Positions 1 through 64,000 of a stretch of DNA of 64,000 nucleotides are shown one piece after another. A model generated the notes under the pieces. It was given only the letters and a program-made list of their open reading frames with translations, had not been told where the DNA came from and did no database searches. The position numbers and the translations under genes are program-made. The DNA is from Cladorhizidae sp. MBARI D1340-BT2 (Eukaryota > Porifera > Demospongiae > Poecilosclerida > Cladorhizidae). Each line of letters begins with the position of its first letter. The first letter of the stretch is position 1. The stretch spans positions 248,001-312,000 of the forward strand of contig JAQNBH010000252.1 of the NCBI GenBank assembly GCA_028752905.1, in the 5' to 3' direction.

Positions 1-262
1 CTTCGGAGATGATCTCATTAATGATTTGAAGCTAGAACTACCATCTTATTTAGCAGCAGCTAATGATACTGCAAGGGAAGTGAACCCTTTGGAATGGTGG
101 GAGCATAATAAAGGAACATTGCCATAGTGGAGTCAGGGATTCAGCAAAGTCATTTTGATTCAGCCATCATCAGCATCAGTTGAAACAGTTTTTTCAATTT
201 TGGAGAGACATTTTACACAATCTCAGCAATCTGTGCTTCAAGACTACGTTGAGTGGGAGTAA
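1..262 (+). pseudogene. hAT transposase, C-terminal dimerisation region (3' end only)
   Basis: Frame 2 reads a hAT C-terminal signature: 'ELPSYLAAANDTAREVNP', 'EWWEHNKGTLP', then a stop (TAG) where other hAT proteins have a residue before 'WSQGFSKV', followed by 'QPSSASVETVFSILERHF' and 'LQDYVEWE'. The EWW/LP-W-S/QPSSA-E-VFS series is the dimerisation domain that ends hAT transposases. The gene enters from outside the window on the left, so only about 85 codons are visible. The in-frame stop makes this copy non-functional. It resembles the tail expected for the hAT pseudogene at 28.6-29.7 kb, which lacks this part, so the two could be one family. That link is inference. Confidence 0.75.
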
Positions 263-654
263 TGCTAGAGTTTAACAATTCTTAAAACTGTAATAATTAT
301 GTTTTGTATAATCACATTTGTTGAGCACATTTGTTGAGCACATTTGTTGGGTCATTATGCCCAAATATTTTGCTATTATGCTCAATTATGCTCAAGTGGA
401 AAGGAGAGCTATTATGCTCAAATTTATGCCAGCATAATGTGCCAAGGCCTAGTGTGTAGATCTTTCCTCAGGCAGGTGGACCACAGCCTTTATAGTGTCT
501 GGTGGTGAAGTCCTTCATCTGTTCCCACACTCGCTACAATGGTTTCCACACATCTGGTGTACGGCTTCACCACTAGCTGCTGGTTTGGCTTCACCCCGGG
601 CTGTTGTGAACTCAGTCAGGGAGATAGAGTTCCCTGACATCATGTAACCAGGTG
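263..654. other. Intergenic, AT-rich, with short direct repeats
   Basis: I see no gene here. At about 317-425 there are short direct repeats: 'GAGCACATTTGTT' three times and 'ATTATGCTCAA' several times. They may be the degraded end of the adjacent hAT element. Confidence 0.5.
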
Positions 655-1119
655 GTCATGTAGTACCAAGTGGCTTGGATACACTGGTCATGCAGTACCA
701 GGTGGCTTGGATACACTGGTCATGTAGTTGGATACACTGGTCATGTAGTACCAGGTGGCTTGGATAAACTGGTGATATAGTACCAATTGGATACACTGGT
801 CATGTAGTACTAGGTGGCTTGGATATACTAGTCATGTAGTACCAGGTGGCTTGGATACACTGGTCATGTAGTACCAGGTGGCTTGGATACACTGGTCATG
901 TAGTACCAATTGGATACAATGGTCATGTAGTACCAGGTGGCTTGGATACACTGGTGATGTAGTACCAGGTGGCTTGGATACACTGGTCATGTAGAACCAG
1001 GTGGCTTGGATACACTGGTCATGTAGTACCAGGTGGCTTGGATACACTAGTCAGGTAGTACCAGGTGGCTTGGATACACTGGTCATGTAGTACCAGGTGG
1101 CTTGGATACACTGGTCATG
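655..1119. repeat. 32-bp minisatellite, about 13 to 15 units
   Basis: Head-to-tail units of about 32 bp built on 'TCATGTAGTACCAGGTGGC' followed by 'TTGGATACACTGG'. Several units are shorter because the GTACCAGGTGGC part is deleted, near 727 and 908. No spacer/repeat alternation is present. Open frames over it only translate the repeat. Confidence 0.95.
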
Positions 1120-1251
1120 CTGACTCCGGGTGGTTGCCACCATCATCAAGAGCATCTGTCTTCACAGATATTGAAATATTTTGTAGGATTGGATATTCAC
1201 TTAATGAGCTGCTCTGGCTGAACATTCCTCTGCCATTCTGCTCAGGGACAC

Positions 1252-1622
1252 TGTTGAGTGTTAGTCCAGTCTAACCCTCAAGTGATGGTATAAATTGCTG
1301 CCACCAGAGCTATGCTTATGTAAATAGCACCAGTATCTTGCAATCAGAGAATTTATATTATTAATGAAGACACAAGGTTGCAATTACAGGACAAGGCAAA
1401 GCTCCTGAACCTCGGTCAGTCAGGCTTCCTATATCCTGGAAACAGGGTGTGACACATTCTTACATACACTCAGCAAAGTTCCATATACTATAACTAGGTA
1501 GGCACACATTAGGCTATATAATATCTAAGTCTGTTTGGTGTGACATAACTTGTCCCTCACTACTCTATGTGTTAATGCCTAAAGGTCATCCATGGTCCAT
1601 GTTTATGAGTCTGCCCTCAACA
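1252..1622 (-). repeat. LTR (3' LTR of the minus-strand gypsy element)
   Basis: 371 bp, near-identical over most of its length to 5602-5988. It has TG...CA ends with a 7-bp terminal inverted repeat (TGTTGAG/CTCAACA). It is about 16 bp shorter than its partner through small deletions. Confidence 0.95.
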
Positions 1623-1634
1623 TCTCCCCTTTCT
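1623..1634 (-). promoter_or_regulatory. Polypurine tract (plus-strand DNA primer)
   Basis: On the minus strand AGAAAGGGGAGA directly abuts the 3' LTR. This is where a polypurine tract is expected. Confidence 0.8.
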
Positions 1635-2406
1635 GAGATGAAACACCTCCTCCCCCAGCTGAAGGTCCTCCGTTGGAGTGTGGATCTAATCTCATGTTTG
1701 AGACTTTAATAGGCGCCGGAATCAGCAGTGTTTCCCTAGCTCCCTCAGTCACTCTCACCAGCGCTTCATCTTCAGGCCAGCATTGTCGCGACAATCCATC
1801 TGCGTTCTGATGTAACATGCCTGGCTAGTACTTAAGTTCGAACTGGAACACCTGTAGGGCCAGTGCCCAGCGCATCAGTCTGCCTGTCAGTCGAGTAGAC
1901 CATTGTAGAGCTAGCAGAGCCCGGTAGTCAGTGAGGACAGTGAAGTGGCGGCCAATTAGATGTATAGCAAAGTGGTCGACAGCTTTGACCACAGCCAGGC
2001 ATTCAAGTTCGGAAACAGTGTAGTTTGTTTCGGCGAGAGTGGTTCGCTTAGAGAAGTAGGCGACGGGTTGTTCCTCTTCCTCCCTCTTTACTGAGAGTAC
2101 TGCACCAATTCCGAGGATCGAGGCATCAGTGTGGAGAATCAGCTCATCATCAGCTCTGGGAATAATGAGCGGGTGGTCGTCACATAGAACAGAAACAATA
2201 TGGTTAAATGCATCTGACTCTCTCTTATTCCCTTCCAGGCAACAGGTGGCACCCTTCTTCAGGGCATAGAACAGGGGACCCGGCCACCTAACAAAATCGG
2301 GTATAAACTTCCAGTAATAACCGGCGGTCCCCAAGATAGCCCTCAACCCTTTCTGATTCCTAGGTCTATGGAAGTCCTTGAGTGCCTTAACTTTAGCTTC
2401 TGGCAC
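1635..2406 (-). pseudogene. RNase H domain and C-terminal tail of gypsy pol
   Basis: The 193-codon open stretch 2406-1825 begins with the connection after reverse transcriptase ('ILGTAGYYWKFIPDF') and continues into RNase H. Acidic residues of the active site are visible in 'LHTDASILGIGAVL' (D), 'VSELECLAVV' (E) and 'VLTDYRALLAL' (D). A stop after 'FELKY' breaks the frame, then 'NADGLSRQ' follows at about 1800, the motif that ends RNase H in gypsy elements. The remaining 60 or so codons reach the polypurine tract with no zinc finger or DDE core. That absence is direct evidence that integrase does not sit at its usual place. Confidence 0.85.
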
Positions 2407-2429
2407 ACTTACAAGGCCATGTCCAATTT

Positions 2430-3158
2430 GGTGTCCCAGATAACTCTAGTGACTGTGCCCCCCACACACATTTGTCTAGGTTCGTAGTCAACCCAGCCTC
2501 AACCAATGCTTTCAACACTTCTTCAATGTGTTGTACATGTTCCTCCCAAGTAGCAGAAAATATTAATATATCATCAATATAATTATGTCGCGCAGCAGTC
2601 TCTCAAATGATCTAGAGTGTTTTCCATGCACCTTTAGAAAGCTGCTGGTGCATTTTTGAGACCAAATGGCATGCGGGTAAATGTTTATTTCCCCCACAGG
2701 GTGCATAAAGCTGTCTTATCTTGGATGGCTCTACCAAGAAGGACCAGGTAGAATCCCTTGTTCAGATCAATCTTGGAAAGCCAGACAGCATTAGCCACTT
2801 GGTTCAGTAGGTCCTCAATGCATGGCATCTGGAACGGGTCATTGATTGTGACTTTATTTAGCTGTCTGTAGTCAATACAGAGTCTTACATCCCTAGTCAC
2901 CTTTTTCCTAGGCAGTACCATTGGGGATGACCATTGGCTTTTGGATGGAATGAGTATACCCAAGGCCAATAGCTCATCTATCTCCTTCTTAAGATAATTT
3001 TTCATTGCGGGGGCAATTCTGTTGTGGGGTAATCGGAGTGGGTTTCCTTCCTCTAAATGGATTTCACATTGGTCGTGTTTCAGCAAGACCAGCCCTTTCA
3101 GGGTATGGTACCTTAGAATGGCCTTCAACTGAGGTTTCCTAGCATTGGATAAATTCAT
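2430..3158 (-). pseudogene. Gypsy reverse transcriptase
   Basis: N-terminal and palm motifs occur in order: 'GILIPSKSQWSSPMVLPRKK', 'RLCIDYRQLNKVT', 'SKIDLNKGF' (first catalytic Asp, motif A), 'TRMPFGLKNAPAAF' (motif B) and 'YIDDILIFSATWEEH' (motif C, catalytic YxDD at about 2570-2581), then 'LVEAGLTTNLDKC'. The first part is open from 3158 to 2685. A frameshift near 2680 and at least one more stop before YIDD separate the palm halves. All catalytic Asp residues can still be read. The RT follows the integrase C-terminal domain after a short linker. Confidence 0.88.
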
Positions 3159-3263
3159 CTTGGCCTAAGGGATTCGGTGTGTCCTCACATTCGTCGGCCA
3201 TAATGAGTCTAAGGAGATTAGCATGTGGCATCTTCCACTCATTAAGCCGGTTAATGTGGATGG

Positions 3264-3700
3264 TTAGCTTTTGGAACTTTTGTTAGGGACAGCTATTGTA
3301 TAGTTACAGTCAGACAGTTTAGCTATGATCTCATACGGGCCATCCCAAATTGAGTGGAGTTTTCCTGTCAACCCTGGGGTGTGACAGAGCACCATGTCCC
3401 CGAGTTCATAGCTCCTTGGTTTGGAGCTCTGATCATAGGCCTGTTTAGATTTTTCTTTGTCCTTGTAGCTTTCTTCATTTTCGTAGGCCTGTTTGTGTAG
3501 AGCTGTTAATATCTCCTTGCACCTACAAGAGGGGGCCACCACTCTGGATAACTCTCTCCCTGGGTCAGCCCGTTTTCTATGCACTATTATACCTGCCAGA
3601 TAAAAGTGTCCATCTTACTGCCTATCAGCCTTAAACCTCATCTCCATTAATATCCCATCCTTCCTCTGCTGTTCTGTTAGAGCCAGCACTTCCACCTTCC
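3264..3700 (-). pseudogene. Integrase remnant: N-terminal lead-in fused to C-terminal domain, catalytic core deleted
   Basis: From about 3690 leftward the minus strand reads 'ALTEQQRKDGILMEMRFKAD', a stop, then 'GIIVHRKRADPG' and 'RVVAPSCRCKEILTALH', which resembles the region that leads into the HHCC zinc finger of gypsy integrases. It then jumps to 'KQAYDQSSKPRSYELGDMVL' and 'WDGPYEIIAKLSDCNYTI', the SH3-like C-terminal domain with its GPY motif. About 200 residues holding the zinc finger and DDE core are missing, so an internal deletion is likely. The remnant lies between protease and RT, which places integrase upstream of RT in the ancestor. Confidence 0.75.
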
Positions 3701-3947
3701 CTTTTAAAAGGGTCAGAAGTGGCAACTCACTCACATGACCTCCCTCTAACCCTTGAATGTTTCCTGCCTCAATATATCTTCTATTGCCTCATCTCCCTTG
3801 TACATTTACCCACTCAGCAATTCATCAACAGCAGAAGAATTGATGTGAGGGTCCTCCTCCCCAAGAGGACTGGTATCGGTGCTCACTTCCTCTACTTCTG
3901 TTAATAAGCTATCTGTCTCATGGTCAACAGGATCGCAAGCAACTAGT

Positions 3948-4395
3948 TTAGGTTGTTTTGGCTATCTTCCTTCTGGGTTTGGGTATTGGTTTTTCATGCA
4001 ATTTGGGTAGTGTTAGGGGCAGCTGCCTAGTCCAAGTGCCATCCTTGCTATACTCAATCTGGTTAGCGGCTTTCTCTGCCACTCGTGCCTGACTTTGAAC
4101 CCTGGTAATGACAGGTAATGTTACAGGATCGTCTGCCAGCACCCTTTGCTTGGATCTTCCAGCAATCCAAGACCTCACCCAGGGGTGGTCCTTTCCCAAC
4201 AGAACATGCTTTGTATCCTCACCCACTTAGTTATTCCATCTACCTTTAAGTCTATGGTTGCTGTTTTAAATGTGACGACCCTCTGATTAGCTAGTCTTGC
4301 CTTAGCCAGTGAAACATTCAGTTGGTAATAGCCTAGCAGGGACTGCTGTTTTGTTGGCACCAGTGTCAATGAGGCACCTACACGGTCTACCATTT
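3948..4395 (-). pseudogene. Retroviral-type aspartic protease of the gypsy element
   Basis: The minus strand reads 'GDINGRPCRCLIDTGANKTA' from about 4402, with the catalytic IDTGA motif. Further on 'HVLLGKDHPW' matches the conserved LLGxD segment of gypsy proteases. It is followed by 'VITRVQSQARVAE', the usual linker to the rest of pol. The domain is split over at least three frames, so it is broken. It sits directly after the gag zinc knuckle. Confidence 0.8.
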
Positions 4396-4412
4396 ATGTC
4401 CCCGGTTCTGAG

Positions 4413-5318
4413 CTACTCCTCAGCCTCAGACTCAAAACTAATCATGCCTAGCCGGGCTTTGACCTTATTGTTTGGGCAATACCTCTTAAAATGCCATGTT
4501 TCATTGCATTCAAAGCAAACTATGTCCTTAGGAAATAATCTACACCTCTGTGGACCACCGGCTAAACCTTGGCCACCAACCCGATCATGCTCAATGGGGG
4601 CCCCCCCATCTCTACCCTTAGTTAGGTGCCCACCTGATCCATTAGTCGGTTTCTGTTCCCTGGGATTGTTGTAGGCCATCTTTCTGCCGGAGTGTTGTCC
4701 CTCCAGTTGTCTCTTGTGCATCTTGCTTCTTTCGTGAAAGGATTTTGATTCCCAAGTAGCTTCCAGCTCATCGATGATCTCCTCCGGAGTATCCTTGTAA
4801 GTATTACCTCTCACTGCATTGCATACCTCTGGTGAGTAGTAAAGCGTCAACGTTCCTCGAAACATCTCCATCGTGAAGTCCTTTTTGCTTTCCATCCGCA
4901 TTGCGAATCTGTTGATGCTCTTCATAATCGGAGTGAGATTGTGTCTAGGTGACAGGTTGTCTGTTGGTGTGTTTCTCCAAATAGTTTTTATGGCTCTAGT
5001 ATCTGTACAACCCAGATGCTCAAGCAGCAAAGTCTTCAATGTTTAGTAATGTACGCTCAAGTCCAGTTCCTGAAAAGCTTCCATCACTTTCCCGGAGACT
5101 TGCTTCCATAATATATTGGTCCTTTCTGTTACTGGAAGTCCCACCTCTGTTAGGGTTTGTTCAAAGTTTCTCAGGTAAGCTTCTGGGTCGATTAGTTCAT
5201 CCATTTTGTGAAGTGCCTGCAGTGCTGTTCTCTTCAATTGCTCAGCTTCCCTTGCAGAAGTACTGGCTTGTTGGAACTCTCTTGTGAGCTTGTAGAAGGC
5301 TGCATTTTCCTCTACCAA
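4413..5318 (-). pseudogene. Gypsy gag with CCHC zinc knuckle
   Basis: Two open stretches (5318-5043 and 5039-4413) are separated by a single stop at 5040-5042. The first holds 'EAYLRNFEQTL', the second 'ESKKDFTMEMFRGTL' and, near its end, the nucleic-acid-binding knuckle CFECNETWHFKRYC (C-x2-C-x4-H-x4-C), which is complete. The first ATG is at 5318, but sequence up to the primer site at 5599 is probably also gag leader. A related 'YLRNFE' motif appears in the gypsy fragment at 58.3-60 kb. Confidence 0.85.
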
Positions 5319-5581
5319 TTTTGTTAGCAGGTCATTTCGCTACTTTTCTTCCTTTGCATGCTCCATTGTTGTTCTCAACCTCTCCTCCCTTTCCTGATTC
5401 ATTGATGCTATCATAGTTGCCATAGCAGAGCCATAGAGTCGGCAGTCGCTTCAGTGTTGAATGAACTAGTTGCTGTCGGTTCTGTCTTCTTGTCGCTGAT
5501 CTTGTCGGACTTTGAACGTGTTTGGACGATGCTTGGATCTATGCTTCGGTTGGTAGTGAATGTTAGTTATGGTGATTATGT

Positions 5582-5599
5582 TCTGCACCAATGCCACCA
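5582..5599 (-). promoter_or_regulatory. Primer-binding site
   Basis: On the minus strand TGGTGGCATTGGTGCAGA lies 2 bp inside the 5' LTR. It begins TGG, complementary to the CCA end of a tRNA. The second gypsy element (25842) has a similar TGGTGGCAGCGGTGGGA at the same place. I cannot name the tRNA. Confidence 0.75.
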
Positions 5600-5601
5600 T
5601 G

Positions 5602-5988
5602 TGTTGAGGGTTAGTCCAGTCTAACTCTCAAGTGATGGTATCAATTGTTGCCACCAGAGCTATGCTTATGTAAATAGCACCCGTATCTTGCAATCAGAGA
5701 ATTTAGATTATTAATGAAGACACAAGGTTGCAATTACAGGACAAGGCAGAGCTCCTGAACCTTGGTCAGTCAGGGTTCTTATACCCTGACTTCCCAGATA
5801 AACAGGATGACATACATTCTTACATACACTCAGCAAAGTTCCACATACTATAACTGGGTAGGCCCACATAATTATTATAATATCTAAGTCTGTTTGGTGC
5901 GACATAACTTAGTAATGTTCCCTCAGTACTCTCTGTATTAATGCCTAAAGGTCATCCATGGTCCATGTTGATGAGTCTGCCCTCAACA
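5602..5988 (-). repeat. LTR (5' LTR of the minus-strand gypsy element)
   Basis: 387 bp, partner of 1252-1622, with TGTTGAG...CTCAACA ends, and followed by the target duplication GACAC. Confidence 0.95.
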
Positions 5989-6004
5989 GACACGTCCATA
6001 CATC

Positions 6005-6205
6005 AAGTTGTGATATATATTTACAATACCTGCCTGAAAATGTGTACAATACCTTCCTGAAGATGTGATATATATTTATAATACCTGCCTGCAATACCTG
6101 CCTGAAGATGATATATATATTTACAATATCTGCCTGTAGATTTGATATATATTTACAATACCTGCCTGAAGATGTGATATATATTTACAATATGTGATAT
6201 TACCT
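6005..6205. repeat. Diverged ~30-bp minisatellite
   Basis: About six to seven irregular units of 'GATATATATTTACAATACC' followed by 'TGCCTGAAGATGT', with deletions. It starts 15 bp beyond the gypsy target duplication. Confidence 0.85.
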
Positions 6206-6460
6206 AACGGAGTTACACTGATGAGCATGCACACAACAATGCAACAGACCAATATCCAATGGTGTGCTCTATTCAAAAACACCAAATATATGATACATAT
6301 TGTAAACTATGTAGGCAGCATCAAGGAAGCTTAAACTTCCGCCCCCTTTCCCCCCCTCTCCCCCCCCAAAAAGCAGATGCATGCTTGCATCATGGAATTT
6401 GCACCTACAAATCAAAATAATGCACGTCCATGTTATTCATTTTCCTGAGATTACTTGAAA

Positions 6461-6782
6461 TGATGTTGGCATGTTAGAGCTAGCTCTAGGTGAGGATGTG
6501 CTGTCTGTGTTTCTCTCCATTTACTGCCACTACTTAGTTAGAGATACCTCTAGGTCGGGATGTGCTGACTGTGTTGCTCTCCAGCTGCTCGCTCTGCTTT
6601 AACTATTATTGTTCGTGATACTAGCAATGATGTTGGCATGTTAGAGCTAGCTCTAGGTATGTTCTCTCTGTTTTTCTCTCCAGCTGCTGCCTCTGCTTAG
6701 TAAGAGCTAGTTCCAGGTGGGGATGTGCTGAATGTGTTGTTCTTCAGCTGCTGATTCTGCTTTAGCTATTGTTGTTTGTGAT
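6461..6782. repeat. Higher-order tandem duplication, two ~165-bp units
   Basis: 'ATGATGTTGGCATGTTAGAG' begins units at about 6461 and 6627. Each unit contains two related ~80-bp halves that share GAGCTAGCTCTAGGT, GGATGTGCTG and CTCCAGCTGCT. No coding sense is seen. Confidence 0.8.
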
Positions 6783-7189
6783 GCTTGGATGCTCTAACAA
6801 CTTCCAACTCCTTGACTTCAGCTCCATCCAAGCATGTAATTGGAATGCCATCGCTCTCCTTCTTGTCGGCTCCACATATGATTTTGTCACAGTCTATCTC
6901 CTCAGTGCTTGCTACATGTGCCTATCCTAACCCCAGAGGGATGACAAGAGCATATTTGGTGCTTGCTACCTTGAGGCTTGATAAATACCTGAAGATGTAT
7001 AATATTATAATTATATGTATCTTATACATTTATATTTATCATATCTTGAGTAGACTTCTGGTAACCGTACGAAAGCTCATGACCAATTGATACCAGGCCA
7101 TTGATTGCTGTGAGTCTTTATTGCACTAGTCCCTAGTCTTCAAGATATAAAAAGAGACTGATATGCTAGGCTAGGCCTAAGGATAGGCA

Positions 7190-7270
7190 TTTGGCAAGGG
7201 CTTAAGTCTTGGGCTAGGGCTGGGACGGACTAAGGCCAGGACTAAGGCTAAATCTAGGGCTAGGGGGCAT
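7190..7270. repeat. Degenerate GGGCTA-type repeat
   Basis: Runs of GGGCTAGGGCTGGG, AAGGCTAAATCTAGGGCTAG and variants. The same kind of sequence occurs at 33990-34022 and at the right end of the window. Confidence 0.7.
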
Positions 7271-7589
7271 TTCTGATGCCTCAGGCATTGCATCTGGTGA
7301 AAAGATTTGTGTATTGGTGATTGGGAATTGAATCCGGTGAAAAGACTGGTATGCTGGTGATTGAGCCTTGGATCTGATAATAGCTAGCTCTATCAGGAAA
7401 CAAATTGCAGACCATTTACAATTTCAACGCTGAAAATACAGCAAAGAGATAGAATTTTTCTGCTATAGTGTGTGGTGAAGATGCAGATCATATGTAGCTA
7501 ATAATGGGCTGGCTATACATAAGGCCACGGCTATACATAAGGACACAGCCAGACGGCTTCTTATGGTCAGCCGTTATAGTGTCTCTCTC

Positions 7590-7750
7590 TGTGCGTATGT
7601 ATATGTGTATTGTGTGGCAATATGTGTGTGTGTGTGTCAGTGAGTGAATGTGTGTGTGTGGGAGTGAGTGTGATTGTGGAGTATGTATATATGTATGTAT
7701 GTGGTGTGGTTTGGTGTGTCTGTAGTGGTGTGTGTGTGCATAGTTAGAGA
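7590..7750. repeat. TG/GTAT-rich low-complexity tract
   Basis: Long runs of TG dinucleotides mixed with GTATGTAT. The histidine- and threonine-rich open frame on the minus strand is a by-product. Confidence 0.85.
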
Positions 7751-8145
7751 GCACGTTGGTCTTTGTGTGTTAGTTAGAAGTCCACAAAGCAACACATAGT
7801 TTACTATGTAACCCAAGCTTATCTAGTGTTGGTCATAGTGGCGATGGTGGTATGGTGTGTGTCAGGAGAGCCAGTGATTTTGATGATGAAGGGATGAGAG
7901 ATTGATAACTAAGTCCCCAAATATCGCAGGTAATGTCTACAACTCCTGTAAATAAACTAGGTCAGTCACAGTAGTGCAGCAGGTCATCAAACTAGTAGGT
8001 AATTTGCCGGCAAATGCGAGTCAACAGAGGTCTAGTGTTAATCTGGCACATGTGAGGATTTCCACTCAAGAGACCAATGGAAGCAGAGTCACAAAGCAGA
8101 GGGCATAGCACACATATTAACCGAGCACATCCCACATATTCCTCA
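7751..8145. other. No gene recognised
   Basis: The sequence is AT-rich without clear coding signal. It lies downstream of the CobW pseudogene and may contain its decayed 3' part. Confidence 0.4.
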
Positions 8146-8800
8146 TTATACCATCCTATCACTTCCAGATTTGTGGAAATAGCTGCTCGAGAGAAAGCAA
8201 CAGTCAACACGCATGAGGGACATAGTAGCCTCAGAGTTCATGCTCTCCCAGTCACATGCTTTGCCAGGCTGTGACTCGGAAACGTGGTTTTTCTTGTTCA
8301 TGACTATGACATCAGCATATTGGAGTTGGCTATCAGCTGCAGCGGGGTATGTTTCGCTACTCTTAAATTTGGCTACTAGAGCGTAGGTGTCCACAACAGT
8401 CACTACAGCATAAAGGAGGATTCGGTACATCCTCCCATATTCCTGCTCTAGGGTAGCTATAGTGGCCAAGGAGTTGTCATTCCACTGCTCTCGATGAGGA
8501 GATAATCAAACTTCCCTATATCAACATCCTGCAACAGATTCCAAACTGCTGTTTGAAACTCACCCGAAATTTAACAGCAGAGGCAGCCATTGGTAAATCT
8601 ACCACTGAATCTTGGCTTTGGTTCCTCTTTACTATCTGATGGTCTAAGTTGACAGAGGCGAAATCATTCACAGCATCTGCAACCCTCAAATTCTGCTTGT
8701 TAGAAAGCATCATAGTCGAGGAGAGTGGTTCTTTCAGGTCCAAGTAGACCATGATCAGGGTAACTGGGAGCTTTCTCTTCTTTCCAGCCCAAGCTTGGTT
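8146..8800 (-). pseudogene. CobW/ZNG1-type GTPase pseudogene
   Basis: The minus strand carries CobW family landmarks in order: 'KRKLPVTLIMVYLDL', where the Walker A should be but its GxxGxGKT is destroyed; 'NDFASVNLDHQIVKRNQSQD'; 'VVDLP' followed in another frame by NGCLCC, the metal-binding CxCC; 'GKFDYLLIESSGMT'; 'ATLEQEYGRMYRI'; 'VVTVVDTYALVAKF'; and 'YADVIVMNKKNHVSES', where the guanine motif NKxD has become NKKN. CobW proteins are zinc/cobalt metallochaperone GTPases. The lost P-loop, the frameshift at CxCC and a stop after 'CCRMLI' make it dead. No introns are seen across about 200 codons, so a processed copy is likely. Sequence further upstream in the same open frame (to 9034) is not recognised. 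Confidence 0.75.
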
Positions 8801-9264
8801 CTCCCTGTGAATGTAGATGTTACATAAACTATCCATCTTCCAGTAGTTCAACTCGGTAAGATAACTTCTGTACGGCATTACCCAGCATGCTCTCACATCC
8901 TGCTTAATTAGCAGATAAGTGTGCACCACTTGCCCCGCCAGCCTCAGTAGTGTTACATGCTCTTGATTATTATAAGAGAAATGTGTGCGTGTCTTATTGG
9001 GATCTAGGATCATCATATTACCTTCTTGCACCAATTCATTACAACTATTTTGACCTAAATCTAATCATCTTACTGAATACAGTAGCTATGTACCTCCTAA
9101 TTCATATCACCTTGGCCTGTTCTCTTATCTGAAAGAAACTTGCGCTACGGGCAAAGTAATAATAATGTATCACTTTAACTTCACTGATATCAACTGAGCC
9201 TCACTTACCAATCCGTCCATGAATTCTTCGATGTTCTGTGACCTCAGTCTATAACTGTACACTG

Positions 9265-10930
9265 CGTCTGTTTATAACTAGCCCTACTCAAACTGGCAAC
9301 ATCCTTGATTTTGTCATTGCCAAACCATCCTGAGCTCATCCTTTATTCCACTTTTTGGTCAAGTTGGACCAATTCAAGTTACCTTATTTATAACTACTGC
9401 CATTCCCACACAACCTCTTCATGCAAGATTTTTTAATCTCTCTCTCTAAAGCTGACATGGATGGCCTGAATGTGACTTCTATTAGATTTTTTGTTTTCAC
9501 CCACTTACTTTCTCTAAATGATACAGAATATGTATGCTTAGCACTAAAACCAGTAATCACCAATATACTGTGTCAGTATTAAAAAATCGTCACCAGCGAC
9601 CGATATATTTTTCTCCAATAATAAAGTATTCTCTCAACTGCATTCACTCAAGCAGAACAGAGTACAGGATGGCTCCTTCCACCTCCAACTATGAGCAACT
9701 ACTCTCCATGATCCACCAACTTCAGTTCCAAATGTCCAAAGTAAAAAGATCATATGAATATTGTGAAAGACAACTGCATTAACAACCCAGCCAGAATATA
9801 CATATGATAATATTACAGGAGGACTCCTTCCACCTACAACTATATATGAGCAATTACTCTCCTTAATCCAACAACTTCAGATCCAAATGTTCGAATCATA
9901 AAGAATATCATGAAAGACAACTGCATTAACAGCCTACCCAGAATAAACATAGTATACACATTCCGATCATAGCTCTGGAACTACCTGTACTCACTATGAA
10001 AGGGACAGTCTGCAAAACAGCTGCTTCAATTAAGTTTTCACTAGGAGCCCACTCATCCTTCCACAGCAGTACTTATGCCTAGTTCCTCGGAAATCCAGGC
10101 CACCTTTACCATCTCTGCAGAGGAACTGTATGGATATCCTTAGTAAAACTTGACCAAAACCAAGGTAAAGAAATTGATGGAATGCATCCAAGACTACACT
10201 GCTTTGGCTGTCTACAAATTCTGTTCTCCCTGAGCATCATGGACCAGTACATTGCATCTGATTGGTACATACACAACATTATTCCAATTTATAAATCAGG
10301 TAATAAGCCCTTGGGCGCCAACTACAGACCAATAGCTCGTCTCTAAAATTATAGAGAAACTGGTCTATGACAAGATAATCAGCTTTGCTACTTGTTCAAT
10401 CTAAACCAGATTGCAGAAAAATAGTTTCACCCTTCAACTGCTGTTGCTATTCATGAGAACTAACTATTTATTGTAATGACTATCACAACTCAAAAGTTGA
10501 ACCATCTACCGAGGCTTTTGATAGTGTCCCCCATGGTGAACTTCTATTCAAGTAGTCCTGCATTGTAATTACTAGAGACATATGGAACTGGTTTAGGTCA
10601 TATCTGTATTCTGGTACCTACTGTGTCTCTCTCGGACTGCCCCAAGGAAGTATCTTTAAATCTCTATTATTAATTACTACATTAAAGTTTGTACTAAGTT
10701 CTACAACATCTTCATCATTGCTCATCCCACCCAATGCATCAAACTGGTATGGAATGTGAACGACTGCTACCAATTTCAACATGACTTAGACTCCCTGCAT
10801 AGCTGGAGTTCAAATAAAAAACTCAACTTCAATATTAAAATATGTGTATAGTGCAGGAAGTCATTAATGTCCACGCGAACCTTGTACTGTAACTTACCAA
10901 CACTTACTTTTTGCCCAAAATTTCTTGCAC
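9265..10930 (+). mobile_element. Non-LTR (LINE) retrotransposon remnant
   Basis: At 9268 one frame reads 'ITSPTQTGNILDFVIAKPS', the end of the apurinic-type endonuclease domain of LINEs. At about 10255-10340 'IIPIYKSGNKPLGANYRPI' marks the start of reverse transcriptase, and at about 10500-10560 'TEAFDSVPHGELLF' can be read across frames. Near 10620-10650 a strongly altered 'GLPQGS'-like site follows. Many stops and frameshifts break the chain. Spacing from endonuclease to RT is roughly as in intact LINEs. The 3' end is unclear and no poly-A tail was found. Confidence 0.65.
9666..9960. repeat. Tandem duplication of ~150 bp inside the LINE remnant
   Basis: 'GGCTCCTTCCACCTCCAACT' (about 9670) recurs as 'GGACTCCTTCCACCTACAAC' (about 9822). 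Both are followed by GAGCAA-TACTCTCC, CAACTTCAG, CCAAATGT and 'GAAAGACAACTGCATTAACA'. Confidence 0.8.
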
Positions 10931-11030
10931 CATAATGCTCAGCTCATGATACCACTTTTAGCTGCACCTGGTGCATTTAGAAACTCTATGGGATTTTAGT
11001 ACAATACAACAGTAGGCGTGGCATGTTTCC

Positions 11031-12640
11031 ATGACAACTCCTGCGACTGAATCAGTTGGGCTTCTTTCTCTGAAGTATAGCAAGTTTTGGGGGGTAACTA
11101 TGAGTGAGAATGGACCCCCAAAAAGTCCCAATGGTCCAAGGAACCACCATGCTGACATAGCAGCTGTAGCAAGAGCTGCTAAACAGCAGAGGGAGGAGGT
11201 TCACTTACATTCAAGCAGTCTTGGTGAGCTTGATGAATTGTTTGCTTTCCCTCGGATACTGCCATCATCTGAAGATGAGTTTGAGCCAGAGAACGAATTT
11301 CCTTTCTCAGAAGATGCACAAGAGGCATATAGTGAGTGGATGCATTGCCAGCCAAAGGACACTGTTAGAATGATTGCCATTACCATAATGGATATATTTC
11401 GAAAGCGTTTTGGCCTAACTTATGTTGCTACAGCTACTGAAGCTGGTTTAGTGGTTGGTTTCAATGAAAAGACAATCAGAGGCTGGATGAAAGATTTCTA
11501 CCAGTGCAAGGGAGAGTTTACTGGATCAGTAAGGCAAGCACATTCGGCCATATGTTGTGGATGATGAACACTGCAGATTGAAAGCATTGGCATGGTTATG
11601 TAAAGGAAAAGTGAGCCAGTTATGACTGATGCAAAATTTGCAACCTGGGTAAATTCAGAGATGTTACCAAATTCTCACTTACCACCTGGTTTTTCTCGTT
11701 CCATCACTCCACAAACAGCCAGAAATTAGCTGTATGATCTTGATTTCTCACCTACATCTCTAAAGAAAGCCATATACTTTGACGGTCTTGAGCATGATGA
11801 TGGGAGAGAATATCGTCGCATGTATCTGCGGAAAATTGAAATCTTGGAGTTAACTCACTTGCCACCTCCTTTATGTGTAGATGGAGTGACCGAGGAAACA
11901 ATTGGCAATCCAGATGCACTGCGATGCTTGGTGTTATTATACCATGATGAATCAAGCTTTCATTCCAATGAAGGCCAGTCATGGTAATGGGGAGAGGAGG
12001 GAAAGTTGGCTATTCATCCCAAAGGTGCTCTTCGTGGTTGATGATCAGTGACTTCATTGATGAACACAATGGCTTTTTCGTCTAACCCCACACGAACATG
12101 ATGAAGCTAAGGAAACACACCCAGATATTCCTATGGCAGCAAGAGTTGTTTTTAAGTTCGGAGCACTTGGTCAATGATAATGGAGCAGGTTGAATTTTCC
12201 ATAACTGGAAGTGGTAAACAGAACGGACTGCTAAAAGTGCTCCAAGAAAAAATGTTAACACTACTGGCATGTTGAAAGCAGACATGATCAAGAAGCTTGA
12301 GACAATGGATGACTTTCAAACCAAAAAATCGAAGGTGGAAGAGCTTTTCACAAGCAGGGAGTACAGAGCAATATTTCTGCCAAAATTCCACTGCTAACTA
12401 AATCCCATTGAACATGTGTGTGGTCAAGCAAAACAGTATACATGTGATTACTCGTTTAATGGTTTGGAGAAATTATACATACTGCAATGGATTCAGTTAG
12501 TATTCAGCAGACAGAAAAATACGTGAATACACAGAGCATACAGAGAAGAGATAACAGTTGGAAAAGAAATGCAAGGTGCTTATAAAAGTACAAAAGTCAT
12601 CGTCATGTCCCTGAAACTGAACTAAATTATTGTCCATTTA
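11031..12640 (+). pseudogene. DDE_3-type (Tc1/IS630-related) transposase pseudogene
   Basis: The open stretch 11031-11564 (177 codons) ends in a helix-turn-helix-like region ('AATEAGLVVGFNEKTIRGWM', with one extra frame residue at the front). Beyond a frameshift at about 11540 come 'DDEHCRLKALAWL', 'KFATWVNSEMLPNSHLPPGF', 'KKAIYFDGLEHDD', 'YHDESSFHSNEGQSW', 'LTPHEHDEAKETHP', and near 12385-12420 'FLPKFHC-LNPIEHVCG'. The D-x-SSFH and LNPIE-x-W patterns are DDE_3 catalytic segments. A deletion between 12150 and 12190 removes the region holding the middle Asp. The acidic N-terminal 120 residues are not recognised. Start ATG at 11031 or 11100. Confidence 0.7.
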
Positions 12641-12940
12641 TCTGTAAAAAAAAATTCTTGAAATCTGTTTTAACAGTTTTACCGATGACTAAATGCACCA
12701 TACATAACCTCACTTGCAAGAAAATTTACCTCATGGAAAGGGTCATTTGTGAGGTCAAAGTTCAATTATCATGTTTTTCCATCTCCTTCCAGTTGTCCTC
12801 GTCATTTATTGCTTGCATATACTTAGTGAGGGCCTATCCCAAGGCTCAACAGAACAACACAAATGACATTAGCGGTTTGACTGAGAAGGGACTTTGGAGC
12901 TGCTTGACCACAACATCACCTTCTTTATGGCGAGAGCAGT
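12640..12940. other. No gene recognised
   Basis: Flank of the DDE_3 pseudogene. No inverted repeat or splice-bounded exon was found. Confidence 0.35.
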
Positions 12941-12944
12941 GACA

Positions 12945-13060
12945 AAGAAAATACAGTGATGCACATACATAGAAGATAATGCTGTGAAGCACGTATACAT
13001 AGAAGATGATGCTGTGAAGCAGATATACATAGCTGTGAAGCAGGTATACATAGATTATGA
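12945..13060. repeat. ~34-bp tandem repeat, 3 to 4 units
   Basis: Units of 'ATACATAGAAGATGATGCTG' followed by TGAAGCA-GT, with one internal deletion. Confidence 0.8.
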
Positions 13061-13461
13061 TTCTGTGTACCCGTAGATGATAGTGATTCAGATCAGTTGC
13101 CAGGCGAGCGAGATGAAGTCAGTACATATTGATAGCTAAACAGTGAAAGAATTGCAATAACTATATACTCTATATAATAACAAAGTTGATAACTTGAACA
13201 TTATACCAGCTGTAGCTCTTATCATTTTGTATATTATATTGCTAGCTAAATTATCTGGTAATAAAATATGGTATCTCTCTTTAACAAGTTTTCTGCCGCA
13301 CACTTAAGATCTACATTCCCAACTAACTTTCCTCCATCTCCAAAAGGTTCTTATCCTATCTGGTACTCTCCTCTACTGCTACCTTCCTCTCGTCCAACCT
13401 ATTGCTTAGATATTGAAGTAACAAGCGAAAGAACATCTTCTAAATGATTATTATCAGGTGA

Positions 13462-13615
13462 CATGAATATTTATATTTCAATCAACTGTTTTGTTTTTAG
13501 TGCTAATGTTTCTAGTGAAATACGTTTGTCTCCATCAGGGCCGAAGTATTTAAGTTGAAATGTTGGCACTAAATACACAAACCTGATTGAAAGAATATTT
13601 ATATTTCATGATGTA
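13462..13615. repeat. Short imperfect inverted repeat
   Basis: 'CATGAATATTTATATTTCAA' at about 13462 pairs imperfectly with the reverse complement of the AATATTTATATTTCATGATG region at about 13595-13614. It may be a small MITE. Confidence 0.45.
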
Positions 13616-13699
13616 ATTGTTAGGCAGTTAAATGTCATCACAAAGGTAAAGATCTCACATGTGTCAGAGGCAATTGTCTGTCACCTGTGTTGAGTTAAA

Positions 13700-13950
13700 A
13701 AGTAAAAACAACAACCTGTTGTTATGATTTTGGAGCTCCATAAATTCTGCATTCCTCATTCTATGAAGTTTACATATAGCTCAAACGATAGCTCTCTCTG
13801 TGTGCTCTCTTGTAATACCAAAACTGATGCACAAATATAAATACTTCAGTTACAGGCAGTCAAAGTTGTGGACCTCAATTCCTGCAGGCCCCAATTTTCT
13901 GCAGTTCTAGTAAGTGCTAGACAGCAGTGGCTCGAGGAAGCCCTCGGTGC
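13700..13950 (+). mobile_element. Half copy of the foldback element (left arm)
   Basis: Shares with the left arms at 30058 and 62653: GGAGCTCCATAAATTCTG, AAGTTTACATATAGCTCAAA, TCTCTCTGTGTGCTCTCTT, and the end GTGGCTCGAGGAAGCCCT. No right arm follows. Confidence 0.75.
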
Positions 13951-14242
13951 TAGTATTATTGGCAGGTGCTATTTTAGGAAGACCGGCATAGATATGGGAT
14001 TTCATGAGCATATATATAACCGGAGATGAAGTCACTCCTACAGTACATGTGAAAGGAGGGTGGGGCTCTATTATTTTATTTTTACCAACATGGATGCCAA
14101 CATTGACGAATTGTATGTTGTTGTTATTATAATACCAATAATTATTCCTGCTGTAGGCTAGAGTATGTAGTCGAAACTTCTAGGCAATACAATTTAAGTT
14201 GATTATTCAGGTGACTTTAATGTTATTATGTCAAGATAGAGT

Positions 14243-14770
14243 TCATTGAGATAATTTGAATGTCTGAAAAGGGTCTTCAGTTGGAATTTCTGTGCTGCCA
14301 TCCAATAGTCCAAGTACACCTGCCTTCTTCCATCCTTTAACACAGGTGGTGAAGAAGTTATACATCTTCACTAGCCACGTGGTTGAGCGAAAATCAACTT
14401 CAACATCTTCAAGTTGCTTACCACTCTCAAGTTGTTTCTTCACAGCATCAACATCTACAAGCTGCTTCCCACTCTCAAGTTGTTGTATCATTGTAGTATC
14501 TGATTTTTTTGGCTGACCTATTGACCGTTAGATGAAGTGGCTGAATACAATGTCATGTTAGCAGGAACTAGAACAAACTTGCAATTTAATGACGATAACT
14601 CGTGTTTGACCTTCTGTGTCACTTGCCCTCTTAAAACACCAGGGCCTTGTGTGTAGCAACTACTTGCAGTTCTGCTCGTTTTTTCACAACATATTGAGCA
14701 ATGCCTTCCTCAATCAACTTCAAAGTTAATTGCTCATTGAACCAGTGCTTTGGATTCTATGATAAACAAA
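14243..14770 (-). pseudogene. pogo/Tigger-like DDE transposase, C-terminal fragment
   Basis: Minus strand, from about 14765: 'NPKHWFNEQLTLKLIEEGI', 'QYVVKKRAELQ', 'KALVF', 'GQVTQKVKHELSSLNCKFVL' (across frames), 'VPANMTLYSA', then the open 82 codons 'MIQQLESGKQLVDVD...', and 'WKKAGVLGLLDGSTEIPTED'. This follows the C-terminal half of a DDE_1-like transposase of the pogo/Tigger/CENP-B group. The 'QLESGKQL-DV' segment is duplicated in tandem, about 14 codons apart, at 14486-14405. Several frameshifts and a stop break it. The N-terminal DNA-binding half is missing. Confidence 0.6.
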
Positions 14771-15460
14771 AGTTTAATTTCTTCTTTGTAGTTAGTGGCT
14801 ACCTGAAGCCCAGTACTTAATGAAATATTGTCTGCTAGGCAACTTCACAATCCTAATAATAGCTGCTCATAAAGTGTCATGGCCTAGGATCAGTAGTGGA
14901 ATCTGGTAGTTGGACATTTTCCGAGAGAAATCTCGAGGTACACCTATTTCATGGTACAAGGGTGCCATACAGAATTACTGAATACAAGTTGTTAAAAGAG
15001 ATCTGAAAATTCCTGCCAAAGTCACTGGCGGTGCAGAGGTCAAAGTTTTTACTAAGAATTAATACAATGAACCAGTAGAGGGGAAGTTCCTCTATGTTAC
15101 TGCAAACATCGCTCCAGTCATGAGAGAGAGGACAGATTTGGTACAAAAATTTCTTAGCAGGTTGTTAATTTAGCCAAAAAAACTCGCTAAATTCGCAAGA
15201 CTTTGTACCCGCTAAAACCACTCCCTCCTACATTGCTGCCACATCCGGTCAGGAAACTTACGTGGTGGACAACTAGCCAGCTAACCCAAATAACAACCCC
15301 ACATGAGTCTTAGCATCCTGATGAAGGCTAGAGCATCTAACCCAAACTCATATAATGTTCTGGATGAATTGGTATTCGGTGTACGGTGCAAGTTTCTGGT
15401 ACAGGATTGAAGGCAGAGATGAATATTGCAGTTATTTTAAACATTGCGCGATTCCCCACA
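14771..15460. other. No gene recognised
   Basis: A short segment at about 15306-15340 ('GAGTCTTAGCATCCTGATGA' and GGCTAGAGCAT) recurs at 45350-45390, so a dispersed repeat is present. Confidence 0.4.
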
Positions 15461-15470
15461 TGTCAACCTA

Positions 15471-15795
15471 GAATGGGAAAGAAGACAAAACTAAGGAAGA
15501 AATGAAGAAGTTTTATCACTCGACCAAAGTGACAAGGCTACAGAGCAATATCTGCCTTTAAACTGGTGAACTGAACAGAAAGTATCACTTTCTTCAATCT
15601 TCTCGTGTTCTGATTGACTTATGTGCAGCTCCTGGGAGATGGGTCCAAGTGGCAGCCAAGACTATGCCTATGTCCTGTCTTATTCTGGGTGTCGATCTGG
15701 TGCCCATCAAGTAGATCCCAAATAACATTACTAAACAGGAGGATATGACTAAAGCTAGATGGAAACAGGTGAGCATCAGAAAGGAATCATCCAAC
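15471..15795 (+). pseudogene. FTSJ3/SPB1-like rRNA 2'-O-methyltransferase pseudogene (5' part)
   Basis: An ATG at 15471 starts 'MGKKTKLRKK' and then a stop. Across frames come '[11 protein letters not shown]', then '[20 protein letters not shown]' continuing [13 protein letters not shown], and '[12 protein letters not shown]', a stop, 'IPNNITKQEDMT'. This is the SAM-binding core of the FtsJ family as found at the N-terminus of SPB1/FTSJ3, an enzyme of nucleolar pre-rRNA processing. The glycine of the PGGW loop has become R (PGRW). The run crosses without introns, so a processed copy is likely. It is lost after about 110 codons. I cannot follow the rest of the protein. Confidence 0.75.
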
Positions 15796-18477
15796 CGTAA
15801 TTTGTTTTGGACCCACCATTATGTCCAAAACAATTTAGGGTGATTGGCAAAACCCTGCTTAGTAGTGATCTAGCTTGTGGGAAACAAACCAAAAATTCGT
15901 ATTGAGGTTGATGTCAAACAGGATTGATCCAGTTTTTGTTGGTTTTATGGCCATGCATGCAAATATATTTGTGTGCAAGGATTATTATCTTAACCAAACT
16001 AGCAGTTGTTTGCTACCCTTGCTGCCTTACCACTATTGCTCATTCTGGCATAAACTTACCCCCATGCAAATGATTGCTAGGGGTGGTGCTCTCTGCGTAA
16101 GGGTATAGAAGCTCTGACAACTGGTGAATTAGCTTTAGTTAGACGTAAAGGAAGATTGTTTGTCTTGTCAGAATGAAGTTATACTGTGTAGCAAGAAATT
16201 TCAGAGGTGGAATTCAAAAAAACACCTGCTAGACTATAATTTTGGCTGGTCTGATTAGAATGCTATATGTGCGAACATATAGCCAGCCACACCGATCTTA
16301 CAGTTGCTGATATCTGGGCTGCTAGTAGTGGGGGTAGCTGTTAAGTGTATGTTATACTCGTGATTGCTTTGCTGTGTTGCCTGATCATTTTTTAAGAGCT
16401 TTTCAAACTCTTTGATGCTAACAGTAAATTTGTATCTGCTGAACACTGGTATGCATATCTATGCCTTGCCTCATTTAGTGATTGCTAGGGTGGACACCTG
16501 AAAATTGTAGTTGTCATGGTAAATGCTGGTGCGCTATATGCTGCTCACACTAGCGATGCTTGCATCAATTTTGTGGTAGTTTGAACATGAAATTACTTGA
16601 ATGGATTCAAGTTCCATTCAGTTCCAGTTGTTCAATTAACACATGGTGGTGTGCTTTCCGCTAAAAGTATCTCCAAGGAAGAATTGAATGTGGAAAGTTT
16701 GGTGGAGGCAGTGATGAACTTTCTTTGTATATGTCTGTATCTAACTTCATTGGTTCATTAATTAATGGGTAGAGTTTTATAATTTAGGTGAAATTTGAAT
16801 TTCAAGCTGTGGGTGAAACTTCAGTGTCAGAGTTCAATGTAACCCAGAGTGATGCAAATATCATGACATAATTATTGTGAACTGCCCTCAATTCTATGAA
16901 TGAAAACAGAATTGCCTTATCTCTCTCACTGCTTCTAAGGGGGGAGTATACAATTTTTTTAATTATTCTTTTCCTGTTATTGTATACCTTCACTACTATA
17001 CTAACTGCATTTCAAGTTTATACCTTTTTTGTCTATCATTCTTGAGTTATGATACTTTGTATCCATCCATTTCATCGCCCACCTCTGCGCGTTGAATTAG
17101 AAGAAACCAGAATAATGCAGTAAGTTGGATCATTCCTAATACAATAAACATATATGGCCAAGACTTGAAACTTGCCTAAAATATCACTCAGTGCTATTCC
17201 GTAATTTATGCACTATCTGGCGAAGGGGGCTATAAAAGTCTGCTCCTGCGCATGCCACGTTGTTGTTCCCCAGTTCTCAACTTTGATGGCATCTCTGTGT
17301 GATTGTAGTGCGATTCTAATCACTGCAGCATTCTGGTTGTCGTCGGAAGAAGAGACTCATTACATAAAACCGTGTAACTATTTCAATTTTTGTCGGTTGT
17401 AATTAAGCTCTTGCATTGCTTTGCGTTTTGAATAGTCCCACCCCTAAACCAGTCATTTTCTGATGAGATATAGTCAAGTCTGACAGCATAAAAATGAAAT
17501 TGGTAGATTGGGATATTGAGAAAAATAAAAAATTAATTCAAGAAAACTTTTGAAAGCATGCATCTCACTCTGACATCGCAAGTGTTGTAATGCCTCTTTC
17601 CTTATGACCATTTTTGTGTTTTTTCTCTCTAAAAACAAAATACCAGAACTTTTTAATGCTTCATTGATTTTTACTCATTTAGGTCACAAAAGATAGCCTC
17701 TTCTGTGTGCTTTGTGTATCAATCAACTAATTACTTTCAATAGCAATGAGGCCATTAAAAATACAATAATAATAATATAAAAATAAGTTCATACCCTAAT
17801 GGCTAACCACCAAGTTAACAGCAATCACAGATACTGTAATGTTTCTATATATATTTCTCCTACTAGTCCAATTTGAATACTAGCATGTGAAATGAGCCCA
17901 CAAGACTGGACTCTTATTTCGTAAGAAAAGGGATGAATTATCATGAGAGAGAGAAAATAAAGATCTTCCAGAAAATATAAAAATATTTACCAATGTAAAA
18001 AAATTGACTTAGAAACAATTATTCACTTCTGTGAGAAACAATGTTATTTACCCTTCTTCTCGTCCATTTTCAACTGGTATATAATGAACTGTCAGCATAA
18101 AATCTATCATAACTCAAGAGGTTCATATTCAGCTGACACTTGAACCAGTTAGTATATCAGTGAAACAGTAAAAAAAAATAAAAAAATTGTAGGTAAAATA
18201 AAGCGGTCTTGTCCTCCCGTTTAATAGAACTTGTTAGTTGGATGGAAGTTAAAATCCCTTACTATATATCTATATATCTCCCCCACCTAAGAGGAGGAAA
18301 GTATTGTATGCTACATACTAGTCGAACATTTGCTGACATGGTCCCAAGCGTTTGATAATTTCCTTCTCATGGCTGAGATATCACTCCTCTGAGACATAGC
18401 AGTGCTAACAACTTGTGAAGAAAAACTAGAACAACTTATCTCCCAGACATTTGCATTAATAAAGATTTTTTAAGTAT
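15796..18477. other. No gene recognised over 2.7 kb
   Basis: AT-rich, with only short open frames. No domain, terminal repeat or splice-bounded exon could be supported. Confidence 0.4.
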
Positions 18478-18511
18478 TAGTAGTAGTAGTAGAGTAGTAG
18501 TAGTAGTAGTA
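18478..18511. repeat. (TAG)n microsatellite
   Basis: TAG/AGT triplets with one break (AGAGTAG). Confidence 0.95.
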
Positions 18512-18694
18512 ACAATCTGATCTGGCTGAAATTCAGTCCTAACCTGTATTTTGTACCTCTGACCCTCTGACCACAGTGTCATTGGGACACTGATATCATC
18601 TACCTGGAGAGGTTTTATGGGAAATTCCAAGATGTATTTATTCTGTATTTAAATATTTAAAAACATCATTTGTAAAAATATTAAATTATTGTAG

Positions 18695-19316
18695 GTGAAA
18701 GAATGTCTTATACCCAACCCACAATGAGAACCATCCAAATGAGACAGTTAAGAGGCTGGTCCTTTTCTCTAGTGATGAACATCAGATGCTACTACGTGAG
18801 GCCCATGACGTCAATGGTGCTCACCAAGGGCAAAAGCGTACCTTAGCATGATTGACCACAGGATTAATACTGGACTACTATGGTTGTGAGTTGGGTAAGA
18901 ATAGTTTAGTGCATAGCATCTATAATTAATATGTCAACATGGATGTGCAAGTGATGATGAGGCTTTAAATACACATCAATCTCACTGGTTGTAAGAAATA
19001 AGATAAATAATGGATTTTTTTATACTAATACCATATTATGAGCAGTGAGCATTATATCTTGTTCGCAACTTTAAAGCTTAAGTAAGAAACTCGTAAATCG
19101 TGTAACAAAATTAACATTACGTATTGATTCTACTTATTTGTTAATTGAAGTTGAAATTTATTATATCACATTGACACTGAATAGTGTTGTAACCATATTA
19201 TAGCTAATAATATGTTACTTTTTATACCTTTAGCTAAGTACTTGTCACAAGTGCCAGAAGATGCAGATGATCAAGATGATTGCACCTTAGTTACAATCCA
19301 TTAAAGTTTTGAGCAG
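18695..19316 (+). pseudogene. Ginger1-like transposase, HHCC zinc-finger exons
   Basis: Exon 18695-18882 (acceptor GTAG, donor GTTGTG) reads 'VLYPTHNENHPNETVKRLVL', 'FSSDEHQMLLREAHDVNGAH' and QGQKRTLA, then TGA. The two His of the finger are in REAHD and NGAHQ. Exon 19234-19316 (acceptor TTTAG, donor CAG/GTAACT) supplies the two Cys in 'CHKCQKMQMIKMIAP', followed by TAG. Splitting the HHCC finger between two exons is what a spliced DNA transposon would show, not an LTR element. Upstream exons were not found. Confidence 0.7.
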
Positions 19317-19425
19317 GTAACTAAGTTACTGTGACCAAGTGTACTGAGCAACAATGTGCAAATGATAGAAAAGATGCCCATTGGAAATACGTTAGGCCCA
19401 ACTGGGGAAATATATGATAGCTAGA

Positions 19426-19778
19426 CTGTCATAACAACCACTCCATTACTGCCTCCACACAACCACAAGTGACCTCACAAATAATTATAAACTTCAGCAA
19501 TAATAATATATTCTTGGACTATATTACTGCCTCCAAACCACAAGGGACGTCACAAATATGATAAAATCCAGATTACTCTAACATGAGGTATGAGAAGATT
19601 TATAGCTTAGTTTTGCAAGAAAATGTGCTGCTATATAGCATCAGTTATTTATCACAATTTTGCTGTCCCTTCTGGAGGCAGTAATGTAGGGATTGTTATC
19701 CAAGAATATATTATTTCTGAAGTTTATGAGGTCCCTTATGGTAGTGTGGAGGCAGTAATGGAGTGAATGTTATGACAG
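19426..19778. mobile_element. Palindromic MITE inside the Ginger-like element
   Basis: About 353 bp with arms of roughly 100 bp. CTGTCATAAC at 19426 mirrors GTTATGACAG ending at 19778. Both arms carry CTCCATTACTGCCTCCACAC, GACCTCA, AACTTCAG and 'AATATATTCTTGGA'. A second, inner ACTGCCTCC/GGAGGCAGT pair lies at 19525-19533 and 19674-19682. No target duplication was recognised. Confidence 0.8.
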
Positions 19779-20313
19779 CACAATATCAAAGCCAACCCTA
19801 TATGTCGTTTTATTTAGTAAAAATTTTTTTACATATTACTTGTTCCCACTATATTTTAAAGCTTTCGTGAATTGGAATACTGTTTTGATGCTATATATGC
19901 CTGCAATGTCCACATGAAGAGGAGTGTCCTGGTCAGACCTAGCCCAGGTTACACCCCAGGTCAAGTTGGTATGCATGCATGACAAGTTTGGTACAGATTG
20001 GTCCAGTGGTTTGGAATGCCATAAGGAACAATCCTAAAATTCTTCCCCCATCAGTAACTACATTCAGCAATCCTTCTTTGATTCTTCACTGCAAAAGTCA
20101 TACCCTCAATCCACTGCATCTATCACAGTGATTTGGTAAAGGATCGAGCAATTTGGGTTGCGCACGCCGTTCAAAGATGGCATCTTAGACGAACTATATA
20201 TGCAAAAACCTTTTTTGGGGGTAGCTCTCTAAAGCGATATCAAAAGGCACCTTCCCAGATAGCGCTCTACAAAATGGTATAAAAATAAATGAAATCTATG
20301 CAGCCAATAAGAT

Positions 20314-20379
20314 TATGATGATGATGATAATGATGATGATGACGATGATGATGATGATGATGATGATGCTGATGATGAT
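20314..20379. repeat. (ATG)n microsatellite
   Basis: About 20 ATG/GAT triplets with a few changes. Open frames of Met or Ile on either strand are artefacts. Confidence 0.95.
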
Positions 20380-20834
20380 TTTACGCGTCATTTTTCCAAC
20401 CTTTTTTTTAGTTTGGAGAACTGCGCTTCTGTGTGCTATATTGTTGGAAGGATTTCTGCGACATATTTCTTTTAAGGTCTGTATAGGGATAGAGATCGAG
20501 TATATGGTGAGTTTTAGTTTGTTGCTGAATGATCTCTGACCTGCCAAACCTACATGAGAGTGCTAACGCATTTTAAAATGCAGGCAAGAGAAGCCTAAAC
20601 TTTTAGGCTGCATGAATATGTCTGATATTGGACAAGTTAGTGCATAGGGGAATTTAGACGCTACATATATACACAGATTAAATTGAATTTTTTTGGTTTG
20701 TTAATTTTAATAAACAGGTTAGATGATCCTTTACCAATCCAAATCTTATGCACTATATAATAATTAAAATGCATAAAATCAGGTAATTACAGGCACATCT
20801 GATTTGCTTATAATCATGTAGCAAATACTTACAG

Positions 20835-22520
20835 ATGGGAGATTTTCGGTTATAGACCTCATTGGTCTATTTGCGGCCACAGACAAAGGCCATATATATG
20901 TCTACACTGTTACAGATCTCTTTACCAAGTGGGTATTTGCTCGGCCAATCAAGTCCAAGTCAGCTGGTGATGTTGCAAGCATTCTACTCGAGCTCATCTA
21001 CAGTTATGGTACTCCCTAAAAAATTATAATGATTCAGGGGCGTGAATTTATAAACCAGGTAACTAACTTAAAACTGTTGCCATCTGTGTTCATGAAATGA
21101 CATGTATGTGGTCTGAGAAGTGAAAATTAATCAAGGAAAATGTGTTGGATTTGTTTACAAGAGCAAAGTTAGACTATTCAGTACAAAGCAGACTTAACAC
21201 AATTTAAGATAACTTTATTAGCGACTTCAGTCTTGATTATCTGGAAATTTCCTCCTGCTTCCTTTTGATAAATATTCATGTAGAGTAATGTTCTGTTTGT
21301 GTGAACTTATTTGATAACTCAGATCAATGATGTTGTCTTGACTGATTTTGGAGTGAAAAAGATGGTATGTTCAGCATTTCACCCTCAGAGTAATGGCCAA
21401 GATGAGCGGACTAATCAAACTCTTAAGAGGGCACTGTCCAAGTATACAAACGATGCTCAATCTGACTGGAACAAGTAAGCTACCAATATTTAATAATTAT
21501 TTTTCAAGATTGACAGTTTGTTAATAAATAGAGTGATTTCTACTATTACTACCACCTTCCAATAGATGCCAATATCACATTTCATGCTAATCTGTGATTA
21601 TCCCAGAAAATCTCACCAGAATCTCTCCAATGAATCTTCTCACACTGAAACACCCAACCACTCACACACACAAACACACATATAAAACTATGAAAAGGCA
21701 TAAAAAATAGTAGTTTTTGCTACTGTACTGCTACAAAATTTGATTAAGTTTTGCGAGTGCATTGTTATTCGTAAAACATACTCGCAATATTTTTTATCGC
21801 ACAAAACGTTCCGCGTGCATATTGCACCCAAAAGTCAGACGGTTTACTAGAGAGAAAGAAGCTGACTACAGTGTGACCATTTGAATGTGCTTCAAATGAT
21901 CCCTGCCTACTAGCGAAGACGCAGGAATCGATCAGAGAAGTATCAGGAGAGCAAACGAAAATGTGCAGAGGGTACTGGATGGTCAGGATAGTGTGCAGAA
22001 AAGTGCCAACCGATCTTGTTATAATTAGTGGTACTTATTATAAAACGCAAAACTAAGAGAGCATTATACATTTATGGAGTTCAAAATCTCTAAATTGCAC
22101 ATTGTAGCAATACGGTATATTATTTTCCAAATGCTTATACAATAAAAATATAAACATGGTTTTTGGTGTAAGCCTTCAGCTAAAGGATGCATATACCTTG
22201 AATGTGCTGCTTGTAGTTATAATTTCTATGTATGATGTTTGTGTACTTATGTAGATATGTACTCCTCACAACTTATGATATCAATACAATTGTCCAGTCT
22301 GCAACAAAGCAACAGCCATTTGTGTTGATGTTCTACCGAACAGCTAGGAGTTCTATAGACATCAATAATGCAGAACAAGAGAATGAGCAGGAGCTTCTCT
22401 ATGAAAACATCTCACTCACTATGTCTCCTGAAGACATACAATATAATTTAGAGAAGCATGTGGCAGATGTAAGAACAAAACTGACTGGCAAACATAAATA
22501 TATAACAGGGAATTGCTGAC
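20835..22520 (+). pseudogene. Ginger1-like transposase, DDE core exons
   Basis: Exon 20835-21058 (acceptor ACAG, donor CAG/GTAACT) reads 'VIDLIGLFAATDKGHIYVYT' and 'DLFTKWVFARPIKSKS', then 'YGTP', a stop, 'KIIMIQGREFINQ'. The first Asp is present. The second should precede QGREF but is Ile. Exon 21323-21474 (donor AA/GTAAGC) reads 'FGVKKMVCSAFHPQSNGQDE' with the catalytic Glu, then RTNQTLKRALSKY. A following exon from about 22255 reads 'QSATKQQPFVLMFYRTAR', typical of the end of the core. Open 1-nt phases between exons are consistent with splicing. Confidence 0.78.
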
Positions 22521-22984
22521 ACTTTTTTGTAACAAAAAATGGGGGACAAATAGTTTAATGAAAATGTTTGATGCAGTTCCCAAAAATCATGTTACAGATC
22601 TGTTTTATTTTGTAATCACATAGGTACATATGAGAAGATATGGTTGAAAATTGAAGAAGCTAAAGCGAAGCATAAAGCTTATTTCGATTCCTAGCAAAAA
22701 AGAGGGCAATAGGTATGTTTTTATGAATTAATGTGTACCTTTAATGTGTGCCTTTATATAAGCTGAATCAAATTAGAATCCCATTGTTGTTTCTGAGAAA
22801 AAATCGAAAGGCTAATAATAATAAAATTTTCTGGATAGATGTATTTCCGAGTTTTGATAAATGTTAGAATGTCCTTGTCTGTTTTTTGTGATATGTTTTT
22901 TATCTGTCGCTCGACCTTTACCGGATGGTTTTAATTTTATATTACTAACCTGTTGACTATAATATGTGTTTATGTCCTTAAAAG

Positions 22985-23731
22985 AGGAATGCAAGGAAGG
23001 TATCCAGAAAAGGAGACAAGCTGGTCCAGGAACTGGTTGTGACCCTATTTAATTGTTGATTTCTCACCCAAAGGACTCTGCATACTGCAGGATAACAACC
23101 AAAACATTATGAAGGTTAGGGTTAATGTCGGGCTCTTTAAGCCTTACTTAACTAGAGAGATGCCAGTTCAACATGAGATACCTTCATCCATCCAGTCACA
23201 CAACACCAGTTCAAACAACCCTGGACCATCTGATGATTTGAGTGATACAGCTTACCCTGGGAGTCCAGAGAAGAGGCAGTTCCTAATCATTGGATAGACT
23301 AAGAAAGATAGTCCAGTCCTCCCACCACCTGATAGAAACACACCTCTCTCTAGTGAGCCAACATCAGACTGTGTTGTAACCAGTGTTACACAAGTTGTGC
23401 CTAGAATGCTTGGAAAACCCTTGCCTTGCAAACCACCTGTCCTTACAACAGAAAATTCTCTGATGACTTTTAAAAAATTCTGCTGTCTGAAGCGTGGCTA
23501 GAAGACACACACATAGATGAGGCACAGGCTCTACTTCGCAATCAGTTTCCAAAGATGCGTGCTTCCAGTGTATTGGGTATGTGGCAACAGGAAGTGGAGG
23601 CTCAATAACTGGAACGCCGGTTCGGGATTATATCCAAATCATGAATACTGGCGGCCACTGGGTCTGTGTGTCCAGCATAGGAATGCCCAAGGGGACTGTG
23701 CGGGTGTATGACAGCCTCTATACAAGAACCA
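22985..23731 (+). pseudogene. Ginger1-like transposase, GPY/F domain and start of Ulp1 protease
   Basis: The strand reads 'ARKVSRKGDKLVQE', then across a frame change PYLIVDFSPKGLCILQ with TGA where the Gly of the GPY motif belongs, and 'VRVNVGLFKPYLTRE'. This is the SH3-like domain with the GPY/F hallmark of gypsy-type integrases. A low-complexity Pro/Ser linker follows. From about 23505 the Ulp1 domain begins ('WLEDTHIDEAQALLRNQFP'). After a frameshift come 'DYIQIMNTGGHWVCVSS' (catalytic His in GGHW) and 'GTVRVYDSLYTR' (catalytic Asp). The donor is A/GTAAGA at 23731. Confidence 0.75.
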
Positions 23732-24227
23732 GTAAGAAATAACTTGAATGATAATATTTTATATGCTAAACTTTAAAAAAAATTACACATTCTGATTAGG
23801 TGAATCAAGAATTAACTGTTGTTAATTTCCAACAACTTTTATGACATGCGTTGGAAATTGAATAATGTCATTGAATCCAACAGTGTTGTTTTTATTTTAA
23901 TCCTGTCAATTAAAAAATTGGTCTCCTTGATAACTACTGTTGTGAGCTTAGAAATCTATACTAAATTTTTTACTTGCATAGTATCTCAACTCAAGCATCA
24001 CATTAAGAACCAAGGCCTTGCAAGAGTGTCAATTTCACCTAAATATGATTCACAGCTCGAAATTAATGGCAAGATGCCCACGTTATGGTACAACAACGAA
24101 CCCACTAAAATAGGTACAGTACGTGTTACCATTCAATCAATTCTTGTGAAATAAATAGTAGTTACACACTACAAACAATTAATAGTTGTTTCGTTTGTTT
24201 GTTCTTATTGTTGTTGGATCATTGCAG

Positions 24228-24697
24228 AACTGGATACACTAAAATGCCTGGCATGGATGGAATTATATCAAGGAAGCCACCTGACAATACAGAAACCATA
24301 CATGCATCAACAGGTTGGAGGCAATACCTGTGGTTTATTTGCCATTGCTGTAGCAACCGCATTATGCAATGGTGTGGACCCATCAACAATAACATTTGAT
24401 CAAACAAAGATGCGGTCCCACCTGATGAGATCTTTCCAGACATATCACATCAAACTATTCCCTGTTCAAGGATGCTGACGGGAAGCCACAAGCAAGAAGC
24501 TCAAGACTGTTCTCAGGGAACCATTGATCTGTGTTTGCAGACAACCCCATGACTGTGCCCTCACAGTGGCACAGTGCAGCAAGTGTAGTGAATGGTTCCA
24601 CCAATCATGTATACAGATTCCACCATCAGCCATCATCAACCGAGAGGAGGAGTGGAACTGTGGCAGTTGTTTGGATAGGGAATTGGGTGCCACTTAA
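24228..24697 (+). pseudogene. Ulp1 protease C-terminal half plus PHD finger
   Basis: Exon with acceptor TTGCAG. 'ELDTLKCLAWMELYQGSHL' is followed by 'MHQQVGGNTCGLFAIAVATA', holding the Gln and nucleophile Cys of C48/Ulp1 proteases. After a TGA at 24476 the frame continues to a C4HC3 PHD finger: CVC, then CSKC, EWFHQSC, and a final EEEWNCGSC. All eight metal ligands are present. The stop codon TAA is at 24695-24697. Ulp1-type proteases act on SUMO-like modifiers and PHD fingers read histone tails. In a transposase these parts would plausibly act on host chromatin or SUMO pathways, which is inference. Confidence 0.8.
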
Positions 24698-25257
24698 ATA
24701 ATTAAGACTGAATCTGTTTGTTCTTGTTGGGATTTTTTTCTGGGTAATTATGAATGTCTCATTTTCATGCAATAAACTGTCTTAGTTCTCCATATCTGTG
24801 AAATACTGGGAGATCCTAAACTTTCTGGTGGTCTTCCTAGGATATCATGGTTGACCTGAAAATATGTTTATTGTTTAATTCAAGTTTTGCACAAGTTAAA
24901 TTGTAGGATGGTGCTGAGGAACCACATATATATGCTCTGACCCTGTTCTTCTATCACTCCATCATCCAGAGAAGCAAAACAAAAGAAATATTGTTCATCT
25001 AATTGTGATTATAGTAAATGGCAAGTATTCTCAGTTGTCATATTACTTCTCCCATGATGATAGATTTGTTGCTAAAAAAATCTATTTCTATAGCTAGAGA
25101 GAAAAATTTTATATAAAAAAATATAAAAAAATTTCTGAGAGAAATGAGGGTTGGCAAGTTACTTGCCATATTAGATACTCCTCCCATGTTTTTACTGCAA
25201 TTTATATATAGCTTGTGTATATATATATACACACGCAACACTTTCATATTCAGCTAT
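24698..25257. other. No gene recognised
   Basis: Flank of the Ginger-like element. AATAAA-like sequence (GCAATAAACT at 24770-24779) lies about 75 bp after the stop and may be its polyadenylation signal. Confidence 0.4.
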
Positions 25258-25391
25258 GACAGGTGAGATTTATATGGCAGGTGGGACTAATATGTCGGGT
25301 GAGACAAATATGGCAGGTGTCTGCAGGTGACTAATATGGCAGGTGAGACTAATATGTCAGGTGAGACTAATATGTCAGGTGAGACTAATAC
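25258..25391. repeat. 18-bp minisatellite
   Basis: About seven units of CAGGTGAGACTAATATGT, with variants (GGCAGGTGGGACTAATATG). Confidence 0.9.
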
Positions 25392-25560
25392 GGAATAGGA
25401 ATATGGAATAGTTTACCTGACTGTCGCAGGACGACATTAAAACTAGACTGTTCCCAATGCATAACTATGGATGTGGATTGAACCCAGTAGTGAGTAACTA
25501 ATTATGAATTGGAAGTGTTGTTAATGTTGCAGCTTAGTGTGTTTGTGTGTTATGTGTTTA

Positions 25561-25839
25561 TGTTGGGAAAATGTCATAGGTCGATGATGAGTGTAAGATT
25601 ACCATGTATGGGCAGAAACCAGAAGTGGGGGCTCCAGCTTAGTTAAGGGAGGAGTTGTTACTGCTCTGGGAGTTAGCCATTGTACTGAGTCTTGTAAGTG
25701 TCCTATATTGAATTATTAAGGTTTCTCTACTTAACCTTGCTAGCCTAGTGTATAGCTTAAAGGTAGAGTGGTGGCAGCATACCAACACTTAGTGACTGGC
25801 TCAGAGTCTGTGGGTAAGATCAGATTTGGTCCTGTCACA
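25561..25839 (+). repeat. Putative 5' LTR
   Basis: The boundaries are inferred from TGT...ACA ends: TGTTGGGAAA at 25561 and CCTGTCACA just before the primer site. There is no second copy to confirm the left end. The last 33 bp recur at 28260-28292. Confidence 0.6.
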
Positions 25840-25841
25840 AC

Positions 25842-25860
25842 TGGTGGCAGCGGTGGGATT
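25842..25860 (+). promoter_or_regulatory. Primer-binding site
   Basis: TGGTGGCAGCGGTGGGATT lies 2 bp after the presumed LTR end. It resembles the site of the first element. Confidence 0.75.
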
Positions 25861-25901
25861 TTTTTAAACTAGAGAGATAGCTACTTTCCTTGACAAGAAG
25901 A

Positions 25902-26945
25902 ATGGATACCAGAAGTAAGGCAAGGCACACTACAGAAGGAGAAAGGCGGAGTACTTCACCGCTAATGGACTCAGAAGATATTGGGGAAAGAGTGACAACT
26001 GATATGCTCCGAATGTTTAAACTCCAGTCAGAGAAGCAAAAGGAAGACGAGAAAAGACGGGCGACCGAACGAGCAGAAGCCGAGGAGAAAAGAGAACAGA
26101 GATGGAAAAGATTGCTGATGACAGTGATGAGCGGAGGGGGCACTGGCAGGATAGAAGAATCGGACTCTGTTCCTACCCCCAGCCAAATCAAAGTACCCCG
26201 GTTCAGAGAAATGAAGGAAGACGAAGACCCCCTGGATTATTTAACGTTTTAGAGAGCCATATGGCTACATACAAGGTCCTCAAGAAGGATTGGATGAGAT
26301 ATTTGGCTCCTGAATTCCGACCGGATGCCAACAGAGTATATCTGGCAATGCAGCCGGATGTAAAGGAAGACTATGATCAAGTCAAACTAGCACTCTTGCG
26401 ACTCTACCGTGTGACCAGAAAAGCTTACCGAAAAGATTGGACAATCTCAAACGGAAACCAGACGAAGGATGGGAGGCTCTGATGGGTCGTGCTGTCCTCA
26501 CCACATGATGGACAGAAGGCTGCAAAACAATCCAGCAGGTAAATGATTTGTGTGCACTTGATACTGTAATGAAGCTTATGCCTAGACATGTAGCACAGTT
26601 TGTGTCTGACAAGATACCCAGCACTGCAGCTGAGGCTGGAGGATTGGCAGATGATTACCTGGCAGATAGGGGTTGGACCCCTGTTGACCAGTCGATATCG
26701 GTCGACTCCACCACCAGATATTCCGGAAGGGAGACAGGTCTAGGCAACTAGCAGGTAGAACATGAGGCAGGTGGAAAGAGAAAGAGGCAAGAGCAAGGAG
26801 TACACTCACACAAGGGAGCAGTACAGATGATCACAAACAGTACAAGCCGAAGGCAGATGGGTCCTACAGACCCAAATGCTTAAAATGTGGGAAGCCAGGT
26901 CATTTTGCACCGGGAATGCTATAGTACCAAGCCCAAAAGTTTCAA
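25902..26945 (+). pseudogene. Gypsy gag, SCAN-like region and CCHC knuckle
   Basis: The ATG at 25902 starts 'MDTRSKARHTTEGERRSTSP', an acidic/basic coiled-coil-like region (about residues 45-70), then 'PRFREMKEDEDPLDYL' and a frameshift. Beyond it are 'SHMATYKVLKKDWMRYLAPE' and 'DLCALDTVMKLMPRHVAQFV', continuing SDKIPSTAAEAGGLADDYL, a SCAN-like capsid pattern. The zinc knuckle CLKCGKPGHFA is followed by a 1-nt shift before 'RECYSTKPKSF', so its last Cys is out of frame. At least three breaks are present. Confidence 0.8.
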
Positions 26946-26984
26946 GAAGAGGTACGATAATGTGAACTTGTCCAAGCCACTGAC

Positions 26985-27455
26985 GCCCAAGGAAGAAGTG
27001 TCTCTGATCAAGACAGAGATCAGTGGACGCTCTACAGTGGAAGGCACAGTAGGAGGGATGAAATGTATAGACATTTTATTAGATGCTGGTGCAGGGCAGA
27101 TGGTGGTGAGGTCGAGCTTGGTACCCAAAGAGTGCTACACCGGCAGGTCCAAGGAGGTGAGAGATTACCAGGGAACAGCATGAACTCACCACTTGGCACG
27201 GATCAACATCACTGTAGGAGGCCGCACAGAGGAGCTGGAGGTGCTGGTGGCAGACAAACTAACACATGAAGTGTTGCTTGGCACAGACATGCCTGGACTG
27301 TGGGATTTGGGTAAGCAGTTGTTGAATAATGAGTTGGTCAATTTGGTGTCTACTCGTTCTCAGACTAGAGCAGGAGGGAATACTGAACTGCAGGCTTATG
27401 GTCGAGAGAGTGTGAGGCTGAGGAGAGCACTGAGGAGGATGAGACAGCAATGATG
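26985..27455 (+). pseudogene. Gypsy aspartic protease
   Basis: 'GGMKCIDILLDAGAGQMVVR' has the active-site position but DTG has become DAG. A stop and frameshift follow, then 'ARINITVGGRTEELEVLVAD' and 'HEVLLGTDMPGLWDLG', the conserved LLGTD segment. 'LVSTRSQTRAG' is the usual linker. It lies directly between gag and integrase. Confidence 0.8.
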
Positions 27456-27544
27456 AGGAATCATCCGAAGGAGTCTCCGATGATGGACCAGACCCTACCA
27501 CAACCGACGAGACATCTGATGAAGAGCCAGAGAAGAAAAGTCTG

Positions 27545-28259
27545 ACAAAGTCCCAGAAGAGGCAGGCCAATGCAGTGTACATAGAAGGGCAGAAGGGCCA
27601 TCCACTAGATGTCAATTCCAAGGAACTCCAATGAGAGCAAGAGCATGATCCGATACTTAAACCCATGTGGGTGAAGGCACAGAGTGATGACAACACTGAG
27701 TTTCTGGTGGAGGATCACTTGCTGTGGAGGAATACAACAGACCGCCTGGGTGATGAGGCAACACAATTGTGCCGACCTAAAAGGTATAGGTCCATGGTAC
27801 TGGCTCTAGCTCACCGACCAGGCCATCCAGGATGAGATAGAACAGCACAGAGAATACTTGATGAATTCTTCTGGCGCCAAATTCATGATGATGTGGAAAA
27901 GTTTCACCTGCACCATTACCATCATCGGGCAACCATCCTCCAGAATAGCGATGGATTTGACAGGGCCACTCCCGACGACACCAGATGGCAACCGTTTTGT
28001 GCTAGTAGTGATAGATTATTCCACTAGATGGCCTGAGGCATTTGCACTACGGACAACAGAAAGTTCCATTATTGCAGAGAAGCTAACACAAATGTTTACA
28101 TGGACTGGTGTGCCAGACGAGATCCTGACGGTCTGCGGCACAAACTTTGTCAGCAAGCTCGTGAAAGAGTTGTATAACTTCTTGGGGTTGAAGGCGATCA
28201 AAACCACTCCTTACCACCCACCCACAGACGGGATGGTTGACTCACGTTAAAGGCAATGG
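27545..28259 (+). pseudogene. Gypsy integrase, truncated in the core
   Basis: The region reads 'EHDPILKPMWVKAQSDDNTE', 'LVEDHLLWRNTTDRLGDEAT', 'LALAHRPGHPG', a stop, 'DRTAQRILDEFFW' (zinc-finger His pair present, Cys pair not readable), then 'IAMDLTGPLPTTPDGNRFVL' with the first Asp, 'DYSTRWPEAFALRTTESS', 'VPDEILTVCGTNFVSKLV' where Asp of the second motif is Val-Cys, and 'TTPYHPPTDGMVDS' where the expected Glu is Asp and the gene ends at the junction with a repeated leader. Confidence 0.82.
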
Positions 28260-28374
28260 TCTGTGGGTAATATCAGATTTGGTCCTGTCACAACTGGTGG
28301 CAGCGGTGGGATTTTTTTTGAACTAGAGAGTTAGCTACTATCCTTGACAAGAAGAATGGATACCAGAAGTAAGG
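28260..28374 (+). repeat. Second copy of the gypsy LTR end, primer site and gag start
   Basis: 115 bp that repeat 25807-25920 with few changes: LTR end, TGGTGGCAGCGGTGGGA at 28295, and ATGGATACCAGAAGTAAG. The copy breaks at GTAAGG, where the GTAG microsatellite takes over. Confidence 0.92.
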
Positions 28375-28556
28375 TAGGTAGGTAGGTAGGTAGGTAGGTA
28401 GGTAGGTAGGTGGGTAGGTAGGTAGGTAGGTGGGTGGGTGGGTGGGTGGGTGGGCGGGTGGGTGGGTGGGTGGGTGGGTGGGTGGGTGGGTGGGTGGGTA
28501 GGTAAGTAGGTATGTAGGTAGGTAGGTAGGTAGGTAGGTAGTATGTAGGTAGGTAG
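28374..28556. repeat. (GTAG/GTGG)n tetranucleotide microsatellite
   Basis: About 183 bp of GTAG units flanking a GTGG core. It begins exactly at the gag codons GTAAGG and seems to have grown from them. The Pro/Thr-rich minus-strand frame is an artefact. Confidence 0.95.
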
Positions 28557-28594
28557 GAGAGCAAAATAGAGTTAAAAAGGGGGTGATTTCTCAT

Positions 28595-29680
28595 CTAAAG
28601 CCATTTAAAGGGTATAAACAGTTCCATAATGTTGAAAAGGAAGCTAATGTACCCATTTTACTTGAATAAAATGGATTCACCCTATCTGATTCTTCACACC
28701 TTCGTCGTCTGATACCATTCATCTTGCATGATGAAATCAGTAAACTGAAACAAGATATTTGCGGGAGACATGTAGCTATCATTTTTGATGGAACGACCCA
28801 TGTGTGTGAGGCCTTTGTGATTGTTCTACGTTACATAGATAAAGAGTGAGCTATCAAGCAGCGTGTTTGTCGGCTGATGCTTTTAGCTAAATCCATCACT
28901 GGAGAAGAATGTGCTAGGCAACTAATAACTGCTTTGTCAACTGAGCTGTCAATTGCTTCTAATTTGATTATAGCAGCAAAGAGGGACCGTGCATCAGTGA
29001 ATGATGTGGCAATGAGGACCGTATCTGTGATCTATAATAAGATAATGGATATCGGCTGTTTTTCGCACACTCTGGATCATGTTGGAGAAAGAATGAAAAC
29101 ACCTATCTTAGATGTGTTCATAAAGGCTTGGATAAGCTTGTTCGCTCACAGTCCGAAGTCAAAGCTTGCATGGAAGACACAGCCTGGATTGACCACTCCA
29201 ACCTATTCAGCAACCATATGGTGGAGTAAGTCTGAAGTTGTCCACAAATTATATGACATGTTTGGAGATGTGCTGCATGGCAGTGATTTACCTCCATATA
29301 CAACTGGAAAACTACTGGAAATCATTGACGATCAAGCAGCATGTAGGAAACTGAAAATGGAGCTCGCTATAACAGTAGATGCAATGGAACCGTTCGTCAA
29401 GGCAACATACTCATTAGTGTTAGTTACATTAAGTCTTCTGTATTCTCATGTCTCGTCACAATACTATCCAAATGTGGCTGCAGTCTCTAAGCATCTGTCA
29501 GAGGGAAATTCTACACGTGAGTGCCAACTGATAGCTTACGCCAAAGCTTGTTGTGTCCCTACTCATACTTCAAGGAGAAGTTTGACAGAGATCTCAGGCC
29601 TATTGTACTTGTTAAATATGTGCCTCCTCCCTCCCCACTCAACTCAATCATAAATGCAGCCCTGAATAGTACTTAAAGTA
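28595..29680 (+). pseudogene. hAT-like transposase pseudogene
   Basis: From 28595 one frame runs with only two stops (after 'VPILLE' and 'RYIDKE'). It reads 'HVAIIFDGTTHVCEAFVIVL' (likely first catalytic Asp), 'ASVNDVAMRTVSVIY', 'GCFSHTLDHVGERM', 'PTYSATIWWSKSEVV', 'LKMELAITVDAMEPFVKATY' and 'SLLYSHVSSQYYPNVAAVSK'. The longest open part is 28877-29653, 258 codons. 'CFSHTLDHVG' with the downstream 'T-WWS' matches the RNase H-like core plus helical insertion of hAT transposases. A shift after 'KATYSL' removes some residues. The BED finger and C-terminal dimerisation region are missing. Confidence 0.72.
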
Positions 29681-30057
29681 GACCCCAGTGATGGACAGTT
29701 ACTAACAAGCATAGTAGGTCCATACACTGCTTACTTATACCAGTTGGCTGACCTTTACGCCTGGATGCTAGTTGCAGCTGCCTGTGGTTAGGGAGGTGAT
29801 GTAACTGGTGATCTGTAGCAAAGTGCATGATTGTGCATATGTACACAATGCTAGTGATTGTGAGTAGTTTACTGTTTGCTCTCCTCTCCATGATTTATTC
29901 TACCCAACCTCATATAGCATCCCTGTTTCTCATGCCACATCTGTGGAGCTAGTTGTCTACTGCATCTCACTGTTGAAGGCTTCTACTAACTTCATTTCAG
30001 AGCAACCCCCTTGCCAACTGGTTCTGAGTGGAGGTCTTGCTAGTATAGTAAATGACT
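29681..30057. other. No gene recognised
   Basis: Only short shadows of frames. The sequence separates the hAT pseudogene from the foldback element. Confidence 0.4.
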
Positions 30058-30810
30058 AATTTTGGGGGAGATAGGTAATTTTTTAATAAAAAAACCAAAC
30101 AAGTGGGATACCACTTTATAGCTCCATAGATTCTGTAAACTTTATGATATGTACTTGATATATAGTTCAGAAGATAGCGCTCTCTGTGTGCTTTATTTCG
30201 ATACTAAAATATTTTTCATGCTTATAACTATAGCCAAGTTACTGGAACTAAAGTGGAGGGACCTCAAAACCTGAATGCCTTATTTTGCCGCATAAATATC
30301 TCCAGATTGCCAAGTGCTAGAGAGTTGAAATTAACACCAGTGACTAGAAGAAGCCCTACTCTATGCAATAAGCAATTTGATGAGGCGCTAAAACGTAAGT
30401 ACGTGGTCAAATGCTCGGTTGTAAAATGAATTTTGTTAAAATTCCATAAAATTCATTTTCCAACTGTGCGCTAGCTTGACCAGTACTTACATTTTAGTGC
30501 CTTATCAAAAATAGAGTAGGGCTTTCTCTAACCAGTGTTGCTAATTTCAACTCTCCATCACTTGGCAATCTGAAGATATTTATGTGGCAAAATCAGGCAT
30601 AGAGGTTTTGAGGCTCCCTCCACTTTATTTCCAGTAACTTGCCTATAGTTATCATATGAAAAATATTTTAGTATCAAAGCGAGGAGAGACCAATCTTTTG
30701 AGCTATAATTATATCAAGTCCATACCATGAAGTTTACAGAATCTATGGCGCTATAAAGTGGTAACCACAAGTTTGTTTTTATAATTTAAAAATGCACCTA
30801 TCACCCCTAA
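30058..30810. mobile_element. Foldback/MITE element, full palindrome
   Basis: Two arms of about 310 bp in inverted orientation with a short spacer near 30400-30490. Left arm landmarks: GGGGGAGATAGGT, ACCACTTTATAGC, 'TAGAGAGTTGAAATTA', 'GAAGCCCTACTCTATG'. The right arm gives their reverse complements, ending GTGGTAACCACAAG, then CACCTATCACCCC. It has no coding content. Other copies are at 13700 (half), 32925 (half) and 62653 (full). Confidence 0.92.
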
Positions 30811-32369
30811 CAAACTCACAGTTGACTACTTGCTAACTGATCTATGATGTTTATATTTTGTAAGAATGATTCTATCACAGGTTAAGTGTTGTGAAACACA
30901 GTCAAATCATTGGGTAATATTTTGTAAGGATGTACATGTAACCCTGTCTATGTGTCGTGTAACACCGTCTGTGATGTGTTATGATGGAGAGAGAAGCTCA
31001 CATTTTTTAATGTAATACCATATTTCATTAACTGATTCACCTTTTTAAGCCGATATCTTCAAATTGGGACATTCATCATAAAACATGCTAAAAACCAGAT
31101 TTTTACCTGGACATGTGCAGAAGGTTACAACATTATTACATTAAAGTTTATTTCTTGTTCTAGTTTGTGGGAGTGGGTGGAGGAAGCGATAAAAATATAG
31201 AAATGAATAAAACTGATTGACAAGCAAAAAAGTCATAAACTGTCCCTTCCTTACCTTTGCTGCTGTCTCTGCAAGCCAATGAAAGCTGTATATTCACCTA
31301 TGCTAGCCTGAAATCCCTCAGAATATCTACTCTCTTTAGAAGAAAATGCACTCCTGGTTGGATTTCTGTATCAGCATCTAGGATGGTTATGCATTGAAGG
31401 TGCTACAAAATATCACGAGGAAAAGAGTTTACCCTCTACAAGTTTCTCCTGGAAAAGTTGGGCATTAGTAGTGGTTAGCTGTTCTGACAGCAGTAAGGGT
31501 AGCATTACCTTTACTAGAGTTTACAGGATCCCATCCAAGGACAAAAATGTCAACTAACAAGTGTAGCATACTAATCTCAATGGAAGCAAGTCAGCATTTT
31601 CTTCTCCGTAACTAGTGATCCCTTATCAACATACTTAGGTAAGCCAGAAATTGATTAAATCATATTACCCACAGAGATCAGAATGCTCACTTAGCTGCCA
31701 TCAAGCTCAAATGCACCCTCCCTGCGACATCCATCATTGTCCGTGGGACGGGATCCAGGATGAACTATTGAAAGTTAATGCTATCCTTTCTGGTGTTAAA
31801 ACCTTCACAAGTTTTACATCCCAGATGCCACTGCAAAGATCTTGCTCTATCCTGGCCCAAACAGCAGAAGACTGTAAACAATGTATCAAAGGACACTAAC
31901 TCATTTCTCAAAGTCTAAACTATTGAGAGAGTTTACTGGTAGGCACAAGTAGCCTAGTGTAGGAAAAACAGCTTGCTAAAACAGCAGAATTCCCATAAAG
32001 ATTACTTCGAGGACAGTGGTTGCGATCAGCGATTGCACATCCTTTATACTTGCTGCAAAACTGATTAAGTTATGATTTAAAAAACTTTAAGACCATTTTA
32101 GATCAGTTCTTGTAAGTTGCTAGAGTATTAAGAGGCACCTGTACATACTCCATCCCCTAATGCTGCAGGGATAACTAATGTTGTTCTAATGCTGCTGGTA
32201 CAAAGCCGCCACCATACTAGAGCTTGAAATAACAATCCCATTGAAGAGACACCTCCCACACACGTGCATGTACTTGACTGTCAAATGCTGAACGTTCTAT
32301 TAAGTAGCATTTAGGGGGCCTAACTTGTACCACTTTTGTCTATAAAAATATTTTAGTTTCCTAAACTGT
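30811..32369. other. No gene recognised over 1.5 kb
   Basis: Short open frames only (for example 31651-31899) without a recognisable domain. Confidence 0.4.
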
Positions 32370-32617
32370 GGTTGTTAAGCCTCTCATGTTTAGTTACCTA
32401 ATGTTCTTAAGTTAAGTTATGGTATCTTGCTACGAAGCACTGTTCTCAAAGTCCTTGAAACATGCACCAATTATGAACATGTGAACAAGCTTCATGATTA
32501 GTGTAACATATTTCCCAGAACATTGAGGCAAGAATTGTAATAGCATAACCAGGCCTATTTATAGCTGCAACTCTCTGTAACTGTCTACAGTTTCCTAACG
32601 AGTATCTTGCTGCTCCA
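32370..32617 (-). repeat. Dispersed repeat, copy 1
   Basis: The reverse complement matches 44246-44510. Shared stretches are GAGCAGCAAGATACTCGTTA, GCAGCTATAAA-AGGCCTGG, TTATGCTA, CAATGTTCTG and ACATGAGAGGC. Only two copies lie in this window. Confidence 0.85.
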
Positions 32618-32924
32618 TCATGACATTTGCAACCTTTCCCAAGTGATCTAGTGGCACAGGCAGCTCCTCCTGCACGTCCTCTAAATTGCCAAAAACATTT
32701 TCCAATGTCCCAATGATGGTATAACTGGATCGTAAAGGATATCAACATTGAGCCTGTCACAAGAATTGCATATTTCATGATAACTGATCTTCAAATGGTT
32801 TTATAGTTGAATATACTTTGCTGAATAAAACCAATTGCAAAGAATGCAGGATAGACCATCTATAGGTCATTACATCATCTCAGGAGCCACGGTACTTAAT
32901 TTAATATGGCTTGGGAGTCTTATG

Positions 32925-33108
32925 AATTTCATTCATTTTCCACCCGCACGCTTGACTACGTACTTACATTTTAGCGCCTAATCAAAACTGTCATTGTATA
33001 GAGTAGGGCTTCCTGTAGCCACTGGTACTAATTTCAACTCTCTAGCACTTGGCAATCTGGAGACATTTACGCACCAAAATCAGGCATTCTGGTTTTTGAG
33101 GATCCTGT
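32925..33108 (+). mobile_element. Half copy of the foldback element (right arm)
   Basis: Matches the right arm of 30058-30810: ACTTACATTTTAGCGCC, GAGTAGGGCTTCC, CTAATTTCAACTCTCTAGCA, CTTGGCAATCTGGAGA and AATCAGGCAT. Confidence 0.85.
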
Positions 33109-33987
33109 GTGAGTAATTAGTTCTGTGCAGTTCAAAATCTCATTATAATAATATACTAGAACTTTATTTAAATCAGCTTTTTTGTTCAGCTGAGAGTAAT
33201 CGAACAAGTTTGAATAAATTTAGAAGTGTACTAGTATTATGCTTAATATGATGTAATGTTACATGTTTTACCTTCTTGTATGTAACCTGATATTCATCTC
33301 CCTCCTCTTGATGTTCGGACTCTCCTCACATTTGGTGAGTATTTGAATCTACAATAATCATCCCCAACATCTTGCAATGTGCATAATACAACTACTTATT
33401 GTTGGTGGTAATAATACCCACAACTGTCTATATCTCAACTCTCTTAACATGGTGTCGTAATGCGCTCAGGATGCTACACACAAAACTAGATGCTATGGGT
33501 ACATTTTCCTCTGTAAGTTAAAACTAGACCAACAACAGCTGTCTTTGCATGGAACTTGAGCTCTATGTTGAATGAGCTCTATACTGGGAGGTAGCAACAG
33601 CGAACCTAATTTCTGCTGCGTTATATGTTTAGTTTGTTCTTGCTCTAGTACAGGCAGCATCCAGCAGTGAAGCTAGATATATTTAATGGGAACTCTTAAG
33701 GGTGTGGATCTTGCTGTTCTTTTACTATTATAGTCTACTAGATAATGACAGGCTTAGATAATTTATCCACTAAAGCTTTGGATGTGGTACCTAGCCCTTA
33801 TCATGGACGTACGCAGGGGGGGGTCTGCAGAACCCCCCTTTCATTTTAATGATATTCATTGGAATGTGTTTGTGTGTGTTTTGCCCTCTCAGATTTCATT
33901 TCAGGCAATGGCACACTTCATTAATATAATTTTAATTAACATAGGTACATTGATAGTGTTAAATAATGTGGAAACAAAATTACAATA

Positions 33988-34022
33988 ACTTAGGGCTAGG
34001 CCTAGCCCTAGCCCTAGCCCTT
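33988..34022. repeat. Short TAGCCC/GGGCTA repeat
   Basis: TAGGGCTAGGCCTAGCCCTA and further CTAGCCC units. It contains a perfect small palindrome at AGGCCT and lies inside the hAT element. Confidence 0.8.
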
Positions 34023-34379
34023 GACCATGGTGGAGGGGAAAATGAGAACCCAACGAATGTACTTTCTAAAGAAAGCCCACAAATCCCCCATGCAAATAAG
34101 ACCAATCTGCTCAGGGTGCTCTGGTCCCACCGAGGGGCTGTCTGGTTGGTTGGACTTTGTCCTTCGACTGGTTAATGAGCTAATCATTGCACATGTAGTG
34201 AGCATTAATAGTAGTTGTGGAACTAATGAGCTACAACTCTGCCATCAAGAGCCAACGACAAAATATGGACACCAGGTAATTTTTCAAAATAACAGCCATT
34301 GAGGATGAAGATAAGAGAAATTATTGCTAGCTATTTAGCTTGAAGCCTGTACACTTGATAAACCAATCACATTTATTCA

Positions 34380-36450
34380 GATTCTAGTGAACCTCAGTCT
34401 GATCTGGATCATTCTGAAATCAGTACCACTCTGGAAAGCTGACATGAAGATGAAGTTCCTATAGTTAATGAATGCTCAAGTGGAAGTGCCGAAGGACCAG
34501 AATCGTATGTTTATTATCTTCTATTGAAGATGCTGATTGTTTAATACATGAGCTTTCTAGTGGTGCTAGATACTCTTTCTTATGTCACCACGATGTACAA
34601 TTGCTTAGTGTCCTTACTGGCACCTTATTACATAGCTATCACCAAAAGTTTAACATATTGTGTCTCAGTAAATATCCTTGGCTAGTCTACAGTTCTAAGG
34701 TAGATGGTGTATTTTGTCTGCCTTGTGCTATGTTTCTTCCATCTAACCAACGTAAAGATAAAGGTTACCTGGTAATTAAGCCTTTTTCTAACTGGATCAA
34801 GATGAGTTGCAATTTGGGTAATCATGCAAAGCTTCAATACCATTGTGATTGTTTGCAGCAAGCAGATGCACAATTGAAAATCCAGTATCACGAGTAGATG
34901 TAATGACAAGCACTGCTGTTCAAAAGGAAATTAGTGAAAAAAGGCAATACTGAGGCAAATTGTTTGAGCAATTTTTTTTTAGGCAAACAAGGTATTGCAT
35001 TTCGTGGAAAGTTAGAGGAAGTTGCATCGTCAAAGAATCCTGGAAACTTTTTAGCAATGCTAAAATCTTTTGCGGGGACAGACAGTATTTTATATGAGCA
35101 TCTTTATTGTACCAAGGCAAAGAATGCAACACACTTATCACCAAGGACTCAAAATGTAATTATTAATATTATAGGCTATGATATGATTCTTGCCAAAACA
35201 ATATCTGAGATAAAAGAAGCAAAATATTTTTTCGTTCTAGCTGATGAGGTTTCATGTCACAATGTAGAGCATCTGCACATATTCCTTCACTTTGTTGATG
35301 GCCATGGTGACATTCGAGAAGAGTTAAGAGTTTGTTTCATTTGTAAAACTTGAGAGAGTCCGAGCAGCTGATGTGTACCAAATACCATTATACAGACCTT
35401 GGAGGGGCTTGGCTTATCACTGAATGATTTGCGAGGGAAAGGGTATGATGGGGCCTCAATGATGAGTGGGGAGATAGCTGGTGTGCAGGCATTACTTCGA
35501 GAGAAGCATCCCAAGGCATTCTACATCCATTGTGCAAGTCATTCCATAATCTGGCTATCATAAGTTCCTGTTCTGTTCCACCTATAAGGAACTGTGTAGA
35601 TCAGATAAAAGGTTTCACATTATGGATTAAGGATTCAGCTAAAAGAGAGGGCCTCCTTAAAGCAATCATTCAGAAGAGGTCTCAGATTGGCACAAAGCAG
35701 TTTTCAATAATCAACGTTTGCATTACTCGATGGGTAGAGAACATCAATGGCTGGGAGCGTTTCTGTCTATATCATCCTTTTCTAATTGAAATGTGTGAGA
35801 TAGTACTCTATGGAAATAGTGAATTTCTGAACTTTAAAGATGGTTGGACTACTGATGATAAGAAAAATGCTCTTGCATACATGAAAACGTTGGAGTCCTT
35901 TGCATTTTTGTATTCCCTAGTCACTCTCTTTAGGTCTATTAAAGAAGCTGTTGTTAAATTACAAGGAAAGTGCCAAGACCTTACCTCTGGAGTGACAATA
36001 AGTACAAGACTGTTGCAATGAATTTAAAAGAGAGAGAGCAGATGTTGATAATTTTTCACAGCGTATCTTTCGGCATTGTTCTAGATGGGCAGTTCAGTCC
36101 AATATAACTATTTCGATGCCACGCACAACTCAGCGACAGCAGCATTGTCTGAATCCACTAATTCAGTTGAGGATTATTTTAAATGGGCTGTAGTCATCCC
36201 TTTTCTTGACCAAATTATACATCAAGATTTACTAAGCATACCAACCAGGTAGCTTCATTGCAATACCTATTGCCCATCCATACCACTACTTCATCCTTTG
36301 TTAATATTGAACCTGCTGTTACTTTCTATTCTGAATATCTACCAAATGTGAGTATACTTGATGAAGAGTTTCATCGCTGGAAGTCAAGGTGGCTACAAAT
36401 TTAACCAGATGAGCGTCCTCAAACTCTGAGTGAATCGCTTAAACTCTGCT
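34380..36450 (+). pseudogene. hAT transposase, TTF-finger/ZMYM1-like type
   Basis: An exon begins after ATTCAG at 34380 ('DSSEPQSDLDHSEISTTLES', then TGA). The TTF-type zinc-finger part reads 'SSGARYSFLCHHDVQ', 'KFNILCLSKYPWLVYSSKVD' and 'GVFCLPCAMFLPS' with its Cys residues. After stops come 'FFVLADEVSCHNVEHLHIFL' (catalytic Asp region), 'LRGKGYDGASMMSGEIAGVQ', 'FYIHCASHSIIWLS' and 'INVCITRWVENINGW', all hAT core segments. The C-terminal dimerisation region is blurred, with 'LSALALILEWIDTVA' near 36570. At least five stops or shifts break it. Introns may account for one or two of them. Confidence 0.8.
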
Positions 36451-37305
36451 GCCTCAAAACCCTTCCAAATTTCCCTTTTGAACCTTTTTGCTACACTCCC
36501 ACTCAGTTCCCGTACTTGTGGACGATCTGCTTCCACACTTCGATGTTTAAACAAGTGAGGAAAGACTCAGTGCCTTAGCATTAATACTGGAATGGATCGA
36601 TACTGTTGCAAACTTTACGTAGAACAACATCCATGCAGAATTCAATGTTAGCTTATTATTTCAGTAATTTTGTCTGTATATTTTTGAAGGTTGCTTAATA
36701 AAAATCATCTCTGTAAATATTTTTGGAGTTTCCACGATTTGTGCTGGATGGGGCATATATATTTCCCTTTTGCACTATATATCCTCACCATGGCTTTCAG
36801 CCACATGATCCACATCCGACATATATACATAACCCCCCTTTTCAAAAGTCTGCATACGCCCCTGCTTATAAGCTTCTTAAACTAGCCTTATTCCTACTAG
36901 GACAGCTTCTCAGGCTCTTCTACTTGGCACACTTGTAGATCTTGGATAGATAACCAATTAGGGAAAGTAAATTGGATGATTTTCCAAAAAAAATTTTATG
37001 GATCAGCTATATATCTTGTAAACAGCCTCCTGTGTGATTTACTAGGTTGCTTCTATCACATTCCAAGATGCTTCCTGGCATGTTTCATGTGGAATTATTG
37101 TCCTCCTGATTTCACACTTGGGATACTATAGTGTCCCCAGAAGATGCAATGCTTTACAAGTGGGTACTGAGCAGCTGCTTGCTTTACAGCTGTACTCAAA
37201 GTTCTTTAGATAGAGGAGCTATTGATTTAGTTAAGAGCTTTGTACAGTTTGGCTATATTAGATTACAACAGATAGCAAGTTTAATTAAATATTGTGGGGC
37301 GTAAC

Positions 37306-39180
37306 TATGGCTAAATATTGTGATACAGATAAAGTGCTGTGTATGTTGGATGATGAGATTGATGATGATTTTGATGGCTTCATAGTGAAGAATTATAGTG
37401 AGGAGGATGAGGATGTTGGAGTTTGTGATGTAGCTGATAGTGTTAGTGATGGCGTAGTTGGTGGTGTGTGTAGCTAAAGTGGTAGCAGTTCTGGTGCCAG
37501 TACTTCTTGTTCCAGTTCTTCCATCTCCTTTAGCCAGGCATCTGGGTGCACTATTGATATGGAAGGAAAAGAGCCTTTGGAGTTTGCTCAGCTTTTTATG
37601 GACGACAATATCCTGAGGAGAGTTGTGAACGAAAAAATGTTGTATGCTGAGCAATTCATGGCTGGAAATAAAGACTTACCTCTTCGATCAAGAGTCAGAG
37701 AGTGGAAAAGGTGCTCAGTCAGTGAAATGGTGAAGTTTCTTGCCCTTTATTGCCATGAGCACGGATAATAAGCATCGGATTGAGGACTATTGGTGCAAGA
37801 AATGGCCTTTCACCAGGTCATGCTTCTCCTCTATCATGGCGGGAGACCGATTTTGTCTCGCGCTTCTTTCACCTAAATGATGGAGAGAAGATGTACCTAG
37901 GGGTCGGCCAGGATATGATGCCCTGTTCAAAATACGGCCACTTATGGAGCATTTACTAGATAAATTCAAAACCTTTTACCAGCTGGGGAGAGAAATATCA
38001 GTCAATGAATCAATGATAGGCTTCAAGGGACAGCTGTGGTTTATCGCTATCAAGTGGGGCATGAAAGCCTATGTCCTGGCAGACGGCTCCAGTGGATATA
38101 TGTACATTTGGAAGCTCTATACTGGTGAGGAAACTGTATATATATATACACACAAAATAGCCATGTAGAAAAGTACTATAATATTATATATAATAAATAT
38201 AATTCACTCATAGTCTTTCCCCCCCCCCCCCCACTTTTTTCTTTCTTTTTTTACTTCCTTCCTGCTCTTCTTCATTATCCCCTTTTTCCTTCCCACTTTT
38301 TTTCTTTTCAGTTCTTGTTCTTTTTGGGGGGTCTCCCAGAGAAATGAGAGCCTCTCCGCTACAGAACAACACATGACATGGTGATGAAGCTAGTAGAAGG
38401 GATGGAGAATAAAGGACACCATTTGTACACAAGTCCAGACTTGTTCCTCACCCTAAAAAAGTAGTGGCTTCGGTGCATGTGGTGCAGTTCGGGTGAACAG
38501 GAGGGGGGGACCTGCATGTATCAAGGCCAAAGACAAAATGAAAAAGGTTGACATCAAGTATATAAGTACAAATGGTGTCCTTGCCTTGAAATGGATGGAC
38601 AAGAAAGCTGTGACCATTCTGAGTACTATCCACGATGATAGCACTATAGCAAAGAGGAAGAGGACAAGGCTGTCAGCAACTGGCATGGAGGAGGTCATAA
38701 AGCCAACAGCCATTGTCAAGTACAATAGTCACATGGGTGGGGTTGACAAATCCAATCAGCTGATGAGTTACTATACCTTCCAACATAGGACACAGAAATG
38801 GTGGAAACGGGCAGCTTTTCATCTCCTCAACCTGGCATTGGTAAATGCATACATGATATATAAAGGGACACCTTCGACTGGCCGAAGAGTAACACACCAG
38901 TCCTTCTTAGTGAAGGTTGCTTTTGGATTTCTTCTGGAGGCAGGCCTGACAGAAGCTCAGCTTGAAGTGTCCATCCTTCACAATCATCCAGTGGCTGAAC
39001 CAGCCAGACTTATAGGAAGGCACTACCTTCCCCCAAATAGCAATGGCAAAAGGTCCCTGTGTGCTTGCTACCTGTGCAGCAGCAAAAAAGGAAGTCAGAA
39101 CTTTATTTAGATGCAAGATTTGTAAAGACGCTTTATGTATTACACCTGGCTTTGAACTATACCTCACAAAAGTTAGTCCT
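37306..39180 (+). pseudogene. piggyBac transposase (pseudogene or intron-containing)
   Basis: The ATG at 37306 gives an acidic N-terminus ('MLDDEIDDDFDGFIVKNYSE'), then stop TAG-free restart frames 'LPLRSRVREWKRCSVSEMVK', 'FVSRFFHLNDGEKMY', 'REISVNESMIGFKGQLWF' (first catalytic Asp replaced or just outside: E-S-M-I), 'KAYVLADGSSGYMYIWKLYT' (Asp in LADG) and a probable intron 38125-38311. Then come 'HDMVMKLVEGMENKGHHLYT', 'MGGVDKSNQLMSYYTFQHRT' (Asp in GGVD) and 'WWKRAAFHLLNLALVNAYMI'. The C-terminus has a cysteine cluster 'CACYLC' and, after a frameshift, 'RCKICKDALCITPGFELY'. The longest open part is 38493-39110, 205 codons. Loss of 'DNFY' residues after HHLYT and several stops suggest decay. 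TTAATTAA lies just upstream at 37281-37288. Confidence 0.85.
38218..38340. repeat. Poly-C and pyrimidine-rich tract
   Basis: About 14 C residues, then T/C-rich DNA, which serves as the polypyrimidine stretch before the TTTTCAG acceptor of the probable piggyBac intron. Confidence 0.8.
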
Positions 39181-39379
39181 GTGTCACTTACCATCCACAT
39201 CATAACTCTTTTTTTTTCTTTTTTTCCTTCACTTTTTCTTGATTGTTTTTTCTTCCAGTAGCACAACTTTTACCAATCCTATGTATGCAAACAACTATGA
39301 CTATGAATAATATTTATAGTGGAGATGTAATATAAATGCATTGTTGCTAGATCATCCCAAAGCTAGCTGAGCTGAAATA

Positions 39380-40080
39380 TATACTAGCACTGGCTATAGA
39401 ATACCATGGTTTGCTTGGCAGTCTACTAGCTACCTCCAGCGCTAGCTATTGCTGGCTATATATATATCAGCTACAACTGCCTTCTTCAAGCGCTAGCTAA
39501 TTTGCTAGCTATAATGATCATCTAAAACTACCAACTTCAATCACTAGCTATAATGATCATCTAAAACTGCCAACTTCTAGCGCTAGCTCATTTGCTAGCT
39601 ATAAAGATCAGCTAAAACTGCTTGTACAGTTCAAGCGCTAGCTAATTTGCTAGCTATAATGATCATCTAAATCCAACTTCAAGCGCTAGCTAATTTGCTA
39701 GCTATTTAAAGATCAGCTAAAACTGCCTAGACACTTAAAGCGCTAGCTTAGCTATAATGATAATCTAAAACTGCCAACTTCTAATTTGCTAGCTATAAAG
39801 ATCAGCTAAAACTGCCTATACACTTCAAGCGCTAGTTAGATATAAAGATGGCCTAAACTACTATACCTCGAGAGCTAGAAACTTTGCTATCCAAAGATGA
39901 CCTACAATTATTTACTTTACTAATTAGCTAAGCTATATAAATATGATCTACAACTGTCTACTTCGAGCACTAGCTATAAGATGACCTACAGCTAGCTACC
40001 TTGAGCGCTACCTAAAAAGCCTATATACAACTAGCTAGCTAGCTATAAAAATGATCTAGCTAAAACTAACTTCGAGCACA
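39380..40080. repeat. GCTAGC-rich AT satellite, ~50-58-bp units
   Basis: About a dozen diverged units of CAAGCGCTAGCTAATTTGCT followed by AGCTATAA-GATCA and GCTAAAACTGCC. Each unit contains nested palindromes (AGCGCT, GCTAGC, TGATCA). The units grow more diverged toward both ends. Confidence 0.9.
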
Positions 40081-43000
40081 CTATGTAACAAACTGGTTGT
40101 TAGCTCATCCACATAATAATCTTACTTGGAGTCTAGCTTCACTTGTCTTGACATCTCTAAAGATTCTTCTAGCCTCGTGTTAGGTAGAAAGTTAGGAGAT
40201 AGTCTGAATATCAATGAACACTCACCTCAACGAGCCACAGACAACAAAAAAAATATATAATAAAAACATCAGGTAATTTAAAAAACAGGTGATTCCAATA
40301 AACAGTGTCCGCGTGCAGGGGAAATTACCTGGGTAACTCCCTTCGCATTCTAAGAGTTATTAAGGATGCCAATGGGCAATATTAGGAAAGTTATGAGTAA
40401 AAAGAACATATCAACCGAATATATCTGTAAATACTTGTGTTCTTTCTTGATGTTATAACTCTACCTACCTCTTGCTAGTGCCTCAACTGCCAGGGCCATG
40501 TAGGACTTGCCAGGCTGATGGATCAGAAACCAAACCCCTCATTAACAAAGTGCTAATACAGTTAGAGGTGCTGTGAGGCCCAGCATCTGGCCCAACCAGT
40601 AAAGCAACATATTGCCTCCATTCCTTTCCACCAATCACTGTTGCACACCATTCCCCATCATTAGCTATTGTACCCATAGTTCATATTGAAATGTAATTAC
40701 GGTACTTTATGACACTGGCAACCTTGAGTAACTGGCTAGCTGTTCTCTTAGGGTATAAATGTTCTCTATGTATGCCAAGCTCCTGCAAACTCCAGGTTTC
40801 TAGATCACTGAATCTTCCATGCTCTTCTTTGTGACTTGTGGCTGCCCCTATGCTGAAGCTGTGGCACAGTAGACTTTCACGTATCAGAACGTCGGATTAT
40901 TCAAACTCAGTTGCATGGTAATGATCATCAATGGGAGATTTCATTAGGGAGGGCTAGAGATTTGCAGGTGAAAGTCAAATCAGTTCGCTAAGCCTGAAAA
41001 AGGAAGAGCACAGTTTTATCTAATGAGTCTTAGTTGGCTGTGCTTGGCAAGATATTTTAAGGAACCAATTGAGACTCTCACAAGAGTATGGCAGTAGAAA
41101 TGCAACGATAACCGAGATCATGAACAATGAAACCAAACTTCGACAGTTAGCAGCACCATTTATAGTCAGTGGAGAGTTCAAGTCATGTCATGAGCCTTGC
41201 TAAAGACGACCAGCTTGGAAGCACTCTATATTTCTATTTCATTCAGAAAAGGGGACAAGGCATCCAGTCTCAGTGGAATTCCATGAAAAGTTACATGAAG
41301 GAGTATCAGAAGCACACCATTTGCTAGAGGCAAACTGGCGTGATGAGATAGACCACCAAGTGTAGCAGGCAATTCTGAATCCTCCGAGACAGCACTGGTG
41401 GTTGTTAAAGGAGTGAGACATCTGGCATGCACAAAGAGGCATGAAGCAAAGAACTCTTGCATCTCATTTTAGTAAATAGTGTTATTGTACAGGATGTAGT
41501 AATCAACAACAATTGCTCGTATAAAATATACACAAAAATACTGTAAATGAATGAATATGTGTATAAGACAGCATGGCTGCTACTGAGGATATAGCTGCTT
41601 CTCCTTCAGGAAGTAAGCTGCTCACATTCCATGGCCCTGCAGACTAAAATCGCTAATGATATTAGCAATTATTCAAACACCCGAGTCAAGTTTATAATGA
41701 CTTGCTTGCTTTTCATATATCCAAAGTTTTCCCATATCCGAACTGTAGTGTAGATCCCAATACGTTGAATGCATTTGGGTCTACAGTACCCAGATGCATC
41801 TAACCCTGCCTTGGCTGGGGACCTTCATGCAACCACTAACCATTGACATGTCAGATATGTGCTGTCTCGAAACACAGAGAGTGGGCCTTTTTTTACCCAG
41901 AGGTTAAGCAGAGTCCTGACTGGACAGATATCTGACTTTTTCTTCCCGATGAACAGCTGGATTCCGTGATGAAAATTGTCTATCTTCGACTGTAATAGTC
42001 ATTCTTATGATGTCCTGGCAGGACGGATGACCCACTGCAATAGCTGAGCAAGACAAGTGGCATGTTGGTTCATAGAGGCTTCTGATAGACTGTCATTTCA
42101 TTTCTCCTGATCTTGGAAAGCAACAGAGGTTAAAGCAGCATGCATCCCAAGTGATGTACAATGGTATGAGTGGGCCCCCCACCTCCTTTCAGCTTTATAA
42201 GAATATCTGGAGATATATGGCAATTTCTGTCATTTCTCCCAACCTTGGTATGCTTCCAACCATTTGATTCCCTGCAGACTGTATTGTAGATGTTGATGGG
42301 CAGGCTCCAAGTGGTCTTTCTTGCCATCAGCAATGTAGAGAAATCAGATTGCTGACAAGTATACTTGTCAGCAATCTTGGTTAACCCTGACCCAGCAATC
42401 TATGACATGAAGCTGCACGGCACCCAGTCTCTGTTGCTGAACTGCCTGAAGCCCCCCTGCAATTTAAAATTCCTGGAATTTTTACTGACTACTGCAGTAT
42501 GTAACCTTGGCCATTCCTAATCAATAAGTTTCTTCACCTCTCTTTAGCCCAGTTCGGCCAGCTAGATACTAGAGTTACTTACAGTTCTTGTGAGACGACA
42601 TCAGGTTCTCTGATGGCTCAAGGGACCGGGCACAGAAATATGTTACATCATTTTGGGACAGATTAACCACTGCTCTATTCTCTCTCCCAGGGAGGTGCTG
42701 GCTTATAATTAGCAGATTATATTAGAGCAAAAGAAGAACAGGCTTTTCATGAGGTTCATCACATTGACAACCTTTCTACCACCTAATATCAGGATGGCCA
42801 CCAATACAACACTGCTACACCAGTATTTAGCTGCTTATGCCCACCACTATTTTTTCCCATAAAGCTTGCCCAATCACTAATGGAAACAGTTCCTTCACCA
42901 TGATGTGAGGGATTTTCTATGCTTGTGGTAGTTTATCTTAATACCATTGCCCTCATGACAAGAATATTCCACATCCCCATCATCGTGGGGCATTGGAATT

Positions 43001-46000
43001 AAGATCACTTCCCAACACCAATCCTCCCCCTATTCTATGCTTGGACAATGCAGGCCCACCATAAAAGCTGACAGAAACTCATTCTGATCCTGGTGCTATA
43101 ATGGAGCTCTCTAGCTAATGCTGGCAGGTCAGTTTCTTCTCAGGAATGATCTGCCTGATTTTATTAAGCTGCATACGTATTGTAGCCGCCCAATTATTCC
43201 AACAAATGGAGTTCTAATAATTGAAAATCATCGATAACTGAACTTCAGTGTGGAAGACCTTCAGCTATTTTTAGCTCCACATAAAATCATTGGCAATCCA
43301 CTCTCCTATACTGCATTCCACTGCCACTCAAGCTAAATTTATCCAGTTCTTCATAATATCACAGATCTTGAGCTCAACATTGATATTAAGGAAAACTCTT
43401 TTTGTCTTTTGAATAGGTCTGGCCATACTCTCTGCTTAGACTAGAACATGCCGGACTAGTGAATGCTATATGACATCCCTCCACATTGGACTAGGGATGT
43501 TGACCTATTGAAGTGCAAAGCATGTTACTTCATAGCAGCAGTCTAATATCAGTCATCAACATTACCATAGAGAAAAATCCGTCGTAAGCCCAAAAGTTGT
43601 GGAGAACTCAGGTTGCAGAGCAAGTTTAATGATATTGTCACCAAACTTTGGTTTGTTTGGTCGTATACCTAACCATACACATGAGGCAATCCTAGGTCTA
43701 TGATTGGTTGCCATGGATATGGGCAGCGACATGATTGGTGACAGAGAAAGCTAATAAGTGTTATGTTAGTAAACATTGCAGAGAGTGGAAGTTGCTGCAT
43801 GGACCCAAAGAAGGCTGGTAGAAGAATAATTTTGACGCAAAATTCATAATTTGCAGGAGATTATTAATGTTACTTTCTGTGATGGTTCTCACGAAAAAAA
43901 AGTTAGATCTTTTCTTATGTCTGGGCATTTGTGAGACGAGAACCAAATGGAAGTTTTAGACTTTCCCACAAGATGCCTCAAACTTGAGAAGTCTTGAGTT
44001 GCCCTAACTCTGAAGTATTTGGGTTTGCATGCACTAGAATAAATTTAAAGTAGTATAGCCACAATAGTTAAATATTTGCTCTACATTCTCATCACCTCAC
44101 TTGCCATATGGTATAGAGTGAGGATATGCTCTTGGGAATAAAATTACCCCCAAAAAATATCCTGTATTGCTGTGCACATATTCAACATATCTGACCATGC
44201 CTTAAGGGTTTCTCCATTGTGGTTATGATGTTTGGAAGCTAACTAACGTAAGAGCAGCAAGATACTCGTTAGGAAATTGTGGACAGCTACAGATATTTGC
44301 AGCTATAAACAGGCCTGGTTATGCTAGTAAAACTCCTGCTGCAATGTTCTGTGAAACACATTACCCTAATGTTGAAGCTTATTACACATGCTCATAAGCT
44401 GATATTTATTTCAAGAGCGGCACTTCATAATCGACCATATGGATGTTAACGACATGTATACTAAACAACTTTTGGTGAAATAAAACATGAGAGGCAAATC
44501 AACCAGAGTTTAGAGCTGGCATAACAGTGACATCCAACAACAGTGGAGAATTGGTCAACAAGGCTTGAAAGATTGTGATCGAGCTTCAGGACATGCAATG
44601 CATAATTCTGAAGGTGAAAGCAGTTAATATCAAGGAAAAGAAATCCATGCATACATCCAAGCTTAGTTGAGATCTTAGAGCAGTGAAAGCATTGTAAAGA
44701 GAGGTCAATTCTGAGTCTACCTTGCTTGATAGCTATAATAGTTGCCGAGCTATGACTTTCCTGGAGCAGTTTAATGCTTTCCTGCAGAGACTGGAGATGC
44801 ACATAAAGAGCCAATTGATTATCCATAGAGATATAGATATTACTCGTAGTATTTTGTACTATTACATTGTGTTCATCCATGTTTTATTTATATATTAACT
44901 TGCTGTATGAAAGTTCATCATTGGTGAGATTTGTTTCTAGACAACTCTCCTCAGCATTGGTCAACAATATTTACAAACATTCATTTTGGAATTTGTGTAT
45001 TGTTGTTCATCAAAAATGCTTCTCTCAAACTCTCCCCTTTTTCATGTGATGAGAGACGATAAGGTTTACAGTGAAATGTCAACTGTGACATTAATTTACA
45101 AAATAACTGGTTACATAGAGGGAAGTGAGGAGGACCATATCTTGCAACTGGAATGGTCTCAGAACTAATTCAAATTCCATTCAGTATAGATATCAATGTA
45201 TGATCAATTAAATCGAAAACTATTGTAGCTTTCAAAGTATTCTCAGTTGACATTGTAGATATAACTTTCTAGATTATTAACTTAAATTTGCTCATTTGAA
45301 ATTCCTTCTAACCTCAATCAGGAATAATAAGATGCTAAGATTCGTATGAGTCTTAGCATCTCATTGTTCCTGATGAAGGCTAGAGCATTAGCCAGAATGT
45401 TGAGTGGGTAAATTTAAGTTGATTGTCGAGAAAGTCTGTGTAACAAACAATTCTAGCATAAAAAGCTATGGTCTCAGCAGTATACTTGGCTATGTATATG
45501 CTACCTCCTGGCATCTCATCAGCTTATCCAGATGCTACTGCTCAACTTTACTGTTCTCTCCTGACATGTTCAAGACAGCAAAAACAGTAGCGCCTGATTG
45601 GCATATGAACAAACATGTGTGAGTCCACTATTGTGGCTTACCAGGGAACAATTCTTATGCCAGTGTGGACAGCAGGTCCCTAACCAGCTCCAAATATGTA
45701 GGAACCAGCTTATTTTTGTGTGTGAACAGCTTGCTTTTACAAATGCCTAACCATCACAAATGCAACTGCGAAGAAATTACTCTACTATAGCTAAAGGATC
45801 CCAAAATCTAGAACGATCTGTAGATGACTTACCAAGGATGGAAAAATTAACTCAGTATGCAGAACAGGATGTAAAAGATAAAACAGTTAGAGAGAAATAA
45901 TTTCATGAACTGTACAACCTAATACCTTTTTTTACGATATCTATTTCTGGTGCTCCTCTCCCTTAAGTATTTCTTTAACTCTTCACTTGTATTACAATTC

Positions 46001-46171
46001 GTTTTTATAATTAAGTACTTCTTTTCCAGCAGTCACTGATAGTAAGCAGCTCCATTTAACAACATGTATGCAGAGTGTATGCATATTTTTTATGATGTAA
46101 CTGTCAACTCACTGATTATAGATGTATACAATAACCAAAAGACACACTTTTCGTGATAGGACTTGATATAG
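40081..46171. other. Six kilobases with no recognisable gene except one dispersed repeat
   Basis: Open frames here are short (up to 139 codons at 44880-44461 on the minus strand) and match no domain that I know. A local palindrome (GAT GCTAAGA ... TCTTAGCATC) lies at 45330-45362. A small relic of the 15.3-kb repeat lies at 45350-45390. Nothing else stands out. Confidence 0.4.
44246..44510 (+). repeat. Dispersed repeat, copy 2
   Basis: Inverted copy of 32370-32617 with about 80% identity by eye. Confidence 0.85.
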
Positions 46172-46636
46172 GCAGAGCAACGTAAACGTGACCGTGCTAC
46201 TGAAAACCGAAAGCGACTCGAAGGTGAGCTTCATACTGATGATCAAAGAACCAGTTTAATCTGAGTTTTTCAATAGTGGAGTTGGAGAGCTCTCAAAGAG
46301 TCCTTGATAGAAGCAACTTTCAGAGAGCTCTCAAAGTGTCGTTGATCTGAAGGAAGAACTTTCAGAGAGCTCTCAAAGTGTCATTGATCTGAAGGAAGAA
46401 CTTTCAGAGAGCTCTCAAAGTGTTCATTGATCTGAAAGAGCAACTTTCAAAGAACTCTCAAAGTATCGTTGATCTGAAGAAGCAACTTTTAGAGAGCTCT
46501 CAAAGTGTCACTGATCTGAAGGAAGAACTTTCAGAGAGCTCTCAAAATGTCGTTGATCTGAAGGAGCAAGTTTCGGAGAACTCTCACACTATCACTGATC
46601 TGAAGAAGGACTTGATTCACTATGAATCAAGATATG
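46172..46636 (+). CDS. Two exons of a coiled-coil protein with 14-residue repeats
   Basis: Exon 46172-46223 (acceptor ATATAG, donor AAG/GTGAGC) encodes AEQRKRDRATENRKRLE plus one base. Exon 46277-46636 (acceptor CAATAG, donor ATG/GTAAGC) joins in phase (G+TG = Val) and encodes tandem units of 42 nt, for example LSESSQSVIDLKEE, that is two heptads each with Leu/Val at a and d positions. About eight units are present. Indels near 46310 and 46424 shift the frame, so the copy may be a pseudogene or carry sequence errors. The final units are in frame to 'DLIHYESRY'. The start and end of the gene were not found. A long parallel coiled coil is the likely structure. The function is unknown. Confidence 0.6.
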
Positions 46637-47120
46637 GTAAGCAATCATACTATATATGGCATGGTGTCCAGACATTTATTTCTGTATGTGCATAACATGG
46701 ATATGTGGGAGGTGATGGCCACAAGCGTGCATGGCAGGATTTTGTTTCTGCTCATGTCTGTTTGTGCATTTGTATGTATGACTGTCTCGGAGGATCATTG
46801 CAAAACTTGGTAGGCAGATTATTAAGTATGTATCATCATTCAATTTTGAAGAGTCATGATCAATGGGGACGGCCCATTATGCTGCTTTTCATAAGTAATA
46901 TCTGAGGAAAGACTTGTTTCAAGTGCATAATTATGACTAACGTCTTTTTTATATGTTGCCTATTGACCTGTCTGTTCATTTTCCATGTGAGTATGCTATT
47001 CATTTGGAACTGGGGTAAAAAATTATTTTTAGCATTCATAAAAAGATTTGCATAAAATTATATCTTAGAGAATCGTGCTTAAAGCTTACATATATGTTCA
47101 AACAATTTACATTACTGTAA
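46637..47120. other. No gene recognised
   Basis: Intron or flank of the coiled-coil exons, running to the 3' end of the second Ginger-like element. Confidence 0.35.
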
Positions 47121-48010
47121 TTATATACTGCAAGCCCATGGGCAATTAAAACCTGAGATTTGTATTGTGGGTGTCCAATCCATATCTTCTGATCGAAATA
47201 CAACTCTGGGAATCTTGATGCACTTGTCATGGTACCACTCCCCACATTTTGAACATTCTGCCATCCTACTTTTGTTCCATGGCATTCGGCAGACACAGTA
47301 CAGTTCGATTGTTTGAAATGGTTCGATTGCCGGAGAGAGGTTTGTAACAGTTTTACCAGGAAAAGGTAGCATTTTACGTGACTGGAAACAATTTACGAGG
47401 TGACATCTCATTTTGGAGATATCCTTGGCTGGATCTTCACCATAACAGAGGGCTACTGCACAAGCAATAGCAAAAACTCCACAGTCATTACCATTGGTCT
47501 GCTGCTGAATGTTCATAAACCTTGCTGTGATCGTTTTATTCCTTGAAAATACAAGTGCAGCTATCTGTTCAGAAGTTGATTGAGGCAAACGATTGTAAAG
47601 ACTATCATATACCTTAACTTCACTATTATCTTCCTTGATCAGCTCAATGCAGATCCAGTGGTTGTTTTGACTGTTCAAAATCTATACTGCATGACTCTGA
47701 ATAACGTCAGTGCTAAGATTAGAGACCACAGTAGTAGCTTGCAATCCATTGATGGAGAGAAGTACTTTTTTGAGAAGTTTCTGAGAGGCATACATATGGG
47801 AATCCACTAACCAGTTTCCATTAAGAATCATGTCACAATCTTCTACTAGGTCTGGGATCCACATTGGTGGGACTGTTATATCAGGGTAGTGATCAACAAT
47901 AACTAGTCCAGGCTTTCTATCATCACTGACAGAACTATCTAGAAGTTCAACATCATCGTAATTTTTTTGGTCTTTAGTAGCTCTACTGACAGTACCACCC
48001 ACAACACTAC
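47121..48010 (-). pseudogene. Ulp1-like protease and PHD-like finger
   Basis: 'NGNWLVDSHMYASQKLLKKV' and 'SINGLQATTVVSNLS' open the Ulp1 fold. After a frame change, 'NSQNNHWICIELIKEDNSEV' (His in NHW), 'KVYDSLYNRLPQSTSEQIAA' (Asp in YDS) and 'QQQTNGNDCGVFAIACAVAL' (Gln, and nucleophile Cys in NDCG) give the full catalytic set. The last open stretch 47678-47121 (185 codons) continues to a PHD finger: CVC, ECSKC, EWYHDKC, and then 'SEDMDW' without the final CxxC; 'NCPWAC' lies further on. So the finger is incomplete, either by mutation or because the last part is out of frame. Confidence 0.8.
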
Positions 48011-48105
48011 TATCAGGCTTGGATCCACTTACAGAACTACATACAAGTTTGACATCATCGACAACTTTTGTTTCCACAGGTAAGCCAGTAGCTCTGGTGA
48101 TGGCA

Positions 48106-48662
48106 CTACCCACAAACAACACCATCATGGAATCCTTTCTTGTCACTGTTAAAGCAAGGTAATACAGTATGACATCTTTTGGTGCACAACTTTCTGGCTT
48201 TCTTACAAGAGCAATGAGAGTTTTTGCATCCACCTTTGCAACCACATGAGTTACCATAATAGGCATTCTTAGGGTTAAAGAGCAGTGCAGTTTCTCGTAG
48301 AGACAAAAAGGATTCCATTTTCCATTAATTTGGTGAAAGCTCGACTTTGCCAGAATACCGCTCAAGTTGTCCATCATAAGCACAGTTTTTCAATACCCCA
48401 TATTGACAACGTAGGCGATACACAGGTCTCTTGGTACCAGAGATAACAACTATTACACATGGTATCCATCGAAAATCAGTTGATGCTCTGTCGATTTGTG
48501 GGATTTGAATGCTGACTAAATCTCCAACAGCAAATGATTCAACAGCATGGCGTTTCCGTTTACTGTATTGTTTCACCATTCTTTCAGCATTCAATCGATA
48601 GTTTCTATCAGCTTCCTTTCTTCATTTGCTATGCTTTTGGCTTGTTGCTAATGGAGTACCTG
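48106..48662 (-). pseudogene. Integrase C-terminal domain followed by a CXC-like cysteine motif
   Basis: From an acceptor CTTCAG near 48663 the strand reads 'NAERMVKQYSKRKRHAVESF', 'AVGDLVSIQIPQIDRA', 'VYRLRCQYGVLKNCAYDGQL' and ends at a TAA after 'ELSPN'. In the next frame follow 'RETALLFNPKNAYYGNSCGC' and 'KGGCKNSHCSCKKARKLCTK' with RCH. The spacing C-x-C-x3-C-x4-H-C-x-C-x6-C-x3-CH is close to a single CXC repeat of the CRC/tesmin type. That motif binds DNA in tesmin-like proteins, which here is inference. The frameshift between the two parts lies at 48318-48325. Confidence 0.7.
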
Positions 48663-48861
48663 AAGAAATATTTTTAATAAAATGTATATAATGGGATTGC
48701 GAAAAGTAATTTACTTGTGTTTTCACTCTCAAGTCTCAACACAAGGAAAGCTCTGTGCAATGTTTATTTGGTATTAAAATAGAATGTCTAAAATTGTTTT
48801 ACTCTCCATTATACCGACCCTGGATTAGAAATATTAAAAGGTCTAAAATTGTTTTACTTTG

Positions 48862-51463
48862 CTTATTTCTGATATCAATCTCTGTGCAATGAGGTTCACT
48901 ACAGTGAGGGACAGATGGTGAGGAGTGTTCAGCAGAGCTTGGATCATCTGAACAAGGTAGAGGAGTAGAACTTTTGTCTGCTGATACATGTTCCATAGGC
49001 TCAGTTTCATTGATCAAGTCTGCGATATCTTCCTCCATTACTGACCCTAGATTAGTACCTGGAAATACACCGCTACGTGGTGGTTGTCCGTATCCCAATT
49101 CGTATGGAGTACACTACATGGTTTCATGAACACATGTATTCAGTTGATCTAGTAGTATACACACACATACCAAAAAAAGCAGAGATGACCAAGTATGTGA
49201 AGTTCATGCTGCCATCAGGATGCCCATATTAGTACTACAATGGCTGTACTAAACACTCATCTATAACCTATCAATCACCATTACCATGAAAAGTTCAGCT
49301 AGATTACATATTTATGGTATCTTCTTTTATAGTATCATACAGTCACCAATTATAGTTGTTTATGAATCACTATTGTTTATGAAACACTATTATGAAAATC
49401 AAACATACACTGAATTTCAGGTAACCAATGTGACCATGCCATATCACATTCATTCTGTTCAAACCGACATGCTAGAAGTTCTTCAACTTTAGCATTTGCA
49501 CGTTCCACTAGACCCTGTGATTAAGGGTGTCTTGGTCGACCGTTTATGATGGTGGCTTTCCCCGGCCAGGTCTTCACCAGTTTGTCTATGATATGATTGA
49601 CAAATTCTCTTCCGTTATCAGATTGAAATATCTATACATAGGAACACTCAAGCATGCTGTAACCATTAATAATCAATTATGGGTCACACAAACCTTGGGA
49701 ACACCGAAATATGCAAAAACACGACTGGACAAGTTTTTAGCCACCTCAATTGCACTCTTGTGCTCAAGAGCAAACAGTACATGGAATTTGGACCAATTAT
49801 ACAAGTAGTGGCCAATCCAGTTATGGCGGTCGTCTGGTCTATGTCGCATGTCAATCAAATCCATCTAACTAAGACGTTGCTAAATACCAACATATTTGGT
49901 ACTAATAATATTACCTGTCCTCGAGTGATAAACCCAGAAGAAATGATAGGTTTAAGTGGGGCACTGTTGGTTTGTGGCTTCTGAAGGTTACACACATTAC
50001 ATATTTGAACGTACTTCTCCACAACAGATCTTGGTAGACACGCATAGTTCGAAGAAATCTAGAGGGAGTATGGTGAAGACAGAGAATTGAATTACTAGCA
50101 TTTTGCATTGATAACCAAAACAGATCACTATTATAAAATGTCGCTGGTTGTTTACCACATACTAAAACAACAGGATTAACCCATGGATATTTAGATATTC
50201 AACATTAAAAAGCTGAGAGGTGTATGCTTGCTCTATCTAGTGGATTAAACGGACAATGTAAATCTAAATGCACACACCCATGTTTTTGCTACTATTAAAA
50301 GGATGTAGGTCAAACCGATATAAAATAGGAAATGGGTGCAACATAAGGATTCATAACATCCAAACGTCAACATACTTCATAACGAGTGTTTTATTGTGTC
50401 CAAAATGTAACTTCCTGTGTGTTCCAATTTTTAACTAAAAGTCAATTGGAGGTTACTACAATAGTAGTGTTTTACTCATATGCTACGCTGCACAGTCCTT
50501 GGACTCAATTGAATTTGGATATGACAAATTGTATGTTTGCACTTACCAAAACCATATAAAAGTTAGAGGTAGCAACCTTATGTCAGGACCTCAATTCAAA
50601 TATTCATGGACACCTGATTAAAAACATTTTATGGTTGACATGAGCAATACTCATATTATGCACAGCTTATATAACTGACAGTCAGTCACAATTTTCAATC
50701 TCAGGTGCTATCTTTAGGTGTTCAACCAGTAGAGCTACACTGTACCTACAATATTTGAGTGCCAAAATGAGAGCATGCATCAAGGGCTACATTTCAAACA
50801 CAAGATCACATGCATAGAATCTGTTTTTATATAGAAATGATAGACATTCTGTACCTCGGCTAGAGTCTTTTCATAGCCCATATGAACTTGAACATCACAG
50901 TGCAATCTATTCAAAATAGTATGAAACTCTTCAATGTAAACCACTCTCCGATAATGTCCAAGGATGGAGGAGTCATTCTCATCCTGAAAAAAGATTAGAT
51001 TAAAACGACACTGTATAACTGCGATTCAGTAAAGGGTCTGGCTCATGAAGCGAATGGCTACTGGATTTCGATCAATTAAACCAAGTTTTGTCTTTGTTAT
51101 TATCATCCAGGCCTTCAAATAGATTGGCACTTGACTTGTGGCTTTAAACTTATAAAATAAGGAGACCTGTCTAACAACAAAATATGTCTCACAAAATATA
51201 TCACTGGCTATTTGGGTTTAATCATACCTTTTCTTTGCTGGTATACAAAGTACATCCTTAAGCCCAAGAGCAGGGTACTCCAAAAGTTTTTTTAAAAATT
51301 GTTTCACCCAAAAATTGAATTTAGAATCACTGTTCGCCATCTCCCCTTTCAGAAATTTGACAACAGCTTGTCCCTTTGTTCTTGATATGGTTTTGCTTCC
51401 AAGGTTCCTTCCAGAAAGAAAGGTTTGCAGAAGACAATCATCATAGGCATTCTCTCCTTCCAT
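48862..51463 (-). pseudogene. Ginger-like transposase, integrase exons
   Basis: Probable exons: 51463-51228 ('RTKGQAVVKFLKGEMANSDS'); 50983-50855 ('EEFHTILNRLHCDVQVHMGY', finger His pair); 50058-49915 ('VEKYVQICNVCNLQKPQTNS', finger Cys pair); 49864-49694 ('MDLIDMRHRPDDRHNWIGHY', first Asp, then 'KSAIEVAKNLSSRVFAYFGV'); 49631-49421 ('IFQSDNGREFVNHIIDKLVK', second Asp, then 'RPRHP', a TAA, 'SQGLVERANAKVEELLA', catalytic Glu); 49113-48862 ('TPYELGYGQPPRSGVFPG'). All have GT-AG borders. The intron between the fourth and fifth exons is only 62 bp. All three DDE residues are intact, but the TAA cuts the protein. The phase from exon 1 to exon 2 does not fit, so another indel is likely. Confidence 0.78.
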
Positions 51464-52904
51464 TTCTCCTTCCTACAACCTCTTCCCACGTGGGAGCAAA
51501 CTTGATTCGATCTGATTGGTGATCAGGAATTGGCTTTCGCGATCCTAGGATTGAGCAAATTCCAGGTTTGCGGATAACATATATATTGTAATTGGCGAGA
51601 TGCAACAATTGCCTTCAAGCAGTATATAGAAAGGCAGTGCCACAAGTTTTCTGTGGAGTAGGTACTGACACAATGGTCCGGGCATTGTGGTAATAAATAT
51701 TATTAACCCTGTGCATTTATACTTTGAGACATCAGCAAGACGTTGTCTCAATGTTTACAAAAATGCCTATGATCAAATTTTTTTACAAAATATAATGCTC
51801 TCTTGCTTTATGGTTAGTGTAAGTAGATCTTCATTATCTTTCATGCAATTAGAGATAGTTCTTGTAGCATTGGTTGCACACATCACAAGAATCAATATTT
51901 GCATAATACTTACAGGTCCCCAGCATCCTTCTCTGTATACTCAAGTCATTATTCTCAATAGCTCATCCAAACACTGATGATGGATGTAGTGTTCTATTTT
52001 TTACAAGCTAGCATGCTTAATTATAATTTTTTTTACTGCTTATATCTTGGAATCATCTTCCCTCATAAACTTCAGCAACTTATAAGAATTCCTATCACTA
52101 TGGTAGTTGTGGCTGCTGATTCCAAATCCCTGTCTAGGAAAGAATTCGAGGAATGATGGTTTAGTAGCCATTGCTAAGAACTGCTACATGTCACTTAAAT
52201 TGCATGTTGTTGTGCAGGTAGCTAATACTACACAGAATGCTTGTGATACTGCATCTGTTTATGCTGCTTGTAGTAAACTATTGCATTTCCATATTCATAA
52301 CTACAAGTAATAATTACCTACCTGACTGTATGCTTGCATAAAGATATAAATATTATCCAGTTAGCAATTCCATTCTTATTTACATAGCATTAGAGATTCA
52401 AGCCTTCATGGACTATCCTTGTCACAACTGTCAAGCAAAAATAACAGGGCACCCGACCTTCAAAATTAAACCACTGCTACGAAAGGAACTAAGTCGTCTG
52501 GAATTATCCTAACACTGTCTTTTTCAAAAAGGTTGCTTGGGCCAAAATATTAACTTGGTTGTGAGGCTCGTTATGGAAAGGCAAGGATCCAGTTCTAGTA
52601 GAAGCACTAGAAACATGTTAAGCAATATTGCCAGCCATATTAAAACACAAACACAGAATCTCCGACTACTTGTACCATTCATTGCGCTGCCTGGCACCAG
52701 AATGTTAGCAGTTGAATCGAAATGGACTTCCCTGGCTGCTGGGGATCCACTCTCGAGAGCCTGAACTGAAGCCAAGACCACCAAGATCACCATAATTTTT
52801 GGTATTCAGTTATTTATCACAACCTTTTTGAAATAGAAAGCCAAAGTTTGTACTTGTCATCAATAGGAGCCTCTAGCCCTAGATACCTACTACTCTAATG
52901 CCCT
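51464..52904. other. No gene recognised
   Basis: Flank of the Ginger-like element. A CpG-containing stretch at 52530-52790 is open on both strands but matches nothing I know. Confidence 0.35.
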
Positions 52905-53008
52905 AGCAGTTTTAGAACTTCTATAACTTTTGACAAACATCAGATGAAGAATTGCCAAGAAATATATATATACCATGAGATGTGTTTTTTAACTCTCATT
53001 TTTCTCAG

Positions 53009-53091
53009 CTAATGTTCATTGTGTATCAGTGTCAAGTTAAACAGAAACTTGGAGCTCTGGAGACTGATAATATATTTAGGATGTATGTGGT
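53009..53091 (+). other. Juxtamembrane-like exon, copy A
   Basis: After TTTCTCAG the sequence reads LMFIVYQCQVKQKLGALETD. Hydrophobic residues followed by basic ones resemble the inner end of a membrane helix. The donor is unclear. Confidence 0.4.
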
Positions 53092-53270
53092 GAAAAATGG
53101 AAATCATTGACTTCTTTTAATATCATGTAATTCTGACAGTTTGTCCACCTGTTCTTTATATATGTACGCACTTTATTATTTAGAGGACCACGATACAGCT
53201 GTGATTTATTATCCCTACATATATAGTATGAATGCATTCTTGATTTATATTTTGTTTACTGTAACTTTAG

Positions 53271-53436
53271 ACCCTGGATTGCCTACAAGTGCTGGTACAA
53301 ATATTGGGACATCAGAGGTCTTCCATTCAAAAGATCCATAGAGGTGGATACTCTATTGTTGTATTTTCTTGATTTAATGAATGTTTTATTTTTGAGACTC
53401 CTTCCTTCCTTGATGAGCAAGCCAGTGAGAATCTCG
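53271..53436 (+). pseudogene. Linker exon and tyrosine exon, copy A (decayed)
   Basis: The linker exon begins at 53271 (acceptor TTTAG), 'DPGLPTSAGTNIGTSE', and a 2-nt insertion shifts the frame at about 53309. The 40-nt exon 53397-53436 reads TPSFLDEQASENL plus one base. The Tyr of the other copies is Ser here. Splice sites and length are kept. Confidence 0.6.
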
Positions 53437-53749
53437 GTAGGTGTAACTTAGTTTGGAATACTGGATTTATTCAATCTGTTTATTTTTCCATGTGGATAAT
53501 TTTTACACAAATTGACTATTTTTCTCAGCTCATGTTCAAAGATGTCAGTCAAGAAAGTAGGATTACTCTGACAATTTTTACATATGCTCTACAAAAATAT
53601 TGTTTAAATGGGCAAGCACTCTTTCAAAACACAATGGGAAAAGTAGGTCCTAAAACTACACAACTCTAGTATGGCACCAAACATTGATTGAATTAGCTTA
53701 GTATGCACACAGTATAAACGCATTCTAAAATGTCCCATTTTTTATCCAG

Positions 53750-53862
53750 GATTGCCTACAAATGATGTTCCAACATTTGGCCTCTCAGGAGATGGTCTTC
53801 CAGCCATACATGTGAGCCAATAGCTCTATCCTTGACTGGTGAGCAAGCCTATGAAATTCCTG
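53750..53862 (+). pseudogene. Linker and tyrosine exon, copy A' (intron lost)
   Basis: The linker 53750-53811 reads 'GLPTNDVPTFGLSGDGLPAI' with H, then a GTGAGC donor. Only about 12 bp separate it from SLTGEQAYEIP (ending 53862, donor G/GTATGT). The intron has been shortened to a length that cannot splice, so this copy is probably dead. Confidence 0.55.
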
Positions 53863-54349
53863 GTATGTTTGGAGTACTGTTTAGATGAGGTGTTTATGAC
53901 AAAATTCTCTCGGAACAAATAAAGAAATTTTGTAATGTCATTGTCCTAATAATGTATAGGATAGCTTGATTAGAACATCTGTGAGATTTACATCAATATG
54001 AATACATGCTGAGAAATATGTCATATGAAAGATTGTGTCTATTGATAACCTATTTTTCTCAGATCATCTCACAAACATTAAATTTGCACTTCAGTTTGCA
54101 TAGGAACATAGTCAGCACCTTCCACATTACAAGTATCCACTATGCAATTTTCTCTGATGACTGGATGCTTGTAGCGACCGCCCAGTGCATCATAGTATGT
54201 GACAGATAGCAAAGATAGAAGGAAAGTTAGCAATAAAAATCCATTGGTTGACTTTGTTGAACCTGAAGTCGACTACTTGATAGTTTTAATCAATGAGGGG
54301 ATCAATAATGCCTTAGCTAAAGTAGAGGCACCAGCTAGACATTAAAATA

Positions 54350-54467
54350 ACCAGCAAATCCTCACCTAGGGCTAACTAACCTCTAACTTTATTGCAATGG
54401 TAACACAACCAGCAAATCCTCACCTAGAGCTAACTAACCTCTATCTTCATTGCAATGGTAACACAGG
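54350..54467. repeat. 58-bp tandem duplication
   Basis: AACCAGCAAATCCTCACCTA occurs at about 54350 and 54409. Both are followed by GAGCTAACTAACCTCTA or GGGCTAACTAACCTCTA and end ATTGCAATGGTAACACA. Confidence 0.95.
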
Positions 54468-54989
54468 GTGTGCATTTTACAATCAACATTCAAATTTCAT
54501 AATTCAAGCACCCACCTTAGATGTTCAAGGCGAGTGAGTAGTTCGACTCCCTTTATTTCCCTTAGGGTAGGTATGTATCTTTATAGCCAGGTATTGCACT
54601 GGTACTCTCTATATTAAATGGAGGTTGATATAAAAAAATCATGTCTTAGCTCTAACTTATTTAAGCAGTTTCTTAGCATCCTGATGGTGGTTTCTTCCTC
54701 AAAAAGGAATTCCAGCTTACCATGATACTTCACTATGATAGTGCCTGGTGGACATTAAAAAAAATCCAGGAAATTTATTTTAAGTCTATCCATAACAAAC
54801 TAAAATTGTTAAAGAACATAAACACAATAATTTGAATTGTATGTGTGGAGCTAATCTGAGAGCTGAATCAGCAGCTACATGCTCTAGCCTCCTACTGCTC
54901 TACAGCTGTAGCATTTTAGAACTTGTATAATTTTTTCCAACATTCTGATGAAGAAGTTCCGATAAATATAGTGTATAAGATGTAGTCAG

Positions 54990-55055
54990 CTTGTGTTCAT
55001 TGTGTATTGGTGTAAAGTTAAAACAGCTCTGGGCAGAGAGTGTGTTACAATGGAG
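54990..55055 (+). other. Juxtamembrane-like exon, copy B
   Basis: A 66-nt exon with clean borders (AGTCAG, GAG/GTAGGT) encoding LVFIVYWCKVKTALGRECVT-ME. It is homologous to copy A. It would place the end of a membrane helix (LVFIVYWC) before a KVK stop-transfer. Confidence 0.5.
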
Positions 55056-55232
55056 GTAGGTTAAAGTTGGAAGACATTCATCTCCTTTCAAAGTCTTATA
55101 ATATTGACAGTTTTTCCACTTATTCTTTATAAATGCACTGTACTTTGTTGATTATTGTGCCACCAAGGATAAGCTCTGATTTATTGTCCCTACATAGTAT
55201 GAATACATTCTTGATATATACTCAAACTCTAG

Positions 55233-55407
55233 ATCCTGGATTGCCTATAAGTGGTGGTCCAAAACTTAGGACATCAGGTCTTCCATCACCACCATCCAGA
55301 CATGTGAGCCAATACTCTATCGTAGTGTTTGCTTGCTTAATTTTACAGTGATTGTTTTAACTTTCAGACTCAATCCTTTTCTGGTGAACAAGTCTATGAA
55401 AATCCTG
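55233..55407 (+). CDS. Linker exon and YENP tyrosine exon, copy B (best preserved)
   Basis: Linker exon 55233-55303 (71 nt, acceptor CTCTAG, donor CAT/GTGAGC, phase 1 to 0) encodes DPGLPISGGPKLRTSGLPSP and PSRH. Tyrosine exon 55368-55407 (40 nt, acceptor TTTCAG, donor CTG/GTATGT, phase 0 to 1) encodes TQSFSGEQVYENP plus one base. The phases fit each other in either order, so the cassette can be repeated or skipped without frame loss. YENP fits the pYxN consensus bound by Grb2-type SH2 domains, which is inference. The sequence is proline/serine rich and likely cytoplasmic. The parent gene is not identified. Confidence 0.6.
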
Positions 55408-56714
55408 GTATGTGAATACTGAGAGGTTCATGTTATTTTACATATTTTAGATTTTAGGTACTGTTAACAAATTAATTCCCTTGACATAAGTAGCCTAATA
55501 CTCTACAAGTCTAGCTTATTTAAAACACATGTTTTTACGTCAATATGATGAACACATGCCGAGAATGAAAGGTTTGTGTCTCTTCAGTCTGTGTATGCAA
55601 CATAATTGTGCTTTGTAAGTAACAAATGCTCACAATAGAGTGTGCTCTGATGTATGATTTGAATGGGTGTGTGTAGTGATCGCCCAGTGCATAATATCCT
55701 GTGACAAATAACAATGAAAGGAGACAAGTAGGGATGTAGATACATTGGTAGTGTGGCAGAGCCAGAGAGACAAGTGCATTAGTACAATACTAACCAGCTG
55801 TATGTGGGCATGTAGTAAAAATTAGTTAGCTACTGGCATGCTATAACATGTATAATACCATGTATTTACCTGTAGTCTCAGTAATGTATGATTATTCAAA
55901 TTGTATGCATGTCAGAACAGTAGTCATAACAGCAGTCGGAGTAACTTGTGTGAGAACAGTTGAGTTGTTTTGTCTTTTGCTGTGTCTTCTATATCTTATT
56001 TATTTATCCTCTTAATATATTTAAACCTATCTGAACTCTTAACACAGTCTAGCTAGTTGTCTAGAATTGTACTAAGTTGAACATTTATTGAAGTTGAATA
56101 GCTATAGCAGTAGCCACTTGTTGAATAGACTGAACTCGGTTGGTTACAGGTAGACTTGGCTGAAACTTAAGTCGACCACTTTGAAGTTTTAAAGAAAGAG
56201 AGGATCAAGAACAACACTACTTAAGCGTTATTCATCTGGTAGTCATGATGACATTCACCTTCATTATAAATTTAACCCTCCCATCACCAGAGTGATTAAT
56301 TAAAAAATACTACAAATGAATGCAAGGATTGTGTTGCAAGTTAATGTCTGATGGAGAGATGGACAATTACTTTTAGCATGATTACCAATACAGACAAAAA
56401 TTTAATTCTTAGCATTATTGCAAGCCTAGATCACATTGCTTTAGGTATTCTACTACTCCAAGTGCAGGCCTAACACTATACACTGATCTGTAAATTATTG
56501 ATGTCATAAAATTGTATTGCTTGTACTGTTATAGGTAGAAATATTGAAGCTTACAGATAGCAAAGGCTTGGAGGAGAAACCTCCTCGATATTGAGCACGA
56601 CGATCATTTCCAGTTTAGCAAGGCCGTTATCCGTGATGATTATTTCCAGTTTAGCAAACCTTTCATACCTAGAGTATCCAAATGGAACTTAAACATCCAT
56701 TTTTAAGATATCAG
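55408..56714. other. Intron-like, no further exon supported
   Basis: AT-rich. A 20-bp direct repeat GATTATTTCCAGTTTAGCAA (and GATCATTTCCAGTTTAGCAA) occurs at about 56603-56655. Confidence 0.4.
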
Positions 56715-56854
56715 AAGCTTTACCTGATCCCAAGGAAGCATATCCATTGTGGGCTGCTGTGCTTCTCCCATGCCTTTTACTGTCACTCTTCCCTTCTAAT
56801 TTCAATTCTCGTTATTCTGCTGTTTCAGAAGCACACTTTGACTTTTCTCTCTGA
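56715..56854 (+). CDS. Alternative C-terminal exon, copy 1
   Basis: Acceptor ATCAG, phase 1, so it fits the end of the 40-nt tyrosine exon. Reads EALPDPKEAYPLW, then a hydrophobic stretch 'AAVLLPCLLLSLFP' and stops at TGA 56852-56854. The hydrophobic part is unlike the other two terminal exons and may follow loss of the original stop. Confidence 0.5.
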
Positions 56855-57074
56855 TTTTTTTTCCTTTATTTATCCAGGCAAAAATCAGCAAGCTGCTCTG
56901 CTGGAAAAAATGTCTGTGCATGTAGCTATCATTTTAGTATGGACATGCACACAAGAATCTGCTCATATACACATGACCACCATTTTCCCATTAATCACAA
57001 TTCCATAGCTAGATAACGCTGAATCTGTTGGCCTCCAGGAGAGCTAGCATTGTATTTTTCATCAGTAGACTTCC

Positions 57075-57335
57075 TTCTTTGGTCCTAACCTGGATCAGTG
57101 CAGCTACTAATACAGCTGTGGTTTGTAGCTAAAGTTTTCTTGCAGAACTCTAGAGGCAAGTGCTGTACTGAAAACAATAAAAGAATGTGCTAACCTAAGC
57201 TGTGTATGCTTGGAAAGTTAGTGTTTATTTAATCTGAGGATTATTTTCTTTCTGTGGATCCTGCCTAGTACAATGCAGTAGTTAAACTACAAATGAGGTT
57301 GTAGCTATAGCTTTCTTACAGCTATCTTAAGTGCT
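57075..57335. repeat. ~180-bp tandem duplication
   Basis: GGTCCTAACCTGGATCAGTG at about 57080 resembles GGATCCTGCCTAGTACAATG at about 57256. Both run on to 'TTGTAGCTA-AG-TTTCTT' and CAG. Confidence 0.65.
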
Positions 57336-57467
57336 CCATTCTATATACTATGTCACACTTTGTCTGTTTTAAGCTTCTAGACCGCTAAGGCATTCTTTAA
57401 GGTTGAGTTAGAGGCATAGTATTGTGGTGCTCCCTTCCTTGTAGAAACTTGGACAGATCGACTATAG

Positions 57468-57526
57468 AAGCTTTACCTGAGCCTAAGGAAGTGTCTGAAT
57501 GGTGGATGATGCCGAGCAGTAGCTAG
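57468..57526 (+). CDS. Alternative C-terminal exon, copy 2
   Basis: Acceptor ACTATAG, phase 1. Encodes EALPEPKEVSEWWMMPSSS and a TAG stop. Homologous to copies 1 and 3, including the sequence after the stop (GCTAGCAAT). Joined to a tyrosine exon it would give YENPEALPEPKE. Confidence 0.55.
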
Positions 57527-58309
57527 CAATAAATAATTAACTACAGTTATAATTGATTTTGAACACAACTAACTTTCAATGTGTAGCTAGCTATCATTAT
57601 TATCTTGCTAGATAGAGCTAAAGTATGATAGTAAGGGAATTCATAAACTGTCTTTCAGAATTAATTGGCAAAAAATATCTATGTTTTGTCTGCTGATCGA
57701 GTTGATGCTGGTTGTAGCTAATACCTGATTTATTGTCCAAGTTTCTTCATGCATGAGCCTCCAATCTCTTCTCTCAAACATTATACATTAGGACGGTTAA
57801 AATACAAAGGTTGTACAAGGTAATGTTATTTCTCACACATGCATATACATACACACGTCAAACACACAAATCCTAAAGCCAAACTGAGCATTCATGGCCA
57901 ACTACTTGGTTGACTCGGTGTGGACAGAGGCCTGGTTGCTATTTTGGGAAGGAATTCCTGTGAAATGAAAATGTATTCATTATACCCCAATATAAAATCT
58001 ATAATTATTTCTATAATGATTTCAGTTAACTATTTTGAGATTTCAGTACAGACCATATTTATACCAGTGGCTTCCAGAGTAAACCCACAGAATATTGAAA
58101 CATATTAGCTTCTTTATAAGCATAGTATGTTTTTAGCCTGAGTAGCAATTCTCACTTGTCTATGCAGCCAGTTCTTCCTGCAACTAGGTTGTTTTCTCTT
58201 ACAATTCCAAATTTAATAAGACTAGTAGGAGGAGGAGTTCTTATTTTTTACAGGTGAACCTACAATTGAATACATACATACATACATATATATGGTTTTC
58301 CAAGTTTTC

Positions 58310-60050
58310 CGTTCAGCTCCCCAGGTTTGCAACAACTATGGTCCTGTCTGCTCCCATATCAATGCGCATTCTGCATTCTCTCTGGCCTACCCCGCCTTCT
58401 ACATATAGACCTGGTTGTCTGATGGCTGTTATTATAGACTCAGTCATTTCACTGTGTTTTTCCATCCTAACTTCGATCTCATACCCAGAATTGTCACATT
58501 TCGACCTTCTGCTTAAACATGTAGACACAAAGTTAACCCTATCCCCAGACTTATCTTGAGGCTTTCCCGGAGTGCTACTGTAAAACATGTTATTTAAGTC
58601 ACCCATACACTCACTGTACTTTGGGTTATGGTGTCTTTCCCTGCTGTCATGGTTGACGTCGCAACAATGAGTGCCAGTTCCGGAGATGACTGTCTTCATT
58701 CCATTGATTTCTTGACCAGTCTCCCGGGCAACTCCTCAGTTTCGTGCAGGGCAGTCATCTTTTGCGGAATTTAATATTCATGGCTTGTCGCTCTGTCATG
58801 AAGTTGGCGAATTCCAGGAACATCTCAGGTTTCCATGCTCTAACATGGTTTGCATCCAGCGAGTAAAAGGAGAGAAATTTTCCTGTTGCCACTGTCTTGC
58901 CATCCTCTTTTATTGTATTACAGTTTTCCATGTGAACATCTGCCAAACTTAGTAATACTCAAAGAATTTTTGTAGCTGCATCACCATCTTTCCTCAGAAC
59001 GACCAGAACTCTCACTCACAGGCTTCTTTGCAATATCAGAGCTCCTTCAGCAAGGCCATTTTCAGCAAATTGTAGTCTACCTTAGCCTCCTCCATTACAG
59101 ATGTTGTGTAAGCTATGGATGCGGTTCCCATCACTAGAGGACCATGTGGCTTGCCCATTTATCCTTGTTGATCTCTGCTGTGGAAAGCATGTCTTCAAAG
59201 TTTCGGAGGTAGGATACAGGCTGTTCCTTGTCCGTCTATGGAGCAATTTTATCTCCCAGCTTCCATTTTCTATCTCTGTCTCGTCATCTGTCGTCACTAT
59301 GCCACATATAGTTTTGGTTTCGTGCTGAAACTTGATTTGCATTAGAAGTGTTCTCTTTTGTGCTGTCCTTCGCTTTGAGTTATTTTGTTCGGCTTTCTTC
59401 GGCTTCTTTATGTTCAATCCTTCTGCTCTCCCTTTTCACTTCCATTCTCTGATTCGACAATCTTCTGCTTCACTTTCTCTGGTTCGATGTTCGTCTGCTA
59501 CTCTTTCTCTTGTTCAACGTTCTTCCACTTCTCTTTCTCTGGTTCGACGTTCTTCCACATCTTTTTCTCTGATTCGATAATCTCCTACTTCTCTTTCTCT
59601 TTGTTCGACCTTTTTCCACTTCTCTTTCTCTGGTTCAATGTTCTTCCACTTCTCTTTCTCTTGTTCGACGTTCTTCCACTTCTCTTTCTCTTGTTCGACG
59701 TTCTTCCGCTTCTCTTTCTCTTGGTTCGACCTTTTTCCACTTCTCTTTCTCTGATTCGACAATATTCTGCTTCACTTTCTCTGGTTCGATGTTCTTCCAC
59801 TTCTCTTTCTCTTGTTCAACATTCTTCCACTACTCTTTCTCTGGTTCAACATTCTCCCGCTTATCTTTCTCAGGTTCGACGTTCCACCGCTTCCCTTTCT
59901 CTGTTTCGACGTTCTTCCACTACTCTATCTCTGGTTCAACGTCAATGTTTTTCTGCTTCTCTTTCTCTGGTTCGGCATTCTTCCTCTTCTCTACCTTCAA
60001 TTCTTCTGTTCTCCTCCATAGTCAGGATTAATGTCTGAATGGCCTCCAGT
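58310..60050 (-). mobile_element. Third gypsy-class fragment: gag and protease
   Basis: Minus strand. Near 60035-60010 it reads MEENRRIEGREEE, then a long Glu/Lys/Arg-rich repeat (59990-59430), then 'VSYLRNFEDMLSTAEINKDK' at about 59225-59170, comparable to 'EAYLRNFEQTL' in the first element's gag. The far end, near 58400-58310, holds 'CRMRIDMGADRTIVVANL', a retropepsin active site with DTG changed to DMG. The open stretches 58946-58755 and 58699-58313 lie between. No RT, integrase or LTR follows, so the copy is truncated. Confidence 0.7.
59430..59990 (-). repeat. 30-bp minisatellite inside gag
   Basis: About 18 units of TTCTTCCACTTCTCTTTCTC followed by TGGTTCGACG on the plus strand. On the minus strand one frame gives EKEKWKNVEQ-type decapeptides and another RTREREVEE. 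Units of 29 or 31 bp break the frame. The long plus-strand frame (59385-60038) rich in Phe and Ser is an artefact. Confidence 0.9.
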
Positions 60051-60535
60051 GGGTTTGGGAATTCTCTTGTAGTCCTCGTCATTTACGGTCAATGGCTTGA
60101 CTAGCCCTTCCTGATATCCACATTTGTGTCCTCATTGTCGGTCATCTGAACTTGCTCTCTTTGGAGTTTCTCAGTTTACTCCCCTCGCTCTGTTCTGTCT
60201 GCTCTCTCAGACTTGTCATTTGCCTTGTTACTTGATGTAATTTCTTGCATAAAATGGGCGGCAAAATACAAAAATACACAATATGTAAATAATATGCAAA
60301 CACTATGCACAATATCAAACAATATACACACAGAAATGCTGAAAACGTGCTCTCACTTCTCCGAATCAACCAAGCTGAGCCAAGTGCTGGCCACAGTTCC
60401 AATTATCCACTTAGCCAAACTCCAGCTGTCTTCTATAAGTTTCTGGAAAAAATAAGATAGAGCAACACACTAGCTCTCTTACTAACCAGTCCATTTTGAG
60501 GCCTGACACTTCCCTTGTAGAGAAACAGAGTCTAG

Positions 60536-60558
60536 AAGATTTGCCCAAGCTTAAATAA
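60536..60558 (+). CDS. Alternative C-terminal exon, copy 3 (very short)
   Basis: Acceptor GTCTAG, phase 1. Encodes EDLPKLK and a TAA stop. The upstream 'CTTCCCTTGTAGA-AAAC' and the downstream ATGGTG/GCTAGCTAGCAAT match copy 2 (57440-57535). Confidence 0.45.
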
Positions 60559-61005
60559 TGGTGAATGGCACCAAGTGCTAGCTAGCAATGAGTTCAATAA
60601 CTGTGTGTGTGGACAAAATATCTCCAGTAGCTATATGTCACAATCTTGTATGCACGCTTACACTACTACTGGAATATGCGGGAAAGGGCGAGGCAATCCT
60701 TGGGCTTGGCCTGAATGGGAATGGTCAGTACTGGAGGGGAACTGGCAGGAACATGGCATAGAAAAGTATATGAAGCTGGTACCTAATTGTCGGTCAAACA
60801 ATACCACTTCATCGCAAGTCAAATATGAAAAATTTCATATAAGAATTATAATTTTGGTTTAGATTTATGACATTAGTTTCCACAAAATCCGATTTTGAAT
60901 TCAAGTTTAAGTACATTTAAATTGAATTGCTAATATATGTCTAGATGGACCCTCTCCAGCTATTTAGGAAAGGCTAATACTAAAACTAGATACTATCACA
61001 CTAAC
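60559..61005. other. No gene recognised
   Basis: Open frame 60575-60862 has a Trp/Gly-rich part ('GNPWAWPEWEWSVLEGNW') with no match that I know. Confidence 0.35.
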
Positions 61006-61123
61006 CTGAGAAGCCTTCCTGGTCCATTTCTGCATCTGAATCTTGATCAATAAACAGCAGCTCTCTGAGAATTCCTAGGTAACTGAAGATGACTATACCT
61101 TCTTCTTCCTCATCAGAATCTTC
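61006..61123 (-). other. Possible minus-strand exon, acidic
   Basis: 118 nt between an acceptor CTTTAG and a donor CAG/GTTAGT. It encodes EDSDEEEEGIVIFSYLGILR and then ELLFIDQDSDAEMDQEGFS, phase 0 to 1, without stop. No neighbouring exon was found on this strand, so it may be a chance frame. Confidence 0.35.
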
Positions 61124-62164
61124 CTAAAGATAGCTATATCACCCCTGGTGACTTAAGTAATGAGGTCATCCTAGTTACTCTCTCATCAATTCGATGATTT
61201 TCTAGACAAGAGATCGTTGGTATTTTTTAAAACATATTTGGCAACATTTTCTGGACCCTATATGCAATCTAGGAGTAGGACATAACAATTGGAAAATTGT
61301 AGCAATCATGCAGTGTTTTATGTGTTTTTTTAACTTGCTCTGCTATATTGTGCTTACAGAGGGTTGGTTAAGGACATGATCAGTGATCTTGCTGGCAGGG
61401 TGGTTCACTGTTGCTAAGCTCTCACTGCTTTTGTGAATCTCATTATTTGGAATCATGCTTCTTTATTTTCTTCACTATTGGCTGAATAAGAAGGTTGGAG
61501 GTGTGAGGCCTGCGACTGTCAGTTTTACCCTAATGAGTTGGCAGGCAAATGTGTATAGGATGTGGGAAGTCATCTTTGAGTACTAACTTCTATGGTCCAT
61601 TTTTATTGTTCTTTTTGTGAGAGGTCCGCACCATGATTTGTTAACCCCATTCATATTGAACATGGTCATCTTGAGATTTGGGTATACCTAAACTGGTTGA
61701 GCTAATGTGCATCAAGCATTAGCTTATGAGGCTATATATGAGCAATCAGGTGCATTGAGAAAAATTTATAGCTTGAGTAGCTCTAGTTATTGTGGATGAG
61801 CAACTCTAGGCCAAATAGAACCTGCATCCCTTTATTTTGTGCCTGCACACCAGAGATGTTTGTATTGTTAATTATATCATACTCTGCGAACATGCTGGTA
61901 GCAATTGCCAGGTTGGCTAATCCATGTTTGTCTGCCCAAGGTTATCACCTGTTACTGTTAGGATAAATCTTTGTTAAATGTATGTTTTATAAGTGATAAA
62001 AAAGGTTTTGTAGAAAAGCTTCCTTACTCATATTAAATATGCAATTGTAAAGCTTGTTCTAAAATTTCTTGTAAACTAGGGTTGATAGGACAACCCGTTG
62101 GGTTTATAGTTACTTATAATTATGTCTTCTACGAATGGATTTTGGTTGATTCATAAATTTAGAG
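61124..62164. other. No gene recognised
   Basis: AT-rich, intron-like. Confidence 0.4.
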
Positions 62165-62325
62165 ACTGGAAAATTTCAGCAAATCTTGTGAGATCAAAAG
62201 GATCTTCTTTGCCACAAGCCTCTGCCGCTGTGAGTCTGTTCTATTCCATTAACTTGCTTATTGATGTTGATAATTTACTCATCAGAGTGAATCCATTTCT
62301 GATGAAGAAGCCTATGAAAATCCTG
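62165..62325 (+). CDS. Linker exon and YENP tyrosine exon, copy C
   Basis: Linker exon 62165-62229 (acceptor TTAGAG, donor GCT/GTGAGT, phase 1 to 0) encodes DWKISANLVRSKGSSLPQAS and AA. After a 56-bp intron, the 40-nt exon 62286-62325 (acceptor ATCAG, donor CTG/GTATGT, phase 0 to 1) encodes SESISDEEAYENP plus one base. Length, phases and the YENP motif equal copy B, 7 kb upstream, while the introns have diverged. That contrast suggests coding constraint. Confidence 0.6.
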
Positions 62326-62652
62326 GTATGTTTGATTGATTATGGATACTGTTTTTTTAAAATAATTAATGATAACAATTTTCAATGGCATAACTATTTG
62401 TAAATGTAACTTTTTCCCTCATAAGTCCATTAAAACTATCATCGGTATGCAAATACAATAAGCTGTAGTTTTGTAATAGAAGTAACTCATTGAGGTGAGC
62501 AAATAAAAGCTACATTGCAGACAGATTCGTAGCAAATAAATCTGTTCAGAAATCCCTCCTACCTAGAGATTGAGCATGAGTTATAGGTGGACATCCCTCA
62601 CTGGATTTTTAGTGGCAGTCAAAATAATCCACGGCATTTAATCATGTATCTG

Positions 62653-63325
62653 AGGGGACAATGGCATATTTTTCCTTTTTTTAATTTTTACTTATGGTTA
62701 CCACTTTAGAGCTCCGTAAATTCTGTATGTAAACTTCATTGTATGGACTTCATATATAGCTTAATTGATAGGTCTCTCTGTGGGCTCTCTTTTGATACTA
62801 AATTGTTTTTATAGGTATAACTATAGCCAAGTTACTAGACCTAAAGTAGAGGGAACTTCAAAACCTGAATGCCTGAATTGGCCGCATAAATATATCTCCA
62901 GATTGCAAAGTGCTAAAGATTTGAAATTAGCACCAGTGGCTAGAGGAAGCTCTACTCTATTCAACGAGTGTTTTCATTAGGTGTTAAAATGTAAGTACAT
63001 GGTCAAGCGCGTAGGTGAAATGTAGCTTCCTCTAGCCACTGGTGCTAATTTCAAACCTTTAGCACTTTGCAATCTGGAGATATTTTGTGGCCAATTTAGG
63101 CATTCAGGTTTTACGGTTCCCTCCACTCAAGGTATAGTAACGTGGCTATAGATATATCTATGAAAAATATTTTAGTAATAAAAGAGAGCACATAGAGAGA
63201 CCTATCTTTTGAGGTATATATTAAAGCCATACATTAAGTTTACAGAATCTATGGAGCTCTAAAATGGTAACCATAAGTAAAAGGGAATTTTTTAAAAAAA
63301 ATACCGTTGCCCCCCCCCCCCCCCC
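62653..63325. mobile_element. Foldback/MITE element, full palindrome, second copy
   Basis: Left arm from GAGGGGACAATGGCATA, GGTTACCACTTTAGAGCTCC, 'AAGCTCTACTCTATTCAACG'. Right arm from about 63020 in reverse to GGAGCTCTAAAATGGTAACC and ATACCGTTGCCCC. It ends in a run of 17 C residues. Spacer near 62970-63020. Confidence 0.92.
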
Positions 63326-63819
63326 TTAGTGATTGCAAACAATTTTTTGTGTTTTATTACAATTATATATTTGTAGCTATTACTTATTTCAATGTAAAAC
63401 TTTAACAAAATTTAAGAAAAGGAATCCATTCACTAATGCCTCTTTCTCAGCAGTAAAAAAATGAGAAAAAGAATGTTCCTAGAAGCAGTCATGGTTGTTT
63501 AAAAAAATTTAAAAAAAGTTTAATCTTGGTCATTTTTACTTTTATAATGATTTTCACACTGGACATGTACAGTTTTTAAAGATCTTGAGCTTTGTGGAGC
63601 ATTTTTATAATGTTTTGTTGTTTTGGAGAGCCTGCTTGCCTTCTTCCTGGCTATTGTACTTGTTAAAAATATCTCGGGGTATTTACTCCAATTCTTAATA
63701 TTTCAGGATGGTTCACGTCATATTGTGAACCAGCCTTTAGAATAAAAACTATGGAGTATGAATATATCCTTAACAACCCATTGAGTGTGAGGTGCATGTA
63801 GGCACACTTAACATACAGT
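63326..63819. other. No gene recognised
   Basis: AT-rich. No supported exon. Confidence 0.4.
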
Positions 63820-64000
63820 ATAGGGGTGGGGCTAAACCTAGGGCTAGAGTTAGGGCTATGGCTAGTATTATAGTTAGGCTTAGGGCTAGAGATAAGGCTA
63901 TGGTTGGGGCTGAGGTAGGGCTAAATCTAGGAGTATTGTTGGGCTTGGACTAGAATTGGGGTTAAGTCAGGGATAGAGTTAGGGCAAAGGCTAGTGCTAA
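63820..64000. repeat. Degenerate GGGCTA/TTAGGGC repeat, runs off the window
   Basis: About 25 diverged hexamer-like units such as CTAGGGCTAGAGTTAGGGCT and AGGCTTAGGGCTAGAG. It resembles a decayed telomere-like or subtelomeric repeat. Confidence 0.8.

Follow-up and report, generated by a model that had tools for sequence, protein, structure and literature searches.

Phase-symmetric candidate tyrosine cassettes and a Death-like exon within a large mid-chromosome repeat of a cladorhizid sponge genome

The long arm of the mouse Y chromosome carries large ampliconic arrays, in which units that exceed 100 kb and contain genes recur many times. The 64-kb stretch of sponge DNA analysed here (the window) belongs to a repeat that resembles these arrays in the size, gene content and repetition of its units, whereas in the sponge the units occupy at least five large chromosomes, lie near their middles and show a single orientation switch on one of them (C18). 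The gene family carried by this repeat can also be compared with Death-domain adaptors (PF00531), since it includes a C-terminal domain of matching length that aligns to the Pfam profile and a coiled coil upstream. Unlike these adaptors, its Pfam score stays below the cut-off, tyrosine cassettes lie between the two domains and the copy number is high. The third comparison is with the pYxN docking motifs of Grb2-type SH2 domains, as found in APP, where the binding of Shc and Grb2 requires the phosphorylated tyrosine in YENPTY (PMC2723102). Two of the exons in the window (units 3 and 4) share the YENP core with this motif, but their NP is not followed by TY within the exon; unit 2 has YEIP instead, and unit 1 lacks a tyrosine. 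In listings from a literature collection with few subscription journals, no paper was recognised as describing the exon family or the array. An earlier note on this DNA had suggested a family of receptors whose tail would be a modular series of tyrosine motifs; its structural observation was sound while the function was over-read, and what stands out more than the tyrosine motif is the exon family in its array setting.

Tyrosine units, linkers and cassette symmetry

The earlier note had placed four 40-nt exons of common size and phase 0 to 1 in this region, each behind a linker exon of phase 1 to 0, and all four exons are present:

53271 to 53343, plus strand: linker 1, 73 nt, lacking one base, with an in-frame stop
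53397 to 53436, plus strand: unit 1, 40 nt, TPSFLDEQASENL, with Ser for Tyr and without tyrosine
53750 to 53811, plus strand: linker 2, 62 nt, phase 1 to 0
53823 to 53862, plus strand: unit 2, 40 nt, ALSLTGEQAYEIP, YEIP, acceptor deleted and no AG in the window
55233 to 55303, plus strand: linker 3, 71 nt, phase 1 to 0
55368 to 55407, plus strand: unit 3, 40 nt, TQSFSGEQVYENP, YENP, both AG and GT present
62165 to 62229, plus strand: linker 4, 65 nt, phase 1 to 0, its start being one of two possible
62286 to 62325, plus strand: unit 4, 40 nt, SESISDEEAYENP, YENP, both AG and GT present

A GT directly follows every unit on its 3′ side and the phase 0 to 1 is common to the four. The pattern S-x-E-[QE]-[AV]-Y-E-N-P, which had been attributed to all of them, was found in units 3 and 4 but not in units 1 and 2, so YENP occurs in two of the four; the same two carry the Y-x-N core of a Grb2-type SH2 motif, and the other two do not. 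When back-translated, the pattern matched the window at two places, compared to no match in 100 shuffles. A profile built from the four units revealed no further unit within the window that was convincing (three weak matches, E of 0.34 or higher). Past the window end, four further units were located within 7 kb (68394, of 41 nt, 69048, 70520 and 70851 in window numbering, the last without a donor), and the profile also detected additional 40-nt units in fetched copies. The acceptor missing from unit 2 was kept at C13:15.26 Mb and in two older copies, L016 and L018, and its deletion was common to all 11 near-identical loci compared, eight of which had been picked by the unit 1 probe and not by unit 2.

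The claim of a phase 1 to 0 linker before each unit held for linkers 2, 3 and 4, whose lengths all leave a remainder of 2 on division by three, but not for linker 1 with its 73 nt and its stop. At linker 4, an alternative AG two bases upstream is incompatible with the phase. The counterpart of linker 1 at C13:15.26 Mb measures 74 nt and is in phase. Since alignments showed that the extra base is also missing from older C15 copies, the lesion is older than the youngest copies. A linker together with its 40-nt exon is a symmetric cassette of phase 1 to 1: the border phases were equal for linkers 2 to 4 with units 2 to 4 and for linker 1 at C13:15.26 Mb, while the window's own linker 1 does not fit the phase. 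The earlier note's proposal that such pairs can be added or skipped was supported to this extent: duplication has produced phase-symmetric cassettes, which splicing would be able to include or omit.

The similarity of the units extended into their surroundings. The flanks are alike at the DNA level (52865 to 53451 against 54870 to 55423), and the region 51579 to 54880 shares two similar blocks, of 72% and 65%, with 66565 to 70161. Because the flanks resemble each other too, the units are duplicates and not chance likenesses. What was duplicated was genomic DNA together with its introns, in keeping with the exon duplication of which the earlier note had spoken.

Coil and Death-like exons and the state of the window copy

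We consider, with moderate confidence, that the host gene family most likely encodes a cytosolic adaptor composed of a coil, variable Y-E-[N/I/D]-P cassettes and a Death-like C-terminal end. This predicted order of coil, cassettes and Death-like domain rests on the order of the exons and on their common phase 1 borders, and the three parts presumably form one transcript. The exons outside the cassettes are as follows:

46176 to 46223, plus strand: candidate 48-nt exon, phase 1 to 1, QRKRDRATENRKRLE, read by eye
46277 to 46636, plus strand: coiled-coil exon of 42-nt repeats, phase 1 to 1, frame-shifted here
65303 to 65692 in window numbering (L028:1303-1692), past the window end: Death-like last exon, 129 aa

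The frame of the candidate 48-nt exon is also open at C13:15.26 Mb, where it reads QCKRDLATEKRKRLE. The coil exon was open across 279 nt in the old copy L018, and identical frame shifts were present in all four young copies compared (the window, C3, C15 and C18). At C13:15.26 Mb, an open coil exon (a 165-aa frame) is followed by unit 1, by unit 2 with its acceptor, by a degenerate unit, TQPFTLGQTGECR, and by TQHFSGEQAYEDP. Neither unit 4 nor a Death exon was found there in the 20 kb fetched, which counts against the adaptor model.

Searches with the Death-like exon gave nearly whole-profile matches to Pfam Death (PF00531) for two copies, L046 at C13:14.49 Mb (E=0.0057, 17.2 bits) and L017 (E=0.018, 15.6 bits), both below the curated cut-off of 22.6 bits. 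The exon of the window family, L047 and L048 had no Pfam Death match, another point against the model. A single candidate, not significant, was returned from the protein collection, no meaningful match came from PDB sequences and the only NCBIfam match was to CDC48 (E=0.16). In the old copy L017, the Death exon stays open only with entry in phase 1, which is also the end phase of the coil exon and of the 40-nt exons; entry of the window-family exon in this phase led to immediate stops.

The relative order of the two exons was evaluated for 25 Death exons listed on C15 beyond 26.7 Mb and on C18 beyond 29.8 Mb. For 14 of them, a listed coil exon of the same orientation lies upstream at a distance of 10.0-19.3 kb, compared to a random expectation with a mean of 1.97 and a maximum of 7 in 2000 trials, the copies being related and so not independent. 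The reverse order on the same strand never occurred (0/25). The adaptor model is weakened by the remaining 11, without a listed coil upstream, and by 4 of the 25 for which a coil lies within 25 kb on the other strand.

The gene copy in the window, a recently amplified one, is a pseudogene without read-through at this locus, owing to the frame shifts of the coil, the deletion in linker 1, the loss of the exon 2 acceptor and the damage to the phase of entry into the Death exon. Damage at the Death exon start was present in the young copies L028, L026 and L015. Old copies bear lesions of their own, a stop in exon 2 of L016 and a damaged donor after exon 3 in L018, and these also speak against the adaptor model.

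Related exons across the genome and the mid-chromosome repeat

A genome search for the 40-nt exon pattern had been suggested by the earlier note. Outside this gene copy, relatives of its exons number in the hundreds, many of them in open frame. One cassette exon pattern with the Tyr codon left free gave 425 exact matches genome-wide and none with the reversed control. Unit 3 with its splice sites, allowing up to three mismatches, gave 394 matches, those listed being exact, and again none with the reversed control. For longer probes the numbers are lower bounds drawn from lists that favour the best matches: at least 197 matches for the coil exon (150 of 2044 first-look candidates scored), at least 150 for the Death exon (150 of 917 candidates scored) and at least 40 at 92% identity or more for an 851-bp cassette block (40 of 2631 candidates scored). 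Between 18.39 and 22.68 Mb of C13, Death exons form same-strand pairs about 17 kb apart, such as 20199215/20216236 and 19469662/19486784, and this spacing points to a tandem unit of smaller size.

The whole window is part of a larger duplicated segment:

1 to 64000, no strand assigned: slice of the large segment, about 99% identical to C18:27182806-27246800

Large parts of the window are also about 98-99% identical to C3 and C15. The segment was mapped at no fewer than 73 places, on C3 (3), C13 (7), C14 (5), C15 (34) and C18 (24), merged from exact copies of two probes (the best 40 of 1845 and the best 40 of 876 candidates) and from 53 Death exon rows assigned to the window family. These chromosomes are each 38-51 Mb long, and the mapped places therefore lie near their middles. 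Among gaps between same-strand neighbours, 25 of 53 measured 165-189 kb and the remainder ranged from 56 to 321 kb, a width due in part to incomplete copy lists. C18 has 14 plus-strand copies at 24.73-27.37 Mb and, after a single orientation switch, 10 minus-strand copies at 27.65-29.50 Mb; this switch offers a landmark at which to test for a centromere. The strand of the C15 copies changes several times. The earlier note had named, as grounds against its own reading, the membership of the units in a non-coding repeat with copies outside gene contexts, and this applies by half: the units do lie in a high-copy repeat, but one that carries the coil and Death exons along. The giant units show how array DNA can carry, and break, a signalling-type gene.

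Several other features were observed in and around the segment. At C15:32.10-32.14 Mb (L016-L019), pieces of the window recur as an older, rearranged inverted pair, about 95% alike and adjacent to a young copy. The window holds two long, imperfect, foldback-like palindromes (30065-30810 and 62686-63282), mutually similar and with arms about 80% alike, as well as ORFs of transposon type at 47121-47681 (minus strand, PHD and Ulp1 protease), 38457-39110 (plus strand, DDE_Tnp_1_7) and 34907-35353 (plus strand, DUF4371). Scans of the 64 kb for tRNA and Rfam families were empty. At the start of the C14 contig (C14:1-500) stands a long repeat of CCCTAG in place of the more usual CCCTAA.

Constraint on the exons and competing readings

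Nei-Gojobori counts of dN/dS for the Death exon, made without a significance test, differed between deep and young branches. The most distant copy (C13:14.49 Mb) gave 0.27-0.49 in six comparisons, namely 0.27 with L017, 0.35 with C13:20.20 Mb, 0.34 with C10:13.3 Mb and 0.47-0.49 with three young copies. L017 gave 0.28 with C13:20.20 Mb and 0.58 with C10, and C13:20.20 Mb gave 0.50 with C10 and 0.49-0.69 with young copies. Values rose to 0.69-0.93 between C10 and young copies and to 1.39, 1.51 and 0.83 between L017 and three young copies, the last set being at odds with the adaptor model. This distribution fits constraint in the deeper branches and little of it in the young family. For the cassette exons, no constraint is visible relative to the flanks when the window is compared to C13:15.26 Mb (differences at 15 of 292 sites against 197 of 3210, p=0.61). 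In the 100 matches listed from C3 to C13:21.67 Mb, obtained with the Tyr codon free in the pattern, TAT was kept throughout, and the codons after it gave YEDP (3), YDNP (1) and YDIP (4) besides two main types. As two amplified types dominate, the retention of TAT is only a hint of constraint.

It is possible, though doubtful, that every member of the family is dead or decaying, its exons being fossils in giant segmental repeats and the open frames reflecting young copies instead of selection. The broken young family, cassette exons conserved no better than their flanks and the many copies in mid-chromosome arrays would all fit such a history. It accounts less well for a Death exon dN/dS near 0.3 in several comparisons, for the copies found away from the arrays (C11:6.4 Mb and C13:3.4, 7.1, 7.5 and 11.0 Mb) and for the few stops, present in only 3 of the coil matches listed and, by our count, in 33 of the 150 Death exon matches scored, both lists favouring the best matches. 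A mobile element carrying the exons as its own coding part would explain the high copy number, the near-identity and the number of cassette-block candidates at first look (2631); since introns and intergenic flanks are kept over at least 64 kb and the recurring same-strand spacing fits array duplication better than insertion, we regard it as highly improbable.

The receptor family of the earlier note, taken as a transmembrane one with an ectodomain and a membrane exon in the 5′ part, is also improbable, although less so than the mobile element. Tyrosine cassettes beside a Death-like domain could make a cytoplasmic tail. However, no ectodomain, membrane segment or other receptor domain appeared in the chosen ORFs scanned, and the neighbours that fit the phase scheme are coiled-coil and Death-like exons, the coiled coil being the next exon upstream in phase. 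Pfam scans of the 20 chosen ORFs returned PHD, Ulp1 protease, DUF4371, transposase or nothing, together with weak coiled-coil-type matches and one weak MSL2-CXC match.

According to the favoured adaptor model, the coiled coil would mediate self-association, the linkers and Y-E-[N/I/D]-P cassettes would offer a variable number of candidate phosphotyrosine docking sites and the Death-like domain would support homotypic assembly. By analogy with APP, the candidate cassettes might be phosphorylated, bind SH2 proteins and signal, with YENP cassettes recruiting Grb2-class SH2 proteins and cassette number setting the valency. A border phase of 1 is common to the coil (1 to 1), the cassette (1 to 1) and the Death exon, whose entry has that phase in an older copy, and gain or skipping of cassettes would therefore alter the number of motifs and leave the frame intact. 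The window pseudogene was copied along with the larger segment that forms the mid-chromosome arrays. If open copies are expressed, the family would be a clear case of phase-symmetric cassettes multiplying candidate docking tyrosines beside a Death-like domain. A bolder version, in which an adaptor family of hundreds of copies is still active, giant units, often of about 165-189 kb, make up central arrays on several chromosomes and the turnover of these arrays reshuffles YENP, YEIP and YEDP cassettes into a fast-evolving signalling or recognition repertoire in centromere-like DNA, is speculative and in our judgement unlikely. Besides the coil exon described above, a second subfamily of coil exons, 82% identical and with open 151-aa frames, was observed within the same contig in the opposite orientation, on the minus strand at C169:133797, 186326 and 219993, and at many other listed places.
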